Positions 1-64,000 of a stretch of 64,000 nt of DNA are shown piece by piece. The stretch lies in contig NZ_JAOZVR010000017.1 in NCBI RefSeq assembly GCF_025869515.1, positions 1-64,000 on the forward strand, in the 5' to 3' direction. A program made the translations under genes and the position numbers. Every line of letters starts with the position of its first letter. The stretch's first letter is position 1. Below the pieces are notes generated by a model that was given only the letters and a program-made list of their open reading frames with translations, was not told the DNA's origin and did no database searches. This DNA is from Ferrovibrio sp. (lineage in GTDB: Bacteria; Pseudomonadota; Alphaproteobacteria; Ferrovibrionales; Ferrovibrionaceae).

Positions 1-1446
1 GTCGTCGAGGAACATGTATTCCGAACACGGGTTCGACGCATTGATGCGGCCGTCGGCCGGGCAGGTATGCCAGTCGTTGATGCTGGTATCGAACTGGATG
101 CCCGGATCGGCCGAGGCCCAGGCGGCATAGCCGACCTGTTCCCAGAGCTGGCGCGCCGGCAGCGTCTTCGACACCTTGCCGTTGCCGCGATAGGTCAGGT
201 TCCAGTCGCCGTCGGTTTCGACCGCCTTCAGGAAGTCGTCGGTCACGCGCACCGAGTTGTTGGAATTCTGGCCCGAGACCGAGAGATAGGCTTCCGAATC
301 CCAGTCGGTGTCATAGGTCGGGAAATCGATCTCGGTATAGCCCTGCCTGGCGAACTGCACCACGCGCTGGATGTAGTTTTCCGGGATCATCGCCTTGCGC
401 GCCGCGATGATCTCCTTGCGCAGCTGCGCGTTCTTCTTCGCATCGAAGCGGTTTTCTCCGCTGCCGAGCTGGCAGGCGGCCATGATGGCATTGAGATGCT
501 TCTGCGAAATCTTCGAGCCGGCGACCAGCGCGGCGACTTTCTGCTCTTCCTTCACCTTCCAGTCGATGAACTGTTCGATATCGGGATGGTCGATGTCGCA
601 GATCACCATCTTGGCGGCGCGGCGCGTGGTGCCGCCCGACTTGATGGCGCCGGCGGCGCGGTCGCCGATCTTGAGGAAGCTCATCAGGCCCGACGACTTG
701 CCGCCGCCGGCCAGCTTCTCGTTCTCGCCGCGCAGCTTGGAGAAATTGCTGCCGGTGCCCGAACCGTATTTGAACAGGCGCGCCTCGCGCACCCACAGGT
801 CCATGATGCCGCCCTCGTTGACGAGGTCGTCCTGCACCGACTGGATGAAGCAGGCATGCGGCTGCGGATGCTCGTAGGCCGAAGCCGACTTGGTCAGTTC
901 GCCGGTCCTGTAGTCGACATAGTGATGGCCCTGCGCCGGACCGTCGATGCCATAGGCCCAGTGCAGCCCGGTGTTGAACCACTGCGGCGAATTCGGCGCG
1001 GCGATCTGGGCGGCCAGCATGAAGCGCAGCTCGTCGAAGAAGGCGCGGGCATCGTCCGCGGAATCGAAATAGCCGCCTTTCCAGCCCCAGTAGGTCCAGG
1101 TGCCGGCGAGACGGTCGAACACCTCGCGGCCGCTGGTCTCCTGCGTGGTGCGGTCTTTCTCGGACAGGGCGGAGAGCGCCTCGGTGTCGGCCACACGGCG
1201 CCACAGGAATTCGGGGACGTCGGATTCTTCCACCGGCTTCAGCGCGACCGGCACGCCGGCGCGGCGGAAATACTTCTGCGCCAGCACATCGGCGGCCACC
1301 TGGCTCCAGGCCGCCGGCACTTCCAGCTGGTCGAGACGGAACACCACGCTGCCATCGGGATTGCGGATTTCGCTGACGGTGGTTTTCCACTCCAGGCCGG
1401 CATAGGCGTCCTGACCGTCCACTGTGAAATGCCGCTGAATACGCAT
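1..1446 (-). CDS. nrdJ: Vitamin B12-dependent (class II) ribonucleotide reductase, N-terminal part
   Basis: Reduces ribonucleotides to deoxyribonucleotides using an adenosylcobalamin-derived radical, so it needs no oxygen. The gene starts at the ATG at 1446 (MRIQRHFTVDG) and remains open to base 1, so only the first 482 residues are visible; the family is usually about 1200 residues. Readable landmarks are a Cys in PHACFIQ, the glycine-rich GGGGKSSGLMSF stretch, and NPCSE at residues 472-476, whose Cys matches the thiyl-radical cysteine of ribonucleotide reductases. Two NrdR-like boxes lie upstream. Cobalamin assembly genes cobU, cobQ, cobD and cobC occur about 27 kb away in the same window, which fits the cofactor need. 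Identification is firm; the missing C-terminus is only the window edge. Confidence 0.95.
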   Translation of the reverse strand, partial: MRIQRHFTVDGQDAYAGLEWKTTVSEIRNPDGSVVFRLDQLEVPAAWSQVAADVLAQKYFRRAGVPVALKPVEESDVPEFLWRRVADTEALSALSEKDRTTQETSGREVFDRLAGTWTYWGWKGGYFDSADDARAFFDELRFMLAAQIAAPNSPQWFNTGLHWAYGIDGPAQGHHYVDYRTGELTKSASAYEHPQPHACFIQSVQDDLVNEGGIMDLWVREARLFKYGSGTGSNFSKLRGENEKLAGGGKSSGLMSFLKIGDRAAGAIKSGGTTRRAAKMVICDIDHPDIEQFIDWKVKEEQKVAALVAGSKISQKHLNAIMAACQLGSGENRFDAKKNAQLRKEIIAARKAMIPENYIQRVVQFARQGYTEIDFPTYDTDWDSEAYLSVSGQNSNNSVRVTDDFLKAVETDGDWNLTYRGNGKVSKTLPARQLWEQVGYAAWASADPGIQFDTSINDWHTCPADGRINASNPCSEYMFLDD

Positions 1447-1501
1447 TGCGTGCTTCTCCCGCCCGAACCGAATGAAATCAAAATGTTGGCCAGGTTGGGA
1501 A

Positions 1502-1549
1502 ACCCAATATGTGGTTACCAATCCCCTCAACAGGGGCTAAATCTAGGGA
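1502..1549 (-). promoter_or_regulatory. Tandem NrdR-like boxes upstream of nrdJ
   Basis: Two degenerate 16-bp palindromes lie 56-103 bp upstream of the nrdJ start. The first (1502-1517) has core CAATATGTGGTT and the second (1534-1549) core CTAAATCTAGGG. Both resemble the NrdR consensus core CwAtATcTwGtG, and they start exactly 32 bp apart, about three helical turns, as is usual for NrdR pairs. NrdR is the ATP/dATP-sensing repressor of ribonucleotide reductase genes. The match is by eye and imperfect; spacing and position are the stronger arguments. Confidence 0.5.
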
Positions 1550-1613
1550 GTTCCGGTGAGTCGGCGCAAATGGGAAATCTCGCTAAATTTGGCGATGATC
1601 CATTTATGTTCCC

Positions 1614-1643
1614 TTGACTGGATTTCGCCATAATTAGGCTTAT
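1614..1643 (+). promoter_or_regulatory. Candidate sigma-70 promoter for the DUF2059-like gene
   Basis: TTGACT at 1614-1619 is followed after 18 bp by GCTTAT at 1638-1643, 32 bp before the start codon at 1676. The -35 is good and the -10 weak. Confidence 0.35.
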
Positions 1644-1675
1644 GAATGACTCGCTGAGTTAAACAGGATTCGCCG

Positions 1676-2230
1676 ATGAACCGCCTGCTGTTTGCCCCTG
1701 TACTGTTTGTTGTGATGATTGTCTCCGCTTTCGCGGCGGGCCCGAGTCATGCCCAGGACAAGGGCGCCCGGGCGGCGGCCGAGCGGCTGATGACCACCAT
1801 CGGACTCGAAAAACGTGTCGAGGCGATCACACAGCTCTACCTGAATTTCCTGCCGGCCAACACGCCGGCCGAACAGCAGCGCGCCGCCGACCTGCGCCAG
1901 CGCGCGCCCACCGCCGGACCGCGCTTCCGCGGCGCCGTGGTCAATGCCGCCAGCACCAGCTACACGAAGCCTGAGCTCGAGGCGCTGGATACCTATTTCG
2001 CCAGCGGCGAGGGCCAGCGCCTGCTGACCACCGCGCTGACCCGCGCCGTGCTCGGCATGGGCCAGAAGGGCAGCGTGAAGGGCAGCGACATCCTGCGCGC
2101 CGAGGACCTGCCGCGCGACAATCCCGCCCTGCAGGCGGCGGCGGTCAAATATCCCGGTTTCGAGAAGCGGGCCCAGGCCGAGCTGCAGCGCGAATTCGCC
2201 CAGGAAATCGCCCTGATCACCGCCCGCTAG
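1676..2230 (+). CDS. Secreted DUF2059-like protein
   Basis: A 184-residue protein with a clear signal peptide: a hydrophobic segment at residues 5-20 and a likely cleavage after SHA/Q near residue 26. The mature part is helical and contains a segment around residues 97-114 (YTKPELEALDTYFASGEGQ) that resembles the DUF2059 core, where an aromatic and acidic helix precedes a SxxGQ turn. Function is unknown; DUF2059 proteins are exported and uncharacterised. It is transcribed divergently from nrdJ and stands alone. Family assignment is by motif resemblance only. Confidence 0.65.
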   Translation: MNRLLFAPVLFVVMIVSAFAAGPSHAQDKGARAAAERLMTTIGLEKRVEAITQLYLNFLPANTPAEQQRAADLRQRAPTAGPRFRGAVVNAASTSYTKPELEALDTYFASGEGQRLLTTALTRAVLGMGQKGSVKGSDILRAEDLPRDNPALQAAAVKYPGFEKRAQAELQREFAQEIALITAR

Positions 2231-2289
2231 TTGCATTTCTGCCGATATGGCGTGGTTAATACTGCTTTAAGTATATATTTTCATTGACG
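2231..2289 (+). promoter_or_regulatory. Upstream element, copy A, before RTX gene 1
   Basis: This 59-bp stretch directly after the stop of the preceding gene aligns over its whole length with 3722-3779. Shared blocks in the same order are TTGCATT, GTGG, ATA, GCTTTAAG, TATTTTC and TTGACG. It ends 72 bp before the RTX-1 start. The shared TTGACG may be a -35 hexamer, and the AT-rich block ahead of it may be an activator site or UP-like element. The function is inferred; the similarity is seen directly. Confidence 0.55.
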
Positions 2290-2361
2290 TTTCCCGCGCC
2301 CGCCTGAACTCTCCGCGTGTTCGCCTCATCGGGAGGCCGACTGAGCAGATGGGCCAGGCCA

Positions 2362-3684
2362 ATGACTGAGATTCAGACCCTGCAGCCGCGCGGCGTCACC
2401 ACGCGCTACTACCATTACGATGGCGCCAGCATGAGCCTGGGCACCGCCGAACGTTTCAGCGAACATCTGCAGCGGTTCGGCGTCAGCATGAATGCGCTGG
2501 CGCAGCAGCACCGCACCTGGATCACCAGCGGCCAGACCGCATCGAAGCCGTCGCTGAATATCTACAATCAGGCCCCGCAGCCCGCACCGGAGCAACCCGC
2601 GACGCAGGAACCGGCCGAAGCCGCCGCCAGGGTCAACGACGCGCTTGAGCGGCTGTGGGATATCGGCCGTGCCGTGCCGGTCGTGAACGTCTGGCAGATC
2701 GACTGGCTGGAAGGCCAGGATGCGAAACCCGCCCACACGCCGACAATGAGCGGCACCGATGGCGATGACGAGATGCATATCAATGCGTCGCAGGCCAATA
2801 CCGGCGCCGGCAACGATACCGCCTATGTCTACAACAACGCGCAGGTGCAGACCGGCGAGGGTGACGACAAGGCGGTGCTCTACAGCAACAGCACGGTGCA
2901 TCTGGGCGAGGGCGACAATCACGCGCTGATCTACAGCAACGGCCATGCGATCGGCGGCAGCGGCAATGATGAATTCACCCTGCTGCGTGGCGGCCAGGCG
3001 CATGGCGGCGCGGGCAATGACAAATTCCTGGCAATGGCCAACGGCCTGGTCTATGGCGAGGCCGGTGACGATCATATCGAATTCGCCGCCGGCGAAAGAG
3101 GCGGGCGCGGCACCGGCTTCGGTGGCGAAGGCAACGACACGATGATCACGCAGGGCGATGGCTGGCTGCACGGCGACGAAGGCAACGACACGCTGGTCGC
3201 GCTGGGCAGTGGCAAGCTCTATGGCGGGGCGGGCGAAGACATCCTGAGCGGCAAGGGCGGCTTCCTGAGCGTGTTCAATGGCGGCACCGGCAACGACACG
3301 ATCAACCTGCTGCCCGATGTCGATCAGAATTATCGCATCGAATATAACAAGGGCGATGGCGACGACATCATCACCGGCGACCTGAGCAGCGTGAAATGCA
3401 CGACGTTCAGGTTCGACAAGGGACCCGACGGTAAGCTGGTGGCCGTGCAGGAAGGGCCGTCGCGGCAGGTGGCGAAAGGCCAGATCATGGTGGGCGAAGG
3501 CATCCAGCGCGATGAAGTGACGGCCGCGCGCGACGGCAATGACGTGCGCGTCAGCTTCGGCAGCGCCGGCGGCTCGATCACCTTCAAGGACTTCCAGGAC
3601 CCCGCCCCGCGACTGACCTTTGCCGACGGCAGCTGGCTCGATATCAAGACGCTGCTGCCGGCGGCGGAGAATCCCGCCACCTGA
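2362..3684 (+). CDS. RTX-type calcium-binding secreted protein 1
   Basis: A predicted exported protein of 440 residues, with no N-terminal signal peptide. Residues 1-130 are non-repetitive and partly helical or proline-rich. Residues about 148-310 hold a tandem GGxGND-type repeat with a strict 17-residue period for at least five units in a row, rather than the usual 9 or 18. The C-terminal part (about residues 345-435) ends in GSITFKDFQ...LTFADGSWLDIK, which resembles the haemolysin-type calcium-binding related domain. RTX proteins usually leave the cell by type I secretion and fold on calcium; no transporter genes are in the window. The ATG at 2362 was chosen; a GTG at 2317 would add 15 residues and cannot be excluded. 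It is the first of three paralogues. Confidence 0.8.
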   Translation: MTEIQTLQPRGVTTRYYHYDGASMSLGTAERFSEHLQRFGVSMNALAQQHRTWITSGQTASKPSLNIYNQAPQPAPEQPATQEPAEAAARVNDALERLWDIGRAVPVVNVWQIDWLEGQDAKPAHTPTMSGTDGDDEMHINASQANTGAGNDTAYVYNNAQVQTGEGDDKAVLYSNSTVHLGEGDNHALIYSNGHAIGGSGNDEFTLLRGGQAHGGAGNDKFLAMANGLVYGEAGDDHIEFAAGERGGRGTGFGGEGNDTMITQGDGWLHGDEGNDTLVALGSGKLYGGAGEDILSGKGGFLSVFNGGTGNDTINLLPDVDQNYRIEYNKGDGDDIITGDLSSVKCTTFRFDKGPDGKLVAVQEGPSRQVAKGQIMVGEGIQRDEVTAARDGNDVRVSFGSAGGSITFKDFQDPAPRLTFADGSWLDIKTLLPAAENPAT

Positions 3685-3721
3685 CGGCGCCGAACTGCAG
3701 CGCGATTTTGCTGAGGAAAAG

Positions 3722-3779
3722 TTGCATTCCGGTGTATGCGGGTGGCCTGATACAGCTTTAAGGATGTATTTTCTTGACG
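3722..3779 (+). promoter_or_regulatory. Upstream element, copy B, before RTX gene 2
   Basis: Second copy of the element at 2231-2289, ending 95 bp before the RTX-2 start. It keeps TTGCATT, GTGG, ATA, GCTTTAAG, TATTTTC and TTGACG in order with only one- or two-base indels. Such similarity in otherwise unrelated non-coding DNA implies either a functional regulatory site or a recent duplication of gene plus promoter. No third copy was seen before RTX gene 3. Confidence 0.55.
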
Positions 3780-3874
3780 GCGGGCCACTCGCATGGCCTG
3801 ATTAACCAAACGGATCAGGCCGACGTCCCAGAAGGGGCGGTTCCTGGTCCGGCGACGGAGTCAGGGAGAATCCC

Positions 3875-5035
3875 GTGACGAGTATCAGCAGCCTGAGCAG
3901 CGGCCTTGCCGCGCTCACCATCCTGACCGACAGCGCGCGTGCCAGACACGGCAGCGGAGCGACACCGCCCGCGCTCCGCCCCGTTGTCGCGTCTGCAGCT
4001 GACATGCCGCACATCGACGGTGCCAGGCTGACTGTGAAGACCAGCCAGAATCCCGACACGCTGGTGCAGGACACGTCGGCCTTGCGACGCGCTGCTGAAT
4101 TGGCGGGCGCGGAAAGCAGCGCGCCGGGCAAGCCGACCCCCGCCTGGCTCGATTCATTCTCCGCCTATGTCCGAGCCCGATATTCCGCGCCAGTCCCCAA
4201 TACCGAGAGCGGCGAGACGGTGGAGTTTCGTGTGATCCAGGTTCACGCCAATGCCAAGGGGCAGACCGGACCCGGGCACGACATCGTCTTCGTCGGCGGC
4301 AACGCCACGGTCGATACCGGCGACGGCGACGACTTCGTCTATCTCGCCACCAACGGCAGGGCCTATCTTGGCAACGGCAACGACCATGTCTACCAGGCTG
4401 TCAATTCCACCAGCTATGGTCAGGCCGGCAACGACACCTTCCGGCTTGCCGGTAACGGCAGAGCCTTCGGCGGCGATGGCGATGACAGTTTCCGCCTGGA
4501 CGAGAATGGCACCGCCTTCGGTGGCGCCGGCAACGACAGCATCGAAATCTGGAGCAACGGAACCGGCTACGGTGGTGAAGGGGACGACGTCATCGATGGC
4601 CATGGCTTCGGCAATATGCATGGCGGCGCAGGCAACGACGTCCTGAAGGGTGGCGGTGTCTACGCCCGCTTCACCGGTGGCACGGGCAACGACACGCTGG
4701 TCATGACCGGTTATGGCACCATCAACTACTCCAGCGGCGACGGCGACGATGTAATCCGTTCCTTCCATGCCGGCGGCGACTTCAACAGGCGCACGCTGGC
4801 TTTTGGAAAAGGCATCCGCAAGGAGGATGTCGAGATCACGACCACGGACCAGGGCGTGCGGATCACCTTCGGCGCCAAAGAGGGCTCCATTCTGCTCGAA
4901 GGCTACCAGAAGGGCAGGGTGGCGATGACCTTTGCCAATGGCGACAAGCTCGCCATCGGCACCGAAGCCGATGCGAAGCCGGCTGCAGCGAAGCCTGGGG
5001 CTGCCCCGGGCACGACGGTCAACGTCACGACGTGA
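3875..5035 (+). CDS. RTX-type calcium-binding secreted protein 2
   Basis: A 386-residue paralogue of the flanking RTX genes. It starts at a GTG behind AGGGAG at 3862-3867; the same AGGGAGAA-CCC context precedes the ATG of RTX gene 3, supporting this start. The N-terminal 130 residues are unique. Then come seven successive 17-residue units of the type GGDGDDSFRLDENGTAF, where a canonical RTX turn (GGxGxD) alternates with a turn built around NG. The C-terminal part (RTLAFGKGIRKEDVEI...ITFGAKEGSILLEGYQ) matches the calcium-binding related domain. A calcium-dependent, extracellular beta-roll is expected; the biological target is unknown. Confidence 0.8.
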   Translation: MTSISSLSSGLAALTILTDSARARHGSGATPPALRPVVASAADMPHIDGARLTVKTSQNPDTLVQDTSALRRAAELAGAESSAPGKPTPAWLDSFSAYVRARYSAPVPNTESGETVEFRVIQVHANAKGQTGPGHDIVFVGGNATVDTGDGDDFVYLATNGRAYLGNGNDHVYQAVNSTSYGQAGNDTFRLAGNGRAFGGDGDDSFRLDENGTAFGGAGNDSIEIWSNGTGYGGEGDDVIDGHGFGNMHGGAGNDVLKGGGVYARFTGGTGNDTLVMTGYGTINYSSGDGDDVIRSFHAGGDFNRRTLAFGKGIRKEDVEITTTDQGVRITFGAKEGSILLEGYQKGRVAMTFANGDKLAIGTEADAKPAAAKPGAAPGTTVNVTT

Positions 5036-5144
5036 TCAGGTGATTGCGCGCTCTGCTGCTGCAAAAACGCGGCGGCAGGGGGGCGATGCGAGTTTCATTG
5101 CTGGTGGCCCAGAACCGGGCCGTATCGACCGAAGGGAGAAACCC

Positions 5145-6296
5145 ATGTCATCCGTGACGCAGACTGAGTCGCAATCCGCCTATACCCTGGCTTATGCACG
5201 CGCGAGCGATACCTCGGCTTTCGCTGCCCGCGTTAACGTTAACACAACGCAGACGAACACCAGGCCCGCGCCGAAACCGGTGCCGGTTCAGTACAGCAAT
5301 CCCGTCCAGAAGAAAGAGGAAGACACGGTCTCGCTGTCGCCGGATGCCGACCGGTTGCAGAACATGCTGAAAGCGCTGAAAACCCTGTCCAAGCTGGCGG
5401 ATCACATGTTCGCCGCCAGCCGGGAAATCCGCGACAGGCTCAAATCGCTGGATCGCGGCACCGTGGCGGGCGTGAATATCACGGTCGAGAAGATTTCGAT
5501 TTCCATCTCCATCAGCAGCACCACGGTCCAGGTGGCGCAGCCCGTGGCCTACCGGCCGCCCACGCAGACCCCTGCGCCGGTCAGCAGTGACGACGTGATC
5601 GCAGCCAGCGGCCAGACCGTGATCCGCAGCGGCAATGGCAACGACACGATTGCGGCTGGCGCGGGCTCGGATATCGATGCCGGTGCCGGCAACGACACGG
5701 TTGCCGCCGGTCGCAACTCCACGGTCGTTGGCGGCACCGGCAATGACACGATCGCAGCCGGCGCGGGGTCGACGGTCGAGGGCGGTGCCGGCAGCGATGT
5801 GATCGCCGTGGGGCCGGGCGGCAGCGTGTCGGGCGGGGAGGGTGACGACGTGATTGCGGGCGCCGCCAACAGCAGCGTGAATGGCGATGCCGGCAACGAT
5901 ACCATCGCGGTGGCCAGCAACAGCCAGGCCAGCGGCGGCGCCGGCAACGACACCATAGCCGTAGGGAATGGCAGCACGGTGACCGGCGGTGCCGGCAATG
6001 ACGTGATCGCCGTGGGCAAGGGAGCCACGATCAACTATTCCCGCTCCGGCGTCGCCGGTGGCGACGGCAACGACACGGTCAACGGCGATTACGGCAGCGA
6101 GGGTGCGAAGCTGAAACTGAACGGCATTGCGGCGACCGAGGTGCAGGCCGAACTGGTCGGCAAGGATCTGAAGCTGACCTTCCAGGGCAGCAGTGGTTCG
6201 ATCACCTTCAAGGATTTCCAGGGCGAAGGGCCGCAGCTGGTTTTCTCCGATGGCGCAACCATGGATGTGAAAGCACTGCTGGAGCAGGCAGCCTGA
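5145..6296 (+). CDS. RTX-type calcium-binding secreted protein 3
   Basis: The third tandem paralogue, 383 residues. The ATG at 5145 sits behind AAGGGAG. The N-terminal part (1-140) has a Ser/Thr-rich start, a charged helical stretch (around 65-100) and a Ser/Ile-rich strand region. At least seven 17-residue units such as GGAGNDTIAVGNGSTVT follow, more regular and more Ala/Val/Gly-rich than in genes 1 and 2, and then the same C-terminal domain (SGSITFKDFQ...LVFSDGATMDVK). No separate copy of the shared upstream element precedes it, so it may be co-transcribed with RTX gene 2, 109 bp upstream. Confidence 0.8.
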   Translation: MSSVTQTESQSAYTLAYARASDTSAFAARVNVNTTQTNTRPAPKPVPVQYSNPVQKKEEDTVSLSPDADRLQNMLKALKTLSKLADHMFAASREIRDRLKSLDRGTVAGVNITVEKISISISISSTTVQVAQPVAYRPPTQTPAPVSSDDVIAASGQTVIRSGNGNDTIAAGAGSDIDAGAGNDTVAAGRNSTVVGGTGNDTIAAGAGSTVEGGAGSDVIAVGPGGSVSGGEGDDVIAGAANSSVNGDAGNDTIAVASNSQASGGAGNDTIAVGNGSTVTGGAGNDVIAVGKGATINYSRSGVAGGDGNDTVNGDYGSEGAKLKLNGIAATEVQAELVGKDLKLTFQGSSGSITFKDFQGEGPQLVFSDGATMDVKALLEQAA

Positions 6297-6375
6297 CCGC
6301 AACCGGGCGGCTTCAAGGTAATGGTTTTCCGGGCCTTTTCCGGCTTTCCCGGTGCCGTCGCTCTGCGACCGAGGC

Positions 6376-6404
6376 TTGCCCGGCCGGGTCCGTAATGCCA
6401 TATT
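6376..6404 (+). promoter_or_regulatory. Candidate promoter of the NDUFA12-mlaD-DUF2155 operon
   Basis: TTGCCC at 6376-6381, a 17-bp spacer, then CATATT at 6399-6404. The start codon is 46 bp downstream of the -10. Confidence 0.4.
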
Positions 6405-6450
6405 CCGGCTGAATTTCCAGCCGGATTCCCGGCCTGAGGGTGGCAGTCGC

Positions 6451-6798
6451 ATGAGTCTGATCGGCACCAAGCTTTTCACCTGGTGGAAGGGCGAACTCGT
6501 CGGCAACGATGCGTTCGGCAACCGCTATTTCCGCACCAAGGCTGGCGCCGCGAAAAAGCGCTGGGTGCTCTATAACGGCAAGGCCGAAGCCTCGAAAGTG
6601 CCGCCGGAATGGCATGCCTGGCTGCATTACACCATCGACGACGCGCCGATCCATGGCGTGGAACACAAGCCCTGGGAGAAGGAGCATCTGCCCAATCTCA
6701 GCGGCACGCCCTATGCCTACCGGCCGCAGGGCAGCGTCGCCAAGGGGGGCCATCGTCCGGCCGCGACCGGCGACTATCAGGCCTGGCGGCCTGAATAA
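6451..6798 (+). CDS. NADH:ubiquinone oxidoreductase NDUFA12 (B17.2) family subunit
   Basis: A 115-residue homologue of the mitochondrial complex I accessory subunit NDUFA12, typical of alphaproteobacteria. Family features visible are TWWKGELVGNDAFGNRYF near the N-terminus, RRW-like KKRWVLYNG, and the central PPEWHAWLHYTIDDAP segment. It is expected to bind the peripheral arm of complex I at the inner membrane. The ATG at 6451 was preferred over a longer upstream reading because the conserved domain begins directly at MSLIGTKLFTWW. It is followed by mlaD 21 bp downstream in a conserved alphaproteobacterial gene order. Confidence 0.93.
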   Translation: MSLIGTKLFTWWKGELVGNDAFGNRYFRTKAGAAKKRWVLYNGKAEASKVPPEWHAWLHYTIDDAPIHGVEHKPWEKEHLPNLSGTPYAYRPQGSVAKGGHRPAATGDYQAWRPE

Positions 6799-6819
6799 CG
6801 CGCGGCAGGCGAGGACGAC

Positions 6820-7335
6820 ATGAACGGCAATCTGGTCGAGACCCTGATCGGCGCGGTGGTGCTGCTGGTCGCCGGCTTTTTCCTGGCTTTCGCCTACACG
6901 ACGGGCGGCGTGGGTAGCGGTCGCATGAACGGCTATGAACTGCAGGCGCGCTTCAACCGTGCCGATGGTCTGGTCACCGGCGGCGATGTGCGGCTCAGCG
7001 GCATCAAGATCGGCACCATCACCAGACAGGCGCTCGATCCCAAGACCTTCGATGCCATCGTCACCTTCAGCGTCGACAGCCGCTACCAGCTGCCGGAAGA
7101 CAGCGCGGTGAAGATCGCGTCCGAAGGCCTGCTCGGCGGCAACTTCATCTCGGTCGAGCCGGGCGGCAGCGATGCCACGCTCAAGCCGGGTGCGGAAGTG
7201 AAATTCACGCAAGGGTCCGTCAACCTGATGGACCTGATCGGCCAGGCGATCTTCAGCGCCACCGGTGCCGGCAACGGTAAGGACAAGCCGGCGAATGGCG
7301 GCGACGAACTCAGCCCGCTGCCCAAGGCCAACTGA
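6820..7335 (+). CDS. mlaD: Outer-membrane lipid asymmetry protein MlaD (MCE domain)
   Basis: A 171-residue protein with one N-terminal membrane segment (residues 5-26, LVETLIGAVVLLVAGFFLAF) and a single MCE domain (about 38-115: YELQARFNRADGLVTGGDVRLSGIKIG). MlaD hexamers form the periplasmic lipid channel of the MlaFEDB ABC transporter, which moves phospholipids between the inner and outer membranes. The other mla genes are not in this window. The C-terminal 25 residues are Gly/Asp/Lys-rich and probably disordered. A GAGGA ribosome site precedes the ATG. Confidence 0.92.
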   Translation: MNGNLVETLIGAVVLLVAGFFLAFAYTTGGVGSGRMNGYELQARFNRADGLVTGGDVRLSGIKIGTITRQALDPKTFDAIVTFSVDSRYQLPEDSAVKIASEGLLGGNFISVEPGGSDATLKPGAEVKFTQGSVNLMDLIGQAIFSATGAGNGKDKPANGGDELSPLPKAN

Positions 7336-7339
7336 TCCC

Positions 7340-7792
7340 GTGCAAACGGATTCTGTGCTGCGTATCCTGCGTCGAGGCGTGATGATCCTGCCGCTGCTGC
7401 TGGCCGCGGCAGCCGTTGCCCAGGTGCCCGATATCCCGCCGCATCTGCAGCAGTATCCCTCGACGCCGATGCCGGTTGCCGTGCTGCAGGGCCTGGATAA
7501 GATCACCGCGCGCATCTACACCTTCGAGGCGCCGGTCGACCAGACCATCGGTTTCGGCACGCTGAAGGTGACGGTGAAGGCCTGCCGCAAGCGGCCGCCG
7601 GAATATCCGCCGGAAAGCACCGCCTATCTCGAGATCGTCGAGCAGCGGCCCGAGCAGCAGCCCAACGCGCTGTTCCAGGGCTGGATGTTCGCCTCCAGCC
7701 CGGGCCTCAACCCGCTGGAGCATGCGGTCTACGATGTCTGGCTGATCGACTGCAGGACCAGCGCCGGCGGCGCATCGGGCGGCAAGCAGTAA
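7340..7792 (+). CDS. Exported DUF2155 domain protein
   Basis: About 150 residues with a signal peptide ([22 protein letters not shown]) followed by a DUF2155 domain. The core is [34 protein letters not shown] with a closing YDVWLIDC, so two Cys could pair in the periplasm. The GTG at 7340, 4 bp after the mlaD stop, was taken as start; the ATG at 7382 would shorten the n-region. DUF2155 has no known function but is regularly found between mlaD and aat in this class. Its last 64 bases overlap the 3' end of aat on the opposite strand. Confidence 0.8.
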
Positions 7793-8400
7793 AAATCCGC
7801 CCGCCGCGGCAGGGCATCCATCAGCAGCTCCAGGTAATCCGCGCGCTTCACCTCGATGGCGCCGAACTGCTTCAGGTGTTCGGTGACGAACTGCGTGTCG
7901 AGCAGGGTGAAGCCGCCGGCGATCAGCCGGCCGGCCAGATGCACCAGCGCGACTTTCGAGGCATCGGTGGCGCGGCTGAACATGCTCTCGCCGAAGAAGG
8001 CGGCGCCCAGCCGCACGCCGTACAATCCGCCGACCATGGTACCGGTCTCGTCGTAGCATTCCACGCTGTGGGCGAAGCCGAGCCGGTGCAAATCGGTATA
8101 GGCGTCACGGATGGTGGCGTTGATCCAGGTGCTGCGGCGCTGCGGATGCGGCGTCGGTTCGGCGCAGGCGGCGATCACCCCGGCGAAGTCGGTATCGACG
8201 CGCACGGTGTAGATGCCCTGACGCACCTTGCGGGCCAGCTTGTGCGGTACATGGAAGCGGTCGAGCGGCAGGATGCCGCGCCTGGTCGGATAGACCCAGA
8301 AATAGCCCGGATCGTCGGCCGCATCCGCCATCGGGAAGTAGCCGCGGGCATAGGCCTGCAGCAGCAGTTCCGGCGTCAGCGGTTCGGGATGCTGGCTCAT
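7729..8400 (-). CDS. aat: Leucyl/phenylalanyl-tRNA-protein transferase
   Basis: Transfers Leu or Phe from aminoacyl-tRNA to the N-terminal Lys or Arg of proteins, marking them for ClpS/ClpAP degradation (N-end rule). The 223 residues show the family signatures [51 protein letters not shown] in part, [19 protein letters not shown] and [16 protein letters not shown]. The ATG at 8400 lies 31 bp after the accC stop; a longer reading would run into accC and lacks homology. Cytosolic. The 3' end converges with and overlaps DUF2155. Confidence 0.95.
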
Positions 8401-8431
8401 GGCGAAGAGCTGGTGCGCATCCCGAAAATCT

Positions 8432-9775
8432 CTAACCCTGTCTGGCGATGAATTCTTCCAGCCAGTGGATGTCATAGGCGCCGTTGACGAAATCGGGTTC
8501 GTTGATCAGCGCCAGATGCAGCGGGATGGTGGTCTCCAGGCCGCCGATCACATATTCCTCCAGCGAACGGCGCAGACGCATCAGGCATTCGTTGCGATTG
8601 GTGCCATGCACGATCAGCTTTCCGATCAGCGAGTCATAGTGCGGCGGAATCTGGTAGCCGGTATAGAGCGCGGAATCGACGCGCACGCCCAGCCCGCCAG
8701 GCACATGATAGTCGGTGACGCGGCCGGGCGAGGGCGCGAAGGTGCGCGGGTTCTCGGCGTTGATGCGGCATTCGATGGCGTGGCCGTTGAACTTGATGTC
8801 GTCCTGCGTGTAGCCGAGCGGCGCGCCGTTGGCGATGCGCAGCTGTTCGCGCACCAGGTCGAGGCCGGTGATCATCTCGGTGACCGGATGCTCCACCTGC
8901 AGGCGGGTATTCATCTCGATGAAGTAGAATTCGCCATTCTCGAACAGGAATTCGATGGTGCCGGCGCCGCGATAGTTCAGCTTGGAAATCGCCTTGGCGG
9001 CGATGTCGCCGATGACCTTGCGCTGGTCGTCGTTCAGCGCCGGCGAACGGGCTTCCTCGAGAACTTTCTGGTGGCGGCGCTGCAGCGAGCAGTCGCGTTC
9101 GCCCAGATGCACCGCATTGCCCTGGCCGTCGCCGAAGATCTGGATCTCGATATGGCGCGGGCGGGCAAGATACTTCTCGACATAGACCTGGTCGTTGCCG
9201 AAGGCATTGCGCGCCTCGGTGCGGGCCTGCTGCAGCGCCAGGCCGAATTCGGCCGGCGAACGCACCACCTTCATGCCGCGGCCGCCGCCGCCGGCGGTGG
9301 CCTTGATCAGCACGGGATAGCCCATCTCGGCGGCGAGCTTCAGGCCCTGCGCCTCGTCTTCCACCGCGCCCTTGGAGCCGGGCACGACCGGGATACCAAG
9401 CTGGCGCGCCGCTTCCTTGGCGGTGATCTTGTCGCCCATCAGCTTGATATGCTCGGAGGTCGGGCCGATGAAGGTGATGCCATGCGCCTCGACGATCTCG
9501 GCGAATTTGGCATTTTCCGACAGGAAGCCGTAACCGGGATGGATCGCATCGGCGCCGGTGATCTCGGCGGCTGAGATGATGGCGGGGATGTTGAGGTAGC
9601 TCTGGCTGGACGGCGGCGGGCCGATACACACCGACTCGTCGGCGATGCGCACATGCATGGCCTCGGCATCGGCGGTGGAATGCACCGCCACCGTGCGAAT
9701 GCCCATCTCGCGGCAGGCGCGGTGGATGCGGAGCGCGATCTCGCCGCGATTGGCGATCAGCACCTTGTCAAACAT
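8432..9775 (-). CDS. accC: Acetyl-CoA carboxylase, biotin carboxylase subunit
   Basis: Carboxylates the biotin carried on AccB using ATP and bicarbonate, the first half-reaction of fatty-acid synthesis. The 447-residue length is normal. Visible features: N-terminal [20 protein letters not shown], the ATP-grasp glycine loop [12 protein letters not shown] near 160-170, [21 protein letters not shown] and [14 protein letters not shown] with the catalytic Glu/Arg set. It lies 19 bp downstream of accB and upstream of aat. Confidence 0.97.
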
Positions 9776-9794
9776 ATGCGGGGCCCGCCGACTG

Positions 9795-10274
9795 TTACTC
9801 GATAATGATGAGCGGCTGGCCGAATTCGACCGGCTGCTGGTTCTCGATCAGGATACGCGCGACGCGGCCGCCCTTCGGCGCCGTGATCGGATTCATCGTC
9901 TTCATCGCCTCGACGATCAGCACGGTCTGGCCGGCATTGACGCTGTCGCCGACCTTGACGAAGGCGGCGGCGCCCGGCTCCGGCGCGGTATAGACGGTGC
10001 CCACCATCGGCGACTTCACGGCGCCGGGATGGCTGGCGTCATCGCCGCCCGCGGCGGGCGCGCCGGCGGCGGCCATGGCGGCTGCGGCAGCCGCGGCTGC
10101 GACCGGGGCCGCGGCATAGACCGGCGAACCGCCCTTGGTGACGCGGACTTTCAGCGGTCCTTCGCTCCACTCGATCTCGGTGAGGCCGGTTTCGTTCAGC
10201 AGGTCGGCGAGTTCGCGGATCATCTGCTGGTCGATGCGGCTGTCAGCCTTGGCTTTGTCCTTCGGCGCGGCCAT
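9795..10274 (-). CDS. accB: Acetyl-CoA carboxylase biotin carboxyl carrier protein
   Basis: A 159-residue carrier. An N-terminal helical domain ([27 protein letters not shown]) is joined by a long Ala/Pro linker (about residues 53-80) to the C-terminal biotinyl domain. The biotin-accepting lysine is K125 in EAMKTMN, a one-residue variant of the classic EAMKMMN. Works with AccC and with the AccA/AccD transferase, which is not in this window. Expected to be co-transcribed from an aroQ or accB promoter. Confidence 0.96.
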
Positions 10275-10314
10275 GCGCTACTCCTGTATGCGTAGACGTA
10301 AGAAGATTAAGTGT

Positions 10315-10818
10315 TCAGACGATATCGGCCAGCGCTTCGAGCGCCAGCACATACCCCTTCGGCCCGAAACCGCAGATCATCCCTTTCGCCGCCAGCGAAA
10401 CATAGGAGTGATGGCGGAAGTTTTCGCGCCGGTGGATATTCGACAGATGCACCTCGACGCAGGGCTTTTCGGCCGCGTTGAGGGCATCGAGCAGGGCGAC
10501 CGAGGTGTGGGTATAGGCACCGGCATTCAACACGATGCCGGCGGCCTTGCTCCGCGCCTCCTGGATCCAGGTGACCAGCTCGCCCTCGAGATTGCTCTGG
10601 CGGAAGGAGATGGCGAGGCCGAGCCGGCTGGCGGCGGCGGCGCAGAGCCGCTCCACATCGGCCAGCGTGTCGCGGCCGTAAATCTCGGGCTGGCGCAGGC
10701 CGAGCATGTTCAGGTTCGGGCCGTTCAGCACATAGATCAGCGGCTTGCCTTTCGCGGGGGCCGCTTTCGCCGCCGCCGGGCGCTTGCCGTTTGCTGCCGA
10801 TTTCAGTGCTTTCGCCAT
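10315..10818 (-). CDS. aroQ: Type II 3-dehydroquinate dehydratase
   Basis: Third step of the shikimate pathway: 3-dehydroquinate to 3-dehydroshikimate. The domain starts at [21 protein letters not shown] and includes the catalytic Tyr of that loop, [16 protein letters not shown], and the active-site histidine in [13 protein letters not shown]. The ATG at 10818 gives 167 residues with a 25-residue Ala/Lys-rich N-terminal extension; the reading frame continues further upstream but passes through the parS site and has no family similarity. accB follows 40 bp downstream. Confidence 0.93.
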
Positions 10819-10924
10819 GCGAATCCCAAAGCTGTCGCCGACCAGACCGCCTGCCGTACACCATCGGGGGAGGCCGGGCAACCCGTTGATCCGGCTGGGC
10901 GGAAAGCGCCGCGCGTTCACTGTA

Positions 10925-10940
10925 TGTTTCACGTGAAACA
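10925..10940. other. parS centromere site
   Basis: TGTTTCACGTGAAACA is a perfect 16-bp palindrome and an exact match to the conserved bacterial parS site bound by ParB. It lies in the 283-bp gap between aroQ and the metallo-hydrolase gene. parS sites cluster near the replication origin in most bacteria. No parA/parB genes are in the window, and I noticed no second exact copy. Confidence 0.9.
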
Positions 10941-11001
10941 GGCCTGGAGATGGCCGATATGGCAGGCGGCGGTTTGGGTCCGGCGCGTTCGCACCGCTTC
11001 G

Positions 11002-11030
11002 TTTTGCTTCGTTTCTATCAAGGATAGAAT
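11002..11030 (+). promoter_or_regulatory. Candidate promoter of the metallo-hydrolase operon
   Basis: A strong -10-like TAGAAT at 11025-11030 has a weak -35 TTTTGC 17 bp upstream (11002-11007). The start codon is at 11102. Confidence 0.3.
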
Positions 11031-11101
11031 GAGATGAAAATTTCAGCCGATCCCCGGTCGGCAAAATTGCAAAATCGGCCGTGGCCGGTTAATCCGGACG
11101 C

Positions 11102-11785
11102 ATGATGACTTCAGCCGCCCCGCAGCAGCCGATCCTGCATGCCGAAATCAACCCGGTGACGCCGTTCCAGCAGAACTGCTCGCTGATCTGGTGCCCCGAA
11201 ACCATGCGCGGCGCGCTGGTCGATGCCGGCGGCGAGCCTTCGAGGCTGCTGGCCGCCGTGCAGCGCCACGGCGTGACGCTGGAAAAGCTGCTGGTCACGC
11301 ATGGCCATCTCGACCATGCCGGCGCGGTGATGGAGATCGCGGAGAAGCTCGGCCTGCCCATCGAGGGGCCGCATGAGGATGACAAATTCTGGATCGACGG
11401 CATGCCGGCGGCGGCGCAGCAATATGGTTTTCCGCCGAGCCGCAGCTTCACGCCGACGCGCTGGCTGAAGGATGGCGACCGGGTGACGGTCGGCAATCTG
11501 GTGCTCGATGTCATCCACTGCCCGGGCCATACGCCGGGCCATGTGGTGTTCTATCACGCGCCCTCGAAAGCGGCGCTGGTCGGCGACGTGATCTTCCAGG
11601 GCTCGATCGGCCGCACGGATTTTCCCAAGGGCAACCATGCCGACCTGATCCATTCGATCCGCGACAAGCTGTTTCCGCTTGGCGACGATATCACCTTCGT
11701 GCCCGGCCACGGGCCGCTGTCGACGTTTGGGCAGGAGCGGGCGAGCAATCCCTTCGTGTCGGACCGGGCGGTGGGGATTGGTTAG
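11102..11785 (+). CDS. MBL-fold metallo-hydrolase (YcbL/glyoxalase II-like)
   Basis: A 227-residue cytosolic metallo-beta-lactamase-fold hydrolase. The metal-binding motif THGHLDHAG, a second ligand set in HCPGHTPGH, the bridging Asp in LVGDVIFQGSIGRTDFP, and a late VPGHGP are all present. Length and the GSIGRTDFP block fit the YcbL/type-II glyoxalase-like group, which acts on thioesters such as S-lactoylglutathione; the actual substrate is not shown. The start may be the ATG at 11102 or the one at 11105. The next gene begins immediately after its stop. Confidence 0.88.
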   Translation: MMTSAAPQQPILHAEINPVTPFQQNCSLIWCPETMRGALVDAGGEPSRLLAAVQRHGVTLEKLLVTHGHLDHAGAVMEIAEKLGLPIEGPHEDDKFWIDGMPAAAQQYGFPPSRSFTPTRWLKDGDRVTVGNLVLDVIHCPGHTPGHVVFYHAPSKAALVGDVIFQGSIGRTDFPKGNHADLIHSIRDKLFPLGDDITFVPGHGPLSTFGQERASNPFVSDRAVGIG

Positions 11786-12583
11786 ATGAAGCAGGTTACC
11801 TCCGGTCGCGCCAGACTGGCGACCTTCGTTGCCGGCAGTGGCGCGCCGGTGGTGTTCCTGCATGCGGCCGTCTGCGATAGCCGCATGTGGCAGGGGCAGA
11901 TCGAGGCAGTGGGCGGAACCCATCAAGCGATTGCCTATGATCGCCGCGGTTTTGGCCGAACGGTTGCCGAACAGGAAGATCATTCTGCCGTCGCCGACCT
12001 GCTGGCGGTGCTGGACGTCGTTGCCGCTGGCCGGCCGGCGACCCTGGTCGCCTGCTCGCAGGGCGGCCGAGTGGCGCTGGATGCGGCGCTGCTGCATCCG
12101 GAATGTATCCGCGGCCTGGTGCTGATTTCACCATCCGTGGCCGGTGCGCCCGATCCGGTGCTGTCGCCGGAGATCGAGGCGCTGGTGGCCCGGCAGAAGC
12201 AGGCGGAAGCGGCCGGCGACCTCGACCGCGTGAATGCGATCAAGGCGCACCTTTGGCTGGACGGCCCATTGCAGCTCGAGGGGCGCGTCGTCGGTGCGGC
12301 GCGCGCGCTGTTTCTCGACATGAACGGCATCGCGCTGCGCGCGCCGCCGGCCGGTGCGAATGTCGATGCGGTGTCAGCCTTTCAGCGTCTGGGCGAGATT
12401 TCGGTTCCGGCGCTGGTGATCTGCGGCGCGTACGATTTTCCCCATATCGCGGAGCGCTGCCGGCATCTGGCGACGGCGATGCCGCATACAGTGCACCACG
12501 CCTTGCCCGGCGCGGCCCATCTGCCGAGCATCGAGAGGCCGGCGGAGATCACGGCGCTGATCGGGAAATTTCTCGGCAACTAA
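11786..12583 (+). CDS. Alpha/beta-fold hydrolase
   Basis: A 265-residue protein of the alpha/beta hydrolase fold with no signal peptide. Oxyanion region VVFLHAAVCDSRMW, nucleophile elbow CSQGG (Ser), acid in CGAYDFPH and base in GAAHLPSIE make a complete Ser-Asp-His triad. It resembles small lactonase or ester hydrolases such as 3-oxoadipate enol-lactonase, but the substrate cannot be read from sequence. Its ATG abuts the stop of the metallo-hydrolase, so the two are translationally coupled. Confidence 0.85.
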   Translation: MKQVTSGRARLATFVAGSGAPVVFLHAAVCDSRMWQGQIEAVGGTHQAIAYDRRGFGRTVAEQEDHSAVADLLAVLDVVAAGRPATLVACSQGGRVALDAALLHPECIRGLVLISPSVAGAPDPVLSPEIEALVARQKQAEAAGDLDRVNAIKAHLWLDGPLQLEGRVVGAARALFLDMNGIALRAPPAGANVDAVSAFQRLGEISVPALVICGAYDFPHIAERCRHLATAMPHTVHHALPGAAHLPSIERPAEITALIGKFLGN

Positions 12584-12591
12584 CTCCAATT

Positions 12592-12676
12592 GTCATGGCC
12601 GGACTTGTTCCTGCCATCCACGTCTTGTCACGCAAAAAAGTAACTCGTGGATGCCCGGGCCAAGCCCGGGCATGAC
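12592..12676. repeat. REP-like palindromic repeat pair between convergent genes
   Basis: Two inverted palindromes, one around GGCCGG-acttgtt-CCTGCC and a perfect one of CCCGGGC-caa-GCCCGGG, bounded by GTCATG and CATGAC. They fill the gap between two convergent genes, where such elements often act as transcription terminators. Related units occur at 48253 and 49424. Confidence 0.7.
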
Positions 12677-12678
12677 AG

Positions 12679-13674
12679 TTAAAGGTGTTGCGGCCCCGTA
12701 TATTTCACCACCGTCTGGTCGATCTTGCCGAAGATCGACTGGCCGTCGGTGCCGGTCATATCCATCTGCACGCGGTCGCCGAATTTCATGAAGGGCGTTT
12801 TCGGCTTGCCGTCGGCAATCGTCTCGATCATGCGGATCTCGGCCAGGCAGGAGAAGCCTTTCGAGGCATCGCGGTTCGACACCGTGCCGCTGCCGACGAT
12901 GCAGCCGGCGCGGAGCCGCCGCGTCTTGGCCGCATGGGCGATCAGGTCGGCGAGGCTGAACTGCATGTCGGCGCCGGCCTCGGGCTGACCGAACAGCTTG
13001 CCGTTCAGATGCGTCACCAGCGGGCGATGCACCTTGTTGTCCTTCCAGGCCGCGCCCAGCTCGTCGGGCGTGACGGCGACCGGCGCAAAGGCCGTGGACG
13101 GCTTGCCGTGGAAGAAGCCGAAGCCCTTGGCCAGCTCGCCGGGGATCAGGTTGCGCAGGCTCACGTCATTCACCAGCATCAGCAGGCGGATATGTTTCGC
13201 GGCTTCCGCCGAGGAGGCGCCCATGGGTACGTCGCCGGTGATGGCGGCGACCTCGCCCTCGAAGTCGATGCCGTAAGATTCGTCGGCCACCTCGATAGCG
13301 GCGGTCGGCGGCAGGAAGTCGTCCGAGCCGCCCTGGTACATCAGCGGATCGTGCAGGAATTCCGGCGGCATCACGGCGTTGCGCGCCTTGCGCACCAGCT
13401 CGACGTGATTGAGATAGGCCGAGCCGTCGCACCACTGATAGGCGCGCGGCAGCGGCGCATGCAGTTTGCCCGGATCGTAAGCGATGGCGCCTTCGGCCGT
13501 ACCGGCATTCAGCGCGTCATATCGCTCCTGCAGCTTCGGCGCCATCGTGGACCAGGAATCGAGCGCCATCTGCAGGGTGGGGCAGAGCGCATCGACCGGC
13601 AGCATGGTTTTCAGGTCGCGGCTGACGACGCAGAGACGGCCGTCGCGGCCATGCCGCAGCGAGGCGAGTTTCAT
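12679..13674 (-). CDS. Fumarylacetoacetate hydrolase family protein
   Basis: Likely cleaves fumarylacetoacetate to fumarate and acetoacetate, the last step of tyrosine degradation. The 331 residues carry an N-terminal beta domain and the FAH catalytic core: metal ligands in the ESYGIDFEGEVAAITGD segment, VNDVSLRN, FHGKPSTAFAPVAVTPDE and VGSGTVSN. It is shorter than animal FAH (about 420) but typical of bacterial homologues in hpd-hmgA operons. It is the third gene behind hppD and hmgA, separated from hmgA by a REP-like repeat. Confidence 0.9.
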   Translation of the reverse strand: MKLASLRHGRDGRLCVVSRDLKTMLPVDALCPTLQMALDSWSTMAPKLQERYDALNAGTAEGAIAYDPGKLHAPLPRAYQWCDGSAYLNHVELVRKARNAVMPPEFLHDPLMYQGGSDDFLPPTAAIEVADESYGIDFEGEVAAITGDVPMGASSAEAAKHIRLLMLVNDVSLRNLIPGELAKGFGFFHGKPSTAFAPVAVTPDELGAAWKDNKVHRPLVTHLNGKLFGQPEAGADMQFSLADLIAHAAKTRRLRAGCIVGSGTVSNRDASKGFSCLAEIRMIETIADGKPKTPFMKFGDRVQMDMTGTDGQSIFGKIDQTVVKYTGPQHL

Positions 13675-13702
13675 GGATGGAGTCTCCCTAGATCAGTTTT
13701 AA

Positions 13703-13787
13703 GTCGTCATTCCCGCGAAAGCGGGAATTCAGAACAGCAGAAGTGCTGGGTCCCCGCCAAAGAAGATATCCCTGGCGGGGACGACGA
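13703..13787. repeat. REP-like repeat inside the tyrosine catabolic operon
   Basis: A compound palindrome: GTCGTC ... GACGAC at the ends, an inner ATTCCCGC-gaaa-GCGGGAAT hairpin, and TCCCCGCC ... GGCGGGGA. The first unit is closely related to the one at 21637. It lies between hmgA and the FAH gene and could attenuate transcription or protect the upstream message. Confidence 0.7.
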
Positions 13788-13798
13788 GGATGGTGATG

Positions 13799-14950
13799 TT
13801 ACTCCGCAGCCTGCTTGAACCCGTCGGGATTCCAGGTCGCCACATAGCCCTTGAATTCGACGCTCTCGGCCGCCGTGGCGACATCGAGCGCATCGCGGGT
13901 GTCGATCATCACCGCCACCTCGTCGGTTTCCTTGCGCGTGCCCTTGGCGCCGGTGGCGAAGGCCTTGGGATGCGGACCGTGCGGGAAGCCGCAAGGGTGC
14001 AGGCTGATCATGCCGGGATGGATGTTGTCGCGGCTGAAGAAGCTGCCCTGGTGATAGAAGATCACCTCGTCGTAATCGTCGTTGTTGTGGAAGAACGGCA
14101 CCTTGAGCGCTTCCGGATCGCTCTCGATCGGGCGCGGCACGAAGGTGCAGACCACGAAGCGCGAGGCCAGGAAGGTGGTATGCGCGCTGGGCGGCAGGTG
14201 ATAGCGGTGGCTCATCAGCGGCCGGATGTCGCGCCAGTTCAGCTTCACTGCGGTGAGGTCGCCCTTCCAGCCCACCACGTCGAGCGGGTTGTAGGGATAG
14301 GTGACGGTGGAAAGCTGGTCGCGGCGCTTGATCACCACGCGCCAGGGCTTCTTCACCTGCTGCTGCGCCCGGTAGGCGTCGTCGAGTTTCGGGATCTGCA
14401 GCACGGCGGGATCGAAGATCGCATGCGGCCCGACGATGCCCTTGTCGGGCAGGCGGTAGCTGTCGTTGGTCGCCTCGATCAACAGGATTTTGCTCGGCGT
14501 CTTCGGCTCCAGGCGCCACATGCTGCCGCGCGGCAGCATGATGTAGTCGCCCTCGGCATAGGTGAGGTGGCCGAAGTCGCAGAACAGCGCGCCTTCGCCG
14601 TCATGCACGAACAGCAGTTCGTCGCCGTCGCCGTTGCGCACCAGATGGTCCATCGCCCGGGTCATCAGCATGTGGCGGAATTTGACATGGGCATTGCCCA
14701 TCATCAGCTGCGCCTTCCACGGGCAGTCGACCGCAGCGGCGAATTTCGCCGTGTCGAAGGCGCGCGGCTTGAGCGGGCCTTCCCAGTCGATCCAGCCGGT
14801 CGGCGGATTCTGGTGATAGAGATGGGCGGCGGGGCCGAAGAAACCCTCCTTGCCCATCTCGCGCTCGTAGGTGCCTTCGGGCAGTGCCACATGCGCCTGC
14901 TTGGCCGCTTCGCCCTCGGTATGGCTCATCGGAATCCAGTTTTTACCCAT
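13799..14950 (-). CDS. hmgA: Homogentisate 1,2-dioxygenase
   Basis: Ring-opening non-haem iron dioxygenase converting homogentisate to maleylacetoacetate. The 383 residues match the shorter bacterial type of the family. Visible blocks: HLYHQNPPTGWIDWEGPLKP, ELLFVHDGEGALFCDFGHLTY in part, LPRGSMWRLEP, and the C-terminal His-rich segment ISLHPCGFPHGPHPKA where iron ligands are expected. Lies 28 bp downstream of hppD, the enzyme that makes its substrate. Confidence 0.93.
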   Translation of the reverse strand: MGKNWIPMSHTEGEAAKQAHVALPEGTYEREMGKEGFFGPAAHLYHQNPPTGWIDWEGPLKPRAFDTAKFAAAVDCPWKAQLMMGNAHVKFRHMLMTRAMDHLVRNGDGDELLFVHDGEGALFCDFGHLTYAEGDYIMLPRGSMWRLEPKTPSKILLIEATNDSYRLPDKGIVGPHAIFDPAVLQIPKLDDAYRAQQQVKKPWRVVIKRRDQLSTVTYPYNPLDVVGWKGDLTAVKLNWRDIRPLMSHRYHLPPSAHTTFLASRFVVCTFVPRPIESDPEALKVPFFHNNDDYDEVIFYHQGSFFSRDNIHPGMISLHPCGFPHGPHPKAFATGAKGTRKETDEVAVMIDTRDALDVATAAESVEFKGYVATWNPDGFKQAAE

Positions 14951-14978
14951 GGGGGCGTCTCCTCCTAGACTTGGTTTT

Positions 14979-16046
14979 TTAATTGGCCTTCAGCACGCCG
15001 CGGCGAATCTGGTCGAGTTCGATCGATTCGAACAGCGCCTTGAAATTGCCTTCGCCGAAACCGTCATTGCCCTTGCGCTGGATGATCTCGTAGAAGATCG
15101 GCCCGATCACGTTGTCGGTGAAAATCTGCAGCAGCAGGCCCTGGCCCTTGGTCGGCGCGCCGTCGATCAGGATCTGCAGCTCCTTCAGCCGGGCGACATC
15201 CTCGCCATGGCCGGGCAGGCGGTCATCGACCTGGTCGAAATAGGTGTCGTTGGTCGACTGGAACGGCACGTCGCGGCCGCGCAGCGCGCTGACCGTGCCG
15301 TAGATGTCGTCGGTGCCCATCGCCACATGCTGGATGCCCTCGCCGTGATAGGCGTGCAGGTATTCGGCGATCTGCGACTTGTCGTCGGAGCTTTCGTTGA
15401 TCGGGATGCGGATCTTGCCGCAGGGGCTGGTCATCGCCTTCGACTTCAGGCCGGTCAGCTTGCCCTCGATGTCGAAATACTTGATCTCGCGGAAATTGAA
15501 GAGGCGTTCGTAGAAGCCGGCCCATTCGCCCATGCGGCCGCGATGCACGTTATGGGTCAGGTGATCCACGTAAGTCAGGCCGACGCCCTTCGGGTTGCGG
15601 TCCACGCCCTCGATCGGCACGAAGTCGACATCGTAGATGGTGCCGCGCTCGCCGTAGCGGTCGACCAGGTAGATCAGGCTGTCGCCGATACCCTTGATCG
15701 CCGGGATATTCAGCTCCATCGGGCCGGCGTGGTTCTCGACGCCCCAGGCGCCGAGTTCGACGGCGCGCTTGTAGGCTTTCGGCGCATCCTTGACGCGGAA
15801 GGCCATGGCGCAGATCGAGGGGCCGTGGATGCGGGCGAAGCTCTGGGCGAAGCTCGACGGTTCGGCATTGAGGATGAAATTGACATCGCCCTGGCGGTAC
15901 AGCGTCACGTTCTTGGACCGGTGTTTCGCCACCGCCTGGAAGCCCATGCGCTCGAACAGGGCAGCCAGCTTGGCGGGTTCGGGCGCGGCATATTCGATGA
16001 ATTCGAAGCCGTCGGTGCCCATCGGGTTGTCGAACAGGTCGGCCAT
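14979..16046 (-). CDS. hppD: 4-hydroxyphenylpyruvate dioxygenase
   Basis: Converts 4-hydroxyphenylpyruvate to homogentisate. A 355-residue two-barrel vicinal-oxygen-chelate protein; the three iron ligands fall in the C-terminal half: His in [12 protein letters not shown], His in [11 protein letters not shown] and Glu in [10 protein letters not shown]. First gene of the hppD-hmgA-FAH operon, read away from a divergent MarR-type regulator. A promoter with 17-bp spacing and an operator overlapping it lie directly upstream, so expression probably responds to a tyrosine catabolite. Confidence 0.96.
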
Positions 16047-16085
16047 GGGGAAAATCCCTCCCGGAATCTGCTATGGGGTCTGATA

Positions 16086-16114
16086 TTGCGGTTGAGTCGC
16101 ATATTAGTTACAAT
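16086..16114 (+). promoter_or_regulatory. Promoter of the marR gene
   Basis: TTGCGG at 16086-16091, 17-bp spacer, TACAAT at 16109-16114. The -10 lies within the palindromic operator at 16104-16123, which predicts autorepression. Confidence 0.55.
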
Positions 16115-16129
16115 TGAAACTAAATTCAA
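16101..16129 (-). promoter_or_regulatory. Promoter of the hppD operon
   Basis: On the minus strand TTGAAT (16124-16129), a 17-bp spacer and TAATAT (16101-16106) form a good sigma-70 promoter. The spacer is almost entirely the palindromic operator. Confidence 0.6.
16104..16123. promoter_or_regulatory. MarR-type operator between hppD and marR
   Basis: TTAGTTACAATTGAAACTAA is a 20-bp inverted repeat with only one mismatched pair. It overlaps the -10 of the regulator promoter and fills the spacer of the hppD promoter, so one bound dimer would block both. Binding by the adjacent MarR protein is inferred. Confidence 0.65.
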
Positions 16130-16188
16130 GCGTGGCCGTAGCGGATCGCTCCGAGCGCCAGGACGCGCAATCGGGAAAAGCAGGGGAA

Positions 16189-16632
16189 ATGGCGAAACCT
16201 AGTCTGCATCTGGAAAAATTCCTGCCCTACCGGCTGTCGGTGGTGACCAACCGCATCAGCGGCGCGCTGTCGCGGCACTACGCCGACCGCTTCGGCATCG
16301 GCATTCCGGAATGGCGGGTGATCGCCAATCTGGGCCGCACGCCCGGCCTGACCGCCAATGCGGTGGTGGAACGCTCGGCGATGGACAAGGTGACGGTGAG
16401 CCGCGCGGTGGCGGCGCTGGAGGCGAAGGGCCTGCTGACGCGCGAGCGCGATGCCGGCGACAAGCGCAAGTCGCGGCTGACGCTATCGACCAGGGGGCAG
16501 ACGGTTTATGCCGAGATCGCGCCGCTGGCGCTGGGCTTCGAACGCGACCTGCTGACCGCGCTGACGGCCGATGAAACCGCCCAGCTGGACCGCATCATCG
16601 ACAAGCTGAATGGCAAGATGGACGGCCTGTAG
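16189..16632 (+). CDS. MarR-family transcriptional regulator of tyrosine catabolism
   Basis: A 147-residue winged-helix regulator. The core shows GIPEWRVIANLGRTPGLTANAVVERSAMDKVTVSRAV (helix-turn-helix) and the wing RERDAGDKRKSRLTLS, all typical of MarR. The ATG at 16189 follows AGGGGA. Position, divergent from hppD with a shared operator, makes it the probable local repressor of homogentisate-pathway genes and of itself; the effector is unknown but is likely an aromatic pathway intermediate. The homologous gammaproteobacterial role is played by HmgS-type MarR proteins. Confidence 0.88.
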   Translation: MAKPSLHLEKFLPYRLSVVTNRISGALSRHYADRFGIGIPEWRVIANLGRTPGLTANAVVERSAMDKVTVSRAVAALEAKGLLTRERDAGDKRKSRLTLSTRGQTVYAEIAPLALGFERDLLTALTADETAQLDRIIDKLNGKMDGL

Positions 16633-16649
16633 GCTATTCCGAAGCCGGT

Positions 16650-17282
16650 TTACTCCGACGTGGGCGGCGTGACCTGCTTCTGCTGCTGGGCGGCGACCTT
16701 GGCCTCGAAATTCTTCTTGCCGCGGCGGTGCACGAAGAACAGCACGATGCCCACGGTGGCGAAGATGCCCAGCATGATGATGCCGAAATCCTTGGCGATA
16801 TCGCCCAGCACGGCCTCGAAGGCGACGCCGAGCAGGTAGCCGACCCAGCAGAAGGCATTGGCCCACAGGCCGGCGGCGATGAAATTCAGCGCGGCGAAGC
16901 GCGGCCAGGAGATCAGGCTCATGCCCATGGCGAGCGAGGAGAAGTTGCGCACGCCATAGATGAAGCGGAAGCTGAGGATGAAGCCGACATGGTATTTGTG
17001 CAGCATGTCGAGGGCGACGTTGACGCCGCCCTGCAGCTTGGGGAAGCGCTTGAGCAGCCGGTGGCCGTATTGACGGCCGATCCAGAAATACAACTGGTCG
17101 CCCGCGAAGCTGCCGAGCCAGGCGGCGGCGATCAGCCAGTACATATGCAGCAGGCCCTGGCTGGCGGCCGCGCCCGCGAAGATCACGAACGTCTCGCCTT
17201 CCAGGAAGGTCCAGACGAAGGTGATGATGTAGAACCACTCGCGATACTGTTCGATCAGCTGGTAGATGTCGATTTCCGGCAC
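16650..17282 (-). CDS. DedA-family membrane protein
   Basis: A 210-residue polytopic inner-membrane protein of the DedA/SNARE-associated family. Conserved positions appear in FVWTFLEGETFVIFAGAAAS, LGSFAGDQLYFWIGRQYG and FRFIYGVRNFSSLAMGMS, including the acidic and arginine residues needed in E. coli homologues. DedA proteins support envelope integrity; some act as phospholipid or undecaprenyl-phosphate flippases. Which lipid this one moves is not evident. It converges with marR (17 bp apart) and lies 20 bp after the thiSG start-side operon. Confidence 0.9.
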   Translation of the reverse strand: MPEIDIYQLIEQYREWFYIITFVWTFLEGETFVIFAGAAASQGLLHMYWLIAAAWLGSFAGDQLYFWIGRQYGHRLLKRFPKLQGGVNVALDMLHKYHVGFILSFRFIYGVRNFSSLAMGMSLISWPRFAALNFIAAGLWANAFCWVGYLLGVAFEAVLGDIAKDFGIIMLGIFATVGIVLFFVHRRGKKNFEAKVAAQQQKQVTPPTSE

Positions 17283-17302
17283 GGTCGCTCAGCCTCGCAC
17301 GG

Positions 17303-18298
17303 TCAAATCAGGCCGGCGAGCGGCGAGGATGGATCGGCATAGAGTTTCTTCGGCATGCGGCCGGCCTGGTAGGCGAGGCGGCCGGCCTCGATGGCCAGCT
17401 TCATGGCGCGGGCCATGCGGATCGGGTCTTTCGCCTCGGCAATCGCGGTGTTCATCAGCACGCCGTCGCAGCCCAGTTCCATGGCAATCGCCGCATCCGA
17501 TGCGGTGCCGACGCCGGCATCGACCAGCACCGGCACTTTTGCATTTTCGATGATCACCCGGATCTGCACCGGGTTCTGCACGCCCAGGCCGGAACCGATC
17601 GGCGCGGCGAGCGGCATGATGGCGCAGGCGCCCAGCTCTTCCAGCTTCTTCGCCGCGATCGGATCGTCGGCGCAGTAGACCATGACGTCGAAGCCCTCCT
17701 TCACCAGCAGCTTCGTCGCGGCCAGCGTGGCTTCCATGTCGGGATAGAGCGTTTTCTGGTCGCCCAGAACCTCAAGCTTGACCAGCTTCCAGCCGCCGGC
17801 CTCGCGCGCCAGGCGCAGCGTGCGCACGGCATCGTCGGCGGTGAAGCAGCCGGCGGTATTGGGCAGGTAGGTGTATTTTTTCGGGTCGACGTAATCGACC
17901 AGCATCGGCTGGTTGCGGTCGGTGACGTTGACGCGGCGTACCGCCACGGTGACGATTTCGGCGCCCGAGGCCTCGATGGCCAATCTGGTCTGCTCGAAAT
18001 CCTTGTATTTGCCGGTGCCGACGAGCAGCCGCGAGTGGAAACGTTTGCCCGCGACTTCGAAATAATCGTCCTCGCCCGCATTGAGCGGGGCGTTGCCGCC
18101 GCCGATGAAATGCACGATCTCGATCTTGTCGCCGTCGTTCAGGCCGGTGGCGGAATAAGCCGAGCGCGGCACGATCTCGCGGTTCAGCTCGATGGCGATC
18201 TTGCGGGAATCGAGCTCGAGCGACGACAGCAGTTCGGCCACCGTGGCCGCGCCTGCCATGTCCCGCGTCTCGCCATTGATCGTCAGGCGCATATCCAA
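17303..18298 (-). CDS. thiG: ThiS-ThiG fusion: sulfur carrier and thiazole synthase
   Basis: Two thiamin enzymes in one uninterrupted 331-residue frame. Residues 1-68 are a complete ThiS, ending in the carrier tail HFIGGG. After an 8-residue linker (NAPLNAGE) comes full-length ThiG: the VGTGKY start, the catalytic lysine in [11 protein letters not shown], and the phosphate-binding [29 protein letters not shown]. ThiG makes the thiazole phosphate of thiamin, taking sulfur from ThiS thiocarboxylate. Because the Gly-Gly tail is normally free, an internal position is puzzling; cleavage after synthesis is one solution. I found no TPP riboswitch signature in the leader. Confidence 0.93.
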
Positions 18299-18393
18299 AA
18301 GCTACCCTGTCTGCCCACGTTCCACCGGTTGGTCCCGGACGCCCCCGTGCCCGTCCCGCAGTCTCCTTCAGATGGGGGTGCGGCGGCGCGCCG

Positions 18394-18423
18394 ACAATAG
18401 AGCGCGTCACGCTGTCGCGGCAA
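18394..18423 (-). promoter_or_regulatory. Candidate promoter of thiSG
   Basis: TTGCCG (18418-18423) and TATTGT (18394-18399) on the minus strand with an 18-bp spacer. This would give a leader of about 90 bases before thiSG that is GC-rich and able to form hairpins such as GGACG...CGTCC, but lacks the CTGAGA and ACCTGAT boxes of TPP riboswitches. Confidence 0.35.
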
Positions 18424-18457
18424 CCCTTTCGGGCTATCCCAGAAACCTATCAAGGCT

Positions 18458-18486
18458 TTGTAACATAACGGCGACTGGGCTAGAAT
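18458..18486 (+). promoter_or_regulatory. Promoter of maiA
   Basis: TTGTAA at 18458-18463, a 17-bp spacer, TAGAAT at 18481-18486; the start codon at 18508 has AGGAGG just before it. Confidence 0.6.
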
Positions 18487-18507
18487 CCAGACCAACAGGA
18501 GGCAAGC

Positions 18508-19149
18508 ATGCTGTTGTACGGGTATTTCCGGTCCTCGGCCGCCTACAGGGTCCGGATCGCGCTCAATCTCAAGGGCCTCGCCTACGACCAGACTTTTGTC
18601 CATCTTGCCAAGCTGGAGCAGCTGTCCGAGGCCTTTGCCGCAATCAACCCGCAAAAGCTGCTGCCCGTGCTGGTGACGGATGACGGCATCCTGCTGACCC
18701 AGTCGCTGGCGATCATCGAATATCTGGAGGAAATCCAGCCGCAGCCGCCGCTGCTGCCGAAGGATCCGCTCGAACGGGCGCGCGTGCGGGCGCTGGCGCT
18801 CGCCGTGGCCTGCGAAATCCATCCGCTCAACAACCCCCGCGTGCTGCGCTACCTGACCGGCAGGCTGGGCGTCTCGGAAGAGCAGAAAGACACCTGGTAT
18901 CGCCACTGGGTTGAGGAGGGGTTGCAGGCGGTCGAGACCATGCTGGCCACCAGCCCGCAGACCGGCCGATTCTGTCATGGCGACACGCCCACGCTCGCCG
19001 ATCTCTGCCTGGTGCCGCAGGTGGCCAACGGCCGCCGCTTCAAGGCCGATCTGTCGCGCTGCCCGACCGTGCTGCGCATCGATGCCGAATGCCAGAGCGT
19101 GAAGGCCTTCGCCGATGCCGCGCCTGCCAAGCAGCCGGATGCCGAATAA
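18508..19149 (+). CDS. maiA: Maleylacetoacetate isomerase (zeta-class GST)
   Basis: Isomerises maleylacetoacetate to fumarylacetoacetate with glutathione as cofactor. The 213-residue protein has the zeta-GST N-terminal thioredoxin fold with YFRSSAAYRVRIALNLKGL (active-site Ser pair), NPQKLLPVLV and QSLAIIEYLEE, then the helical C-terminal domain with PTLADLCLVPQ. This supplies the step missing between hmgA and the FAH gene of the operon 3.5 kb upstream, so the whole tyrosine route from 4-hydroxyphenylpyruvate is in this window, in two transcription units. Confidence 0.92.
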   Translation: MLLYGYFRSSAAYRVRIALNLKGLAYDQTFVHLAKLEQLSEAFAAINPQKLLPVLVTDDGILLTQSLAIIEYLEEIQPQPPLLPKDPLERARVRALALAVACEIHPLNNPRVLRYLTGRLGVSEEQKDTWYRHWVEEGLQAVETMLATSPQTGRFCHGDTPTLADLCLVPQVANGRRFKADLSRCPTVLRIDAECQSVKAFADAAPAKQPDAE

Positions 19150-20206
19150 GCGGATGACGCCGCGCCAGGTCAGCGTCGGTCTTGCGGGTGCCTTTGGGGC
19201 CGGCCTGCTGCTGCTGGCGGCGTCGCAGGCCGCCTCGGCGCAGGGAGCGCCGGTTTCGCAAAACGGGGGCCTGCTGCGGATCGGCACCGGTGGCCAGAGC
19301 GGCACCTATTTCCCGATCGGCAACCTGATCGCGCGCACCGTAAGCGAAACCCAGATCGGGGCGGATTGCGCCATGGGCGATGCCCGCAACGGCCGCTGCG
19401 GCGTACCGGGCCTGGTGGCGGTGGCGCAGACCTCGAACGGCTCGGTCGCCAATGCCGCCGCGCTGCAGAACGGCGAGATCGAGATGGCCCTGGTGCAGGC
19501 CGATATCGCCGACTGGGCCTTTAACGCGCGGGAAATCTTTGCCGGCAAGCCGCCGCAGGACCGCCTGCGCTTCGTGGCCCATCTCTACTCGGAAGCCATG
19601 CATGTGGTGGTGCGCCGGGCGGCGAAAATCTCCAGCATCGGCGACCTGCGCGGCCGGGCGGTGGCGATGGACGAACCCGGTTCGGGCACCCTGGTCCATG
19701 TCCGCAACCTGCTGGGGGCCTACAAGCTGTCGGAATCCGATCTGCGCCCGGTCTATATCAAGCCGGATATGGCCCTGCCGCGACTGCAGGCCGGCCAGCT
19801 CGACCTGTTCTTCATCGTCGCCGGCTGGCCGACGCGGGCGGTCAGCGATGCCATGGCCGGCGGCGTGGCCAGCCTGCTCGCCATCGATGCCGATGCGGCG
19901 AACCGGCTGATCAGGCAGAATCCCTTCCTCAGCTATGGCAGCATTCCGGCAGACACCTATGCGGACCAGCCCGAAGTGCCGACCCTGATGGTGGGCGCTC
20001 AGCTGATCGCGCGTGCCGACCTGCCCGGCGACAGGGTGCAGGCCGTGCTGGAGGCGATGTGGAGCCGGCGTGGCACCGCGCTGCTGGCGGCCGGGCATCC
20101 GCGCGGCGCCGATATCCGCTTCGACGATGCCCTGACCGGCCGCAGCATCCCGCTGCATCCCGGCGCCGAGCGCTTTTATCGCGCCCGCGGCCGGACCGTG
20201 CACTGA
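19139..20206 (+). CDS. TAXI-family TRAP solute receptor
   Basis: An exported substrate-binding protein, about 355 residues. Signal sequence at residues 10-35 (VGLAGAFGAGLLLLAASQAASAQG), then the TAXI fold opening LLRIGTGGQSGTYFPIGNLIARTVSE and continuing through LVAVAQTSNGSVANAAALQNGEIEMALVQADIA in part. TAXI receptors normally deliver ligands such as glutamate-like or dicarboxylate compounds to a TRAP permease, but no permease gene is nearby. Instead a histidine kinase begins 13 bp downstream. The ATG at 19139 overlaps the maiA stop by 11 bp; the ATG at 19154 is an alternative. Confidence 0.88.
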   Translation: MPNKRMTPRQVSVGLAGAFGAGLLLLAASQAASAQGAPVSQNGGLLRIGTGGQSGTYFPIGNLIARTVSETQIGADCAMGDARNGRCGVPGLVAVAQTSNGSVANAAALQNGEIEMALVQADIADWAFNAREIFAGKPPQDRLRFVAHLYSEAMHVVVRRAAKISSIGDLRGRAVAMDEPGSGTLVHVRNLLGAYKLSESDLRPVYIKPDMALPRLQAGQLDLFFIVAGWPTRAVSDAMAGGVASLLAIDADAANRLIRQNPFLSYGSIPADTYADQPEVPTLMVGAQLIARADLPGDRVQAVLEAMWSRRGTALLAAGHPRGADIRFDDALTGRSIPLHPGAERFYRARGRTVH

Positions 20207-20219
20207 GCGGCGCCCCATC

Positions 20220-21617
<1,398 letters not shown>

Positions 21618-21636
21618 CGACCCGCCTTTCGCAATC

Positions 21637-21660
21637 GTCATGCCCGCGAAAGCGGGCATC
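21637..21660. repeat. REP-like palindrome between kinase and gph
   Basis: ATGCCCGC-gaaa-GCGGGCAT, preceded by GTC, in the 48-bp gap between convergent genes. Same family as the first unit at 13703. It may act as a bidirectional terminator, though it has no T-run. Confidence 0.65.
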
Positions 21661-21665
21661 CAAGT

Positions 21666-22334
21666 CTAACCGCCGAGCGCGACGAGCGCCTCGGGCAGGT
21701 CATTGAAATGGTCGATCAGGCGGTCGCCGCCCAGTTGATGTGGCGGAATCTGGGTATAGCCGAAGCTGACCACGACGCAGGGCAGCTCGGCCGCCCTGGC
21801 CGCATTCACGTCATTGGCGGAATCGCCCACCATGGCGGCCCAGTCAAAGGCCGGGCCGAGCCGCTCCAGCGTGCCATGGAGATGGCCGGGATCGGGCTTG
21901 CGCACCAGCAGGCTGTCGCCGCCGACCACAGCACCGAAGAAATCGCTCAGGCCGAGCTGGCCGAGCAGGCTGCGGCTGAGGCCTTCCGGCTTGTTGGTAC
22001 AGACCGCCAGCGCATAGCCCTGTTCGGCCAGCGCGGCCAGGCAGGTGACCACGCCGGGAAACGGGCGGCTGGTATCGGCCAGATGGCGGCCGTAATAGAT
22101 CAGGAAATCCTTGAACGCGGTCTCAAACATGACCGGCTCCGGCATGCCGCCGGATGCCCTGAAACCCTTTTCGAGCAGGGCGCGCGCACCGTCGCCCACC
22201 ATGCTGCGTACCGCATCCAGGCCGATGGCCGGCCGGCCGGCGCGGTCCAGCGCATAATCGGTGGCGGCGGCCAGATCGGGCGCCGTATCCACCAGAGTGC
22301 CATCGAGATCGAAGAGAATTGCCTTACGAGTCAT
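21666..22334 (-). CDS. gph: Phosphoglycolate phosphatase (HAD superfamily)
   Basis: Hydrolyses 2-phosphoglycolate, made during DNA repair or by oxygenase side reactions. The 222 residues hold all HAD motifs: nucleophile in LFDLDGTLVDT, Thr in VCTNKPEG, Lys in RKPDPGHL, and metal acids in MVGDSANDVNAA. The helical cap lies between residues 20 and 85. Assignment to Gph rather than another HAD phosphatase rests on overall similarity. Divergent from glmU. Confidence 0.85.
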   Translation of the reverse strand: MTRKAILFDLDGTLVDTAPDLAAATDYALDRAGRPAIGLDAVRSMVGDGARALLEKGFRASGGMPEPVMFETAFKDFLIYYGRHLADTSRPFPGVVTCLAALAEQGYALAVCTNKPEGLSRSLLGQLGLSDFFGAVVGGDSLLVRKPDPGHLHGTLERLGPAFDWAAMVGDSANDVNAARAAELPCVVVSFGYTQIPPHQLGGDRLIDHFNDLPEALVALGG

Positions 22335-22377
22335 GGTGTTACAATTCGAAAGACCCTGAAACAGACGGAAAGACGAT

Positions 22378-22407
22378 TTGATTTCCGTTGCCTATCACGG
22401 CTATGAC
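22378..22407 (+). promoter_or_regulatory. Candidate promoter of the glmU operon
   Basis: TTGATT at 22378-22383 and TATGAC at 22402-22407 with an 18-bp spacer, 55 bp before the glmU ATG. Confidence 0.35.
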
Positions 22408-22462
22408 ACTGTCCGGCCGCGTCGCATGCGGCGAATCGGGTTTTTGTACACGGAAGCGGAGC

Positions 22463-23848
22463 ATGGCGAAACAGCCACCCAGGAAGCAGGCGGCAAACAA
22501 ACGGCAGGTGGCCGTGGTGATCCTGGCAGCCGGCCAGGGCACGCGGATGAAGTCGACACTGCCCAAGGTGCTGCATCCGGTGGCGGGGCAGGCGATGGTG
22601 CGCCATGTGCTGGATGCCGCAGCCGCGCTGAAGCCCGACCGCATCGTGGTCGTCACCGGCAAGGGCCAGGAACGGGTCGCGGCCGCCGTGGCGCCGGCCA
22701 GGATCGCGATCCAGCATCCGGCACGCGGCACCGGCCATGCCGTGATGGCGGCGCTGCCGGCGCTCAAGGGTTTCAAGGGCGATGTCATCGTGCTGTTCGG
22801 CGATTCGCCCCTGCTGACGCCGGCGCTGATGAAGGACCTGCTGGCGGCGCGGCGCGCGAAAAGCGATCCGGCCGCCGTGATTGTCGGCTTCCGCCCGCTC
22901 GACCCGGCCGCCTATGGCCGGCTGATCGTCGATGGCAAAGGCGCGCTGCAGAAGATCGTTGAGTTCAAGAACGCCACGGCCGATGAACGCGCCGTGCGCC
23001 TGTGCAATGCCGGGCTGATGGCCTTCGATGGCGCGCGACTGCCGGCACTGCTGAAAAAACTGTCCGACAGAAACGCGCAGGGCGAATACCTGCTGACCGA
23101 CACGGTCGAGCATGCCAATGCGAAAGGCTGGACCTGCCGCGTGGTGGAAGCCGATCCGGTCGAGGTGATGGGCATCAACACGCGCGCCGAACTCAGTGTC
23201 GCCGAAGCCGCGATGCAGCAGCGCCTGCGCCGGGCCGCGATGGCCGCCGGCGTCACCATGACGGCGCCGGAGACAGTGTATCTGCGCAGCGATACCACCT
23301 TCGGCCGCGACGTCACCATCGAACCCTTCGTGGTGTTCGGACCGAAGGTGAGCGTCGGCAACGATGTGGTGATCCGCAGCCACAGCCATATCGAGGGCGC
23401 GACGATCGGCGCCGGCGCGACGATCGGACCTTTCGCGCGGCTGCGGCCCGGCGCGAAGATTGCCGAGGATGCCCATATCGGCAATTTCGTCGAGATCAAG
23501 AATGCCAGCGTTGAACGCGGCGCCAAAGTCAATCACCTGACCTATATCGGCGATGCCCGCATCGGCGCCACGGCCAATATCGGTGCCGGCACCATCACCT
23601 GCAATTACGACGGTTTCGACAAGCATCATACCGATATCGGCGCCGGCGCTTTCATCGGCTCCAATTCGGCGCTGGTGGCACCGGTGAAGATCGGCGCGGG
23701 CGCCATCGTCGCCGCCGGCAGCGTGATCACCCGCGACGTGCCCGCCGATGCGCTCAGCCTCGGACGCGGCAGGCAGGAAGACAAGCCCGGTCTCGCGGCG
23801 AAGTTCCGCACCATCAAATCGGCCCAGAAGGCCCGCAAGAAGACGTAG
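22463..23848 (+). CDS. glmU: Bifunctional GlmU: GlcN-1-P acetyltransferase and UDP-GlcNAc pyrophosphorylase
   Basis: Makes UDP-GlcNAc for peptidoglycan and lipopolysaccharide. The N-terminal pyrophosphorylase domain starts with VVILAAGQGTRMKSTLPKVLHPVAG; VLFGDSPLL and EYLLTDTVE follow. From about residue 260 a left-handed beta-helix of hexapeptide repeats carries the acetyltransferase site, with HIGNFVEIKNA, GAGTITCNYDGFDKHHT and SNSALVAPV. The ATG at 22463 (461 residues) follows GGAAGCGGAG; upstream readings lack similarity. glmS follows 13 bp downstream. Confidence 0.96.
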   Translation: MAKQPPRKQAANKRQVAVVILAAGQGTRMKSTLPKVLHPVAGQAMVRHVLDAAAALKPDRIVVVTGKGQERVAAAVAPARIAIQHPARGTGHAVMAALPALKGFKGDVIVLFGDSPLLTPALMKDLLAARRAKSDPAAVIVGFRPLDPAAYGRLIVDGKGALQKIVEFKNATADERAVRLCNAGLMAFDGARLPALLKKLSDRNAQGEYLLTDTVEHANAKGWTCRVVEADPVEVMGINTRAELSVAEAAMQQRLRRAAMAAGVTMTAPETVYLRSDTTFGRDVTIEPFVVFGPKVSVGNDVVIRSHSHIEGATIGAGATIGPFARLRPGAKIAEDAHIGNFVEIKNASVERGAKVNHLTYIGDARIGATANIGAGTITCNYDGFDKHHTDIGAGAFIGSNSALVAPVKIGAGAIVAAGSVITRDVPADALSLGRGRQEDKPGLAAKFRTIKSAQKARKKT

Positions 23849-23861
23849 CAGGAGTTTCGAT

Positions 23862-25688
23862 ATGTGTGGAATTGTCGGCGTGATCGGAACGCGCGATGTC
23901 GTGCCGCTGCTGGTCGATGGCCTGAAGCGGCTGGAATATCGCGGCTACGATTCCGCCGGCGTGGCGACACTGGTGAAGGATGGCACCATCGAGCGCCGCC
24001 GCGCCGAAGGCAAGATCGTCAACCTGCAGGAGCGGCTGAACAAGGAGCCGCTGCAGGGCCTGATCGGCATCGCCCATACGCGCTGGGCCACCCATGGCGC
24101 ACCCAATGAGTCGAATGCGCATCCGCATGCCACCAGCCGCGTCGCGCTGGTGCATAACGGCATCATCGAGAATTACCGCGAACTGGGCGAGGAGCTGATC
24201 GCCAAGGGCCACAGCTTCCAGAGCCAGACCGATACCGAGGTGGCGCTGCGCCTGATCGACCAGTATCTGGCCGAGGGGCTGAAGCCGGAGGAGGCGGTGA
24301 AGACCGCGCTGGGCCGTCTGCGCGGCGCCTTTGCGCTGGCCATCCTGTTCCATGGCGAAACCGACCTGCTGATCGGCGCCCGGCGCGGCGCGCCGCTGGC
24401 CGTCGGTTTCGGCAATGGCGAGATGTATCTTGGCTCGGATGCGCTGGCGCTGGCGCCGCTGACAGACAAGATCGCCTATCTCGACGAAGGCGACTGGGTG
24501 GTGCTGAGCCGCGATGGCGCCCGTTTCTTCGATGCCGAGAACCGGTCGGTGAAGCGCGAGGTCCGCCCCACCGCGATCAGCGGCGCGATGATCGGCAAGG
24601 GCAACTACCGCCACTACATGCTGAAGGAAATCTACGAGCAACCGGCGGTGATGGGCGACACCATCAACACCGTGGTCAGCCCGACCGACCGTTGGGTGCA
24701 TCTGCCCGATCTGGGCCTCGATCTCGCCAGGATCACGCGCATCACCATCGTGGCCTGCGGCACCTCGTATTATTCCGGCCTGGTGGCGAAATACTGGCTC
24801 GAACGCTATGCCCGCATCGGCGTCGAGGTCGATGTGGCTTCCGAATTCCGCTACCGCGAAGCGCCGGTCGATCCCAACGGCCTGTCGATCTTCATTTCGC
24901 AGTCGGGCGAAACCGCCGACACGCTGGCGGCCATGCGCTATGTCAAGGCCAACGGCGGTCGCACGCTGGTGATCGTCAACGTGCCGGAAAGCAGCATGGC
25001 GCGCGAGGCCGATGGCGTGCTGCCGACCAAGGCGGGTCCGGAGATCGGCGTCGCCTCGACCAAGGCCTTCACCTGCCAGCTCGTCACGCTGGCCGCCTTC
25101 AGCCTCGCCATGGCACGGGCCCGCAAGGCGCTGAGCGAGGAAGAGAGCGCGCGGCTGATGGCGGCGCTGATGGAAGTGCCGGCGCAGGCCGCCGAGGTGC
25201 TGAATCACGACGAGGAGCTGCTGGCGCTGGCCGAGAAGATCATGGATGCGCGCGACGTGCTGTATATCGGCCGCGGTCCGTGTTTCCCGCTGGCGCTGGA
25301 AGGCGCGCTGAAGCTGAAGGAAATCTCCTATATCCATGCCGAAGGCTACGCCGCTGGCGAGCTGAAACACGGCCCGATCGCGCTGATCGACGAGCAGGTG
25401 CCGGTGATCGTGATCGCGCCGAGCGACAGCCTGTTCGAGAAGACCATCTCCAACATGCAGGAGGTGATGGCGCGCGGCGGCAAGGTGATCTTCATGTCGG
25501 ACAAGGCCGGCCTGGCCCATGTGGACGAGCGCACCTTCGCCACCGTGGTGCTGCCCGAGGTCGAGCCTTTCGTGGCGCCGATCCTCTATGCCATCCCGGT
25601 GCAGCTGCTGGCCTATCATGTCGCCGTGCTGAAGGGTACCGATGTGGACCAGCCGCGCAACCTGGCCAAGTCGGTGACGGTGGAATGA
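23862..25688 (+). CDS. glmS: Glutamine-fructose-6-phosphate aminotransferase
   Basis: Makes glucosamine-6-phosphate, the entry to amino-sugar synthesis. 608 residues, the usual length. The mature protein begins with the catalytic Cys of MCGIVGVIG (class II glutamine amidotransferase); RWATHG and the two SIS isomerase domains follow, with CGTSYYSGL, FISQSGETADT, STKAFTCQ and the C-terminal DQPRNLAKSVTVE loop. The next gene starts inside its stop codon (ATGA). I saw no glmS-ribozyme-like leader, as expected outside Firmicutes. Confidence 0.97.
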   Translation: MCGIVGVIGTRDVVPLLVDGLKRLEYRGYDSAGVATLVKDGTIERRRAEGKIVNLQERLNKEPLQGLIGIAHTRWATHGAPNESNAHPHATSRVALVHNGIIENYRELGEELIAKGHSFQSQTDTEVALRLIDQYLAEGLKPEEAVKTALGRLRGAFALAILFHGETDLLIGARRGAPLAVGFGNGEMYLGSDALALAPLTDKIAYLDEGDWVVLSRDGARFFDAENRSVKREVRPTAISGAMIGKGNYRHYMLKEIYEQPAVMGDTINTVVSPTDRWVHLPDLGLDLARITRITIVACGTSYYSGLVAKYWLERYARIGVEVDVASEFRYREAPVDPNGLSIFISQSGETADTLAAMRYVKANGGRTLVIVNVPESSMAREADGVLPTKAGPEIGVASTKAFTCQLVTLAAFSLAMARARKALSEEESARLMAALMEVPAQAAEVLNHDEELLALAEKIMDARDVLYIGRGPCFPLALEGALKLKEISYIHAEGYAAGELKHGPIALIDEQVPVIVIAPSDSLFEKTISNMQEVMARGGKVIFMSDKAGLAHVDERTFATVVLPEVEPFVAPILYAIPVQLLAYHVAVLKGTDVDQPRNLAKSVTVE

Positions 25689-26347
25689 TCGCGGGGGTTC
25701 GGCGATCCGCTGGCTGGGTTATTGTGATGCTCGTCGCATTATTGACGGCGCATGCACGAGCGGCCTCCGATCCCGAGCGAGATGTCCTGATCCGTTGGTT
25801 GGCCGATTACGTCGTGGCGAAGCCGAATATTTCCACAAACCGTCTGATATGGGAGCCAGAGTTCAATCGGTTGCTGGATAATGCCGTGCCGAATCCGATT
25901 CCGCTCTATCTTGGCATGACGCCGAATAGGGAGGTGGAAACGCTACGTTATCACCTCGGCACGGTCCTGGGTGGCCCCCCGAACCCTGTGCGGGTCACCG
26001 AGGAGCGCTATATCACTGCTAGCGCCTGCCGGCCCCATTCATGCCCTGAAAAGGGTTTGGTTTGGGTGGATACCGCAACCAGTCAGCTGGTCGTAGTGGT
26101 TCGACACTTCCTTTATCAAGATCAGCGGCGTTCGCTGGACAGCGGCGACTTGATGATCGCTACAAAAGATCGCGCTGATTTCCATGACTTGCCCAGCGCC
26201 TTTTTCCAGGAGTTGAAGAGCTGGCTGGACGCTGAGAAAAATTCGATTCCCCGGTATGATATCCAACCGGCATATGTCCGGTTTGCGGGCAATCGTAATA
26301 CAATCGTCGATGTCACCGATATGTATCGGCGCGTCGTACAGCAATAG
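25685..26347 (+). CDS. Exported protein with an Ivy-like CxPHxC motif
   Basis: A 220-residue secreted protein with a signal peptide (VIVMLVALLTAHARA, cleavage near residue 26). Around residue 116 it has SACRPHSC followed by alternating strands (GLVWVDTATSQLVVVVRHFLY). A CKPHDC loop followed by beta strands is the inhibitory element of Ivy-type vertebrate-lysozyme inhibitors, so a periplasmic lysozyme inhibitor is a reasonable guess but unproven; the N-terminal 100 residues are not recognised. The gene overlaps glmS by 4 bp. It is visibly less GC-rich than its neighbours and uses rare TTA Leu, hinting at later acquisition. Confidence 0.55.
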   Translation: MIAGVRRSAGWVIVMLVALLTAHARAASDPERDVLIRWLADYVVAKPNISTNRLIWEPEFNRLLDNAVPNPIPLYLGMTPNREVETLRYHLGTVLGGPPNPVRVTEERYITASACRPHSCPEKGLVWVDTATSQLVVVVRHFLYQDQRRSLDSGDLMIATKDRADFHDLPSAFFQELKSWLDAEKNSIPRYDIQPAYVRFAGNRNTIVDVTDMYRRVVQQ

Positions 26348-26368
26348 AGAGAACAACAAGGTGTTGCC

Positions 26369-26974
26369 ATGAGTGTCGTCGAGCGTGGCCTGCTGCCGTT
26401 CCGCCTGAGCATCTGCGGCATCGCCGAGCTGGAACAGTTCGCCGGCGACGTGACGCATATCCTCGGCATCCTCGATCCCGGCACGCCGCAGCCGGACGGC
26501 TATGTGCACCATCCCCAGGCCCTGCGCGACGAGTTCCGCTTCTACGACATCGTCGCCGATGACGGCAGCCGCACCATGCCGACCGAGGCTGATGTCGCCG
26601 CCATCCTGAAGGTGGGCGAGAAGCTGGCGGCGCAGCCGGTGCGCCATCTGCTGGTGCACTGCTTTGCCGGCGTGTCGCGTTCCACCGCTTCGGCGGTCGC
26701 CCTGATGGCGCAGCGCAATCCCGGCCGTGCCGCCGATATCTTTGCCGCATTGGGCGACATCCGGCCCAGGGCCTGGCCCAATACGGTGATGATCGGCCAT
26801 GCCGACCGCATGCTGGGGCTGGGCGGCACGCTTGTCGAAGCGCTCCGGCTGCACCACATTGCCACAGCCCATCGCTACCCCGAGGTCCGGACCTTGATCT
26901 CCAGCGTCGGTCGTGGGCATGAATTGCCTGCGGAATATGCTGCGGAAGGACCCGACCCCCATGAGCCAGTATGA
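26369..26974 (+). CDS. Tyrosine/dual-specificity phosphatase family protein
   Basis: A 201-residue cytosolic protein with the phosphatase signature HCFAGVSRST, the Cys nucleophile and Arg of the CX5R loop being intact (about residues 96-105), and a general-acid candidate upstream near FYDIVADD. It resembles small bacterial PTP-like proteins of the dual-specificity type. Substrate unknown. Its end overlaps the start of gor by 14 bp, so the two are probably translated together. Confidence 0.85.
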   Translation: MSVVERGLLPFRLSICGIAELEQFAGDVTHILGILDPGTPQPDGYVHHPQALRDEFRFYDIVADDGSRTMPTEADVAAILKVGEKLAAQPVRHLLVHCFAGVSRSTASAVALMAQRNPGRAADIFAALGDIRPRAWPNTVMIGHADRMLGLGGTLVEALRLHHIATAHRYPEVRTLISSVGRGHELPAEYAAEGPDPHEPV

Positions 26975-28316
26975 TTTCGACCTTTTCGTGATCGGCGGCG
27001 GGTCCGGCGGCGTACGCGCCGGACGGATCGCCGGCGGCTACGGCGCGAAGGTGGCGGTGGCCGAGGAATACCGCTATGGCGGCACCTGCGTGATCCGCGG
27101 CTGCGTGCCGAAGAAGCTGCTGGTCTACGGCTCGCATTACGCCCATGATTTCGAGGATGCCGCCGGCTTCGGCTGGACGCTCGGCGAACCCAAGTTCGAT
27201 TGGGCGACCATGATCGCCAGCAAGGACAAGGAAATCGGCCGGCTGGAAAAGATTTACCGCAGCCTGTTCGAGAATGCCGGCGCCAGGACCTTCGACGGTC
27301 GCGCCACCCTGAAAGACGCCCATACCGTGCTGATCGGCAACAAGGCCGTGACAGCCGACAAGATCCTGATCGCCAGCGGCGGCCATCCGGTCAGGCCGGC
27401 GATTCCCGGCGCCGACCTGATGATCACCTCGAACGAGGCGTTTCATCTGAAGGAACAGCCGAAGCGCATCGTCATCGTCGGCGGTGGCTATATCGCACTG
27501 GAATTCGCCGGCATCTTCAACGGTTTCGGCTCCGCGGTGACGGTGCTGTATCGCGGCGAGCAGATCCTCCGCGGCTTCGATGAGGATATCCGCAGCCATC
27601 TGGCCGCCGAACTGGTCAAGACCGGCATCGATCTGCGGGTGAAGACCGATCTGACCAGGATCGAGAAGAAGGGCAACGCCCTCGTTGTACATCTGACCGA
27701 CGGCAGCAGCATGGAGGTGGATGCCGTGATGGCCGCCACCGGCCGCAAGCCGAATACCGACGGACTCGGCCTCGAAGCCATCGGGGTGAAAACCGATGCC
27801 GATGGCGCGGTGGTGGTGAACGAGTATTCGCGCAGCAGCGTGGAGAATATCTACGCCGTCGGCGACGTGACCAACCGCATCAACCTGACGCCGGTGGCGA
27901 TCCGCGAGGGCCACTGCTTTGCCGATACCGTGTTTGGCAACAAGCCGCGCTCGCCCGACCATGCCGATGTGCCGGCCGCCGTGTTCAGCCAGCCCCCCGT
28001 AGGCACGGTGGGCCTGAGCGAAACCGACGCGCGCAAAACATACGGCGAGGTGGATGTCTACCGCACCAGCTTCCGGCCGCTGAAGGCCACGGTATCGGGC
28101 CGCGACGAACGCGCGATGATGAAGCTGGTGGTGGATGCGAAAACCGACCGCGTGATCGGCGCCCATATGGTGGGCGCCGATGCCGGCGAAATCCTGCAGG
28201 GCATCGCCATCGCCATCAAGGCCGGCGCGACCAAGGCCGATTTCGACGCCACGGTGGGGATTCATCCGACGGCGGCGGAAGAATTCGTCACCATGCGCGA
28301 GAAGGTCAAACCCTGA
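26961..28316 (+). CDS. gor: Glutathione-disulfide reductase
   Basis: FAD-dependent NADPH oxidoreductase that keeps glutathione reduced. 451 residues. FAD-binding GGGSGGVRAGRIA, the redox disulfide in GGTCVIRGCVPKKL, the NADPH-binding IVGGGYIALEFAGIFNGFG, a second FAD block YAVGDVTNRINLTPVAI, and the C-terminal catalytic His-Glu in GIHPTAAEEFVTMR are all present. The ATG at 26961 follows GGAAGGA. Glutathione supply also serves maiA. cobU begins in the stop codon (TGATG). Confidence 0.95.
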   Translation: MSQYDFDLFVIGGGSGGVRAGRIAGGYGAKVAVAEEYRYGGTCVIRGCVPKKLLVYGSHYAHDFEDAAGFGWTLGEPKFDWATMIASKDKEIGRLEKIYRSLFENAGARTFDGRATLKDAHTVLIGNKAVTADKILIASGGHPVRPAIPGADLMITSNEAFHLKEQPKRIVIVGGGYIALEFAGIFNGFGSAVTVLYRGEQILRGFDEDIRSHLAAELVKTGIDLRVKTDLTRIEKKGNALVVHLTDGSSMEVDAVMAATGRKPNTDGLGLEAIGVKTDADGAVVVNEYSRSSVENIYAVGDVTNRINLTPVAIREGHCFADTVFGNKPRSPDHADVPAAVFSQPPVGTVGLSETDARKTYGEVDVYRTSFRPLKATVSGRDERAMMKLVVDAKTDRVIGAHMVGADAGEILQGIAIAIKAGATKADFDATVGIHPTAAEEFVTMREKVKP

Positions 28317-28846
28317 TGCAGGCCCGGCCGCGCGACGATGCCGGGATCACCCTGATCCTCGGCGGCGCGCGTTCGGGCAAGTCGCGGCTGGCGGAAACGC
28401 TGGCCGAGAAGCGGGATGGCCGCCTGGTTTATATCGCGACTGCCGAAGCCTGGGACGAGGAGATGCGCGCGCGCATCGCCGAACACAAGCTGCGCCGCGA
28501 CGACCGCTGGCACACTATCGAGGCGCCGGTTGCCGTGGCTGAAGTGCTGCAGGCGCTCCCGGCCGAGACAGGCGCCGTGCTGATCGACTGCCTGACCCTG
28601 TGGCTGTCCAACCTGATGCATGCCGGCCGCGACCTGGGTGCCGAGACCGCAGGCTTGCTGACGGCGCTCAACACTGCGCGCTTCCCCGTGCTGCTGGTGT
28701 CCAACGAGGTCGGCCTGGGCATCGTGCCGGAGAACAAACTGGCGCGCGACTTCCGAGATGCCCAGGGCCGGCTCAACCAGGCGGTGGCTGCCGCTGCCGA
28801 TCACGCGATTTTCATGGCCGCCGGCCTGCCGCTCGTGCTGAAGTAA
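28316..28846 (+). CDS. cobU: Adenosylcobinamide kinase/guanylyltransferase
   Basis: Phosphorylates adenosylcobinamide and then attaches GMP, preparing it for nucleotide-loop joining in cobalamin synthesis (CobP in aerobic nomenclature). 176 residues; P-loop [12 protein letters not shown] at 16-27, [23 protein letters not shown] and the [21 protein letters not shown] segment are diagnostic. It overlaps the gor stop by one base and is followed by cobQ 7 bp later. Confidence 0.95.
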
Positions 28847-28853
28847 GCGCGGC

Positions 28854-30314
28854 ATGACACTCGCGCGCAGCCTGATGTTTCAGGGTACCGGCTCCGATGT
28901 CGGCAAGTCGGTCCTCTGCGCGGGCGTGATCCGCGCCCTGGTGCGGCGCGGCCATCGGGTGCTGCCGTTCAAGCCGCAGAACATGTCGAACAATGCCGCC
29001 GTCACCGCCGATGGCGGCGAGATCGGCCGCGCCCAGGCACTGCAGGCGCGTGCCGCCGGGGTGGCGACCAGCGTGCATATGAATCCCGTGCTGCTGAAGC
29101 CGCAGGGCGACCGCACCAGCCAGATCGTGGTGCAGGGCAAAATCTATGCGCAATGCGATGCGCGCGGCTATCTGGCGAAGAAGGCCGAGCTGTGGCCCTT
29201 CGTCGCCGAGAGTTTCGGCAAGCTGAAGGCCGAGGCCGATTTCGTCATCGTCGAAGGGGCGGGCTCGCCGGCCGAGGTCAACCTGCGTGCCAACGACATT
29301 GCCAATATGGGTTTCGCCAGCCGGGCTGATGTGCCCGTCGTGCTGGTCGGCGATATCGACCGCGGCGGCGTGATCGCCTCGCTGGTTGGCACGGCGGCGC
29401 TGCTGGAACCGGAAGAGCTGGCGCTGGTCTGCGGCTATGTGATCAACAAGTTCCGTGGCGATCCGACGCTGTTCGAGGATGGCCTGCGGGTGATCTCCCA
29501 GCGCACCGGCTGGCGCAGCTTCGGCGTGCTGCCGCATCTGCCGGAGGTGGCGCGGCTGCCGGCCGAAGATGCGCTCGGTCTCGACAAGCCGAATACCAGC
29601 AGTGGTGAAATCGTCATCGCCGTGCCGCGTCTGGCCCATATCGCCAATTTCGACGATTTCGATCCGCTGCGGCAGGACACCCATGTGCGGCTGGTCTTCG
29701 TCAATCCGGGGCAGCCGCTGCCGGCCGAGGCCGCGCTGGTGATCCTGCCGGGCTCGAAGGCCACCATCGCCGATCTGAGATTCTTCTGCGCCCAGGGCTG
29801 GGATGTCGATCTGGCCGCGCATCTGCGGCGCGGCGGCCGCGTGCTCGGCATCTGCGGCGGTTATCAGATGCTCGGCCGCAGCATCAGCGACCCCAGCGGT
29901 ATCGAAGGTCCGGCCGAGGCGGTCGAGGGTCTCGGACTGCTGGCGGTCGATACCGTACTGACCAAGGCCAAGACCCTGACCGAGGTGCAGGGTTTCGAGC
30001 GCTTCACCGGCGAGGCTGTGCGCGGCTACGAGATGCATGTCGGCAGCACGGCAGGCAACGATGCGGCGCGACCGTTCCTGCGCCTGCAGGGCCGGCATGA
30101 CGGTGCGGTGTCGGAAGACGGCCGCGTGGCGGGCTGCTACCTGCACGGCCTGTTCGCGGCCGATGCGTTCCGTGCGGCGTTTCTTTCGCAGCTCAGCGGC
30201 CGGGATATCGCCGCCGGCAGTTACGAGGCCGGCGTGGACGACGCGCTGGATGCGCTCGCCGCCGCCATCGAGCGGCATCTCGATATCGACGCCCTGATCA
30301 AAGCAGCGCGATAG
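28854..30314 (+). CDS. cobQ: Cobyric acid synthase
   Basis: ATP- and glutamine-dependent amidation of four carboxylates on adenosylcobyrinic acid a,c-diamide. 486 residues. N-terminal P-loop-like [17 protein letters not shown] and [12 protein letters not shown]; then [12 protein letters not shown], and the C-terminal glutamine amidotransferase domain with nucleophile Cys in [10 protein letters not shown] and a His in GCYLHGLF. The 3' end overlaps cobD on the other strand by 17 bp. Confidence 0.96.
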
Positions 30315-31317
30315 CCCCGAGCAGTGCAGCACCGGACAGCAGCAGTCCGGCGACGGCATAAAGTTTCAGCGCGCGGCGGATATCGGTGGCGGTTGCTTCG
30401 CTGCGGCCATCGCCCATCCAGTGATCCTCGACCCAGCCTTCGGCATAGCGGCGCGGCCCGGCCAGCCGCAGCCCGAGCGCACCGGCCATGGCGGCTTCGG
30501 GCCAGCCGGCATTGGGCGAGCGATGCCTGCCGGCATCGCGTTCGACCGCCGCGAAAGCAGCGCCGGCGGACGCACCGGGCAGGACTGCTGCGGCCAGCAC
30601 CAGCAGCAGGGCCGAGAGCCGCGAAGCGGGCAGGTTGACCAGGTCGTCGAGCCGCGCCGCCGCCCAGCCGAAGGCGCGATAGCGATCCGACTTGTGGCCG
30701 ATCATGCTGTCGGCGGTGTTGATCGCCTTGTAGAGCGCGATGCCGGGCAGGCCGCCGATGGCGAGCCAGAAGGCCGGCGCCACCACGCCGTCGGAAAAAT
30801 TCTCGGCCAGGCTTTCGATCGCGGCACGGCTGACCCCGGCCTCGTCCAGGCTTTCGGGGTCGCGGCCGACGATCATCGCCACCGCCTCGCGGCCGCCCAC
30901 GATGCCGCCGTCTTCCAGGCCGCGCGCCACGGCGACCACATGATCCCACAGGCTGCGCTGCGCCAGCAGGCTGGCGGCGAACACGGCCTCCACGATCCAG
31001 CTGTCGCCCGGCAGCAGGACGGCGAGCCAGTGCCGCACTAGGCTGGCGGCATACCACACCGCCAGCAGCAGCAGGGCCAGCGCCAGCAGGCCGGTGAGAC
31101 GGCGCCACAGATCGCTCCAGGCCGGTCTGTTGAGATGACGTTCCAGCAGGCCGATCAGCGCGCCGATCCACACCACCGGATGGCGGATCGCGCGATAGAG
31201 CGGCGCGGGCCAGCCGAGCAGGGCTTCGATGCCGAGCGCGACGACAAGGAGCCAGAGGTTGATCGCAGCCGGGTACACCGTAAGATCGCCGCCCATGACA
31301 GAGGATGATTCCACCAT
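30298..31317 (-). CDS. cobD: Adenosylcobinamide-phosphate synthase (CobD/CbiB)
   Basis: A membrane enzyme joining aminopropanol phosphate, or its precursor, to adenosylcobyric acid. Up to 339 residues with several hydrophobic helices; family blocks [56 protein letters not shown] in part, and [13 protein letters not shown]. The ATG at 31317 is the longest start; the ATG at 31296 would avoid overlap with the divergent cobC gene and is equally plausible. Names differ by convention (CbiB in the anaerobic pathway). Confidence 0.92.
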
Positions 31318-32368
31318 GGCGGCGGCAGCACCGGCCAGTCAACTGGTCCATGGGCAACCGGCGCCGTCCATCGTTGCCCATGGCGGCGATCTGAGCGGTC
31401 TGCGCGCGGCGCCCGGTGCCTATGCGGGCGACTGGCTCGATCTCAGCACCGGCATCAATCCGTTTCCCTGGCCGTTGCCGGACCTGCCGGCCGAGGCATG
31501 GACCCGGCTGCCGGGCGCCGACGGGATGGCGGCGCTGCTGGATGCCGCACGACAGGCCTATGGCGTGCCGGCCGCGGCCGGCATCGTCGCCGCGCCGGGC
31601 ACCCAGGCGATCATCCAGCTGCTGCCTTTCCTGTTCCCAACCTCACGCATTGCCATCCTCGGCCCCACCTATGCCGAACATGCCCATGTCTGGCGGCAGG
31701 CCGGGCATGACGTGCGCGAGATCGACGGCGTACCGGGCAGCCTGAAGGACATCGACGTGCTGCTGACGGTCAATCCGAACAATCCGGATGGCCGCGCGCT
31801 CGGCCTGCCGCTGCTGCATCGCTGGCATGCCGAACTGTCGTCGCGTGGCGGCTGGCTGATCCTGGACGAGGCTTTTGCCGATGTGGCGCCGGAGGTTTCG
31901 CTTTGCGCCCAGGCCGGTACACCGGGCCTGGTGATCCTGCGCAGCTTCGGCAAGTTCTTCGGCCTGGCCGGACTGCGACTCGGTTTCATGCTGGCGCCGG
32001 CTGAGATGACAGGGACTGTCAGCGTCGCTCAGGGCCCCTGGGCGGTGAGCGGCCCGGCGCTAGAGATCGGTGCGGCGGCGCTGAAGGATGCTGCATGGCA
32101 GGCGCAGATGCGCGACGAGCTGCGCATGCGCAGCAGGCGGTTCGACCAGGGCATGCGCGAGCGCGGCATCCATGTACTGGGCGGCACGGCGCTGTTCCGG
32201 CTCGCCAAGGTCAGCGATGCCGCCGGTTTTGCGCAGGCCTTGCGCGGCCAGGGCATCCATGTGCGGATTTTCGAGAAACAACCGCAGTGGATGCGCTTCG
32301 GCCTGCCGGTCGACGAGGCGGAATTCTGGCGCCGCCTCGATCTGGTGCTGCAGGATTTCAGGCTTTAG
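31295..32368 (+). CDS. cobC: Threonine-phosphate decarboxylase (CobC-type)
   Basis: PLP enzyme producing aminopropanol phosphate for the cobalamin lower loop. About 357 residues of the class I/II aminotransferase fold: GDWLDLSTGINPFPWP, NPNNPDGRALGLP, the DEAFADV turn, and the PLP lysine in LRSFGKFFGLAGLRLGF. The start is either the ATG at 31295 or 31316 (MAAAAPAS); both fall near the divergent cobD starts. Its product is used by CobD, so the divergent pair is functionally linked. Confidence 0.92.
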   Translation: MTEDDSTMAAAAPASQLVHGQPAPSIVAHGGDLSGLRAAPGAYAGDWLDLSTGINPFPWPLPDLPAEAWTRLPGADGMAALLDAARQAYGVPAAAGIVAAPGTQAIIQLLPFLFPTSRIAILGPTYAEHAHVWRQAGHDVREIDGVPGSLKDIDVLLTVNPNNPDGRALGLPLLHRWHAELSSRGGWLILDEAFADVAPEVSLCAQAGTPGLVILRSFGKFFGLAGLRLGFMLAPAEMTGTVSVAQGPWAVSGPALEIGAAALKDAAWQAQMRDELRMRSRRFDQGMRERGIHVLGGTALFRLAKVSDAAGFAQALRGQGIHVRIFEKQPQWMRFGLPVDEAEFWRRLDLVLQDFRL

Positions 32369-32379
32369 TGCAGGCGGCG

Positions 32380-33270
32380 TCACGCCACCGAACGGGCCTT
32401 GCTTCTTGCCGTCTCAATGTCGCGCACCGGCGGCAGGCCGTATAGGCGGCCGTATTCCCGAGTGAACTGCGACACGCTTTCATAACCGACCGCGAAGGCC
32501 GCGCTGCTGACGGGCATATTTTCCGACAGCATCAGCCGGCGGGCTTCGATCAGGCGCAACTGCTTCTGGAACTGTAGCGGCGAGAGAGACGTCACGGTGC
32601 GGAAATGCTGGTGGAATGAGGAGGGACTCATTCCGGCCATGGCGGCCAGGCGCTCGACCGGAATCCGCTGGGAAAAATCGGCGCGCAGCACGGCGACGGC
32701 GCGGGCGATGCGCTGCACATGGCCGTCCGGCCAGCCAAGCCGCCGGATCGCCATGCCATGCCGGCCGGTCAGCAACCAGTAATGCATCTCGCGCAGAAGC
32801 TGCGTGCCCAGCACCGGCAGCGAAGCCGGACGTTCGAGTAGCCGCATCAACCGCAGTGCCGCATCGGCCACTTCGGAATCGGTCGGCTCGACCCGCACCG
32901 GCGCGGGATCGGCCACATGCGCAGCCTTCATCGCCACCGCCAGATCGGTAATGATCGTCAGGTCAAGTTCCAGCACCAGCGAGATATAGGGTGCGGCGAT
33001 GCTGGCCCGCGTGATCTGGCTCACCGTCGGCACATCTGCCGTGATCAGCAGGCTGTCGCCGGCGGAGAAGGGAAAGCCCTGCATCCCCATCGTCACATGC
33101 TTGCTGCCCTGCAGGACCAGACAGACGAGTGGCTGCGAGATCGCGTAGACGAGATCGCTGGACGCAGTGGCGCGTACGAGGAAGAGGCCGGGGATCGGCG
33201 TTTGCGCGATCCCGTTCGCATCTGCCTGGGCTTCGGTATAGCGGCGCGCCGTATCGAGCAGCGTGGTCAT
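32380..33270 (-). CDS. AraC-family transcriptional regulator
   Basis: A 296-residue regulator. An N-terminal cupin-like ligand domain (about 20-190; LFLVRATASSDLVYAISQPLVCLVLQGSK in part) matches the AraC_N type found with aldehyde or xenobiotic reductase genes. Two helix-turn-helix units follow (about 205-285: VERLAAMAGMSPSSFHQHFR and VSSAAFAVGYESVSQFTREY). Convergent with cobC (11 bp) and divergent from an SDR gene that it probably controls. Confidence 0.9.
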   Translation of the reverse strand: MTTLLDTARRYTEAQADANGIAQTPIPGLFLVRATASSDLVYAISQPLVCLVLQGSKHVTMGMQGFPFSAGDSLLITADVPTVSQITRASIAAPYISLVLELDLTIITDLAVAMKAAHVADPAPVRVEPTDSEVADAALRLMRLLERPASLPVLGTQLLREMHYWLLTGRHGMAIRRLGWPDGHVQRIARAVAVLRADFSQRIPVERLAAMAGMSPSSFHQHFRTVTSLSPLQFQKQLRLIEARRLMLSENMPVSSAAFAVGYESVSQFTREYGRLYGLPPVRDIETARSKARSVA

Positions 33271-33405
33271 GCAGCAAGCCTAGCCGGTCTCCGGCCGGCC
33301 TGCACCGGATTTTGGAGGATTAGGCAAGGAACGCCGAGCTTCTGGCAACAAAGCCCGGTATTCCGGCCCGATATTCGGTTCGTCACCCCCACCAGGAGAT
33401 GGACC

Positions 33406-34161
33406 ATGAGCAAGATCACCCTCGTCACCGGCGCCAGTCGCGGCCTTGGCCGCAACACCGCGCTCAGCATTGCCCGCCGCGGCGGCGATGTCATCCTGAC
33501 CTATCAAAGCCGGAGTGCGGAGGCCGAAGCCGTCGTTGCCGAGATTCAGGCGCTGGGCCGCATGGCCGCCGCCTTCCAGCTCGACAGCGGCGATGTCAGC
33601 GGCTTCGCACCCTTCGCCGAACGGCTGCGCAAGGCCCTGCGCGAAACCTGGGGGCGGCAGAGCTTCGACCATCTGGTGAACAATGCCGGCCATGGCGACT
33701 ATGCACTGATCAGCGACACCACCGAGGCGCAGTTCGACGGCCTGATGAACGTTCATTTCAAGGGTGTCTATTTCCTGACGCAGGCTTTGCTGCCGCTGAT
33801 CGCCGATGGCGGCCGCATCGTCAACCTATCGTCGGGCCTTACCCGCGTTTCGTATCCCGGCTATGCCGCCTATGCAGCGATGAAGGGTGCGGTCGAGGTA
33901 CTCAGCGTCTACATGGCGAAGGAGCTGGGCGCGCGAGGCATTGCGGTCAATACCGTCGCGCCGGGCGCTATCGAGACCGATTTCGGCGGCGGTGCAGTGC
34001 GCGACAACCCGGAAATCAACAAAATCTTCGCCGAGATGACTGCGCTGGGTCGCGCTGGCCTGCCGGATGATATCGGCCCGATGATCGCCAGCCTGCTGTC
34101 CGAAGACAATCGCTGGATCAATGCCCAGCGGATCGAAGTTTCCGGTGGCCAGGCCATCTGA
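33406..34161 (+). CDS. Short-chain dehydrogenase/reductase
   Basis: A 251-residue NAD(P)-dependent oxidoreductase: TGASRGLGRN cofactor loop, NNAGHG, catalytic Ser in VNLSSGLTR and the YAAYAAMKG YxxxK motif (Tyr/Lys present). The ATG at 33406 follows AGGAGA. It is read divergently from the AraC regulator across a 135-bp gap, a common arrangement where the regulator senses the substrate of the reductase. Substrate unknown; 3-oxoacyl-ACP-reductase-like by similarity only. Confidence 0.88.
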   Translation: MSKITLVTGASRGLGRNTALSIARRGGDVILTYQSRSAEAEAVVAEIQALGRMAAAFQLDSGDVSGFAPFAERLRKALRETWGRQSFDHLVNNAGHGDYALISDTTEAQFDGLMNVHFKGVYFLTQALLPLIADGGRIVNLSSGLTRVSYPGYAAYAAMKGAVEVLSVYMAKELGARGIAVNTVAPGAIETDFGGGAVRDNPEINKIFAEMTALGRAGLPDDIGPMIASLLSEDNRWINAQRIEVSGGQAI

Positions 34162-34240
34162 AGGCGATGGCGGATCGGGTGGGTGTCGGCGGAGGCGTCT
34201 CTGCCGGCATCTCGTCCACCTCGGCCAGGCGCGGCCCTGT

Positions 34241-35029
34241 TCAGCGTCTGCCGGTCAGGCTGCGTTTGTAGAGCAGGCTGGCGGCGATGACGAAGACGCT
34301 GACCAGCGCGATCAGCAAAGTGGAGATCGCATTGATCTCGGGCGAGATGCCGAGCCGCACCGCGCTGTAGACCCGCACGGGTAATGTCGTGGCACCCGGG
34401 CCATTGACGAAGGAGGCCAGCACCACGTCGTCGAGCGACAGCGTAAATGCCAGCAGCCAGCCGGCCGCCAGCGCCGGTGTCAGCGCCGGCACCGTGACCA
34501 GCATAAAGGCCTGCACCGGCCCGGCGCCGAGATCGCGCGCGGCGGCTTCGAGATCGGGATCGAGGCCGACCAGCTTGGCCTGCACGATCACCAGCACGAA
34601 GGCGGCGCCGAACGTGGCATGCACGATCATCACCGTGGCCAGGCCGCGTTCGATATCCAGCGAGACGAACAGCAGCAATGTGGCGACGCCGAGAATCACC
34701 TCGGGCAGCACCATCGGCGCCAGCATCAGGCCGGCAAAGACCTGCCTGCCGGGAAAACGGCCGAGCCGGGTCAGCGCCAGTGCCCCCAGGGTTCCCAATA
34801 AAGTTGCAAGCGTGGCCGCCACGGCGCCGATCTGCAGTGAATGCCATGCCGCCTCCAGATAGGCCGGGCTGGAGAACAGCACGCCGTACCAGTGCAGCGA
34901 AAAGCCGCCCCAGACCGTGACCAGTTTCGAGGCGTTGAAGGAGAACACCACCACCAGCAGGATCGGCAGGTAGAGGAAGGCGAGGCCGAAGCCCAGTGCA
35001 GCCAGATTGAGCGGGCTGAATCTGTTCAT
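34241..35029 (-). CDS. potI: Polyamine ABC transporter permease PotI
   Basis: Inner-membrane permease of a putrescine/spermidine importer, 262 residues, about six hydrophobic segments. The EAA coupling loop reads EAARDLGAGPVQAFMLVTVPALTPAL, and SLDDVVLASFVNGPGATTLPVRVYSAVR is typical of PotI/PotC. Its ATG overlaps the potH stop (ATGA). Last gene of potFGHI. Confidence 0.92.
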   Translation of the reverse strand: MNRFSPLNLAALGFGLAFLYLPILLVVVFSFNASKLVTVWGGFSLHWYGVLFSSPAYLEAAWHSLQIGAVAATLATLLGTLGALALTRLGRFPGRQVFAGLMLAPMVLPEVILGVATLLLFVSLDIERGLATVMIVHATFGAAFVLVIVQAKLVGLDPDLEAAARDLGAGPVQAFMLVTVPALTPALAAGWLLAFTLSLDDVVLASFVNGPGATTLPVRVYSAVRLGISPEINAISTLLIALVSVFVIAASLLYKRSLTGRR

Positions 35030-35889
35030 CGCGCCGCCCTGCCGAGTTCGAGCCGCTGCAGCGTCATCGCCGGCACCAGCAGCAGCAGTGTCAGCAGCAC
35101 CGCCAGCGCGCTGGCCATCGGCCAGTCGCGGTTGGAGAAGAATTCGGTCCACAGGGTCTGGCCCAGCATCACGGTGGCCGAGCCGCCGAGCAGATCGGGG
35201 ATGACGAATTCGCCGACCATCGGGATGAACACCATCAGCCCGGCGGCGAGAATGCCGGGCCGCGCCAGCGGCACGGTGACCAGCCAGAAGGCTTTCATCG
35301 GCGTGGCGCCGAGATCGATGGCGGCCTCGGTGAGTTTCGGCGACTGCCCGGCGAGGCTGGCATAGATCGGCAGGATGGCGAACGGCAGGTAGCTGTAGGT
35401 CATGCCGAGCACGACGCCGAAGCCGGTATTCACCAGCACCAGCGGCGTGTCGATGATGCCGAGGCCGAGCAGGGCGGCATTGATCAGGCCCTCGGGCTTG
35501 AGCAGCGCGATCCAGGCATAGACGCGGATCAGGAATGAGGTCCAGAAGGGCAGGATGATGAGGGTGAGCAGCAGCGGCTGCCAGCCCTTCGGCGCCCGCG
35601 TCACCGCGCGCGCAATGGCGAGGCCGAGGACCAGGCAGCACAGCGTCGCCAGCCCGGCGAACAGCAGGCTGTTGCCGAGCGCGCGCAGGTACAGCGCATC
35701 CTCCAGCAGCAGGCTGTAATTGCCCATCTGCGCCGCCAGCGCGCCGTCGCGGAACAGAGGCGTGAACGGCGGCTGGGCCAGCTGGGCTTCGGCGAAGCTG
35801 ATTTTCAGGATCAGCAGCAGCGGCACCACGACGAACACCGCGGTCCACAGCAGCGGCAAGGCGAGCAGACCGAGGCGTCGCGGTGTCAT
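35026..35889 (-). CDS. potH: Polyamine ABC transporter permease PotH
   Basis: Partner permease, 287 residues, starting with a membrane helix (LGLLALPLLWTAVFVVVPLLLI). It contains LPFWTSFLIRVYAWIALL and the coupling loop EAAIDLGATPMKAFWLVTVPLARPG, with FIPMVGEFVIPDLLGG as in PotH/PotB. Overlaps potG by 4 bp and potI by 4 bp. Confidence 0.92.
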   Translation of the reverse strand: MTPRRLGLLALPLLWTAVFVVVPLLLILKISFAEAQLAQPPFTPLFRDGALAAQMGNYSLLLEDALYLRALGNSLLFAGLATLCCLVLGLAIARAVTRAPKGWQPLLLTLIILPFWTSFLIRVYAWIALLKPEGLINAALLGLGIIDTPLVLVNTGFGVVLGMTYSYLPFAILPIYASLAGQSPKLTEAAIDLGATPMKAFWLVTVPLARPGILAAGLMVFIPMVGEFVIPDLLGGSATVMLGQTLWTEFFSNRDWPMASALAVLLTLLLLVPAMTLQRLELGRAAR

Positions 35890-36983
35890 GCCTCTTCGGC
35901 CCGCAGCGGCACCAGCGCGTCGGCGTCCCAGCTGAGCCAGACCGGCTGATCGAGTTCCAGCAACGGCTCATGCAGGGCATTGAGCTGCGAGGCCTTCAGC
36001 ACCTGACCGTCGTCCAGCCGAACGGAAATCCCCGTCATGTCTCCGATATAGTCGATATCGGTGATGATGCCGCTGGCGGTGTTCGGACCGGGTACCCAAT
36101 GAGGAGCCGGGGGATCGCGCGAAATCTCGATCTGCTCCAGCCGCAGCGCCAGTTCCTGCCGGCCACCGCGGGTCGGCCGGTCGGCATCGGCGCTGTAATG
36201 CAGCAGCAGGGTGCCGCTGCGTGCCGCCACCAGCCCGCCGATGCCGCTTTCGACGGCGGCATTGAACAGGTTGGTCTCGCACATCAGGCTGGCGACGAAG
36301 CGATCGACCGGCCGGTCGTAGACGCGGCGCGGCGCATCCAGCTGGCGGAAGCGGCCGCGATTCATCACCGCGATGCGGTCGGCCAGCGCCATGGCCTCGT
36401 CGTTGTCATGGGTCACGAAGACGAAGGCGATGCCGGTCTGGCGGTTCAGCCTGCGCAGTTCGGCCTGGGTCTGCTGGCGCAGGCGCTTGTCCAGCGCGCC
36501 GAGCGGCTCGTCGAGCAGCAGCAGGCGCGGCCGTTTCACCAGCGCGCGGGCCAGCGCCACGCGCTGCTGCTGGCCGCCCGAAAGCTGATGCGGCTTGCGC
36601 GCGGCAAAGTCGGCAATCTCCAGCATCGCCATCGCCTCGCTGGTGCGGCTGGCGATCTCGGCCGTGGCCAGGCCCTCGCGGCGCAGGCCGAAGGCGATGT
36701 TGTCGCGCACGTTCAAGTGCGGGAACAGCGCATAGGACTGGAACATCATGTTGACCGGTCGCCGGTGCGACGGCAGCGCTGTGATGTCGCGTCCATCCAG
36801 CAGGATGCGGCCGCTGTCGGGTGCCTCCAGTCCGGCGATCAGGCGCAGCAGGGTGGATTTGCCGCAGCCGGACGGACCGAGCAGGACAAGCGATTCACCA
36901 TCCTCGACGCTGAGATCGAGAGTGTCGACCGCGGGTTCGGCGCCATAGGATTTGCTGACGCCGCTCAGCTGCAGCAATGGCAC
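35886..36983 (-). CDS. potG: Polyamine ABC transporter ATP-binding protein PotG
   Basis: A 365-residue ATPase powering the importer. Walker A GPSGCGKST (about 37-45), Q-loop MFQSYALFPHLNV, signature LSGGQQQR, Walker B LLLLDEPLGALD and the switch His in VTHDNDEA. The C-terminal 110 residues form a TOBE regulatory domain. Lies between potF and potH with 3-4 bp junctions. Confidence 0.94.
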   Translation of the reverse strand: MPLLQLSGVSKSYGAEPAVDTLDLSVEDGESLVLLGPSGCGKSTLLRLIAGLEAPDSGRILLDGRDITALPSHRRPVNMMFQSYALFPHLNVRDNIAFGLRREGLATAEIASRTSEAMAMLEIADFAARKPHQLSGGQQQRVALARALVKRPRLLLLDEPLGALDKRLRQQTQAELRRLNRQTGIAFVFVTHDNDEAMALADRIAVMNRGRFRQLDAPRRVYDRPVDRFVASLMCETNLFNAAVESGIGGLVAARSGTLLLHYSADADRPTRGGRQELALRLEQIEISRDPPAPHWVPGPNTASGIITDIDYIGDMTGISVRLDDGQVLKASQLNALHEPLLELDQPVWLSWDADALVPLRAEEA

Positions 36984-36986
36984 GAT

Positions 36987-38093
36987 CTAGTTGCCGCCCT
37001 TCACGCGGGTCCAGGCGCGGGTCAGCAGGCGCTGCTCGGCCTGATTGGACGGCACCACGGTATAGAGGTTCTTCAGCGCCTCGACCGGCGGGAACACATC
37101 CTTGTCGGCCATCGCATCCTTCGAGACCAGTGACAGCGACTCCGGCACGGCATTGGGATACTGCACGGCATTGGTGATCTTCGCGATCACTTTGGGCTGC
37201 AGGATGTAGTTGATGAAGGCATGCGCATTGTCGGGGTTGGGCGCATCGGCCGGGATCGCCATCACGTCGAACCACTGCTGCGCGCCTTCGCGGGGCAGCA
37301 GATACTGCACGCGCACGCCTTTCTTCGCCTCTTCGGCGCGGGTACGGGCCTGCAGGATGTCGCCCGAGAAACCGTAGGCCAGGCAGGCATCGCCATTGGC
37401 GAGGTCGTTGATGTACTGCGAGGAGTGGAACTTGCGGATATAGGGGCGCACCTTCATCAGCACGGCCTCGGCTTTGGCAATGCTGGCGGCATCCTTGGCG
37501 TTCGGATCGAGGCCGAGATATTTCAGCGCCGCCACCATGATCTCGTCGGGCGCATCCAGCAGCACGACGCCGCAATCGGCGAACTTCGACACGATTTCCG
37601 GATCGAACAGCATTTTCAGCGAATAGGCCGGCGGGTTGGCCATGCGCTGTTTGATCTTGTCGGGGTTGAGCCCGATACCGCTGGTGCCCCAGAGATAGAT
37701 GGCGGCATGCTGGTTGCCGGGGTCGTATTTCGCCAGCCGCTCCATCTGCGCCGGATCGAGTCTGGCGAAATTCGGAATCTTCGTCCTGTCGAGCGGGCGC
37801 AGCAGTTTGGCCTGCACCTGGCGCGCCATGTAGTACTGCGTCGGCACCACCACGTCGTAACCGCTTTTGCCGGCCAGCAGTTTGGCTTCCAGCGTGTCGT
37901 TGGAGTCGTAGACGTCGTAGCGCACCCTGATGCCGGTCTCGACCTCGAAATCCTTCAGCACCTGCGGATCGACATAGTCCGACCAGTTGTAGACGTTGAC
38001 GGCTTTTTCCTGGGCGACCGCACCTGTGAACGGGGTGCCGAAGGAGAGGGCGGCCAGCAGGGCAGCTAGCATGGGCAGGCGGGTCAGATACAT
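36987..38093 (-). CDS. potF: Polyamine-binding periplasmic protein PotF
   Basis: Periplasmic receptor, 368 residues, signal peptide MYLTRLPMLAALLAALSFGTP and so on, cleaved near VAQ. NVYNWSDYVDPQVLKDFE, SGYDVVVPTQYYMARQ, LWGTSGIGLNPDKI and WFDVMAIPADAPNPDNAHAFINY in part are characteristic of PotD/PotF. The ATG at 38093 was chosen because it starts the signal peptide. It heads the operon; ornithine decarboxylase elsewhere in the window makes putrescine internally. Confidence 0.94.
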   Translation of the reverse strand: MYLTRLPMLAALLAALSFGTPFTGAVAQEKAVNVYNWSDYVDPQVLKDFEVETGIRVRYDVYDSNDTLEAKLLAGKSGYDVVVPTQYYMARQVQAKLLRPLDRTKIPNFARLDPAQMERLAKYDPGNQHAAIYLWGTSGIGLNPDKIKQRMANPPAYSLKMLFDPEIVSKFADCGVVLLDAPDEIMVAALKYLGLDPNAKDAASIAKAEAVLMKVRPYIRKFHSSQYINDLANGDACLAYGFSGDILQARTRAEEAKKGVRVQYLLPREGAQQWFDVMAIPADAPNPDNAHAFINYILQPKVIAKITNAVQYPNAVPESLSLVSKDAMADKDVFPPVEALKNLYTVVPSNQAEQRLLTRAWTRVKGGN

Positions 38094-38322
38094 GGGGCGG
38101 CTCCGGGTTGGTTGCCGGATTATGACAACCCGGCTCTGGCCGGGCAACGCCGTCGCGCCGGATCATCCCGCCGGTAACCTTCTGTGGATTGTCACCAAAG
38201 TTTCACGACTGTCTCCGACTTATCCCCAGCCTTTCATCGGCCTGTCATCGAATCGCGATGTAATCGGGAATCGGTGATTCGGCCCCTGACACGGCAGGGG
38301 AGCGTCCAGGGAGAGAGCAGTC

Positions 38323-39363
38323 ATGCGTATTCTGATCGTTTCCGATGCATGGCACCCGCAGGTCAACGGTGTGGTGCGGACCCTGACCAAGACCCGCGAG
38401 GTGCTGGAAAAGCGCGGCCATGTGGTCGAGGTGGTCGGGCCCGGCGAATTCCGCCGCATCCCCTGTCCGACCTATCCCGAAATCGAGCTGGCGATCCTGC
38501 CCTACCGCAAGCTGGTGCGGATGATCGAGGCCTTCGCGCCGGATGCCATCCATGTCGCCACCGAGGGACCGCTCGGCATGGCGGCGCGCAAATACTGCAG
38601 GCGCAACGACCTGATCTTCACCACCGCCTATCACACCAAGTTCCCCGAATATGTGCATGAGCGCAGCGGCCTGCCGCTCAGCTGGAGCTATGCCTTCATG
38701 CGCTGGTTCCACAACGGCGGCGCCGGCATGATGGTGGCGACCGACAGCCTGGCGCAGAGCCTGTCCGAGCGCGGCTTCAGGAACCTGAAGACCTGGTCGC
38801 GCGGCGTGGATATCGAACGCTTCAGGCCGCGCCCCAAGGACATTCTCGACCTGCCGCGGCCGATCTACCTCTATGCCGGCCGCGTCGTGGTCGACAAGAA
38901 TATCGAAGCCTTCCTCAAACTGAAGCTCGACGGCACCAAGCTGGTGGTCGGCATCGGCCCCGACCTGGAAGCCTATCGCGCCAAGTATCCCGAGGCGATC
39001 TTCGCCGGCTATTTGGAAAACGGCCATCTCGCGAGCTATTTCTCGGCCGCCGATGTCTTTGTCTTCCCCAGCCTGACCGACACCTTTGGCCTGGTGCTGC
39101 TGGAGGCGCTGGCCTCAGGCGTGCCGGTCGCCGCCTATCCGGTCACCGGCCCGATCGACATCGTCGGTCCGCATCCGGAAGTCGGTCATCTGGACGAGGA
39201 TCTGGCCGTTGCCATCAGGGGGGCTTTGGGCAAATCGGCGGAAGCCTGCCGCGACTTGGCGCTGCAGTATTCCTGGGAAGCCTGTACCGACCAGTTCCTG
39301 CGCAACCTAGCGCCGCTGCGCCGGCCGCTGACGCAGGGTGAAACGGCGGCGAGGGCGGCCTAG
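38323..39363 (+). CDS. Glycosyltransferase family 4 (GT-B fold)
   Basis: A 346-residue GT-B glycosyltransferase. Start MRILIVSDAWHPQVNGVVRT, the acceptor-side GPLGMAARKYC and FTTAYHTKFPEYV, and the donor-side SLTDTFGLVLLEALASGVPVAAY with the ExFG-E type motif. It resembles mannosyltransferases that decorate glycerolipids or phosphatidylinositol (SqdX/PimB-like). Donor and acceptor are not known. Preceded by GGGAGAGAG; stands alone. Confidence 0.85.
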   Translation: MRILIVSDAWHPQVNGVVRTLTKTREVLEKRGHVVEVVGPGEFRRIPCPTYPEIELAILPYRKLVRMIEAFAPDAIHVATEGPLGMAARKYCRRNDLIFTTAYHTKFPEYVHERSGLPLSWSYAFMRWFHNGGAGMMVATDSLAQSLSERGFRNLKTWSRGVDIERFRPRPKDILDLPRPIYLYAGRVVVDKNIEAFLKLKLDGTKLVVGIGPDLEAYRAKYPEAIFAGYLENGHLASYFSAADVFVFPSLTDTFGLVLLEALASGVPVAAYPVTGPIDIVGPHPEVGHLDEDLAVAIRGALGKSAEACRDLALQYSWEACTDQFLRNLAPLRRPLTQGETAARAA

Positions 39364-39393
39364 GCCGCTGAAAACGCTGCCGGCAGCCGGACG

Positions 39394-39891
39394 TTATCGC
39401 GGCAGGTCGCTGCCGTGGGCGATCACCGGATAGATGCCGGCCAGAATCTGATCCACCTTGCTGCCGGACATCAGGGGCAGGGCAAGCTTGTCGACCTGGA
39501 TGTGATTGCGGATCGAGGGGCTGAAGCGGGACACATAGACTGGTCGCTGCAGCCGGGACACCTCGTCGTATTCGACGAGCGGGCGGTCACCGATCAGGAT
39601 CACCGAATCGATCACTGTCTTGTAGGTGAGGTCGAAGCCGAAAATCTCCGTCAGATTGGAGCCGTACAATCGGAACCGGATGTCTTCCCGGCTGTGCAGG
39701 TTATCAAGGATCAGCAGGTGTCCGAGCCAGGGTTTCAGTTCGAACACACTGAAATCGCTGCGTGAGGGGGCGAGTCGGCCATGACGTTTGGCCGCCCAGA
39801 GTTCATACAGTTCGCGCAACATCCGATTCCCGATCTGCGGCGCCGGTGGTGGCGCGCGATTCGGCAGGGGCGGGAGCGTGAGGTGATTCAT
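39394..39891 (-). CDS. PAS-like domain protein (PF07310 type)
   Basis: About 165 residues. The segment YELWAAKRHGRLAPSRSDFSVFELKPWLG then FRLYGSNLTEIFGFDLTYKT is the signature of the alphaproteobacterial PAS_5 domain, a sensory fold without a recognised output. The start is uncertain; the ATG at 39891 was taken, while a longer frame begins at 39987. Divergent from a LuxR-type regulator, 241 bp between starts. Confidence 0.75.
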   Translation of the reverse strand: MNHLTLPPLPNRAPPPAPQIGNRMLRELYELWAAKRHGRLAPSRSDFSVFELKPWLGHLLILDNLHSREDIRFRLYGSNLTEIFGFDLTYKTVIDSVILIGDRPLVEYDEVSRLQRPVYVSRFSPSIRNHIQVDKLALPLMSGSKVDQILAGIYPVIAHGSDLPR

Positions 39892-40132
39892 GTCCGGTCT
39901 CTCGCAGTTTTGATGCGCCGGAACAGCCGAAAATCGTGTATTTATGCGCACCATTTGCAGCATGGCAGCGTTTTGTATGCAGGACATACTCCCGCAGGGT
40001 TACGGCGAGAGGGTTCGGGTCTGTCGTATAGGAAAGGCCGGAATCCGGCCCGCGTGCCGTTCATAAAAAGAACTATGTCGGCATGGCCGCAACCGCTTAC
40101 ATGCGCATGCAATGCGATGCTGGGGGAGATTG

Positions 40133-41254
40133 ATGTCGCATTCCGTTGCCCAGATTTCGCCGGCGCTGCTTGAGCAGCTTTATCTCGGCGCCGTGGACGA
40201 AGACGAGATAAAGTGTTTCCTGAGCGATCTTGCGCTCGCCTTCGATGCCAGCCTGGCCTCGTTCGCGACCATGGATGGCCGGTCGCGGCATGACAGCCTG
40301 CGGATCACGCGCTGGGCCGACCAGCGCGACTATGTTGGCGATGTGCCCGGCTACTACGCCGTCCGCAGCCCGTTCCGCCCGATCATGATGCTGGACAACA
40401 ACTTCGGACGGGTCATGACCTGCAGCGAGATGGTTTCGCCCTCGCGACGGTCGCGCGACGTGTTCATCAACGAATTCCTGCGGCCGAACGACCACGAGTA
40501 TCTGGTGACGGGCACCTTCGCCAGGTCGGGCGACAAGTATAATTACTTCGTTCTCAACCGTGGCCAGCGTTTCGGCGATTTCGATGAGTCGACGGTGAGG
40601 GGGCTGCAGTCGCTGGTGCCGCATCTGCGCACCATGCTCCGCCTGCGCAACAGCATGGTGGCGCGCGAGCGGCATATCGGTTTCTCGCAGACGATGGCGG
40701 ATCGCAGCGGCGATGGGCTTGTGCTGCTCGACCGGCATGGCCGGGTGCATTCGATGAACGCGCGCGCGGCGGACCTGCTGGCCGAGGCCGATGGCCTGTC
40801 GGTCAAGGCATCCCGCCTCAAGGCGGCCAGCAGCGAGGATGACGCGCATCTCAATGCGGCCTTCCAGCAGCTGCTGCACGGCGATGCGCCGGATACGATG
40901 CAGCCGGGACTGTCGCTGACCGTGCGGCGGCCTTCCGGCGCCCAGGCGTATCGTTTGCACGTCATGCCGCTGACTCTGCGCAAATTCCTGTTCGCGGGCG
41001 ATGATGTGGAGCTGGCGGTGCAGATCGTCGGGCGGCGGGTGACCGGCGAGATCCAGGACGGTATTGCGGCGCAGTATGGTTTGAGCGCCGCAGAGGTGCG
41101 GGTGGCGACGCATCTGCTCGCCGGCGTGCCGCTGAAACAGATCGCCGATGTGCTGGGCAACAGCGTGAACACCATCCGCGTGCATCGTCGCAATCTGTAC
41201 CGCAAGCTCGGCGTGAACCGGCATTTCGACATGCTGCGCCTGCTGGGCGGCTGA
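40133..41254 (+). CDS. LuxR-type helix-turn-helix regulator
   Basis: A 373-residue transcription factor. Residues 1-175 form an unassigned N-terminal domain; residues 180-300 look PAS-like (GDGLVLLDRHGRVHSMNARAADLLAEADGL in part); the C-terminus is a LuxR/GerE DNA-binding domain, YGLSAAEVRVATHLLAGVPLKQIADVLGNSVNTIRVHRRNLYRKLG in part. It lacks an acyl-homoserine-lactone-domain signature, so quorum sensing is not implied. The ATG at 40133 follows GGGGGAGA. The target may be the divergent PAS gene or distant loci. Confidence 0.85.
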   Translation: MSHSVAQISPALLEQLYLGAVDEDEIKCFLSDLALAFDASLASFATMDGRSRHDSLRITRWADQRDYVGDVPGYYAVRSPFRPIMMLDNNFGRVMTCSEMVSPSRRSRDVFINEFLRPNDHEYLVTGTFARSGDKYNYFVLNRGQRFGDFDESTVRGLQSLVPHLRTMLRLRNSMVARERHIGFSQTMADRSGDGLVLLDRHGRVHSMNARAADLLAEADGLSVKASRLKAASSEDDAHLNAAFQQLLHGDAPDTMQPGLSLTVRRPSGAQAYRLHVMPLTLRKFLFAGDDVELAVQIVGRRVTGEIQDGIAAQYGLSAAEVRVATHLLAGVPLKQIADVLGNSVNTIRVHRRNLYRKLGVNRHFDMLRLLGG

Positions 41255-41340
41255 GTTCCGGCGGCGCAACGGACAGGACCGTATTGGTTCAATGGTCCTG
41301 CAGCTTGCAGGGAGCGGCATCCTGCCGCTAGGGTTTCCGC

Positions 41341-41358
41341 CAACTCATATATCAGTTG
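41341..41358. promoter_or_regulatory. Palindrome overlapping the ribosome site of the 2-hydroxyacid dehydrogenase
   Basis: CAACTCATATATCAGTTG is an 18-bp inverted repeat with one mismatched pair, ending immediately ahead of the GAGGAAG ribosome site. It looks like a regulator operator; no regulator is identified. Confidence 0.4.
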
Positions 41359-41370
41359 GAGGAAGCCCGA

Positions 41371-42309
41371 ATGGCCATCGAGATCCTGCAGACCACCGCC
41401 ATGCCCCCGGCGATCCAGAAGGTGCTGGATGGCAGCTATACCGTGCACAAGCTGTGGGAAGCCAAGGACAAGGCGGCTTTCCTGGCCGAGATCGCCCCGC
41501 GCGTGCGCGGCATGGCCACCTCGGGCGGCGCCGGCGCCAGCCGCGCGCTGATCGAGGCGCTGCCCAAGCTGGAGGTCATTTCCAGTTTCGGCGTCGGCTA
41601 TGACGCGATCGACATCGACTGCGCCAGGGAGCGCGGCGTCACCGTCACCAACACGCCCGATGTGCTGACCGAATGCGTGGCCGACACCGCCATGGCGCTG
41701 ACGCTGGCGATGATGCGCCGCATCCCGCAGGCCGACCAGTTCGTGCGCACCGGCCGCTGGCCGAAGGACAAGTTTCCGCTGACCGACAAGCTGGGCGGTC
41801 GCATCATGGGCATTGTCGGCGCCGGCCGCATCGGCCAGGCGATTGCCAAACGCGCCGAGGCCTTCGGCCTGCAGATCGCCTATTTCGGCCCGCGCAAGAA
41901 GGCCGAGCTGGCCTGGCGCTATTACGACAACCTGGTTGCCATGGCCAAGGATGTCGACATCCTGATGATCTCCTGCCCGGGCGGCAAGGAAACCAACCAG
42001 CTGGTCAATGCGGCAGTGATCGCCGCACTCGGCCCGGAAGGCTACCTGGTCAACATCGCGCGCGGCAGCGTGGTGGAGGAGCCCGCGCTGGTGCAGGCGC
42101 TGGTGGAGAAGAAGCTCGCCGGCGCCGGCCTCGACGTGTTCGCCGACGAGCCCAATGTGCCCGAGGCGCTGTTCAAACTGGATACCGTGGCGCTGGCGCC
42201 GCATGTCGGCTCCGGCACGCATGAAACGCGGCAGGCGATGGGAGACCTGATGCTGAAGAATCTGGAGGCGTGGTTCGCCGGCAAGCCCGTTCTGACGAAA
42301 GTGGTCTGA
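41371..42309 (+). CDS. D-2-hydroxyacid dehydrogenase (glyoxylate/hydroxypyruvate reductase type)
   Basis: A 312-residue NAD(P)-dependent reductase. The Rossmann loop MGIVGAGRIGQAIAKR, catalytic Arg in NIARGSVVEEPAL, Glu in DVFADEPNVPEAL and His in LAPHVGSGTHETR form the expected set. The first 100 residues are the substrate domain (FGVGYDAIDIDCARERGV). Closest functional type is glyoxylate or hydroxypyruvate reductase, which would pair with Gph in glycolate metabolism; the exact substrate is inferred. GAGGAAG precedes the ATG at 41371. Confidence 0.88.
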   Translation: MAIEILQTTAMPPAIQKVLDGSYTVHKLWEAKDKAAFLAEIAPRVRGMATSGGAGASRALIEALPKLEVISSFGVGYDAIDIDCARERGVTVTNTPDVLTECVADTAMALTLAMMRRIPQADQFVRTGRWPKDKFPLTDKLGGRIMGIVGAGRIGQAIAKRAEAFGLQIAYFGPRKKAELAWRYYDNLVAMAKDVDILMISCPGGKETNQLVNAAVIAALGPEGYLVNIARGSVVEEPALVQALVEKKLAGAGLDVFADEPNVPEALFKLDTVALAPHVGSGTHETRQAMGDLMLKNLEAWFAGKPVLTKVV

Positions 42310-42342
42310 CCAAGGTGGTGTGAACCGGGGTCGTCTGACGGA

Positions 42343-43233
42343 TCAGCTTTCGCTGTCGAGGCTACTCTTGGGGCTGCCCAGCCCCATCAGCTTGCTGCGG
42401 TTGCCCAGCATGATCTTGTGCAGCATTTCCATCGCCATCAGCTTCATATTCTGGTCGATGAATTTCCGCTGCTCGTCCAGTTGCGCCTGCACCGCCGAAT
42501 TGCCATAGGGCGCATTCTGGGCCAGTGCCGTGGCCTGGCCATCCAGCGGCACGATATCGAGACCGGCCGATTTGCTGTCCAGCTTGGCATTGAAGAAGGC
42601 ATAGATCTCGCCGAGCGAACGCGGCTTGCCGTCGGGGGTGTAGAACACGCCCTTGTTGGCGGAGGCTGCTTCGGGCAGCAGGGCGGCCGCGCTCTGCGCC
42701 GGGTTGTCTTTCAGGCCGGTGAGGAATTTGGTGGCGCCGCCGGCACCGAGGAAATGGCCGAGATAGAGATCGACCTTCTTCGCCTCGACGCCGAATTCGC
42801 GCGACAGGATCTGCTGGTTGCTGCGGGCATATTCGGCCGCCATGACCGAGGCGATGCGCGGATCGTCGCGCAGGGCCAGGATGTCGCGACGTGCATCGGC
42901 GTCGCTGACGCGCGGCTTGCCGTCGCTGCCGGTGACGATCTTCTGCGCCTGTTCGGCCAGGCCGTGCTTGGCGCCGTGGTCGCGCACGGTTTCCAGCCAG
43001 GTGCTGTCGATGAACTGGAACAGGCCACGCGCCGAGCTGGTCCTGGCCTGCGCGTCCGCCTTGAAGCCGCTTTCCTGCCCGGCCTGGGCGACCAGGTAGG
43101 CGAAGTCGATGCCGGTGCGGCTGCTGGCCTGCTTCAGCGTGCTGAGCAGTTCGTAGCTGACCTGGTGGCCGCCGATGCGGTAGCTCTCGGCGGCGGTTGC
43201 AGGCGACGGACGAAACGGCGTGACGGGAGCCAT
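42343..43233 (-). CDS. Lytic transglycosylase (SLT domain) protein
   Basis: A 296-residue protein with an SLT fold near the N-terminus (about 30-170): AQAGQESGFKADAQARTSSARGLFQFIDSTW, cut here as the catalytic Glu in QESGF and the ARGLFQF turn, and YLGHFLGAGGATKFL. No signal peptide is visible, so it may be exported by a flagellar or other non-Sec route, or act as part of a larger structure. The C-terminal helices (210-296) are unassigned. Confidence 0.82.
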   Translation of the reverse strand: MAPVTPFRPSPATAAESYRIGGHQVSYELLSTLKQASSRTGIDFAYLVAQAGQESGFKADAQARTSSARGLFQFIDSTWLETVRDHGAKHGLAEQAQKIVTGSDGKPRVSDADARRDILALRDDPRIASVMAAEYARSNQQILSREFGVEAKKVDLYLGHFLGAGGATKFLTGLKDNPAQSAAALLPEAASANKGVFYTPDGKPRSLGEIYAFFNAKLDSKSAGLDIVPLDGQATALAQNAPYGNSAVQAQLDEQRKFIDQNMKLMAMEMLHKIMLGNRSKLMGLGSPKSSLDSES

Positions 43234-43357
43234 GCAGCGGTAAAACCTGATATGAGCCGGAGTATCCTCTAGCCGATCCGGGGGAAAGATTCGGTTAACA
43301 TTCCGGTCGGTACGGTATCCCCTTGTTTACAAACGGATTTGCGGGCAAACAGGCGAT

Positions 43358-44485
43358 ATGAGCGAAACCTGGGCGGCGATGATGGCGCAGCTGGACTGGT
43401 CGAAGGACGGTCCGTGGCTGGCGCTGCTGTTGCTGCTGGTCGGCGGCATTGCCCTGCCGGCCGGACTGTACGCCCTGCTGGACCGCTGGGCCGCCTCGCG
43501 CCTGCGTATCGATTCCATCGCGCTGGCCACCCGCTACGGCGGCTACATGAACTCCTGGGCGGTGTTCGGCCGCCATGCCAGCGAATACCGCGACCTGCGG
43601 CCGCTGTTTCCCGAAGCGCAGGCGGCGGAACTGGCGCGCTTCCATGACGGCACGGCCTGCATTGCCGCGCGGTTCCGGACCCACGACGCGGCCGAGGCGG
43701 CAGCCGAGCAGCGCTTCGGCAGCTTCGCCTCCGCCGGCGTCGAATACGCCGATGCCGGCGTCTCGTTCAAGACCGGCCCTGTCGCCGGCAGCGAGAAGAA
43801 AGGCTATGCGCGCGGCCAGTGGCTGGTGATCGGCGATACGCTGTTCGCCTTCTACGGCCCGGACAGCCAGGCGCTCGCCCGGAGGCGCCATGCCATCCCG
43901 GCCTTGCGCGCCCGCCGTTTCCCCGGCCCGCTGCGCCTGCTGCACAGCCGCATCGGCCATGGCGTGGCGGTCCTGCTCTGGCTCGGCCTGCTGCTGTTCG
44001 TCGCCGGCCGCTGCCTCGAACTGACCGCCATGCGGCCGGGCGCGGGCGCGCCGGTGACGATGACCGAACTGCGCATGCGGCTCGGCGCGCTGAATGCCGG
44101 CGGCCAGCGCGCGGCGACCGAACTGCGGCCGGGCGGCATGACCATTGCGCGCCATGGCGACGATCTGCGCCAGCATGATCTCGGCCTGCTGGCCGGGCGC
44201 GACTGGCTCATCGGACTCGATCTCACCTTCGACCGCGAGCGCAATACGGTGAAGGCGCTGCCGCTGGTCGGCCGCAGCGGCGCCGCCGAACGGATCGGCG
44301 CAGCCTTGCCGCCGCCCAAACGCTGGCGCAACAACACGCTGCTGGTCGAGGCCGATGATCCCCTGGTGCTCGCGGTGCGCGATGCCGTAACGGAAGCCGG
44401 CTGGACCTGGCAGCCGGTGCTGGTGCCGGCCCTGCCTGTGGCGCTGTGGCAACCCGGCTGGGCTTGGCTCGGTTTCGGCGGCTGA
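43358..44485 (+). CDS. Unknown protein with two predicted membrane segments
   Basis: A 375-residue protein I do not recognise. One hydrophobic segment lies near residues 20-40 (PWLALLLLLVGGIALPAGLYALL) and a second near 205-225 (GVAVLLWLGLLLFVAG). The loop between them is rich in charged residues and Ala (FHDGTACIAARFRTHDAAEAAAEQR), and the C-terminal 150 residues would face the same side as the N-terminus. No catalytic motif is evident. A promoter for the next gene lies inside its last codons. Confidence 0.7.
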   Translation: MSETWAAMMAQLDWSKDGPWLALLLLLVGGIALPAGLYALLDRWAASRLRIDSIALATRYGGYMNSWAVFGRHASEYRDLRPLFPEAQAAELARFHDGTACIAARFRTHDAAEAAAEQRFGSFASAGVEYADAGVSFKTGPVAGSEKKGYARGQWLVIGDTLFAFYGPDSQALARRRHAIPALRARRFPGPLRLLHSRIGHGVAVLLWLGLLLFVAGRCLELTAMRPGAGAPVTMTELRMRLGALNAGGQRAATELRPGGMTIARHGDDLRQHDLGLLAGRDWLIGLDLTFDRERNTVKALPLVGRSGAAERIGAALPPPKRWRNNTLLVEADDPLVLAVRDAVTEAGWTWQPVLVPALPVALWQPGWAWLGFGG

Positions 44486-44493
44486 CCTATACT
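44464..44493 (+). promoter_or_regulatory. Candidate promoter of the rhodanese-CoA transferase operon
   Basis: TTGGCT at 44464-44469, 18-bp spacer, TATACT at 44488-44493, embedded in the end of the preceding gene; the start codon is 26 bp beyond. Confidence 0.4.
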
Positions 44494-44519
44494 CTCCGCA
44501 ACAGTAAGCGGAGGAAACC

Positions 44520-44921
44520 ATGCGCAAGGGCTACAAGGCGATGCTGGACGAGGCCATGCAGGCCATCGTCACGCTGACGCCGGAACAGGCGGCGGAGCAG
44601 TATAACCAGCCGGATGTCGTTCTCGTCGATATCCGCGACCCGCGCGAGCTGGAACGCGACGGCATGATCCCCGGCGCCTTCCATGCCACACGCGGCATGC
44701 TGGAATTCTGGATCGATCCGGAAAGCCCGTATCACAAGCCGGTCTTCGCCGAAGACAAGCAGTTCATCTTCTTCTGCGCGGGCGGCCTGCGTTCGGCGCT
44801 CGCCACCAAGACGGCACTGGACATGGGGCTGGAGAAGATCGCGCATATCGAGGGCGGCTTCGGTGCCTGGAAGAAAGCCGGCCTGCCGACGGCGGAATGG
44901 AAACCGAAGGACAAGAAATGA
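44520..44921 (+). CDS. Single-domain rhodanese-like protein
   Basis: A 133-residue rhodanese domain. [23 protein letters not shown] matches the N-terminal CH2A motif and [10 protein letters not shown] holds the active-site Cys, which carries persulfide in sulfurtransferases; [12 protein letters not shown] closes the domain. Sulfur donor and acceptor unknown. GGAGGAAA precedes the ATG. It overlaps the next gene by ATGA. Confidence 0.9.
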
Positions 44922-46042
44922 GCGGGCCTCTTACGGGACTGAAAGTCATCGAGATGCCGGCGATCGGCCCGGTGCCGTTCTGCGGCATGCTGCTGGCCGA
45001 TCTGGGCGCCGACGTGCTGCGCATCGACCGCGAGGGCGAGGTCGATCTCGGCCTGCCGATCGAACCGAAGTACGAACTGCTCGGGCGCGGCAAGCGCTCG
45101 CTGGCGCTCGATCTGAAAAACCCGCAGGCGATTGCGCTGGTGCTCGACCTGATCGGCAAGGCCGATGTACTGGTCGAGGGCTTCCGCCCCGGCGTGATGG
45201 AACGTCTCGGCCTCGGGCCCGACGTGGCGCAGGCCAAGAATCCGAAACTGGTCTATGGCCGCATGACCGGCTGGGGCCAGCAGGGTCCGATGGCGATGGC
45301 GGCGGGCCATGACATCAACTACATCGCGTTGACCGGCGCGCTGCATGCCATCGGCAATCAGAATGGAAAGCCGGTGCCGCCGCTCAATCTGGTCGGCGAT
45401 TTCGGCGGCGGTTCGCTCTATCTCGCCATGGGTATTCTGGCGGCACTGTTCGAGCGTCAGCAGTCGGGCCGGGGACAGGTGATCGATGCCGCCATGGTGG
45501 ATGGCGCCGCCTCGCTGATGACCATGTTCTACGGCATGAAGGGTGCCGGAATGTGGAGCGACACGCGCGGTGCCAACATGCTGGATTCCGGCGCGCCGTG
45601 GTACGACACCTACGAATGCGGCGACGGCGGTTTCGTTGCCATCGGCTCCATCGAGGGCAAGTTCTACGCCGAACTGATCGGGAAACTCGGCCTCGATCCG
45701 GCGACGCTGCCGAAGCAGCACGACCGCAAGCGCTGGCCGTCCCTGCGCGCCGCCATCGCCGCCACCTTCAAGACCAAAACGCGCGACGAATGGTGCGCCA
45801 TCATGGAAGGCAGCGACATCTGCTTCGCCCCCGTGCTCGGCCTCGACGAGGCGCCGCGTCATGCCCATATGGCGGCGCGCGAGACGTTCGTTTCTCCCGA
45901 CGGCGTCACCCAGCCGGCGCCGGCGCCACGCTTCTCGCGCACGCCCGGCGCGATCCGCCGCAAGCCGCCGCAGCGCGGCGAGGGCGGTGAGCAGGTGCTG
46001 GCCGATTGGGGTGTGGCTAAAAAGGTGACCGCCGCCGAGTAG
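44918..46042 (+). CDS. CaiB/BaiF CoA-transferase family, alpha-methylacyl-CoA racemase type
   Basis: A 374-residue family III CoA-transferase-fold protein. Start [29 protein letters not shown], then [14 protein letters not shown] and [16 protein letters not shown]; the His and Asp in these two blocks match the catalytic pair of alpha-methylacyl-CoA racemase, which inverts 2-methyl centres of branched acyl-CoA for beta-oxidation. A formyl- or succinyl-CoA transferase role would usually show an Asp in a different place. Overlaps the rhodanese stop. Confidence 0.87.
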
Positions 46043-46157
46043 CGGCTGCCCGCTTTCCGGGCATTCCTGTACGGCGGGTCAGGAAATTCCTGCTGCAGTC
46101 CATTGCGGCATGCGCCTTGCATTTTCTAAGCTTCGATTTCCAGCAAGGAGCATGAAC

Positions 46158-47408
46158 ATGGCCGAGGCGCGCAATATCCGGGTCGCAAATATTCGGGTGA
46201 ATGGGGACCGTCTGTGGGACAGCCTGATGGAAATGGCCAAGATCGGCGCCACGCCCAAGGGCGGCTGCGCGCGTCTTGCTCTGACCGATCTGGACAAGCA
46301 GGGCCGCGATCTCTTCGTGCAGTGGTGCAGGGATGCCGGCTGCACGGTCAGCATCGACCGCATGGGCAACATCTTCGCCCGCCGGCCCGGCAGGAATAAC
46401 GACCTGCCGCCGGTGGTGACCGGCAGCCATCTGGATACGCAGCCCACCGGCGGCAAGTTCGATGGCGTTTACGGCGTGTTGGCCGGACTGGAAGTGATCC
46501 GCACCCTCAACGACCATAAATTCGAAACCGAGGCGCCGGTCGAGGTCTCGGTCTGGACCAACGAGGAAGGCTCGCGTTTCGCGCCGGCCATGGTGGCGTC
46601 CGGCGTGTTTGCCGGCGTGTTCACCGAAGAGTATGGCCTCAGCCGCGAAGACATGGACGGCAAGACCATCGGTGACGAGCTGAAGCGCATCGGCTATTTC
46701 GGCGATTTGCCGGTGGGCGGCCGCAAGTTCAAGGCCTTCTTTGAGGCACATATCGAACAGGGGCCGATCCTGGAAGCCGAGAGCAAGACCATCGGCGTCG
46801 TGCAGGGTATCCAGGGCATGCGCTGGTTCGAGGTGACGGTCACCGGCACCGAAAGCCATGCCGGCACCACGCCGATGCCGCGCCGCAAGGATGCCATGCT
46901 GGGCTGTGCGCGGATCGTCGAGCGCGTGCACAAGATCGCACTGGATCACGCGCCGGCCGTCACCACGGTGGGCCTGGTCAGGGTGATGCCGAATTCGCGC
47001 AACACCATCCCGGGCAATGTGTTCTTCAGCGTCGACCTGCGCCATCCCTTCGATGATCAGCTCGCCATCATGACCGAGGAGTTGCATGCTGCATGCGCCG
47101 AGATCTGCGGCGCGCTCGGGCTGCAGGTCGAATGCAAGGAAATCTGGCATTCGCCGGCCACGCATTACGACAAGGACTGCGTCGCCGCCGTGCGCAAGGC
47201 GGCGGAAGAAAGCGGCTATGCCTGGCGCGACATCACCTCGGGTGCCGGTCACGATGCCGGCTATATCAGCCGCGTGGCGCCGACCGGGATGGTCTTCGTG
47301 CCCTGTGCCGACGGCATCAGCCATAACGAGGTGGAAACCGCCACGCCGCAGGACCTGGCGGCCGGCTGCAACGTGCTGCTGCGGGCGATGCTGGAACATG
47401 CCGCCTGA
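46158..47408 (+). CDS. Zn-dependent hydrolase, N-carbamoyl amino acid hydrolase/allantoate amidohydrolase type
   Basis: A 416-residue M20-family enzyme: metal ligands in TGSHLDTQPTGGKFDGVYG, TNEEGSRF, FEAHIEQGP, and the C-terminal GISHNEVE; the dimerisation domain has GTESHAGTTPMPRRKDA. Such enzymes hydrolyse N-carbamoyl-L-amino acids, beta-ureidopropionate or allantoate. The ATG at 46158 gives proper spacing to AAGGAG at 46145-46150; the ATG at 46152 would be too close. A role in pyrimidine or hydantoin breakdown is possible, given the URC-like genes 4 kb away. Confidence 0.9.
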   Translation: MAEARNIRVANIRVNGDRLWDSLMEMAKIGATPKGGCARLALTDLDKQGRDLFVQWCRDAGCTVSIDRMGNIFARRPGRNNDLPPVVTGSHLDTQPTGGKFDGVYGVLAGLEVIRTLNDHKFETEAPVEVSVWTNEEGSRFAPAMVASGVFAGVFTEEYGLSREDMDGKTIGDELKRIGYFGDLPVGGRKFKAFFEAHIEQGPILEAESKTIGVVQGIQGMRWFEVTVTGTESHAGTTPMPRRKDAMLGCARIVERVHKIALDHAPAVTTVGLVRVMPNSRNTIPGNVFFSVDLRHPFDDQLAIMTEELHAACAEICGALGLQVECKEIWHSPATHYDKDCVAAVRKAAEESGYAWRDITSGAGHDAGYISRVAPTGMVFVPCADGISHNEVETATPQDLAAGCNVLLRAMLEHAA

Positions 47409-47453
47409 GGGCGCTATGTCTCTGGCCTAGGGTTTACCAAAGGGAGCGAAACA

Positions 47454-48236
47454 ATGGATTTCGGCATCAGGGGCCGCAACGCACTGGTCTGCGCGGCCAG
47501 CAAGGGCCTGGGTTTCGGCAGCGCGCTGGCGCTGGCGAAAGAGGGCGTCAATGTCACCATCACCGCGCGCGGCGTCGAGACGCTGGAAGCGGCGGCCAAG
47601 AAAATCCGCGAGGCGGCGCCGGGCGTGACCGTGAAGACGGTGGCCGGCGACATCACGACTGTTGAAGGCCGCGAACAGGCGCTGAGCGTGGCCGGCGAGA
47701 TCGACATCCTGGTCAACAATGCCGGCGGGCCGCCGCCGGGCGATTTCCGCGACTGGGAGCGCGAGCACTGGATCAAGGCGCTGGATGCCAACATGATCAC
47801 GCCGATCCTGCTGGCCAAGGCGGTGGTGGACAAGATGGCGGCGCGCAAGTTCGGCCGCATCGTCAACATCACCTCCAGCTCGGTGAAGGCGCCGATCCCG
47901 GTGCTCGGCCTGTCGAACGGCGCGCGCTCGGGCCTGCACGGTTTCATCGCCGGGCTGTCCCGGCAGGTGGCCAAGGACGGCATCACCATCAACAACCTGC
48001 TGCCCGGCCGCTTCCTGACCGACCGGCTCAAAGTCACCATGAACAAGGGCGGCACGCTGCAGGGCGAGGCACTGGAGGCCGAAATCGCCAAACAGGCGAC
48101 CACCGTGCCGGCCGGCCGCTTCGGCACCGCCGAGGAATTCGGCCAGGTCTGCGCTTTCCTCTGCTCGACCCAGGCCGCCTACATGACCGGCCAGAACGTG
48201 CTGCTCGACGGCGGCAACTATCCCGGCAGTTTCTGA
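47454..48236 (+). CDS. Atypical short-chain dehydrogenase lacking the YxxxK motif
   Basis: A 260-residue SDR-fold protein. The cofactor region is CAASKGLGFGSALALAKEG (a variant of TGxxxGxG), followed by NNAGGPPPGDF and INITSS-like IVNITSSSVKA with the catalytic Ser. Where YxxxK is expected the sequence reads GLSNGARSGLHGF, so Tyr and Lys are missing. The group containing SNGAR exists in other bacteria as oxidoreductases of unproven activity. C-terminus ends GQNVLLDGGNYPGSF. Followed by a REP-like repeat and a terminator. Confidence 0.87.
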   Translation: MDFGIRGRNALVCAASKGLGFGSALALAKEGVNVTITARGVETLEAAAKKIREAAPGVTVKTVAGDITTVEGREQALSVAGEIDILVNNAGGPPPGDFRDWEREHWIKALDANMITPILLAKAVVDKMAARKFGRIVNITSSSVKAPIPVLGLSNGARSGLHGFIAGLSRQVAKDGITINNLLPGRFLTDRLKVTMNKGGTLQGEALEAEIAKQATTVPAGRFGTAEEFGQVCAFLCSTQAAYMTGQNVLLDGGNYPGSF

Positions 48237-48252
48237 CACGGAGCAACAACGC

Positions 48253-48327
48253 TCGTCATGCCCGGGCTTGACCCGGGCATCTCAGCCAGAATGACGAGAG
48301 GTCCTCGGGTCAGGGCCGAGGACGACG
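48253..48327. repeat. REP-like repeat, copy 1 flanking tetR-paaI
   Basis: Starts with a 39-base stretch identical to 49424-49462, containing CCCGGGCttgaCCCGGG (ATGCCCGGG...CCCGGGCAT palindrome), and ends in a GTCCTCGG ... CCGAGGACGACG stem. Confidence 0.75.
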
Positions 48328-48337
48328 GGCTGTATGA

Positions 48338-48366
48338 AGAGGGCGGGCAACCGCCCTTTCTTTTTT
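48338..48366 (+). terminator. Rho-independent terminator after the SDR gene
   Basis: GGGCGG-gcaa-CCGCCC stem (48341-48356), extended by AGA/TTT pairing, followed by TTTCTTTTTT. Confidence 0.85.
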
Positions 48367-48370
48367 GCTC

Positions 48371-48398
48371 TTGCGACAACTAGACCAGTCTATATAAT
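48371..48398 (+). promoter_or_regulatory. Promoter of tetR
   Basis: TTGCGA at 48371-48376, 16-bp spacer, perfect TATAAT at 48393-48398. The spacer contains the palindrome TAGACCAGTCTA. The start codon begins 7 bases after the -10, so transcription should start at or next to the ATG. Confidence 0.7.
48381..48392. promoter_or_regulatory. TetR (LmrA/YxaF-type) operator
   Basis: TAGAC-CA-GTCTA lies entirely in the spacer of the tetR promoter. The sequence resembles operators of LmrA/YxaF-type TetR repressors, to which the encoded regulator belongs by similarity; autorepression is predicted. Confidence 0.65.
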
Positions 48399-48404
48399 CC
48401 AGCC

Positions 48405-48995
48405 ATGACCAAAACCGCAGCCCTGCCGGCACGCAAGCCGGCGACCACGCGCGAACGCTTCGTGTCGATGACGGCGCGACTGATGTCGCGGCGCGGCTAT
48501 GCCGGTGTCGGGCTGAACGAGATCGTCGAGAAAAGCGGCGCGCCGAAAGGCTCGCTCTACCACTTTTTTCCCAGGGGCAAGGAGCAGCTTGCCGCCGCCG
48601 CGGTCGACTGGGCGGCGGAGTGTTTTCTCGCCACGCTGGGCGAAGCCATCGCCAAATCCGGTTCGGCCGCCGCTGCCGTCGGTGCGCTGGCGGCGCAGAT
48701 TGCCGTCTGGATGGAGCAGTCCGGCTATAAGGACGGCTCGCCGCTCACCATCGTTGCCGTCGAAACCGGTGCCTTCAGCGAGCCGCTGCGGCTGGCCTGC
48801 CAGCGCGGCTACCAGGCCTGGGCCGATGCGCTGGCTGACCAGCTGCGCCGCGACGGCAAGCCGGCCAGGGAGGCGAGCGACCTGGCGCTCTGGGCCGTCG
48901 CCTCGCTGGAGGGTGCCATCGTGCTGGCGCGCACCCAGCATTCCGCCGAGCCGCTGCGCCGCATCGGCAAACTGCTGCAGAGGGCCCTGAAATGA
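48405..48995 (+). CDS. TetR/AcrR-family repressor (LmrA/YxaF-like)
   Basis: A 196-residue repressor. The DNA-binding domain spans about 15-60 with the recognition region GYAGVGLNEIVEKSGAPKGSLYHFFPRGKEQL in part, a hallmark of the LmrA/YxaF branch. The ligand domain (75-190) is helical, with SPLTIVAVETGAFSEPLRLAC. No Shine-Dalgarno sequence lies before the ATG and the -10 is very close, so the message is probably leaderless. Coupled by ATGA to a thioesterase gene it likely controls. Confidence 0.9.
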   Translation: MTKTAALPARKPATTRERFVSMTARLMSRRGYAGVGLNEIVEKSGAPKGSLYHFFPRGKEQLAAAAVDWAAECFLATLGEAIAKSGSAAAAVGALAAQIAVWMEQSGYKDGSPLTIVAVETGAFSEPLRLACQRGYQAWADALADQLRRDGKPAREASDLALWAVASLEGAIVLARTQHSAEPLRRIGKLLQRALK

Positions 48996-49414
48996 CCGAC
49001 GCCGTTCCGAAAACCCAGCTCACCCGCCAGATGATGGAACAGGCCATCGCCATCAGTCCGTTCACCAACTGGGTCGGCACCAGGCTGCATGACTTCGATG
49101 CCGGCCGCGTGCGCATCTCGGCCAGGATCCGCCCGGAGATGACGCAGCATCACGGTTTCGCCCATGGCGCCATCGTCGGCTACATGGCCGACACGGTCTG
49201 TGCCTGGGCAGCCGCTTCCGTGGTCGGCGATGTGGTGACCTCGGAATACAAGCTCAACCTGCTGGCGCCGGCGGTGGGCGAGGAACTGACCGCCATCGGC
49301 ACCGTGATCAAGGCCGGCGGGCGCCAGGTGGTGACGCGCGCCGATGTCTTCGCGGTGAAAGACGGCGTGGAGAAGATCGTCGCCACCGCGCTGGCGACAA
49401 TCGCGAGAGTGTAG
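48992..49414 (+). CDS. PaaI-family hotdog-fold thioesterase
   Basis: A 140-residue hotdog protein. HHGFAHGAIVGYMADTVCAWAA carries the HGG-like and acidic catalytic region of PaaI thioesterases, followed by SEYKLNLLAPAVGEELTAIG and a terminal AVKDGVEKIVATALATI. Hydrolyses acyl-CoA thioesters; the physiological acyl group is not evident. Its ATG overlaps the tetR stop, so it is expressed with the regulator and probably induced by the same ligand. Confidence 0.87.
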   Translation: MTDAVPKTQLTRQMMEQAIAISPFTNWVGTRLHDFDAGRVRISARIRPEMTQHHGFAHGAIVGYMADTVCAWAAASVVGDVVTSEYKLNLLAPAVGEELTAIGTVIKAGGRQVVTRADVFAVKDGVEKIVATALATIARV

Positions 49415-49423
49415 CGTCCAAAA

Positions 49424-49510
49424 TCGTCATGCCCGGGCTTGACCCGGGCATCTCAGCCAGAACTGCGTGAGGTCCTCGGCCAAGAAACGTTCTTGGGCCC
49501 GAGGACGACG
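49424..49510. repeat. REP-like repeat, copy 2 flanking tetR-paaI
   Basis: The first 39 bases are identical to the copy at 48253. The 3' part forms a longer CCTCGG ... CCGAGG stem with an inner CCAAGAA ... TTCTTGG stem. Sits between convergent genes. Confidence 0.75.
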
Positions 49511-49518
49511 TTTTTTTG

Positions 49519-49986
49519 TTATGCCGCCGCCTTGTCCTTCTCGCTCACCGGATGGGCGGCGCGGAAGCCGACCTGCAGGCGGTTCCAGGTGTTGATCGCC
49601 CCGATCAGCAGGGTGAGCTGCACCTGTTCGGCATCCGAGAACTGCGCCTTCACCAGTGCGTAATCGGCATCCGGCGCGCCGGTCTGCGCCACCAGCGTCA
49701 GCGCCTCGGTCCAGGCCAGGGCGGCGCGTTCGCGCTCGCTGTACAGCGAGCTTTCGCGCCAGGCATTCAGCATGTACAGCCGCATCTCGCTGTCGCCATG
49801 CTTGCGGGCGTCGGTCGTATGCATGTGGATGCAGAAGGCGCAGCCGTTGATCTGCGAAGCGCGCAGCTTCACCAGATGACGCAGGCTCTCTTCCAGGCCG
49901 CTCTGGTTGAAGCTGGCTTCCAGCGCCATCATCGCCTTGATGCCTTCGGGCGCCAGTTTGTGGGGATTGGTCAGTCGGGGTTGCAT
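49519..49986 (-). CDS. Carboxymuconolactone decarboxylase/AhpD-like protein
   Basis: A 155-residue all-helical protein of the CMD/AhpD family. HLVKLRASQINGCAFCIHMHTTDA contains the CxxC pair and a downstream His typical of AhpD-like alkylhydroperoxide-linked disulfide reductases; true decarboxylases lack the CxxC. Probable role in peroxide or thiol stress. Convergent with paaI. GGAGAGACC precedes the ATG. Confidence 0.9.
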   Translation of the reverse strand: MQPRLTNPHKLAPEGIKAMMALEASFNQSGLEESLRHLVKLRASQINGCAFCIHMHTTDARKHGDSEMRLYMLNAWRESSLYSERERAALAWTEALTLVAQTGAPDADYALVKAQFSDAEQVQLTLLIGAINTWNRLQVGFRAAHPVSEKDKAAA

Positions 49987-50148
49987 GGGTCTCTCCTGGG
50001 GGGTGGTGCGTCCGTCTTACGCTGCATAGACGGACCATCGGCCTGGCCTGTGACAGGGGACCGCGGAAAAATCCGAACCCGTCCGAAAGGACTGGCTTTC
50101 CCTCGGGTTAAGGTTTCGCGACGGGTCGCTGCCGCGCCCTCGGGGCTG

Positions 50149-50177
50149 TTGTGGACGGCCCGGCACGGCGTTACACT
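50149..50177 (+). promoter_or_regulatory. Candidate promoter of the carboxyltransferase-URC operon
   Basis: TTGTGG at 50149-50154, 17-bp spacer, TACACT at 50172-50177, 33 bp before the first ATG. Confidence 0.45.
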
Positions 50178-50210
50178 CCATCGCTTTCCAGTGCCAACGA
50201 GGCCTGTTTT

Positions 50211-51754
50211 ATGAGCTGGGAAGCCGAGATCGCCGAACTGCGGCGACGCGAAGAGATGGCCCGCCAGATGGGCGGGGCCGACAAGATCAAGCGCCAGCAT
50301 GACGGTGGCAAGCTGACGGTGCGCGAGCGCATCGACCGCCTGCTCGATCCCGGTTCCTTCCACGAGGTCGGCGCCATCGCCGGCCGCGCGCGCTACGGCG
50401 CCGATGGCAGTCTGGAAGACTTCAGCCCGACCAATTTCGTCTTCGGCCGCGGCCGTATCGACAACCGGCCCATGGTGGTCGGCGGCGACGATTTCACCGT
50501 GCGCGGCGGTGCCGCCGATGCGGCGATCTGGCAGAAGCAGGTGCATGCCGAACAGATGGCGCGCGAGCTGCGCATCCCGATGGTGCGTCTGGTCGACGGC
50601 ACTGGCGGCGGCGGCTCGGTCAAGTCGCTGGAGATGGAAGGCCGCACGTATGTGCCGCTGATGCCGGGCTGGGAGCATGTGGTCGCCAATCTTTCCACCG
50701 TGCCGGTGGTGGCGCTGGCGCTCGGTTCGGTGGCCGGCCTGGGTGCCGCCCGCACCGTCAGCAGCCATTTCTCGGTGATGGTTGAGGGCATCTCGCAGAT
50801 GTTCATCGCCGGGCCGCCGGTGGTGGCGCGCACCGGCGTGGAGATGACCAAGGAGGAACTCGGCGGCAGCGAAATCCATGAACGCGCCGGCGCCATCGAC
50901 CTGGCCGTGGCCAGCGAGGAGGAGGCCTTTGCCGCCGCGCGGCGTTTCCTGTCCTACCTGCCGCCTTCGGTCTACGACCTGCCGGCCCGCATCGCGCCGC
51001 AGGACGATCCGAACCGCCGCGAGGAGAAGCTGCTCTCCATCGTGCCGCGCGACCGCCGCCGCGTCTACAAGACGCGCGAGATCGTCGACATGACCGTGGA
51101 TGCCGGCAGCTTCCTGGAGATGGGCCGGCTCTATGGCCGCTCGGTGATCACCGGCCTGGCGCGGCTGGATGGCTGGCCGGTCGCCATTCTCGCCAGCGAT
51201 CCCTATCATTACGGCGGCGGCTGGACCGCCGACGCGTCGCACAAGATCACGCGGTTCGTCGATCTGGCCGAGACCTTCCATCTGCCGGTGGTGCATTTCG
51301 TCGATATCCCGGGTTTCCTGATCGGCCCCGAAGCCGAGCAGACCGGCACCATCCGCCATGGCGCCCGCGCGCTCACCGCTGTCTACCAGGCCACCGTGCC
51401 CTGGTGCTCGATCATCATGCGCAAGGCCTTCGGTGTTGCCGGGGCAGGGCATAGCAATCACACGCGGCTGCGCTATCGTTATGCTTGGCCCTCGGGCGAC
51501 TGGGGCAGCCTGCCGCTGGAAGGCGGCATCGAGGCCGCCTACCGCGCCGATCTCGACAAGGCCGACGACCGCGCCGCGCTGCTGAAAGACATCGAGGAAC
51601 GGCTGAACCGCGTACGCTCGCCGTTCCGCACGGCGGAAGCCTTCCTGGTCGAGGAACTGATCGACCCGCGCGACACCCGGCCGCTGCTGTGTGAATTCGC
51701 CAATCTTGCTGCCCCGCTGCGTCAGGCGGGTCCACCTAGCTTTGGGTACAGACC

Positions 51755-51758
<4 letters not shown>
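50211..51758 (+). CDS. Biotin-dependent acyl-CoA carboxyltransferase subunit
   Basis: A 515-residue carboxyltransferase of the PccB/AccD-like group: GGKLTVRERIDRLLDPGSF, FGRGRIDNRPMVVGGDDFTVRGG in part, oxyanion-forming glycines in DGTGGGGSV and ALGSVAGLGAA, and in the second crotonase half VDIPGFLIGPEAEQTGTIRHGA in part. Moves a carboxyl group between biotin and an acyl-CoA such as propionyl- or methylcrotonyl-CoA. No biotin carboxylase or carrier gene adjoins, so a partner must be elsewhere. Overlaps the URC1-like gene by ATGA, which ties it to uracil catabolism. Confidence 0.9.
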
Positions 51759-53035
<1,277 letters not shown>

Positions 53036-53059
53036 TGGGGTATCGAGGAGTGAGTATCC

Positions 53060-54295
53060 GTGGGTAATCTGAACGATCCGGCCCAGGCCGTTGCCTGGCT
53101 GCGTACCACAGGGGCGGTGCGCGAGCGCTGCCATGCGCTGTTTTCGCTGGCCGAGCGCGATGCGCTGCCGAATTTCACCCTGCATCTCGATGCCATGCCG
53201 GCGGCGGCCGATTACGTGGCGCAGGTGATCCGCGAGAATTATCCCACCCTGCAGATTCCCTATCACGCGCGCTGGCGGCATTTCGCCGCCAACGGCGTCG
53301 ACCGCTGGGGCCAGCTTGCCGCCACGCTGAAAGGCGTGGACGCCGACGAGATCGCTCGCATCCGCTTCGACCTCTGCGTGGTCAGCGTGCTGCTGGATGC
53401 CGGCGCTGGGCCGCAGTGGAAGTACAATGAAGAGGGCCGGCCGGTCGCGCGCTCCGAGGGCCTGGCGGTGGCCAGCCTGCATGCCTTCCGTGCCGGGCTG
53501 TTCGCCGGCGACAAGGCGCATCCGCTGCGCGCCGATGCCCATGGCCTGATCTCGCTGGCACCCAATGCCATCGCCCATGCCTTCCAGGTTTCCGACACCA
53601 ATCCGCTGGTCGGTGTCGAAGGCAGGGCGGCGCTGATGCGCAATCTCGGCCAGGCCTTGAAGGCACGGCCTGATCTCTTCGGCAAAGAGGCCCGTATCGG
53701 CGGGCTGTACGATTACCTGAAGGCCCATGCCGTGAAGGACGGCAAGCTGCCGGCCACGGCGATCCTGGCCGCCGTGCTGGAAGGGCTCGGCCCGATCTGG
53801 CCCTCGCGCATGACGCTGGACGGCCAGAATCTCGGCGATGTCTGGCGCCATCGCGGCCTGATGAGCGGCGATCTCACCTCCGGGCTGGTGCCGTTCCACA
53901 AGCTGTCGCAGTGGCTGACCTACTCGCTGGTGGAAATCTTCGAGGAGGCCGGCATCGCGGTCACCGGGCTGGACGACCTGACCGGCCTGCCGGAATATCG
54001 CAATGGCGGCCTGTTCCTCGATCTCGGCGTACTCAGCGTGCGGCATGAGGCGCTGCTGAAATTCCCCATCCCGGTGGAAGACGAGGCCGTGGTGGAATGG
54101 CGCGCGCTGACCCTGGCATTGCTCGACCGTATCGCCGATCCGGTGCGCGCCCGCCTGGGCAAGACCGCGGCCGAGATGCCGCTGGCGCGGATACTGGAGG
54201 GCGGCACCTGGGCTGCCGGCCGCAAGATCGCCAAAGAGAAGCGCGCCGATGGCGGCCCGCCGCTGACGGTCGCCAGCGACGGCACGGTTTTCTGA
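53060..54295 (+). CDS. URC4/Urg3 family protein (DUF1688)
   Basis: A 411-residue DUF1688 protein, the family of Urc4 in the yeast uracil-degradation pathway and Urg3 in fission yeast. Clear blocks: [86 protein letters not shown] and [14 protein letters not shown]. The GTG at 53060 follows GAGGAG with proper spacing. The biochemical step is not settled in the literature I know; urea-releasing cleavage of the Urc1 product is likely. Confidence 0.9.
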
Positions 54296-54317
54296 TTTTA
54301 TCCCGGGGGAGTCATCG

Positions 54318-54956
54318 ATGAACGCGTTTCCCAATGCCACCGTGGTCAACCACCCGCTGGTGCAGCACAAGCTGACCCTGCTGCGCCGCAAGGAGGTCTC
54401 GACCGCCGAATTCCGTCGCCTGGTGCGCGAACTCAGCCTGCTGCTCTGCTACGAGGTGACCCGCGACCTGCCGCTGGAGAAGGTGAGCATCGAGACGCCG
54501 CTGGAAGAAATGCAGGCGCCGCTGCTGGCCGGCAAGAAGCTGTGCTTCGTCTCGATCCTGCGTGCCGGCAACGGCATCCTGGACGGCATGCTCGACCTGG
54601 TGCCCTCGGCCCGCGTCGGCCATGTCGGCCTGTACCGCGATCCTGAGACCCTGGTGCCGGTGGAATATTACCTCAAGCTGCCCGACGACGTGCGCGAGCG
54701 CCTGGTCATCGTGGTCGATCCGATGCTGGCGACCGGCCATTCCGCCGCCGCCGCCGTCGCCCGGCTGAAGGAAGCCGGCGCCACCCAGATCAAGTTCGTC
54801 TGCCTGCTGACGGTGCCGGAAGGCCTGCAGGTGATGCAGGAGGCGCATCCCGATGTGATGGTCTATACCTGCTCGGTCGACCGCCAGCTCGACGATCACG
54901 GCTATATCCGCCCCGGCCTGGGCGATGCCGGCGACCGCATCTACGGCACCAAATAG
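54318..54956 (+). CDS. upp: Uracil phosphoribosyltransferase
   Basis: Makes UMP from uracil and PRPP. 212 residues; [33 protein letters not shown], and the PRPP loop [16 protein letters not shown] are canonical, ending [11 protein letters not shown]. In the URC pathway this enzyme (Urc6 in yeast) supplies the nucleotide that Urc1 is thought to open, so here it probably serves catabolism as well as salvage. 22 bp after URC4. Confidence 0.95.
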
Positions 54957-55041
54957 CACGGCCTTTCGTATCGGCCGTCACAGCACCGCTGCACGGGATC
55001 AGGCATAGTCGGCGCAATCCGACAACCTGAGGTGCCGCGTC

Positions 55042-55683
55042 ATGGCTGCCATCCTGCTTCGTCGCGCTCTGCGCGTCACAATGACTCTGACTGTTGCCGC
55101 TGCCGCCGGTCTGGCCGCCGCTGCCTGGGCCGGCAATGCCCGCGCGGCCTCCGAACCCGCACTGGCGGTCACGCCGATCGCCGTGGTCGCCCCGGTGCCC
55201 CGGGTGGTCGGCCAGGAAAGCCGGCGCGGGCTGCCGATCGTGCTTGGCAACCGTCTCGCCAGCGGCCCCGGTTCGGGCGTGAAATTCACCCTGGACGACC
55301 GCACCACCGTCATCATCGGCCCCAACAGCGTCATCACGGTGGATGAATTCGCCGCCGACCGCGTGGTGCTGCGGCTCGAACGCGGCAGTTTTCACCTCGA
55401 TTCCGCCAATCCGGGCAACGTTTATGTCGTGCTGCCGGGCGGCACCGTGACGGTGAAGGCCGCCACCGTGGCCGGCCGCATCCTGCCCGACAGCACCGAG
55501 ATCGCCATGCTGAGCGTCGGCCGCGTCGAGGTTGCCGGCCTGGCGGGTCCGCCGGTGAAGCTGGACAAGATCGGCGACTACACCCGGCTGACCGGCCTGA
55601 ATGCGCCCAGCCAGCCGGCGCCGCTGTCGCCGCAGCGCCTGCAGGATTTCATCGGCCTGATGGGCCAGATCGCCCTGCGCTGA
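55042..55683 (+). CDS. Secreted FecR-domain protein
   Basis: A 213-residue exported protein. Signal region at residues 8-36 (LRVTMTLTVAAAAGLAAAAWAGNARA). The middle holds a FecR-type beta domain: LASGPGSGVKFTLDDRTTVIIGPNSVITVDEF in part and VVLRLERGSFHL, then GGTVTVKAATVAGRILPDSTE. Usually such proteins are periplasmic or surface adhesive scaffold proteins rather than iron regulators when they occur alone. The operon mates are not obvious. Confidence 0.8.
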   Translation: MAAILLRRALRVTMTLTVAAAAGLAAAAWAGNARAASEPALAVTPIAVVAPVPRVVGQESRRGLPIVLGNRLASGPGSGVKFTLDDRTTVIIGPNSVITVDEFAADRVVLRLERGSFHLDSANPGNVYVVLPGGTVTVKAATVAGRILPDSTEIAMLSVGRVEVAGLAGPPVKLDKIGDYTRLTGLNAPSQPAPLSPQRLQDFIGLMGQIALR

Positions 55684-56106
55684 GCGCGCCAGACTCGCGC
55701 GCCGGAGTCGCCGCGGCGGCCGGCGGCCCCCCCGGCGCGCGGCGCGGCCGGGCCGCCCCGCCCCCCCCCCGACCCCAAAATTTTAAGCCGCCGGCAGCGC
55801 CGACGACACCGCTTTCACAACAGCACCGGGATGCAGAAAAGCCGCAATTCATGCGGCTTTTCTCGTGCTGCTCTGTCGCCGCGACGCAGCGCGGCTGTGA
55901 CACGTAAAGCACGGCGCCGGCAAAAAAATTTCCCCCCGGGGCAATTTCCTATTGCAATGGGGGGGAGATGTTGTAAATACCGCTTCAACGACGCACCCGC
56001 ACGTGCCGATGGCCCCTGGCAGGTTATGCAACGACGAACGCGTCCTTTTTGGTCGCACAGCGCTTGAGCTGTGCCGGTTCAAAGCCGGTCCGAGAGGGAG
56101 GTTTCG
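55684..56106 (+). promoter_or_regulatory. Non-coding region with candidate ornithine decarboxylase leader (speF-like)
   Basis: A 423-bp gap. 55690-55790 is extremely C/G-rich, with runs of seven C (55727-55733) and ten C (55761-55770). A terminator follows at 55835. A weak promoter TTGCAA (55952-55957) / TAAATA (55974-55979) then gives a leader of about 120 bases with the perfect hairpin GCACAGC-gcttga-GCTGTGC (56055-56074), a second CCGG...CCGG stem just ahead of GAGGGAGG. Alphaproteobacterial ornithine decarboxylase genes are known to carry a speF leader RNA; position fits but I could not match its consensus. Confidence 0.4.
55835..55863 (+). terminator. Stem-loop terminator between FecR and ornithine decarboxylase genes
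   Basis: Perfect 11-bp stem AGAAAAGCCGC-aattcat-GCGGCTTTTCT. It carries A- and T-runs on the two arms, so it could end transcription in both directions. Confidence 0.85.
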
Positions 56107-57312
56107 ATGCTTGCAGCCAATGGTGGCCGCACCAATACCCGTCTGCGACGCAGCTCGCAAAAGCGTATTGAGCAGGGTCAGATTACCCAAAAGATGCAGA
56201 AGTTCCTCGCCGAGGCGAAGGACACCGAGCCGTTCCTCGTCGTCGACGTGGACGTGATCGAACAGAATTACCGCGAACTGCGCCGCCTGCTGCCGCTGGC
56301 CAAGGTCTACTACGCGATCAAGGCCAATCCGGCGCCGGAAATCCTGCGCCGCCTGCGCGCCCTGGGCTCGAATTTCGACACCGCCTCGGCGAACGAAATC
56401 GAGCAGTGCATGTCGCAGGGCGTGACGCCCGACCGCATCTCGTTCGGCAACACCATCAAGAAGAAGCGCGACATCGCCTGGGCCTACGAGCGCGGCGTGC
56501 GGCTCTATGCCTTCGACTCGCTCTGCGAGCTGCAGAAGCTGGCCGAACTGGCGCCGGGCTCGCAGGTGTTCTGCCGCGTGCTGATGGAATGCGAAGGCGC
56601 CGAATGGCCGCTGTCGAAGAAATTCGGCTGCGCCCCGCGCATGGCCGCCGACCTGCTGGTCAAGGCGCGTGAGCTGGGTCTCGACCCCTATGGCATCTCC
56701 TTCCATGTCGGCTCGCAGCAGACCGACCTGAACCAGTGGGACAAGGCTGTCGCCCAGGTCGCGCAGATGTTCACCATCCTGCAGCAGGCCGATGTCGACC
56801 TGCGCATGGTCAATCTCGGCGGCGGCTTCCCGGCGAAGTATCGCACCGATATCCCGATGCTGGAGGCCTATGCCCAGGCCATCAGCGATGCGATGACCAA
56901 CCATTTCGGCAACAACATCCCCGAAATGATCATCGAGCCGGGCCGCGGTCTGGTCGGCGATGCCGGCGTGATCCAGGCGGAAGTCGTGCTGATTTCCGAG
57001 AAGGATTACGACGACGACCGTCGCTGGGTCTATCTCGATATCGGCAAGTTCTCCGGCCTGGCCGAGACCATGGACGAGGCGATCAAGTACCGCATCGTGA
57101 CGCCGCGCGACGGCGGGCCGACCGGCCCGGTATCACTCGCCGGCCCGAGCTGCGACAGCGCCGACATCCTGTATGAGAAGGCCGAATACCAGATGCCGCT
57201 GGCGCTGGAAGTCGGCGACAAGATTCAGATCCTGTCCACCGGGGCCTATACGACGACCTATTCGTCGGTCGGCTTCAACGGCTTTCCGCCGCTGAAGAGC
57301 TACTGCATCTAA
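56107..57312 (+). CDS. Ornithine decarboxylase (alanine racemase fold, type III PLP)
   Basis: Decarboxylates ornithine to putrescine. A 401-residue type III PLP enzyme: PLP lysine in VYYAIKANPAPE, HVGSQQTDL, NLGGGFPAKY, EPGRGLVGDAG and the active-site Cys/Asp in GPSCDSADIL. C-terminal FNGFPPLKSYCI. Lysine or diaminopimelate decarboxylase activity cannot be excluded, as this fold is shared, but length and motifs fit the alphaproteobacterial ornithine enzyme. Its product polyamine is also the ligand of potFGHI. The ATG at 56107 follows GAGGGAGG. Confidence 0.92.
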   Translation: MLAANGGRTNTRLRRSSQKRIEQGQITQKMQKFLAEAKDTEPFLVVDVDVIEQNYRELRRLLPLAKVYYAIKANPAPEILRRLRALGSNFDTASANEIEQCMSQGVTPDRISFGNTIKKKRDIAWAYERGVRLYAFDSLCELQKLAELAPGSQVFCRVLMECEGAEWPLSKKFGCAPRMAADLLVKARELGLDPYGISFHVGSQQTDLNQWDKAVAQVAQMFTILQQADVDLRMVNLGGGFPAKYRTDIPMLEAYAQAISDAMTNHFGNNIPEMIIEPGRGLVGDAGVIQAEVVLISEKDYDDDRRWVYLDIGKFSGLAETMDEAIKYRIVTPRDGGPTGPVSLAGPSCDSADILYEKAEYQMPLALEVGDKIQILSTGAYTTTYSSVGFNGFPPLKSYCI

Positions 57313-57344
57313 GCAAGCGTTTCGACGGTTCCGCGTGGGTTCGA

Positions 57345-57377
57345 AAGGGCCGGCCGCATCAGCGGCCGGCCTTTTTT
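57345..57377 (+). terminator. Strong terminator after ornithine decarboxylase
   Basis: GGCCGGCCGC-atca-GCGGCCGGCC stem (57348-57371) followed by TTTTTT. Confidence 0.95.
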
Positions 57378-57640
57378 CGTGGGTTTTGCTACCTGCATAT
57401 GCATAACGCTGGGGTAATGCCCAACTGCTGCTTATCTAAAGGTCGATCCCGCCTGTGAAATCGCCGATTTCCTGTTGCGGCGAGGCGCGGCCTGTGTGCA
57501 CACTTTCGCGCTCGAAAAACGCGTAAAACGATAAGAATCGGCTTAACAGGTCGGGAGCTCGGTGGGATGCAGCGGTTGCAGTGCCGTTGGACGGCAGGCC
57601 CGCCCGCTTCGTGCGGGAGCCTGCGGGCAGGGGGAAAGCG
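57378..57640. other. Intergenic region before the PAS histidine kinase
   Basis: 263 bp without a convincing gene. A stem-loop at 57594-57624 (GCAGGC ... GCCTGC enclosing CCCGC-ttcgt-GCGGG) ends five bases before the GGGGGAAAG ribosome site of the kinase gene and may affect its translation. No clear promoter was seen. Confidence 0.5.
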
Positions 57641-59383
57641 GTGACACAGCCGCCATTCGGTGAAGACAGATTCATGGCCGCGCTGGCGCGCCATCGCGAT
57701 GCGGTGGACGAAAGCCCGGAAGCCGTTGCCACCGAAAACCACCTGCTGCATGCCGCGCTGGACACCATGGGCGAGGGTTTCGCCGTCTGGGATGCCGGTC
57801 CCAACCTGGTGGAGATCAACCGCCGCCTGCCCGAACTGTTCGGCCTGCCCGAGCATCTGCTGCGTGTCGGCATGCCGGCGCAGGAATTCCTCGGCCTGCT
57901 GGTATCGCGCGGCGTGCTGACCATCCGCGCCGAGGAAGCCTCGGCCTGGATCAATGCCTATATCGATGCCTCGACCCGCGCCGACCGCAAGCAGGAAGTG
58001 CGGCTGACCGACGGCACCTGGCTGAATTTCGACTGGCGCCGCCTGCCGTCCAGCAATGGCAGCATCGGCTATGTCTCGGTCTTCACCGATATCACCGTGC
58101 GCAAACGGGCGCAGATTCGCCTGCGCCAGGCCGAGGCCAAATACCGCCAGATTTTCGACAACGTGCATGAAGGCATCGTGCAGGTGACGCCGGAAGGCCG
58201 CGTGCTGGCGATCAACCGCGCCGGTGCCGCCATTTTCGGTTTCTCTTCGCCTGAAGAGATGCTGGCCACCGTGACCCGAGCCGGCGAGCAGCTTTATGTG
58301 AATCCCGAGCGCCGCAAGGAACTGATCAAGCATCTGGAGCGCCACGGCCTGGCGCGCGACTTCCGTTCCGAAATGCGCCGCCGCGACGGCAGTCCGGTCT
58401 GGGTCTCGAAGACATTGCGCCGCGTCACCGATGAATCCGGCAGCCTGGTGATGATCGAGGGCATGTTCCGCGATGTCAGCCTGCAGCGCCGCAACGAACA
58501 GCAGCTCATGCTGGCCAAGGAACAGGCCGAGGAGGCCAACCGCGCCAAGTCCGACTTCCTGGCCAATATGAGCCATGAACTGCGCACGCCGCTGAATGCC
58601 ATTCTCGGCTTCAGCCAGGTGCTGCTCGACGAGATGATGGGCCCGCTCGGCAATGCCAAGTATCGCGAATACTGCCGCGACATCGTGCAGAGCGGCGAGC
58701 ATCTGCTGGCCCTGATCAACGACATCCTCGACATGGCCAAGGTCGAATCCGGCAAGATGACGCTGGACGAGGAATGGATCGACCTGAACGAAAGCCTGGA
58801 GGCCGCGCTGCTGCTGGTGCGCGAGCGCGCCGCCACCAACCGCATCACCATCACCAGGCGGCTGCCCGATCCGTCGCCGGCGCTGTGGGGCGACATGCGC
58901 CGCCTGCGCCAGGTCTGGATCAACCTGATCAGCAATGCGGTGAAATTCACGCCGCAGGGCGGCAGCGTCGAAATCCGCTGCACGCTGCAGCCCGATGGCA
59001 GCCTGGAAGTCGCCGTGACCGATACCGGCATCGGCATCGCCGAAGAGGATATCGAGCGGGTGCAGCAGCCGTTCAGCCAGGTGGCCAATGCGCTGTCGCG
59101 CAGCCATGAGGGCACCGGGCTGGGCCTGTCGCTGTCGCGCAGCCTGGTCGATCTGCATGGCGGCGAATTGTATATCGAGAGCAAGCTGGGCGAGGGCACC
59201 ATGGTCAGCGTCACGCTGCCGCCGGAACGCCACCGCCCGGGACCGCTGGCCGGACTGCTAGCGGGGGCGCAGAACCAGTTTACCGACGGCGTTGCGGTCA
59301 GCCAGCCGGCGCAGGGCGGCGGCAGCTTCATCAAGCCGATAGATGGCCCCGATCAGCGGACGTCGCCCCTCGCTGCCGACTAG
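57641..59383 (+). CDS. Soluble PAS-PAS histidine kinase
   Basis: A 580-residue kinase without membrane segments. PAS 1 (about 35-150: LDTMGEGFAVWDAGPNLVEINRRLPELFGLP in part), PAS 2 (about 165-285: YRQIFDNVHEGIVQVTPEGR), HisKA with phospho-acceptor H312 in ANMSHELRTPLNA, and HATPase with INLISNAVKFTPQGG, DTGIGIAEEDIE and GTGLGLSLS. GTG start behind GGGGGAAAG. The last 40 or so residues run antisense into the end of the quinone oxidoreductase gene (126-bp overlap) and look non-conserved. Signal and partner regulator unknown. Confidence 0.9.
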   Translation: MTQPPFGEDRFMAALARHRDAVDESPEAVATENHLLHAALDTMGEGFAVWDAGPNLVEINRRLPELFGLPEHLLRVGMPAQEFLGLLVSRGVLTIRAEEASAWINAYIDASTRADRKQEVRLTDGTWLNFDWRRLPSSNGSIGYVSVFTDITVRKRAQIRLRQAEAKYRQIFDNVHEGIVQVTPEGRVLAINRAGAAIFGFSSPEEMLATVTRAGEQLYVNPERRKELIKHLERHGLARDFRSEMRRRDGSPVWVSKTLRRVTDESGSLVMIEGMFRDVSLQRRNEQQLMLAKEQAEEANRAKSDFLANMSHELRTPLNAILGFSQVLLDEMMGPLGNAKYREYCRDIVQSGEHLLALINDILDMAKVESGKMTLDEEWIDLNESLEAALLLVRERAATNRITITRRLPDPSPALWGDMRRLRQVWINLISNAVKFTPQGGSVEIRCTLQPDGSLEVAVTDTGIGIAEEDIERVQQPFSQVANALSRSHEGTGLGLSLSRSLVDLHGGELYIESKLGEGTMVSVTLPPERHRPGPLAGLLAGAQNQFTDGVAVSQPAQGGGSFIKPIDGPDQRTSPLAAD

Positions 59384-60226
59384 CCAGTCGCGCAGACCGG
59401 TTTTCAGCGCCCTGGCGGCCAGCGGATCGCGGCGGGCCTGCTCGCCGGCCCGCACGCCGATCAGCTCGGCTTCCTTCAGCAGCAGGCGGTTGGCGGGCGG
59501 GCGCGGGATGCCGCCGCCGGCAAAGCCGACCACCAGCCAGCGACCGCCCGGCTTCAGCGCGCGCCAGGCCGTACTGAACATCTCGCCGCCGACCGGATCG
59601 AACACGACCTCCGCCTGCAGACCCTGTTCCCAGCCGGCGATGGCGGGATCGAGGGCGACCGTGGCGCCGGCCGCCAGCGCGGCCTCGCGTTTCTCCGCTG
59701 ATGATGCCACGGCGACAACCCGCGCGCCGGCCTGCGCGCCGAGCGCCACCGCCGCCAGCCCGGTGCCGCCGCCGGCGCCGAGCACCAGAAGCGTCTCACC
59801 GCGCAGCAGCCGCCCGCGCCAGAGCAGCGCCACCCAGGCGGTCGCGGCCGCCACCGGAAAGGCGGCGGCCTCGTCCCAGCTCCAGTCCGCCGGCTTGGGC
59901 AGCAGGGTCGCTGCTGGCGCCACCATCTCTTCGGCATAGGCGCCGGTACCGCGCAGCAGCACGGCATCACCGGCCTGCCAGTTCCGGACATCGCCGGCCA
60001 GTTCGGTGATCTCGCCGGCGGCCTCGAAGCCCGGCACGAAGGGCAGCGGCGGCCTGTGCTGGTAGTCGCCGGCCACCTGCAGCAGGTCGGGGAAATTGAC
60101 GCCGGTAGCGTGCACGGCGATGCGCACCTCGCCGGGCTGCAGCGCCCGGCGCGGCAGCTCGGCCGGCTCCAGCACGTCGGGCGGGCCGAGGCGGCGGCAC
60201 AGCATGGCGCGGTAGGTGGCGCTCAT
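59258..60226 (-). CDS. Zinc-independent NADPH:quinone oxidoreductase-like protein
   Basis: A 322-residue medium-chain dehydrogenase/reductase of the quinone reductase group. GVNFPDLLQVAGDYQ and FVPGFEAAGEI in the catalytic domain, ETLLVLGAGGGTGLAAVALGAQAGARVVAVASS in part for NADPH binding, and FDPVGGEMF. Structural zinc Cys residues are absent. Physiological acceptor unknown. It overlaps the MFS gene stop by ATGA and converges with the histidine kinase. Confidence 0.88.
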   Translation of the reverse strand: MSATYRAMLCRRLGPPDVLEPAELPRRALQPGEVRIAVHATGVNFPDLLQVAGDYQHRPPLPFVPGFEAAGEITELAGDVRNWQAGDAVLLRGTGAYAEEMVAPAATLLPKPADWSWDEAAAFPVAAATAWVALLWRGRLLRGETLLVLGAGGGTGLAAVALGAQAGARVVAVASSAEKREAALAAGATVALDPAIAGWEQGLQAEVVFDPVGGEMFSTAWRALKPGGRWLVVGFAGGGIPRPPANRLLLKEAELIGVRAGEQARRDPLAARALKTGLRDWLVGSEGRRPLIGAIYRLDEAAAALRRLADRNAVGKLVLRPR

Positions 60227-61392
60227 GGAGCGGCGGGCTTCGGATGGATGGTGCGCCAGGCCAGCGCCAGCGTCACCAGCAGGATCACGCCGCCGATCCA
60301 GTAGGCGATGTTGATGCCGATATGGCCGAACAGCCAGCCGCCCCAGGCCGGACCCAGCGTGCGGCCGAGCGCGCCGAGCGACTGCATGCTGCCCATGGCG
60401 GCGCCCTGGCGCATCGGATCGGCGTTGCGCGAGACCATGCTGCTGATGCTGGGATTGACGGTGGCGACGCCGGACGCGGTCAGCAGGATCGAGAGCGCGA
60501 TCATCGCGGTATCGGTGACCAGATGCGCCATGGCGCAGCCGGCCGCCAGGCTGAGCATCCCGTATGTCAGCAGCCGCGCCTCGCCGAAGCGGCGCGTCAG
60601 CGGTCCGATCAGGATGCCCTGCACGGTCAGCACGATGGTGCCGATGAAGGTGAAAGCCAGCCCGACCTCGTAGGCATGCCAGTCGAGCCGGGCGGCGACG
60701 AACAGCGGGAACAGCGTCTCGATCTGCGAGAAGACGAAGTTGATCGCGAAGCTGACCAGGAGCAGCACCACCACGGTGCGGCCGAGCAGCGGCAGTTCGG
60801 CCAGCGGATTGCTCCACAGCTGCACGCGCAGGCCCGGCTGTGGCGGATGCGTCTCGCGCACCTTGAGGATGGCGAACAGCAGCGCCAGGCTGGAGGTGCC
60901 GGCCGCCGCCAGGATCGGCAGCTGGTAATGCGGGTGTTCCGGATCGGGGCCGATGAGCAGGCCGCCGATCACCGGCCCCAGGATCATGCCGATGCCGAAG
61001 GCACCGCCAATCAGGCCCATGCCGCGGGCGCGCTGCTCCGGCGGCGTGCTGTCGGCGATGATCGCCTGGGCCACGCCGACCTTGGAGCCGCCGATGCCGG
61101 TGACGATGCGGGCGAGAAAGATGGTCAGCAGGCTGTCGGCGAAGGCGAGGCTGAAATAGCCGATGATGCTCAGCAGCATGCAACCGAGGAAAACCGGTCG
61201 CCGGCCCAGCCGGTCGGACAGGCTGCCCATCAGCGGCGCGGCGAGGAACTGGGCCACGGAAAACACCACCGAGAGCAGCGCCACCGTGAAGGGCGAGGCG
61301 CCGTAATGGATCGCGTAAAATGGCAATAATGGCAGGATCAGGCCGAAGCCGATCAGGTCCACCACCACGGTCAGCAGCAGAACCGGCACCAT
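60223..61392 (-). CDS. MFS transporter, TetA-like drug exporter
   Basis: A 389-residue transporter with twelve expected helices. LPLLPFYAIHYGASPFTVALL, the loop motif GSLSDRLGRRPVFLG and GMGLIGGAFGIGMILGPVIGG match the tetracycline/drug:H+ antiporter branch. A half-way cytoplasmic loop lies near LKVRETHPPQPGLR. Substrate unknown. Co-transcribed with the oxidoreductase; divergent from mtnA. Confidence 0.88.
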   Translation of the reverse strand: MVPVLLLTVVVDLIGFGLILPLLPFYAIHYGASPFTVALLSVVFSVAQFLAAPLMGSLSDRLGRRPVFLGCMLLSIIGYFSLAFADSLLTIFLARIVTGIGGSKVGVAQAIIADSTPPEQRARGMGLIGGAFGIGMILGPVIGGLLIGPDPEHPHYQLPILAAAGTSSLALLFAILKVRETHPPQPGLRVQLWSNPLAELPLLGRTVVVLLLVSFAINFVFSQIETLFPLFVAARLDWHAYEVGLAFTFIGTIVLTVQGILIGPLTRRFGEARLLTYGMLSLAAGCAMAHLVTDTAMIALSILLTASGVATVNPSISSMVSRNADPMRQGAAMGSMQSLGALGRTLGPAWGGWLFGHIGINIAYWIGGVILLVTLALAWRTIHPKPAAP

Positions 61393-61515
61393 CAGGCGCT
61401 ACCTGGGGCGAAACCTGTGTGACAAGGCGGTTTAGGCCGGCGTCCGGCATTGCTCCGCAGGGCCGGGTCCGTTACTTTCCGCGCGATTTTCGGGCCGCTT
61501 TTCAAAGGGCGAGAC

Positions 61516-62610
<1,095 letters not shown>

Positions 62611-62629
62611 TTACCGTTAGGATTGCCCC

Positions 62630-64000
62630 ATGAAAAATCTCTGGTCCGACCGCGACGCCAAGGCCGCCATCGCGCATTACGCGAAACAGGGCGTGAATAA
62701 GGATCTGGCTTTGCGCACCTATACCACGCGCCTGCTCGGCGGCGTGCCGGACCTGGTGCAGCATGGCGGCGGCAATACCTCGGTGAAGACGCAGATGCCC
62801 GACCCGCTCGGCCGGCCGGTGGATGTGCTCTGCGTCAAGGGTTCGGGCTGGGACATGGCGGTGATCGAGCCGCCGGGGCTGCCGGCGGTGAAGCTCAAGC
62901 CGCTGCAGGAGCTGATCGCGCTTAAAAATCTGACCGACGAGGACATGGTCAACATCCAGCGCTGCAACCTGCTCGACAGCACATCGCCGAATCCCTCGGT
63001 CGAGACGCTGTTCCACGCCTTCCTGCCGCACAAGTTTATCGACCATACCCATGCCTCGGCCGTGCTGGCGATCACCGACCAGCCCGACGGCGATGCGATC
63101 TGCCGCAAGCTCTATGGCAACCGCGTCGCACTGGTGGATTACGAGATGCCGGGCTTCGGCCTCGCCAAGAAGGCCGCCGCGGCTTTCAATGCCAATCCGG
63201 AGTGCCAGGGTCTGATCCTGCTCAAGCATGGCATCTTCACCTTCGCCGAGACGGCGAAGGACGCCTATGACCTGATGATCGAATTCGTCTCGAAGGCCGA
63301 GCGCCATCTGGCGAAGGGGAAGAAGACCGTCTTCGCGCCGGGCAGGGCGCTGCCGAAGACGGTCGCGGCGGCGGAAGACGTGCTGCCGATCCTGCGCGGC
63401 CTGCTCAGCATTCCGCAGGATGCCGATGGCGCCGTCACGCGCTGGGTGTTCAACCTGCGCGACAGCGCCGAGATCCAGGCCTTCGCGCGCGGCAAGGATG
63501 TGATGCGCTACAGCCAGGCCGGCACGGTGACGCCCGACCACGTGATCCGCACCAAACCCTGGCCGCTGGTGTTGCCCGCACCGGAAGCCGGCAAGCTCGA
63601 TGCCTTTACCGCCGCCGCGCAGAAGGCCGTCGAGACCTATATCAAGAAATACAAAGCCTATTTCGAGCGCCACAATGCCAAAGCCAAGCCGCAGAAGATC
63701 ATGCTCGATCCGATGCCGCGCGCGCTGCTGATTCCCGGCCTCGGCCTGGTCGGCGTCGGCAAGACGCGCAAGGATGCGGTGATCGCCGGCGATGTCGCCG
63801 AGATGGCGGTCAGCATCATCACCAAAGCCGAGGCCATCGGCCGCTTCACCAGCATCCGGGAACGCGACATTTTCGATGTCGAATACTGGTCGCTGGAGCA
63901 GGCCAAACTGGGCAAGGGGGCCGAGAAGCCGCTGGCGCGCCAGGTCGTGGTGGTCACCGGCGGGGCCGGGGCCATCGGCGCCGCCACCGCGAAAGCCTTC
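62630..64000 (+). CDS. Class II aldolase fused to short-chain dehydrogenase, N-terminal part
   Basis: The frame is open to the window edge (457 residues visible; fused homologues are near 680). Residues 1-260 are a class II aldolase/adducin domain: HGGGNTSVK, Zn-binding HTHASAV and LKHGIFTFAE. After a linker the Rossmann domain begins at VVVVTGGAGAIGAATAKAF, cut at the glycine loop. Similar fusions act on rhamnulose-1-phosphate, yielding DHAP and lactaldehyde, which is then reduced or oxidised. Adjacent mtnA suggests that the substrate here is 5-deoxy- or 5-methylthioribulose-1-phosphate. Confidence 0.88.
   Translation, partial: MKNLWSDRDAKAAIAHYAKQGVNKDLALRTYTTRLLGGVPDLVQHGGGNTSVKTQMPDPLGRPVDVLCVKGSGWDMAVIEPPGLPAVKLKPLQELIALKNLTDEDMVNIQRCNLLDSTSPNPSVETLFHAFLPHKFIDHTHASAVLAITDQPDGDAICRKLYGNRVALVDYEMPGFGLAKKAAAAFNANPECQGLILLKHGIFTFAETAKDAYDLMIEFVSKAERHLAKGKKTVFAPGRALPKTVAAAEDVLPILRGLLSIPQDADGAVTRWVFNLRDSAEIQAFARGKDVMRYSQAGTVTPDHVIRTKPWPLVLPAPEAGKLDAFTAAAQKAVETYIKKYKAYFERHNAKAKPQKIMLDPMPRALLIPGLGLVGVGKTRKDAVIAGDVAEMAVSIITKAEAIGRFTSIRERDIFDVEYWSLEQAKLGKGAEKPLARQVVVVTGGAGAIGAATAKAF

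Follow-up and report, generated by a model that had tools for sequence, protein, structure and literature searches.

An exact parS site before aroQ in Ferrovibrio is most likely an auxiliary, terminus-side ParB loading site

ParB loads onto the chromosome at parS in the form of ParB-CTP clamps. The parS site is a 16-bp palindrome with a consensus printed as TGTTNCACGTGAAACA (PMC7022226), and its distance from the origin matters in the systems described. In Caulobacter crescentus, for example, the parS cluster is reported about 8 kb from ori (PMC5815017). According to the same study, extra parS clusters are tolerated if placed within ~500 kb and disfavoured at mid-arm positions, there is a limited zone no more than ~100 kb from ter, and SMC alone did not explain the mid-arm effect (PMC5815017). 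Pseudomonas aeruginosa is described as requiring parS within ~650 kb around oriC, and chromosome I of Vibrio cholerae is quoted in the same source as tolerating a 650-kb shift of parS (PMC5098823). Six dispersed sites of P. aeruginosa, more than one base off the perfect palindrome, reportedly could not take over from those near the origin (PMC4368675), which shows that a dispersed parS can be almost silent. Published accounts for Caulobacter, Pseudomonas and Bacillus present parS far from the origin as mostly disfavoured or harmful (PMC5815017, PMC5098823, PMC8357415). Scattering of parS is reported to be restricted to few lineages and to seem counterproductive for SMC collision avoidance, and the far parS of Bacillus subtilis, at +1058 kb, is reported as weak (PMC8357415). 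The parS of repABC plasmids, as presented in PMC9040568, belongs to a different system.

The window analyzed here is a 64-kb stretch (G000:C17:1-64000) of a Ferrovibrio draft assembly (G000; 126 contigs, 4.89 Mb). It contains the exact parS palindrome TGTTTCACGTGAAACA at 10925-10940, which matches the chromosomal consensus in full and is the sole match with up to three mismatches in the window. In 100 dinucleotide shuffles of the window the mean was 0.06 matches, and one match was reached in 6 of the 100. The whole genome has 10 places with up to three mismatches (two exact, three with one, two with two and three with three) against 5 for a reversed-pattern control; at one mismatch or fewer, the counts are 5 and 0. 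The shuffles, together with the reversed controls in this genome and across the genus, rule out a chance match and bear out the exact 16-bp parS reported in an earlier note on this DNA. The palindrome lies, as that note had it, between aroQ and a metallo-hydrolase gene. More specifically, it falls in the 283 bp that separate aroQ (10315-10818, minus strand), which codes for a 167-aa type II 3-dehydroquinate dehydratase (TIGR01088, 194.2 bits against a cut-off of 169.85), from a divergent gene for an MBL-fold metallo-hydrolase (11102-11785, plus strand; PF00753). The distance is 106 bp to the aroQ start and 161 bp to the hydrolase start. Downstream of aroQ on the minus strand are accB (9795-10274; biotin carboxyl carrier protein; TIGR00531, 129.7 bits, cut-off 115.2) and accC (8432-9775; biotin carboxylase; TIGR00514, 729.6 bits, cut-off 626.5), and the upstream placement relative to aroQ is likewise confirmed.

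The genome also encodes a chromosomal ParB with a matching DNA-reading stretch. The par locus is on another contig (C41), with the gene order mnmG-rsmG-parA-parB (parA was named from its sequence); the aroQ site is, as claimed, outside any par operon. Of the features that the earlier note suggested looking for, parAB and a cluster of parS copies are found on C41. The copies there have two mismatches just before mnmG, one mismatch inside the gene and an exact match just after it, and a fourth parS-like place beyond the mnmG cluster has three mismatches. The C41 ParB (197.7 bits against TIGR00180) is the one strong chromosomal ParB of the genome, next to two weak ParB-like proteins (58.4 and 50.6 bits). 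It aligns with Caulobacter ParB (6t1f/7bm8; E 3.7e-64), with the stretch GKSRSHVAN identical. No second ParB was found in the congener G005 at E up to 0.001. We also identified a second strong ParB (L226, 186.3 bits) on contig C152 of G004, which also bears copies of the same parS; this protein possibly reflects a second replicon or contamination (6% in G004).

Conservation at the locus was compared across the genus and family, where aroQ is present in all 18 genomes searched. A parS site precedes it in four of the ten genus genomes, exactly in G000, G001 and G002 and with one mismatch in G005, at 106, 139, 152 and 140 bp from the aroQ match, respectively. A 783-aa gene replaces the hydrolase on the far side of the site in G001 and G005. 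Pairwise identity among the four carriers is 15-16 of 16 positions at the site, values biased upward because the sites were picked by the parS motif, against 0.54-0.65 in the flanks. A motif-free test on the four-way alignment (118 gap-free 16-column stretches) returned at least 14 invariant columns in three blocks only: the parS site, a leader block around CGATGGTGTACGGCAGGCGGTCTG (10840-10869, minus strand) and the aroQ start. The parS site has been kept amid drifting DNA in these four species. The leader block, about 55 bp from parS on the aroQ side, is perhaps a promoter or leader of aroQ, as judged from the alignment; a scan for one promoter type found no sigma-70-like consensus match.

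The remaining genus genomes have aroQ and no parS beside it. No site within two mismatches was found at the aroQ locus of G003, G006 or G008, and none with one mismatch or fewer near that of G004, G007 or G009. In G008, the position aligned to the parS is occupied by a degenerate GGATCAGCTGAAACA. The absence of the site from six of ten genomes indicates that it is dispensable for the genus. In a tree of the SMC head and hinge, the four carriers form a group next to G008, with support values of 51, 75 and 82 (weak to modest). This pattern would follow from one gain of the site or from its loss in G008.

The earlier note had taken the site as a mark of an origin-proximal position. The position in the draft assembly rests on synteny with G005, which alone among the genus genomes used is assembled into one contig (4,264,634 bp, taken as circular). 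The window is largely collinear, in inverted orientation and with gaps, with 3.848-3.915 Mb of G005. The sign of the GC skew (sampled in 20 x 12 kb) and the strand of KOPS-type octamers both switch near ~3.43 Mb, and a dif-like site, single copy in six of eight genus genomes searched, is at 3,425,154. The parB gene of G005 (1,337,688) is 2.09 Mb from dif, or about half the circle, and the cumulative skew minimum falls in the 0.86-Mb sample. We dropped dnaA as an origin marker (2.52 Mb, mid-arm). The aroQ parS of G005 (3,907,185) is separated from dif by 482,031 bp and from parB by 1,695,137 bp. On the path from origin to dif it stands at 78% if parB is taken as the origin and at 72-75% if the skew minimum is, so the position is terminus-side whichever is used. 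The KOPS in the window, six on the plus strand and none on the minus strand, agree with a terminus-side position. Synteny, GC skew, KOPS and dif thus rule out the origin-proximal mark: parB is 1.70 Mb away from the syntenic copy and dif 0.48 Mb, whereas an origin centromere would be close to oriC/parAB. As the G005 copy has one mismatch, the best-mapped copy may also be the weakest.

The terminus region was also inspected in other genus genomes. An exact parS is located 49 bp from the dif-like site of G002 (L205:3935-4020 = G002:C22:80934-81019). In five other genus genomes, nothing resembling parS was found within 300 bp of the dif-like site; the best candidates there have 5-7 mismatches.

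The aroQ site is one of many in the genus. Sites with one mismatch or fewer number 5 in G000 and G002, 6 in G001 and G009, 12 in G003 and G004, 2 in G005, 20 in G006, 7 in G007 and 3 in G008, against a reversed control of 0 in all ten; eight family members outside the genus have 1-2 each. Once the par loci and the second-ParB contig of G004 are set aside, 47 such sites are remote and come from nine of the ten genomes (none in G008 and only one in G005). Despite a coding fraction of 0.86, 44 of the 47 were called intergenic and 3 inside genes (p 6e-34, which overstates independence because orthologous copies were counted separately). The calls come from our own codon-score gene finder, which mis-called a gene on the hydrolase side of the window parS; one of its intergenic calls, L236, probably lies in coding sequence, given its homology to L203 and L208. 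Several dispersed loci are shared between species: before an ArsR-family regulator (G003, G000, G006), at an alpha/beta-hydrolase gene (G001, G002, G000), at the end of a NUDIX gene (G003, G009, G006) and at the end of a Peptidase_M24 gene (G007, G003, G004, G009). At the Peptidase_M24 locus the sites are identical (16/16) versus 0.47-0.73 in the flanks. Two pairs from close relatives differ in this respect: L224/L233 (site 14/16, flanks 0.96) has no extra conservation and L219/L234 (15/16, flanks 0.90) hardly any. The labels 'BASS' (no family match) and 'ppk' (the gene is Peptidase_M24) for two site neighbours were dropped. In a class-wide sample, an exact parS occurs in 282 of 385 genomes, and five or more copies in 16 of them (read by eye).

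Other features of the dispersed sites deserve mention. In G001, three exact parS (L198, L200, L201 on C19, C40 and C102) share one repeated neighbourhood, all three lying no more than 1.6 kb from the end of a contig and next to genes that look phage-like by eye; a prophage carrying parS is possible. Spread by mobile elements was rejected for the set, as no genome contributes more than one locus to any other cluster, the par group aside. In L213/L225, L220/L231 and L214/L228, homology between close relatives ends near parS on one side, as if at breakpoints or insertions. Some of the remote and par-locus sites occur as pairs or triplets spaced 33-47 bp apart, in L221, L232, L238, L239, L212 and L248 (e.g., 34 bp in G003 and G009). 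Outside the genus, the 1.8-Mb alphaproteobacterium G247 has 78 exact parS (e.g., L289-L294), some of them in short arrays, for example six at 37-bp spacing (C5:85888-86088). The single-contig genome G228 (2.75 Mb) has 18 exact copies, 8 clustered at 1.812-1.817 Mb and 10 elsewhere.

We interpret the 16-mer, with a probability of about 0.6, as a functional parS that loads the chromosomal ParB and belongs to a scattered genus set, terminus-proximal and outside the origin centromere. The window site is, on sequence grounds, most likely an auxiliary ParB loading site. On the basis of established ParB biochemistry, an exact parS in a genome with its own ParB is likely to load ParB-CTP clamps. Clamps loaded at the aroQ parS would slide a short way into the flanks and form a small secondary ParB domain, where SMC-ScpAB or other partners of ParB may be recruited. 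ParB occupancy, SMC recruitment and a benefit to the cell are predictions for this site, and SMC loading and a role near the terminus are likewise presumed. Of the earlier interpretation, the reading as a real parS holds, supported by a parS-type chromosomal ParB and by the occurrence of the site in four species, whereas the origin-proximal mark does not.

Alternatively, ParB bound 106 bp before the aroQ start could lower or tune transcription of aroQ-accB-accC and couple the shikimate pathway and the synthesis of fatty acids to the amount of ParB. We consider this regulatory role possible but unlikely. It has a reported precedent in P. aeruginosa, where ParB represses promoters adjacent to the intergenic parS3 and parS4 (PMC5521831). 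The position before aroQ is kept even where the far neighbour differs (G001 and G005), and the conserved leader block between parS and aroQ also fits such a role. However, aroQ lacks a parS nearby (one mismatch or fewer) in six of the ten genus genomes, and no sigma-70-like promoter emerged from the one-type scan. Furthermore, other dispersed sites (L207, L213, L223/L230, L224/L233, L238 and L242) are between genes called as convergent by our own finder, so promoter control is not a general rule.

It is somewhat less probable that the site is a neutral or slowly decaying relic of parS copies that arise or transfer and are tolerated between genes without function. Its patchy presence across the genus, the mismatch in G005 and the degenerate counterpart in G008 would suit a relic, as would the two close pairs at other loci, which change at about the flank rate or above. 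This reading is at odds with the conservation of parS as one of only three blocks in a drifting region shared by four carriers, and with the absence of reversed-control matches. Least plausible is a network resembling nucleoid occlusion, in which scattered ParB would carry a division inhibitor, perhaps with MipZ, as the ParB relative Noc does in Bacillus: scattered intergenic sites and matches of Noc structures to the C41 ParB speak for it, but the par-locus ParB (the protein scanned) scores 220.1 bits against the Noc cut-off of 315 (TIGR04285), and Noc sites avoid the terminus, whereas G002 has its exact parS beside the dif-like site.

The auxiliary-loading interpretation raises the question of SMC, which scores above cut-off in all ten genus genomes; loss of SMC is thus ruled out as the reason why distal parS are tolerated. 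Compared to the family member G010, the SMC arms of the genus are longer by 108 (G000, G005), 126 (G006, G008), 144 (G001, G002, G003, G009) or 180 residues (G004, G007). The gain is equal on the N- and C-terminal strands in all ten (L277-L286) and is exactly 6, 7, 8 or 10 times 18 residues. Among ten insert stretches from five species, a lag of 18 is strongest in nine and a lag of 36 in one. Read by parsimony, the SMC tree has at least four arm-length changes within the genus. An SMC match was obtained in 33 of 43 genomes compared, and 21 with a one-piece match, aligned to G010, differ from it by -4 to +14 residues on either strand. Six SMCs with split matches (frames 1154-1218) and three cut by contig ends were kept outside this alignment. 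The arms of the parS-rich G228 and G247 differ from G010 by -8/-7 and -15/-36, respectively.

Long SMCs also occur outside the genus, in G011 (+87/+88, frame 1340), G043 (+184/+172, frame 1523) and G050 (+113/+150, frame 1426), with two parS at one mismatch or fewer, two exact and no exact parS, respectively. These genomes rule out long arms as a sufficient cause of scattering and, because they have long arms without it, we claim no causal link. Nor do we claim a correlation between arm length and parS number within the genus, given a Spearman coefficient of 0.55 with p 0.10, n = 10 and kinship ignored. Outside the genus, 7 of 14 genomes with five or more exact parS (6 of 11 plus G219 of 3; G022, G027, G030, G219, G299, G313 and G335) have no strong SMC match, versus 1 of 25 ordinary class genomes; this contrast is a lead only, because we picked the 25 by hand and most of the 14 are smaller genomes.

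Natural prokaryotic SMC arm lengths are reported to have three peaks (238, 341 and 515), and 163 and 423 may be further, minor modes (PMC5344682). If G010 is near the 341 mode, as we assume, the genus arms would be ~449-521, partly between modes. In B. subtilis, Smc with modified arms is reported to fold the chromosome better with one strong parS left (PMC8357415). Our literature search found no paper joining tandem repeats in Smc coiled-coil arms, Alphaproteobacteria and parS. A bolder and rather doubtful extension is a chromosome-wide network of predicted ParB (and so SMC) loading sites with co-adapted SMC arms, in which lengthening in paired 18-residue steps would let complexes from scattered sites meet or pass without jamming. 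If true, the genus would be a natural counter-example both to the notion of parS only near the origin and to SMC arm lengths favoured in ~100-residue steps. The paired lengthening bears in any case on the question of what arm length does.

The locus can be placed among the known systems as follows. It shares with the ParABS system of C. crescentus the same kind of 16-bp palindrome and an identical GKSRSHVAN stretch in ParB; in contrast to the ori-side cluster of that species, the G005 copy is far from parB (1.70 Mb) and nearer to dif (482 kb). P. aeruginosa likewise has single parS sites along the chromosome beside an origin cluster, but its dispersed sites are imperfect, whereas many in the present genus are exact. 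Sites are also spread over part of the chromosome in B. subtilis and other Bacilli. Apart from its weak far site, the parS of B. subtilis are on the origin side, unlike the exact parS beside the dif-like site of G002. The Noc/NBS system of Bacillus also combines a ParB-family protein with many single sites, though of a sequence different from parS; here, the par-locus ParB falls below the Noc cut-off and the terminus is not avoided. Exact, shared, terminus-side sites let one ask how cells cope with distal ParB loading. Dispersed parS are already known elsewhere; exact terminus-side sites common to several species are what appears to be new in this genus.
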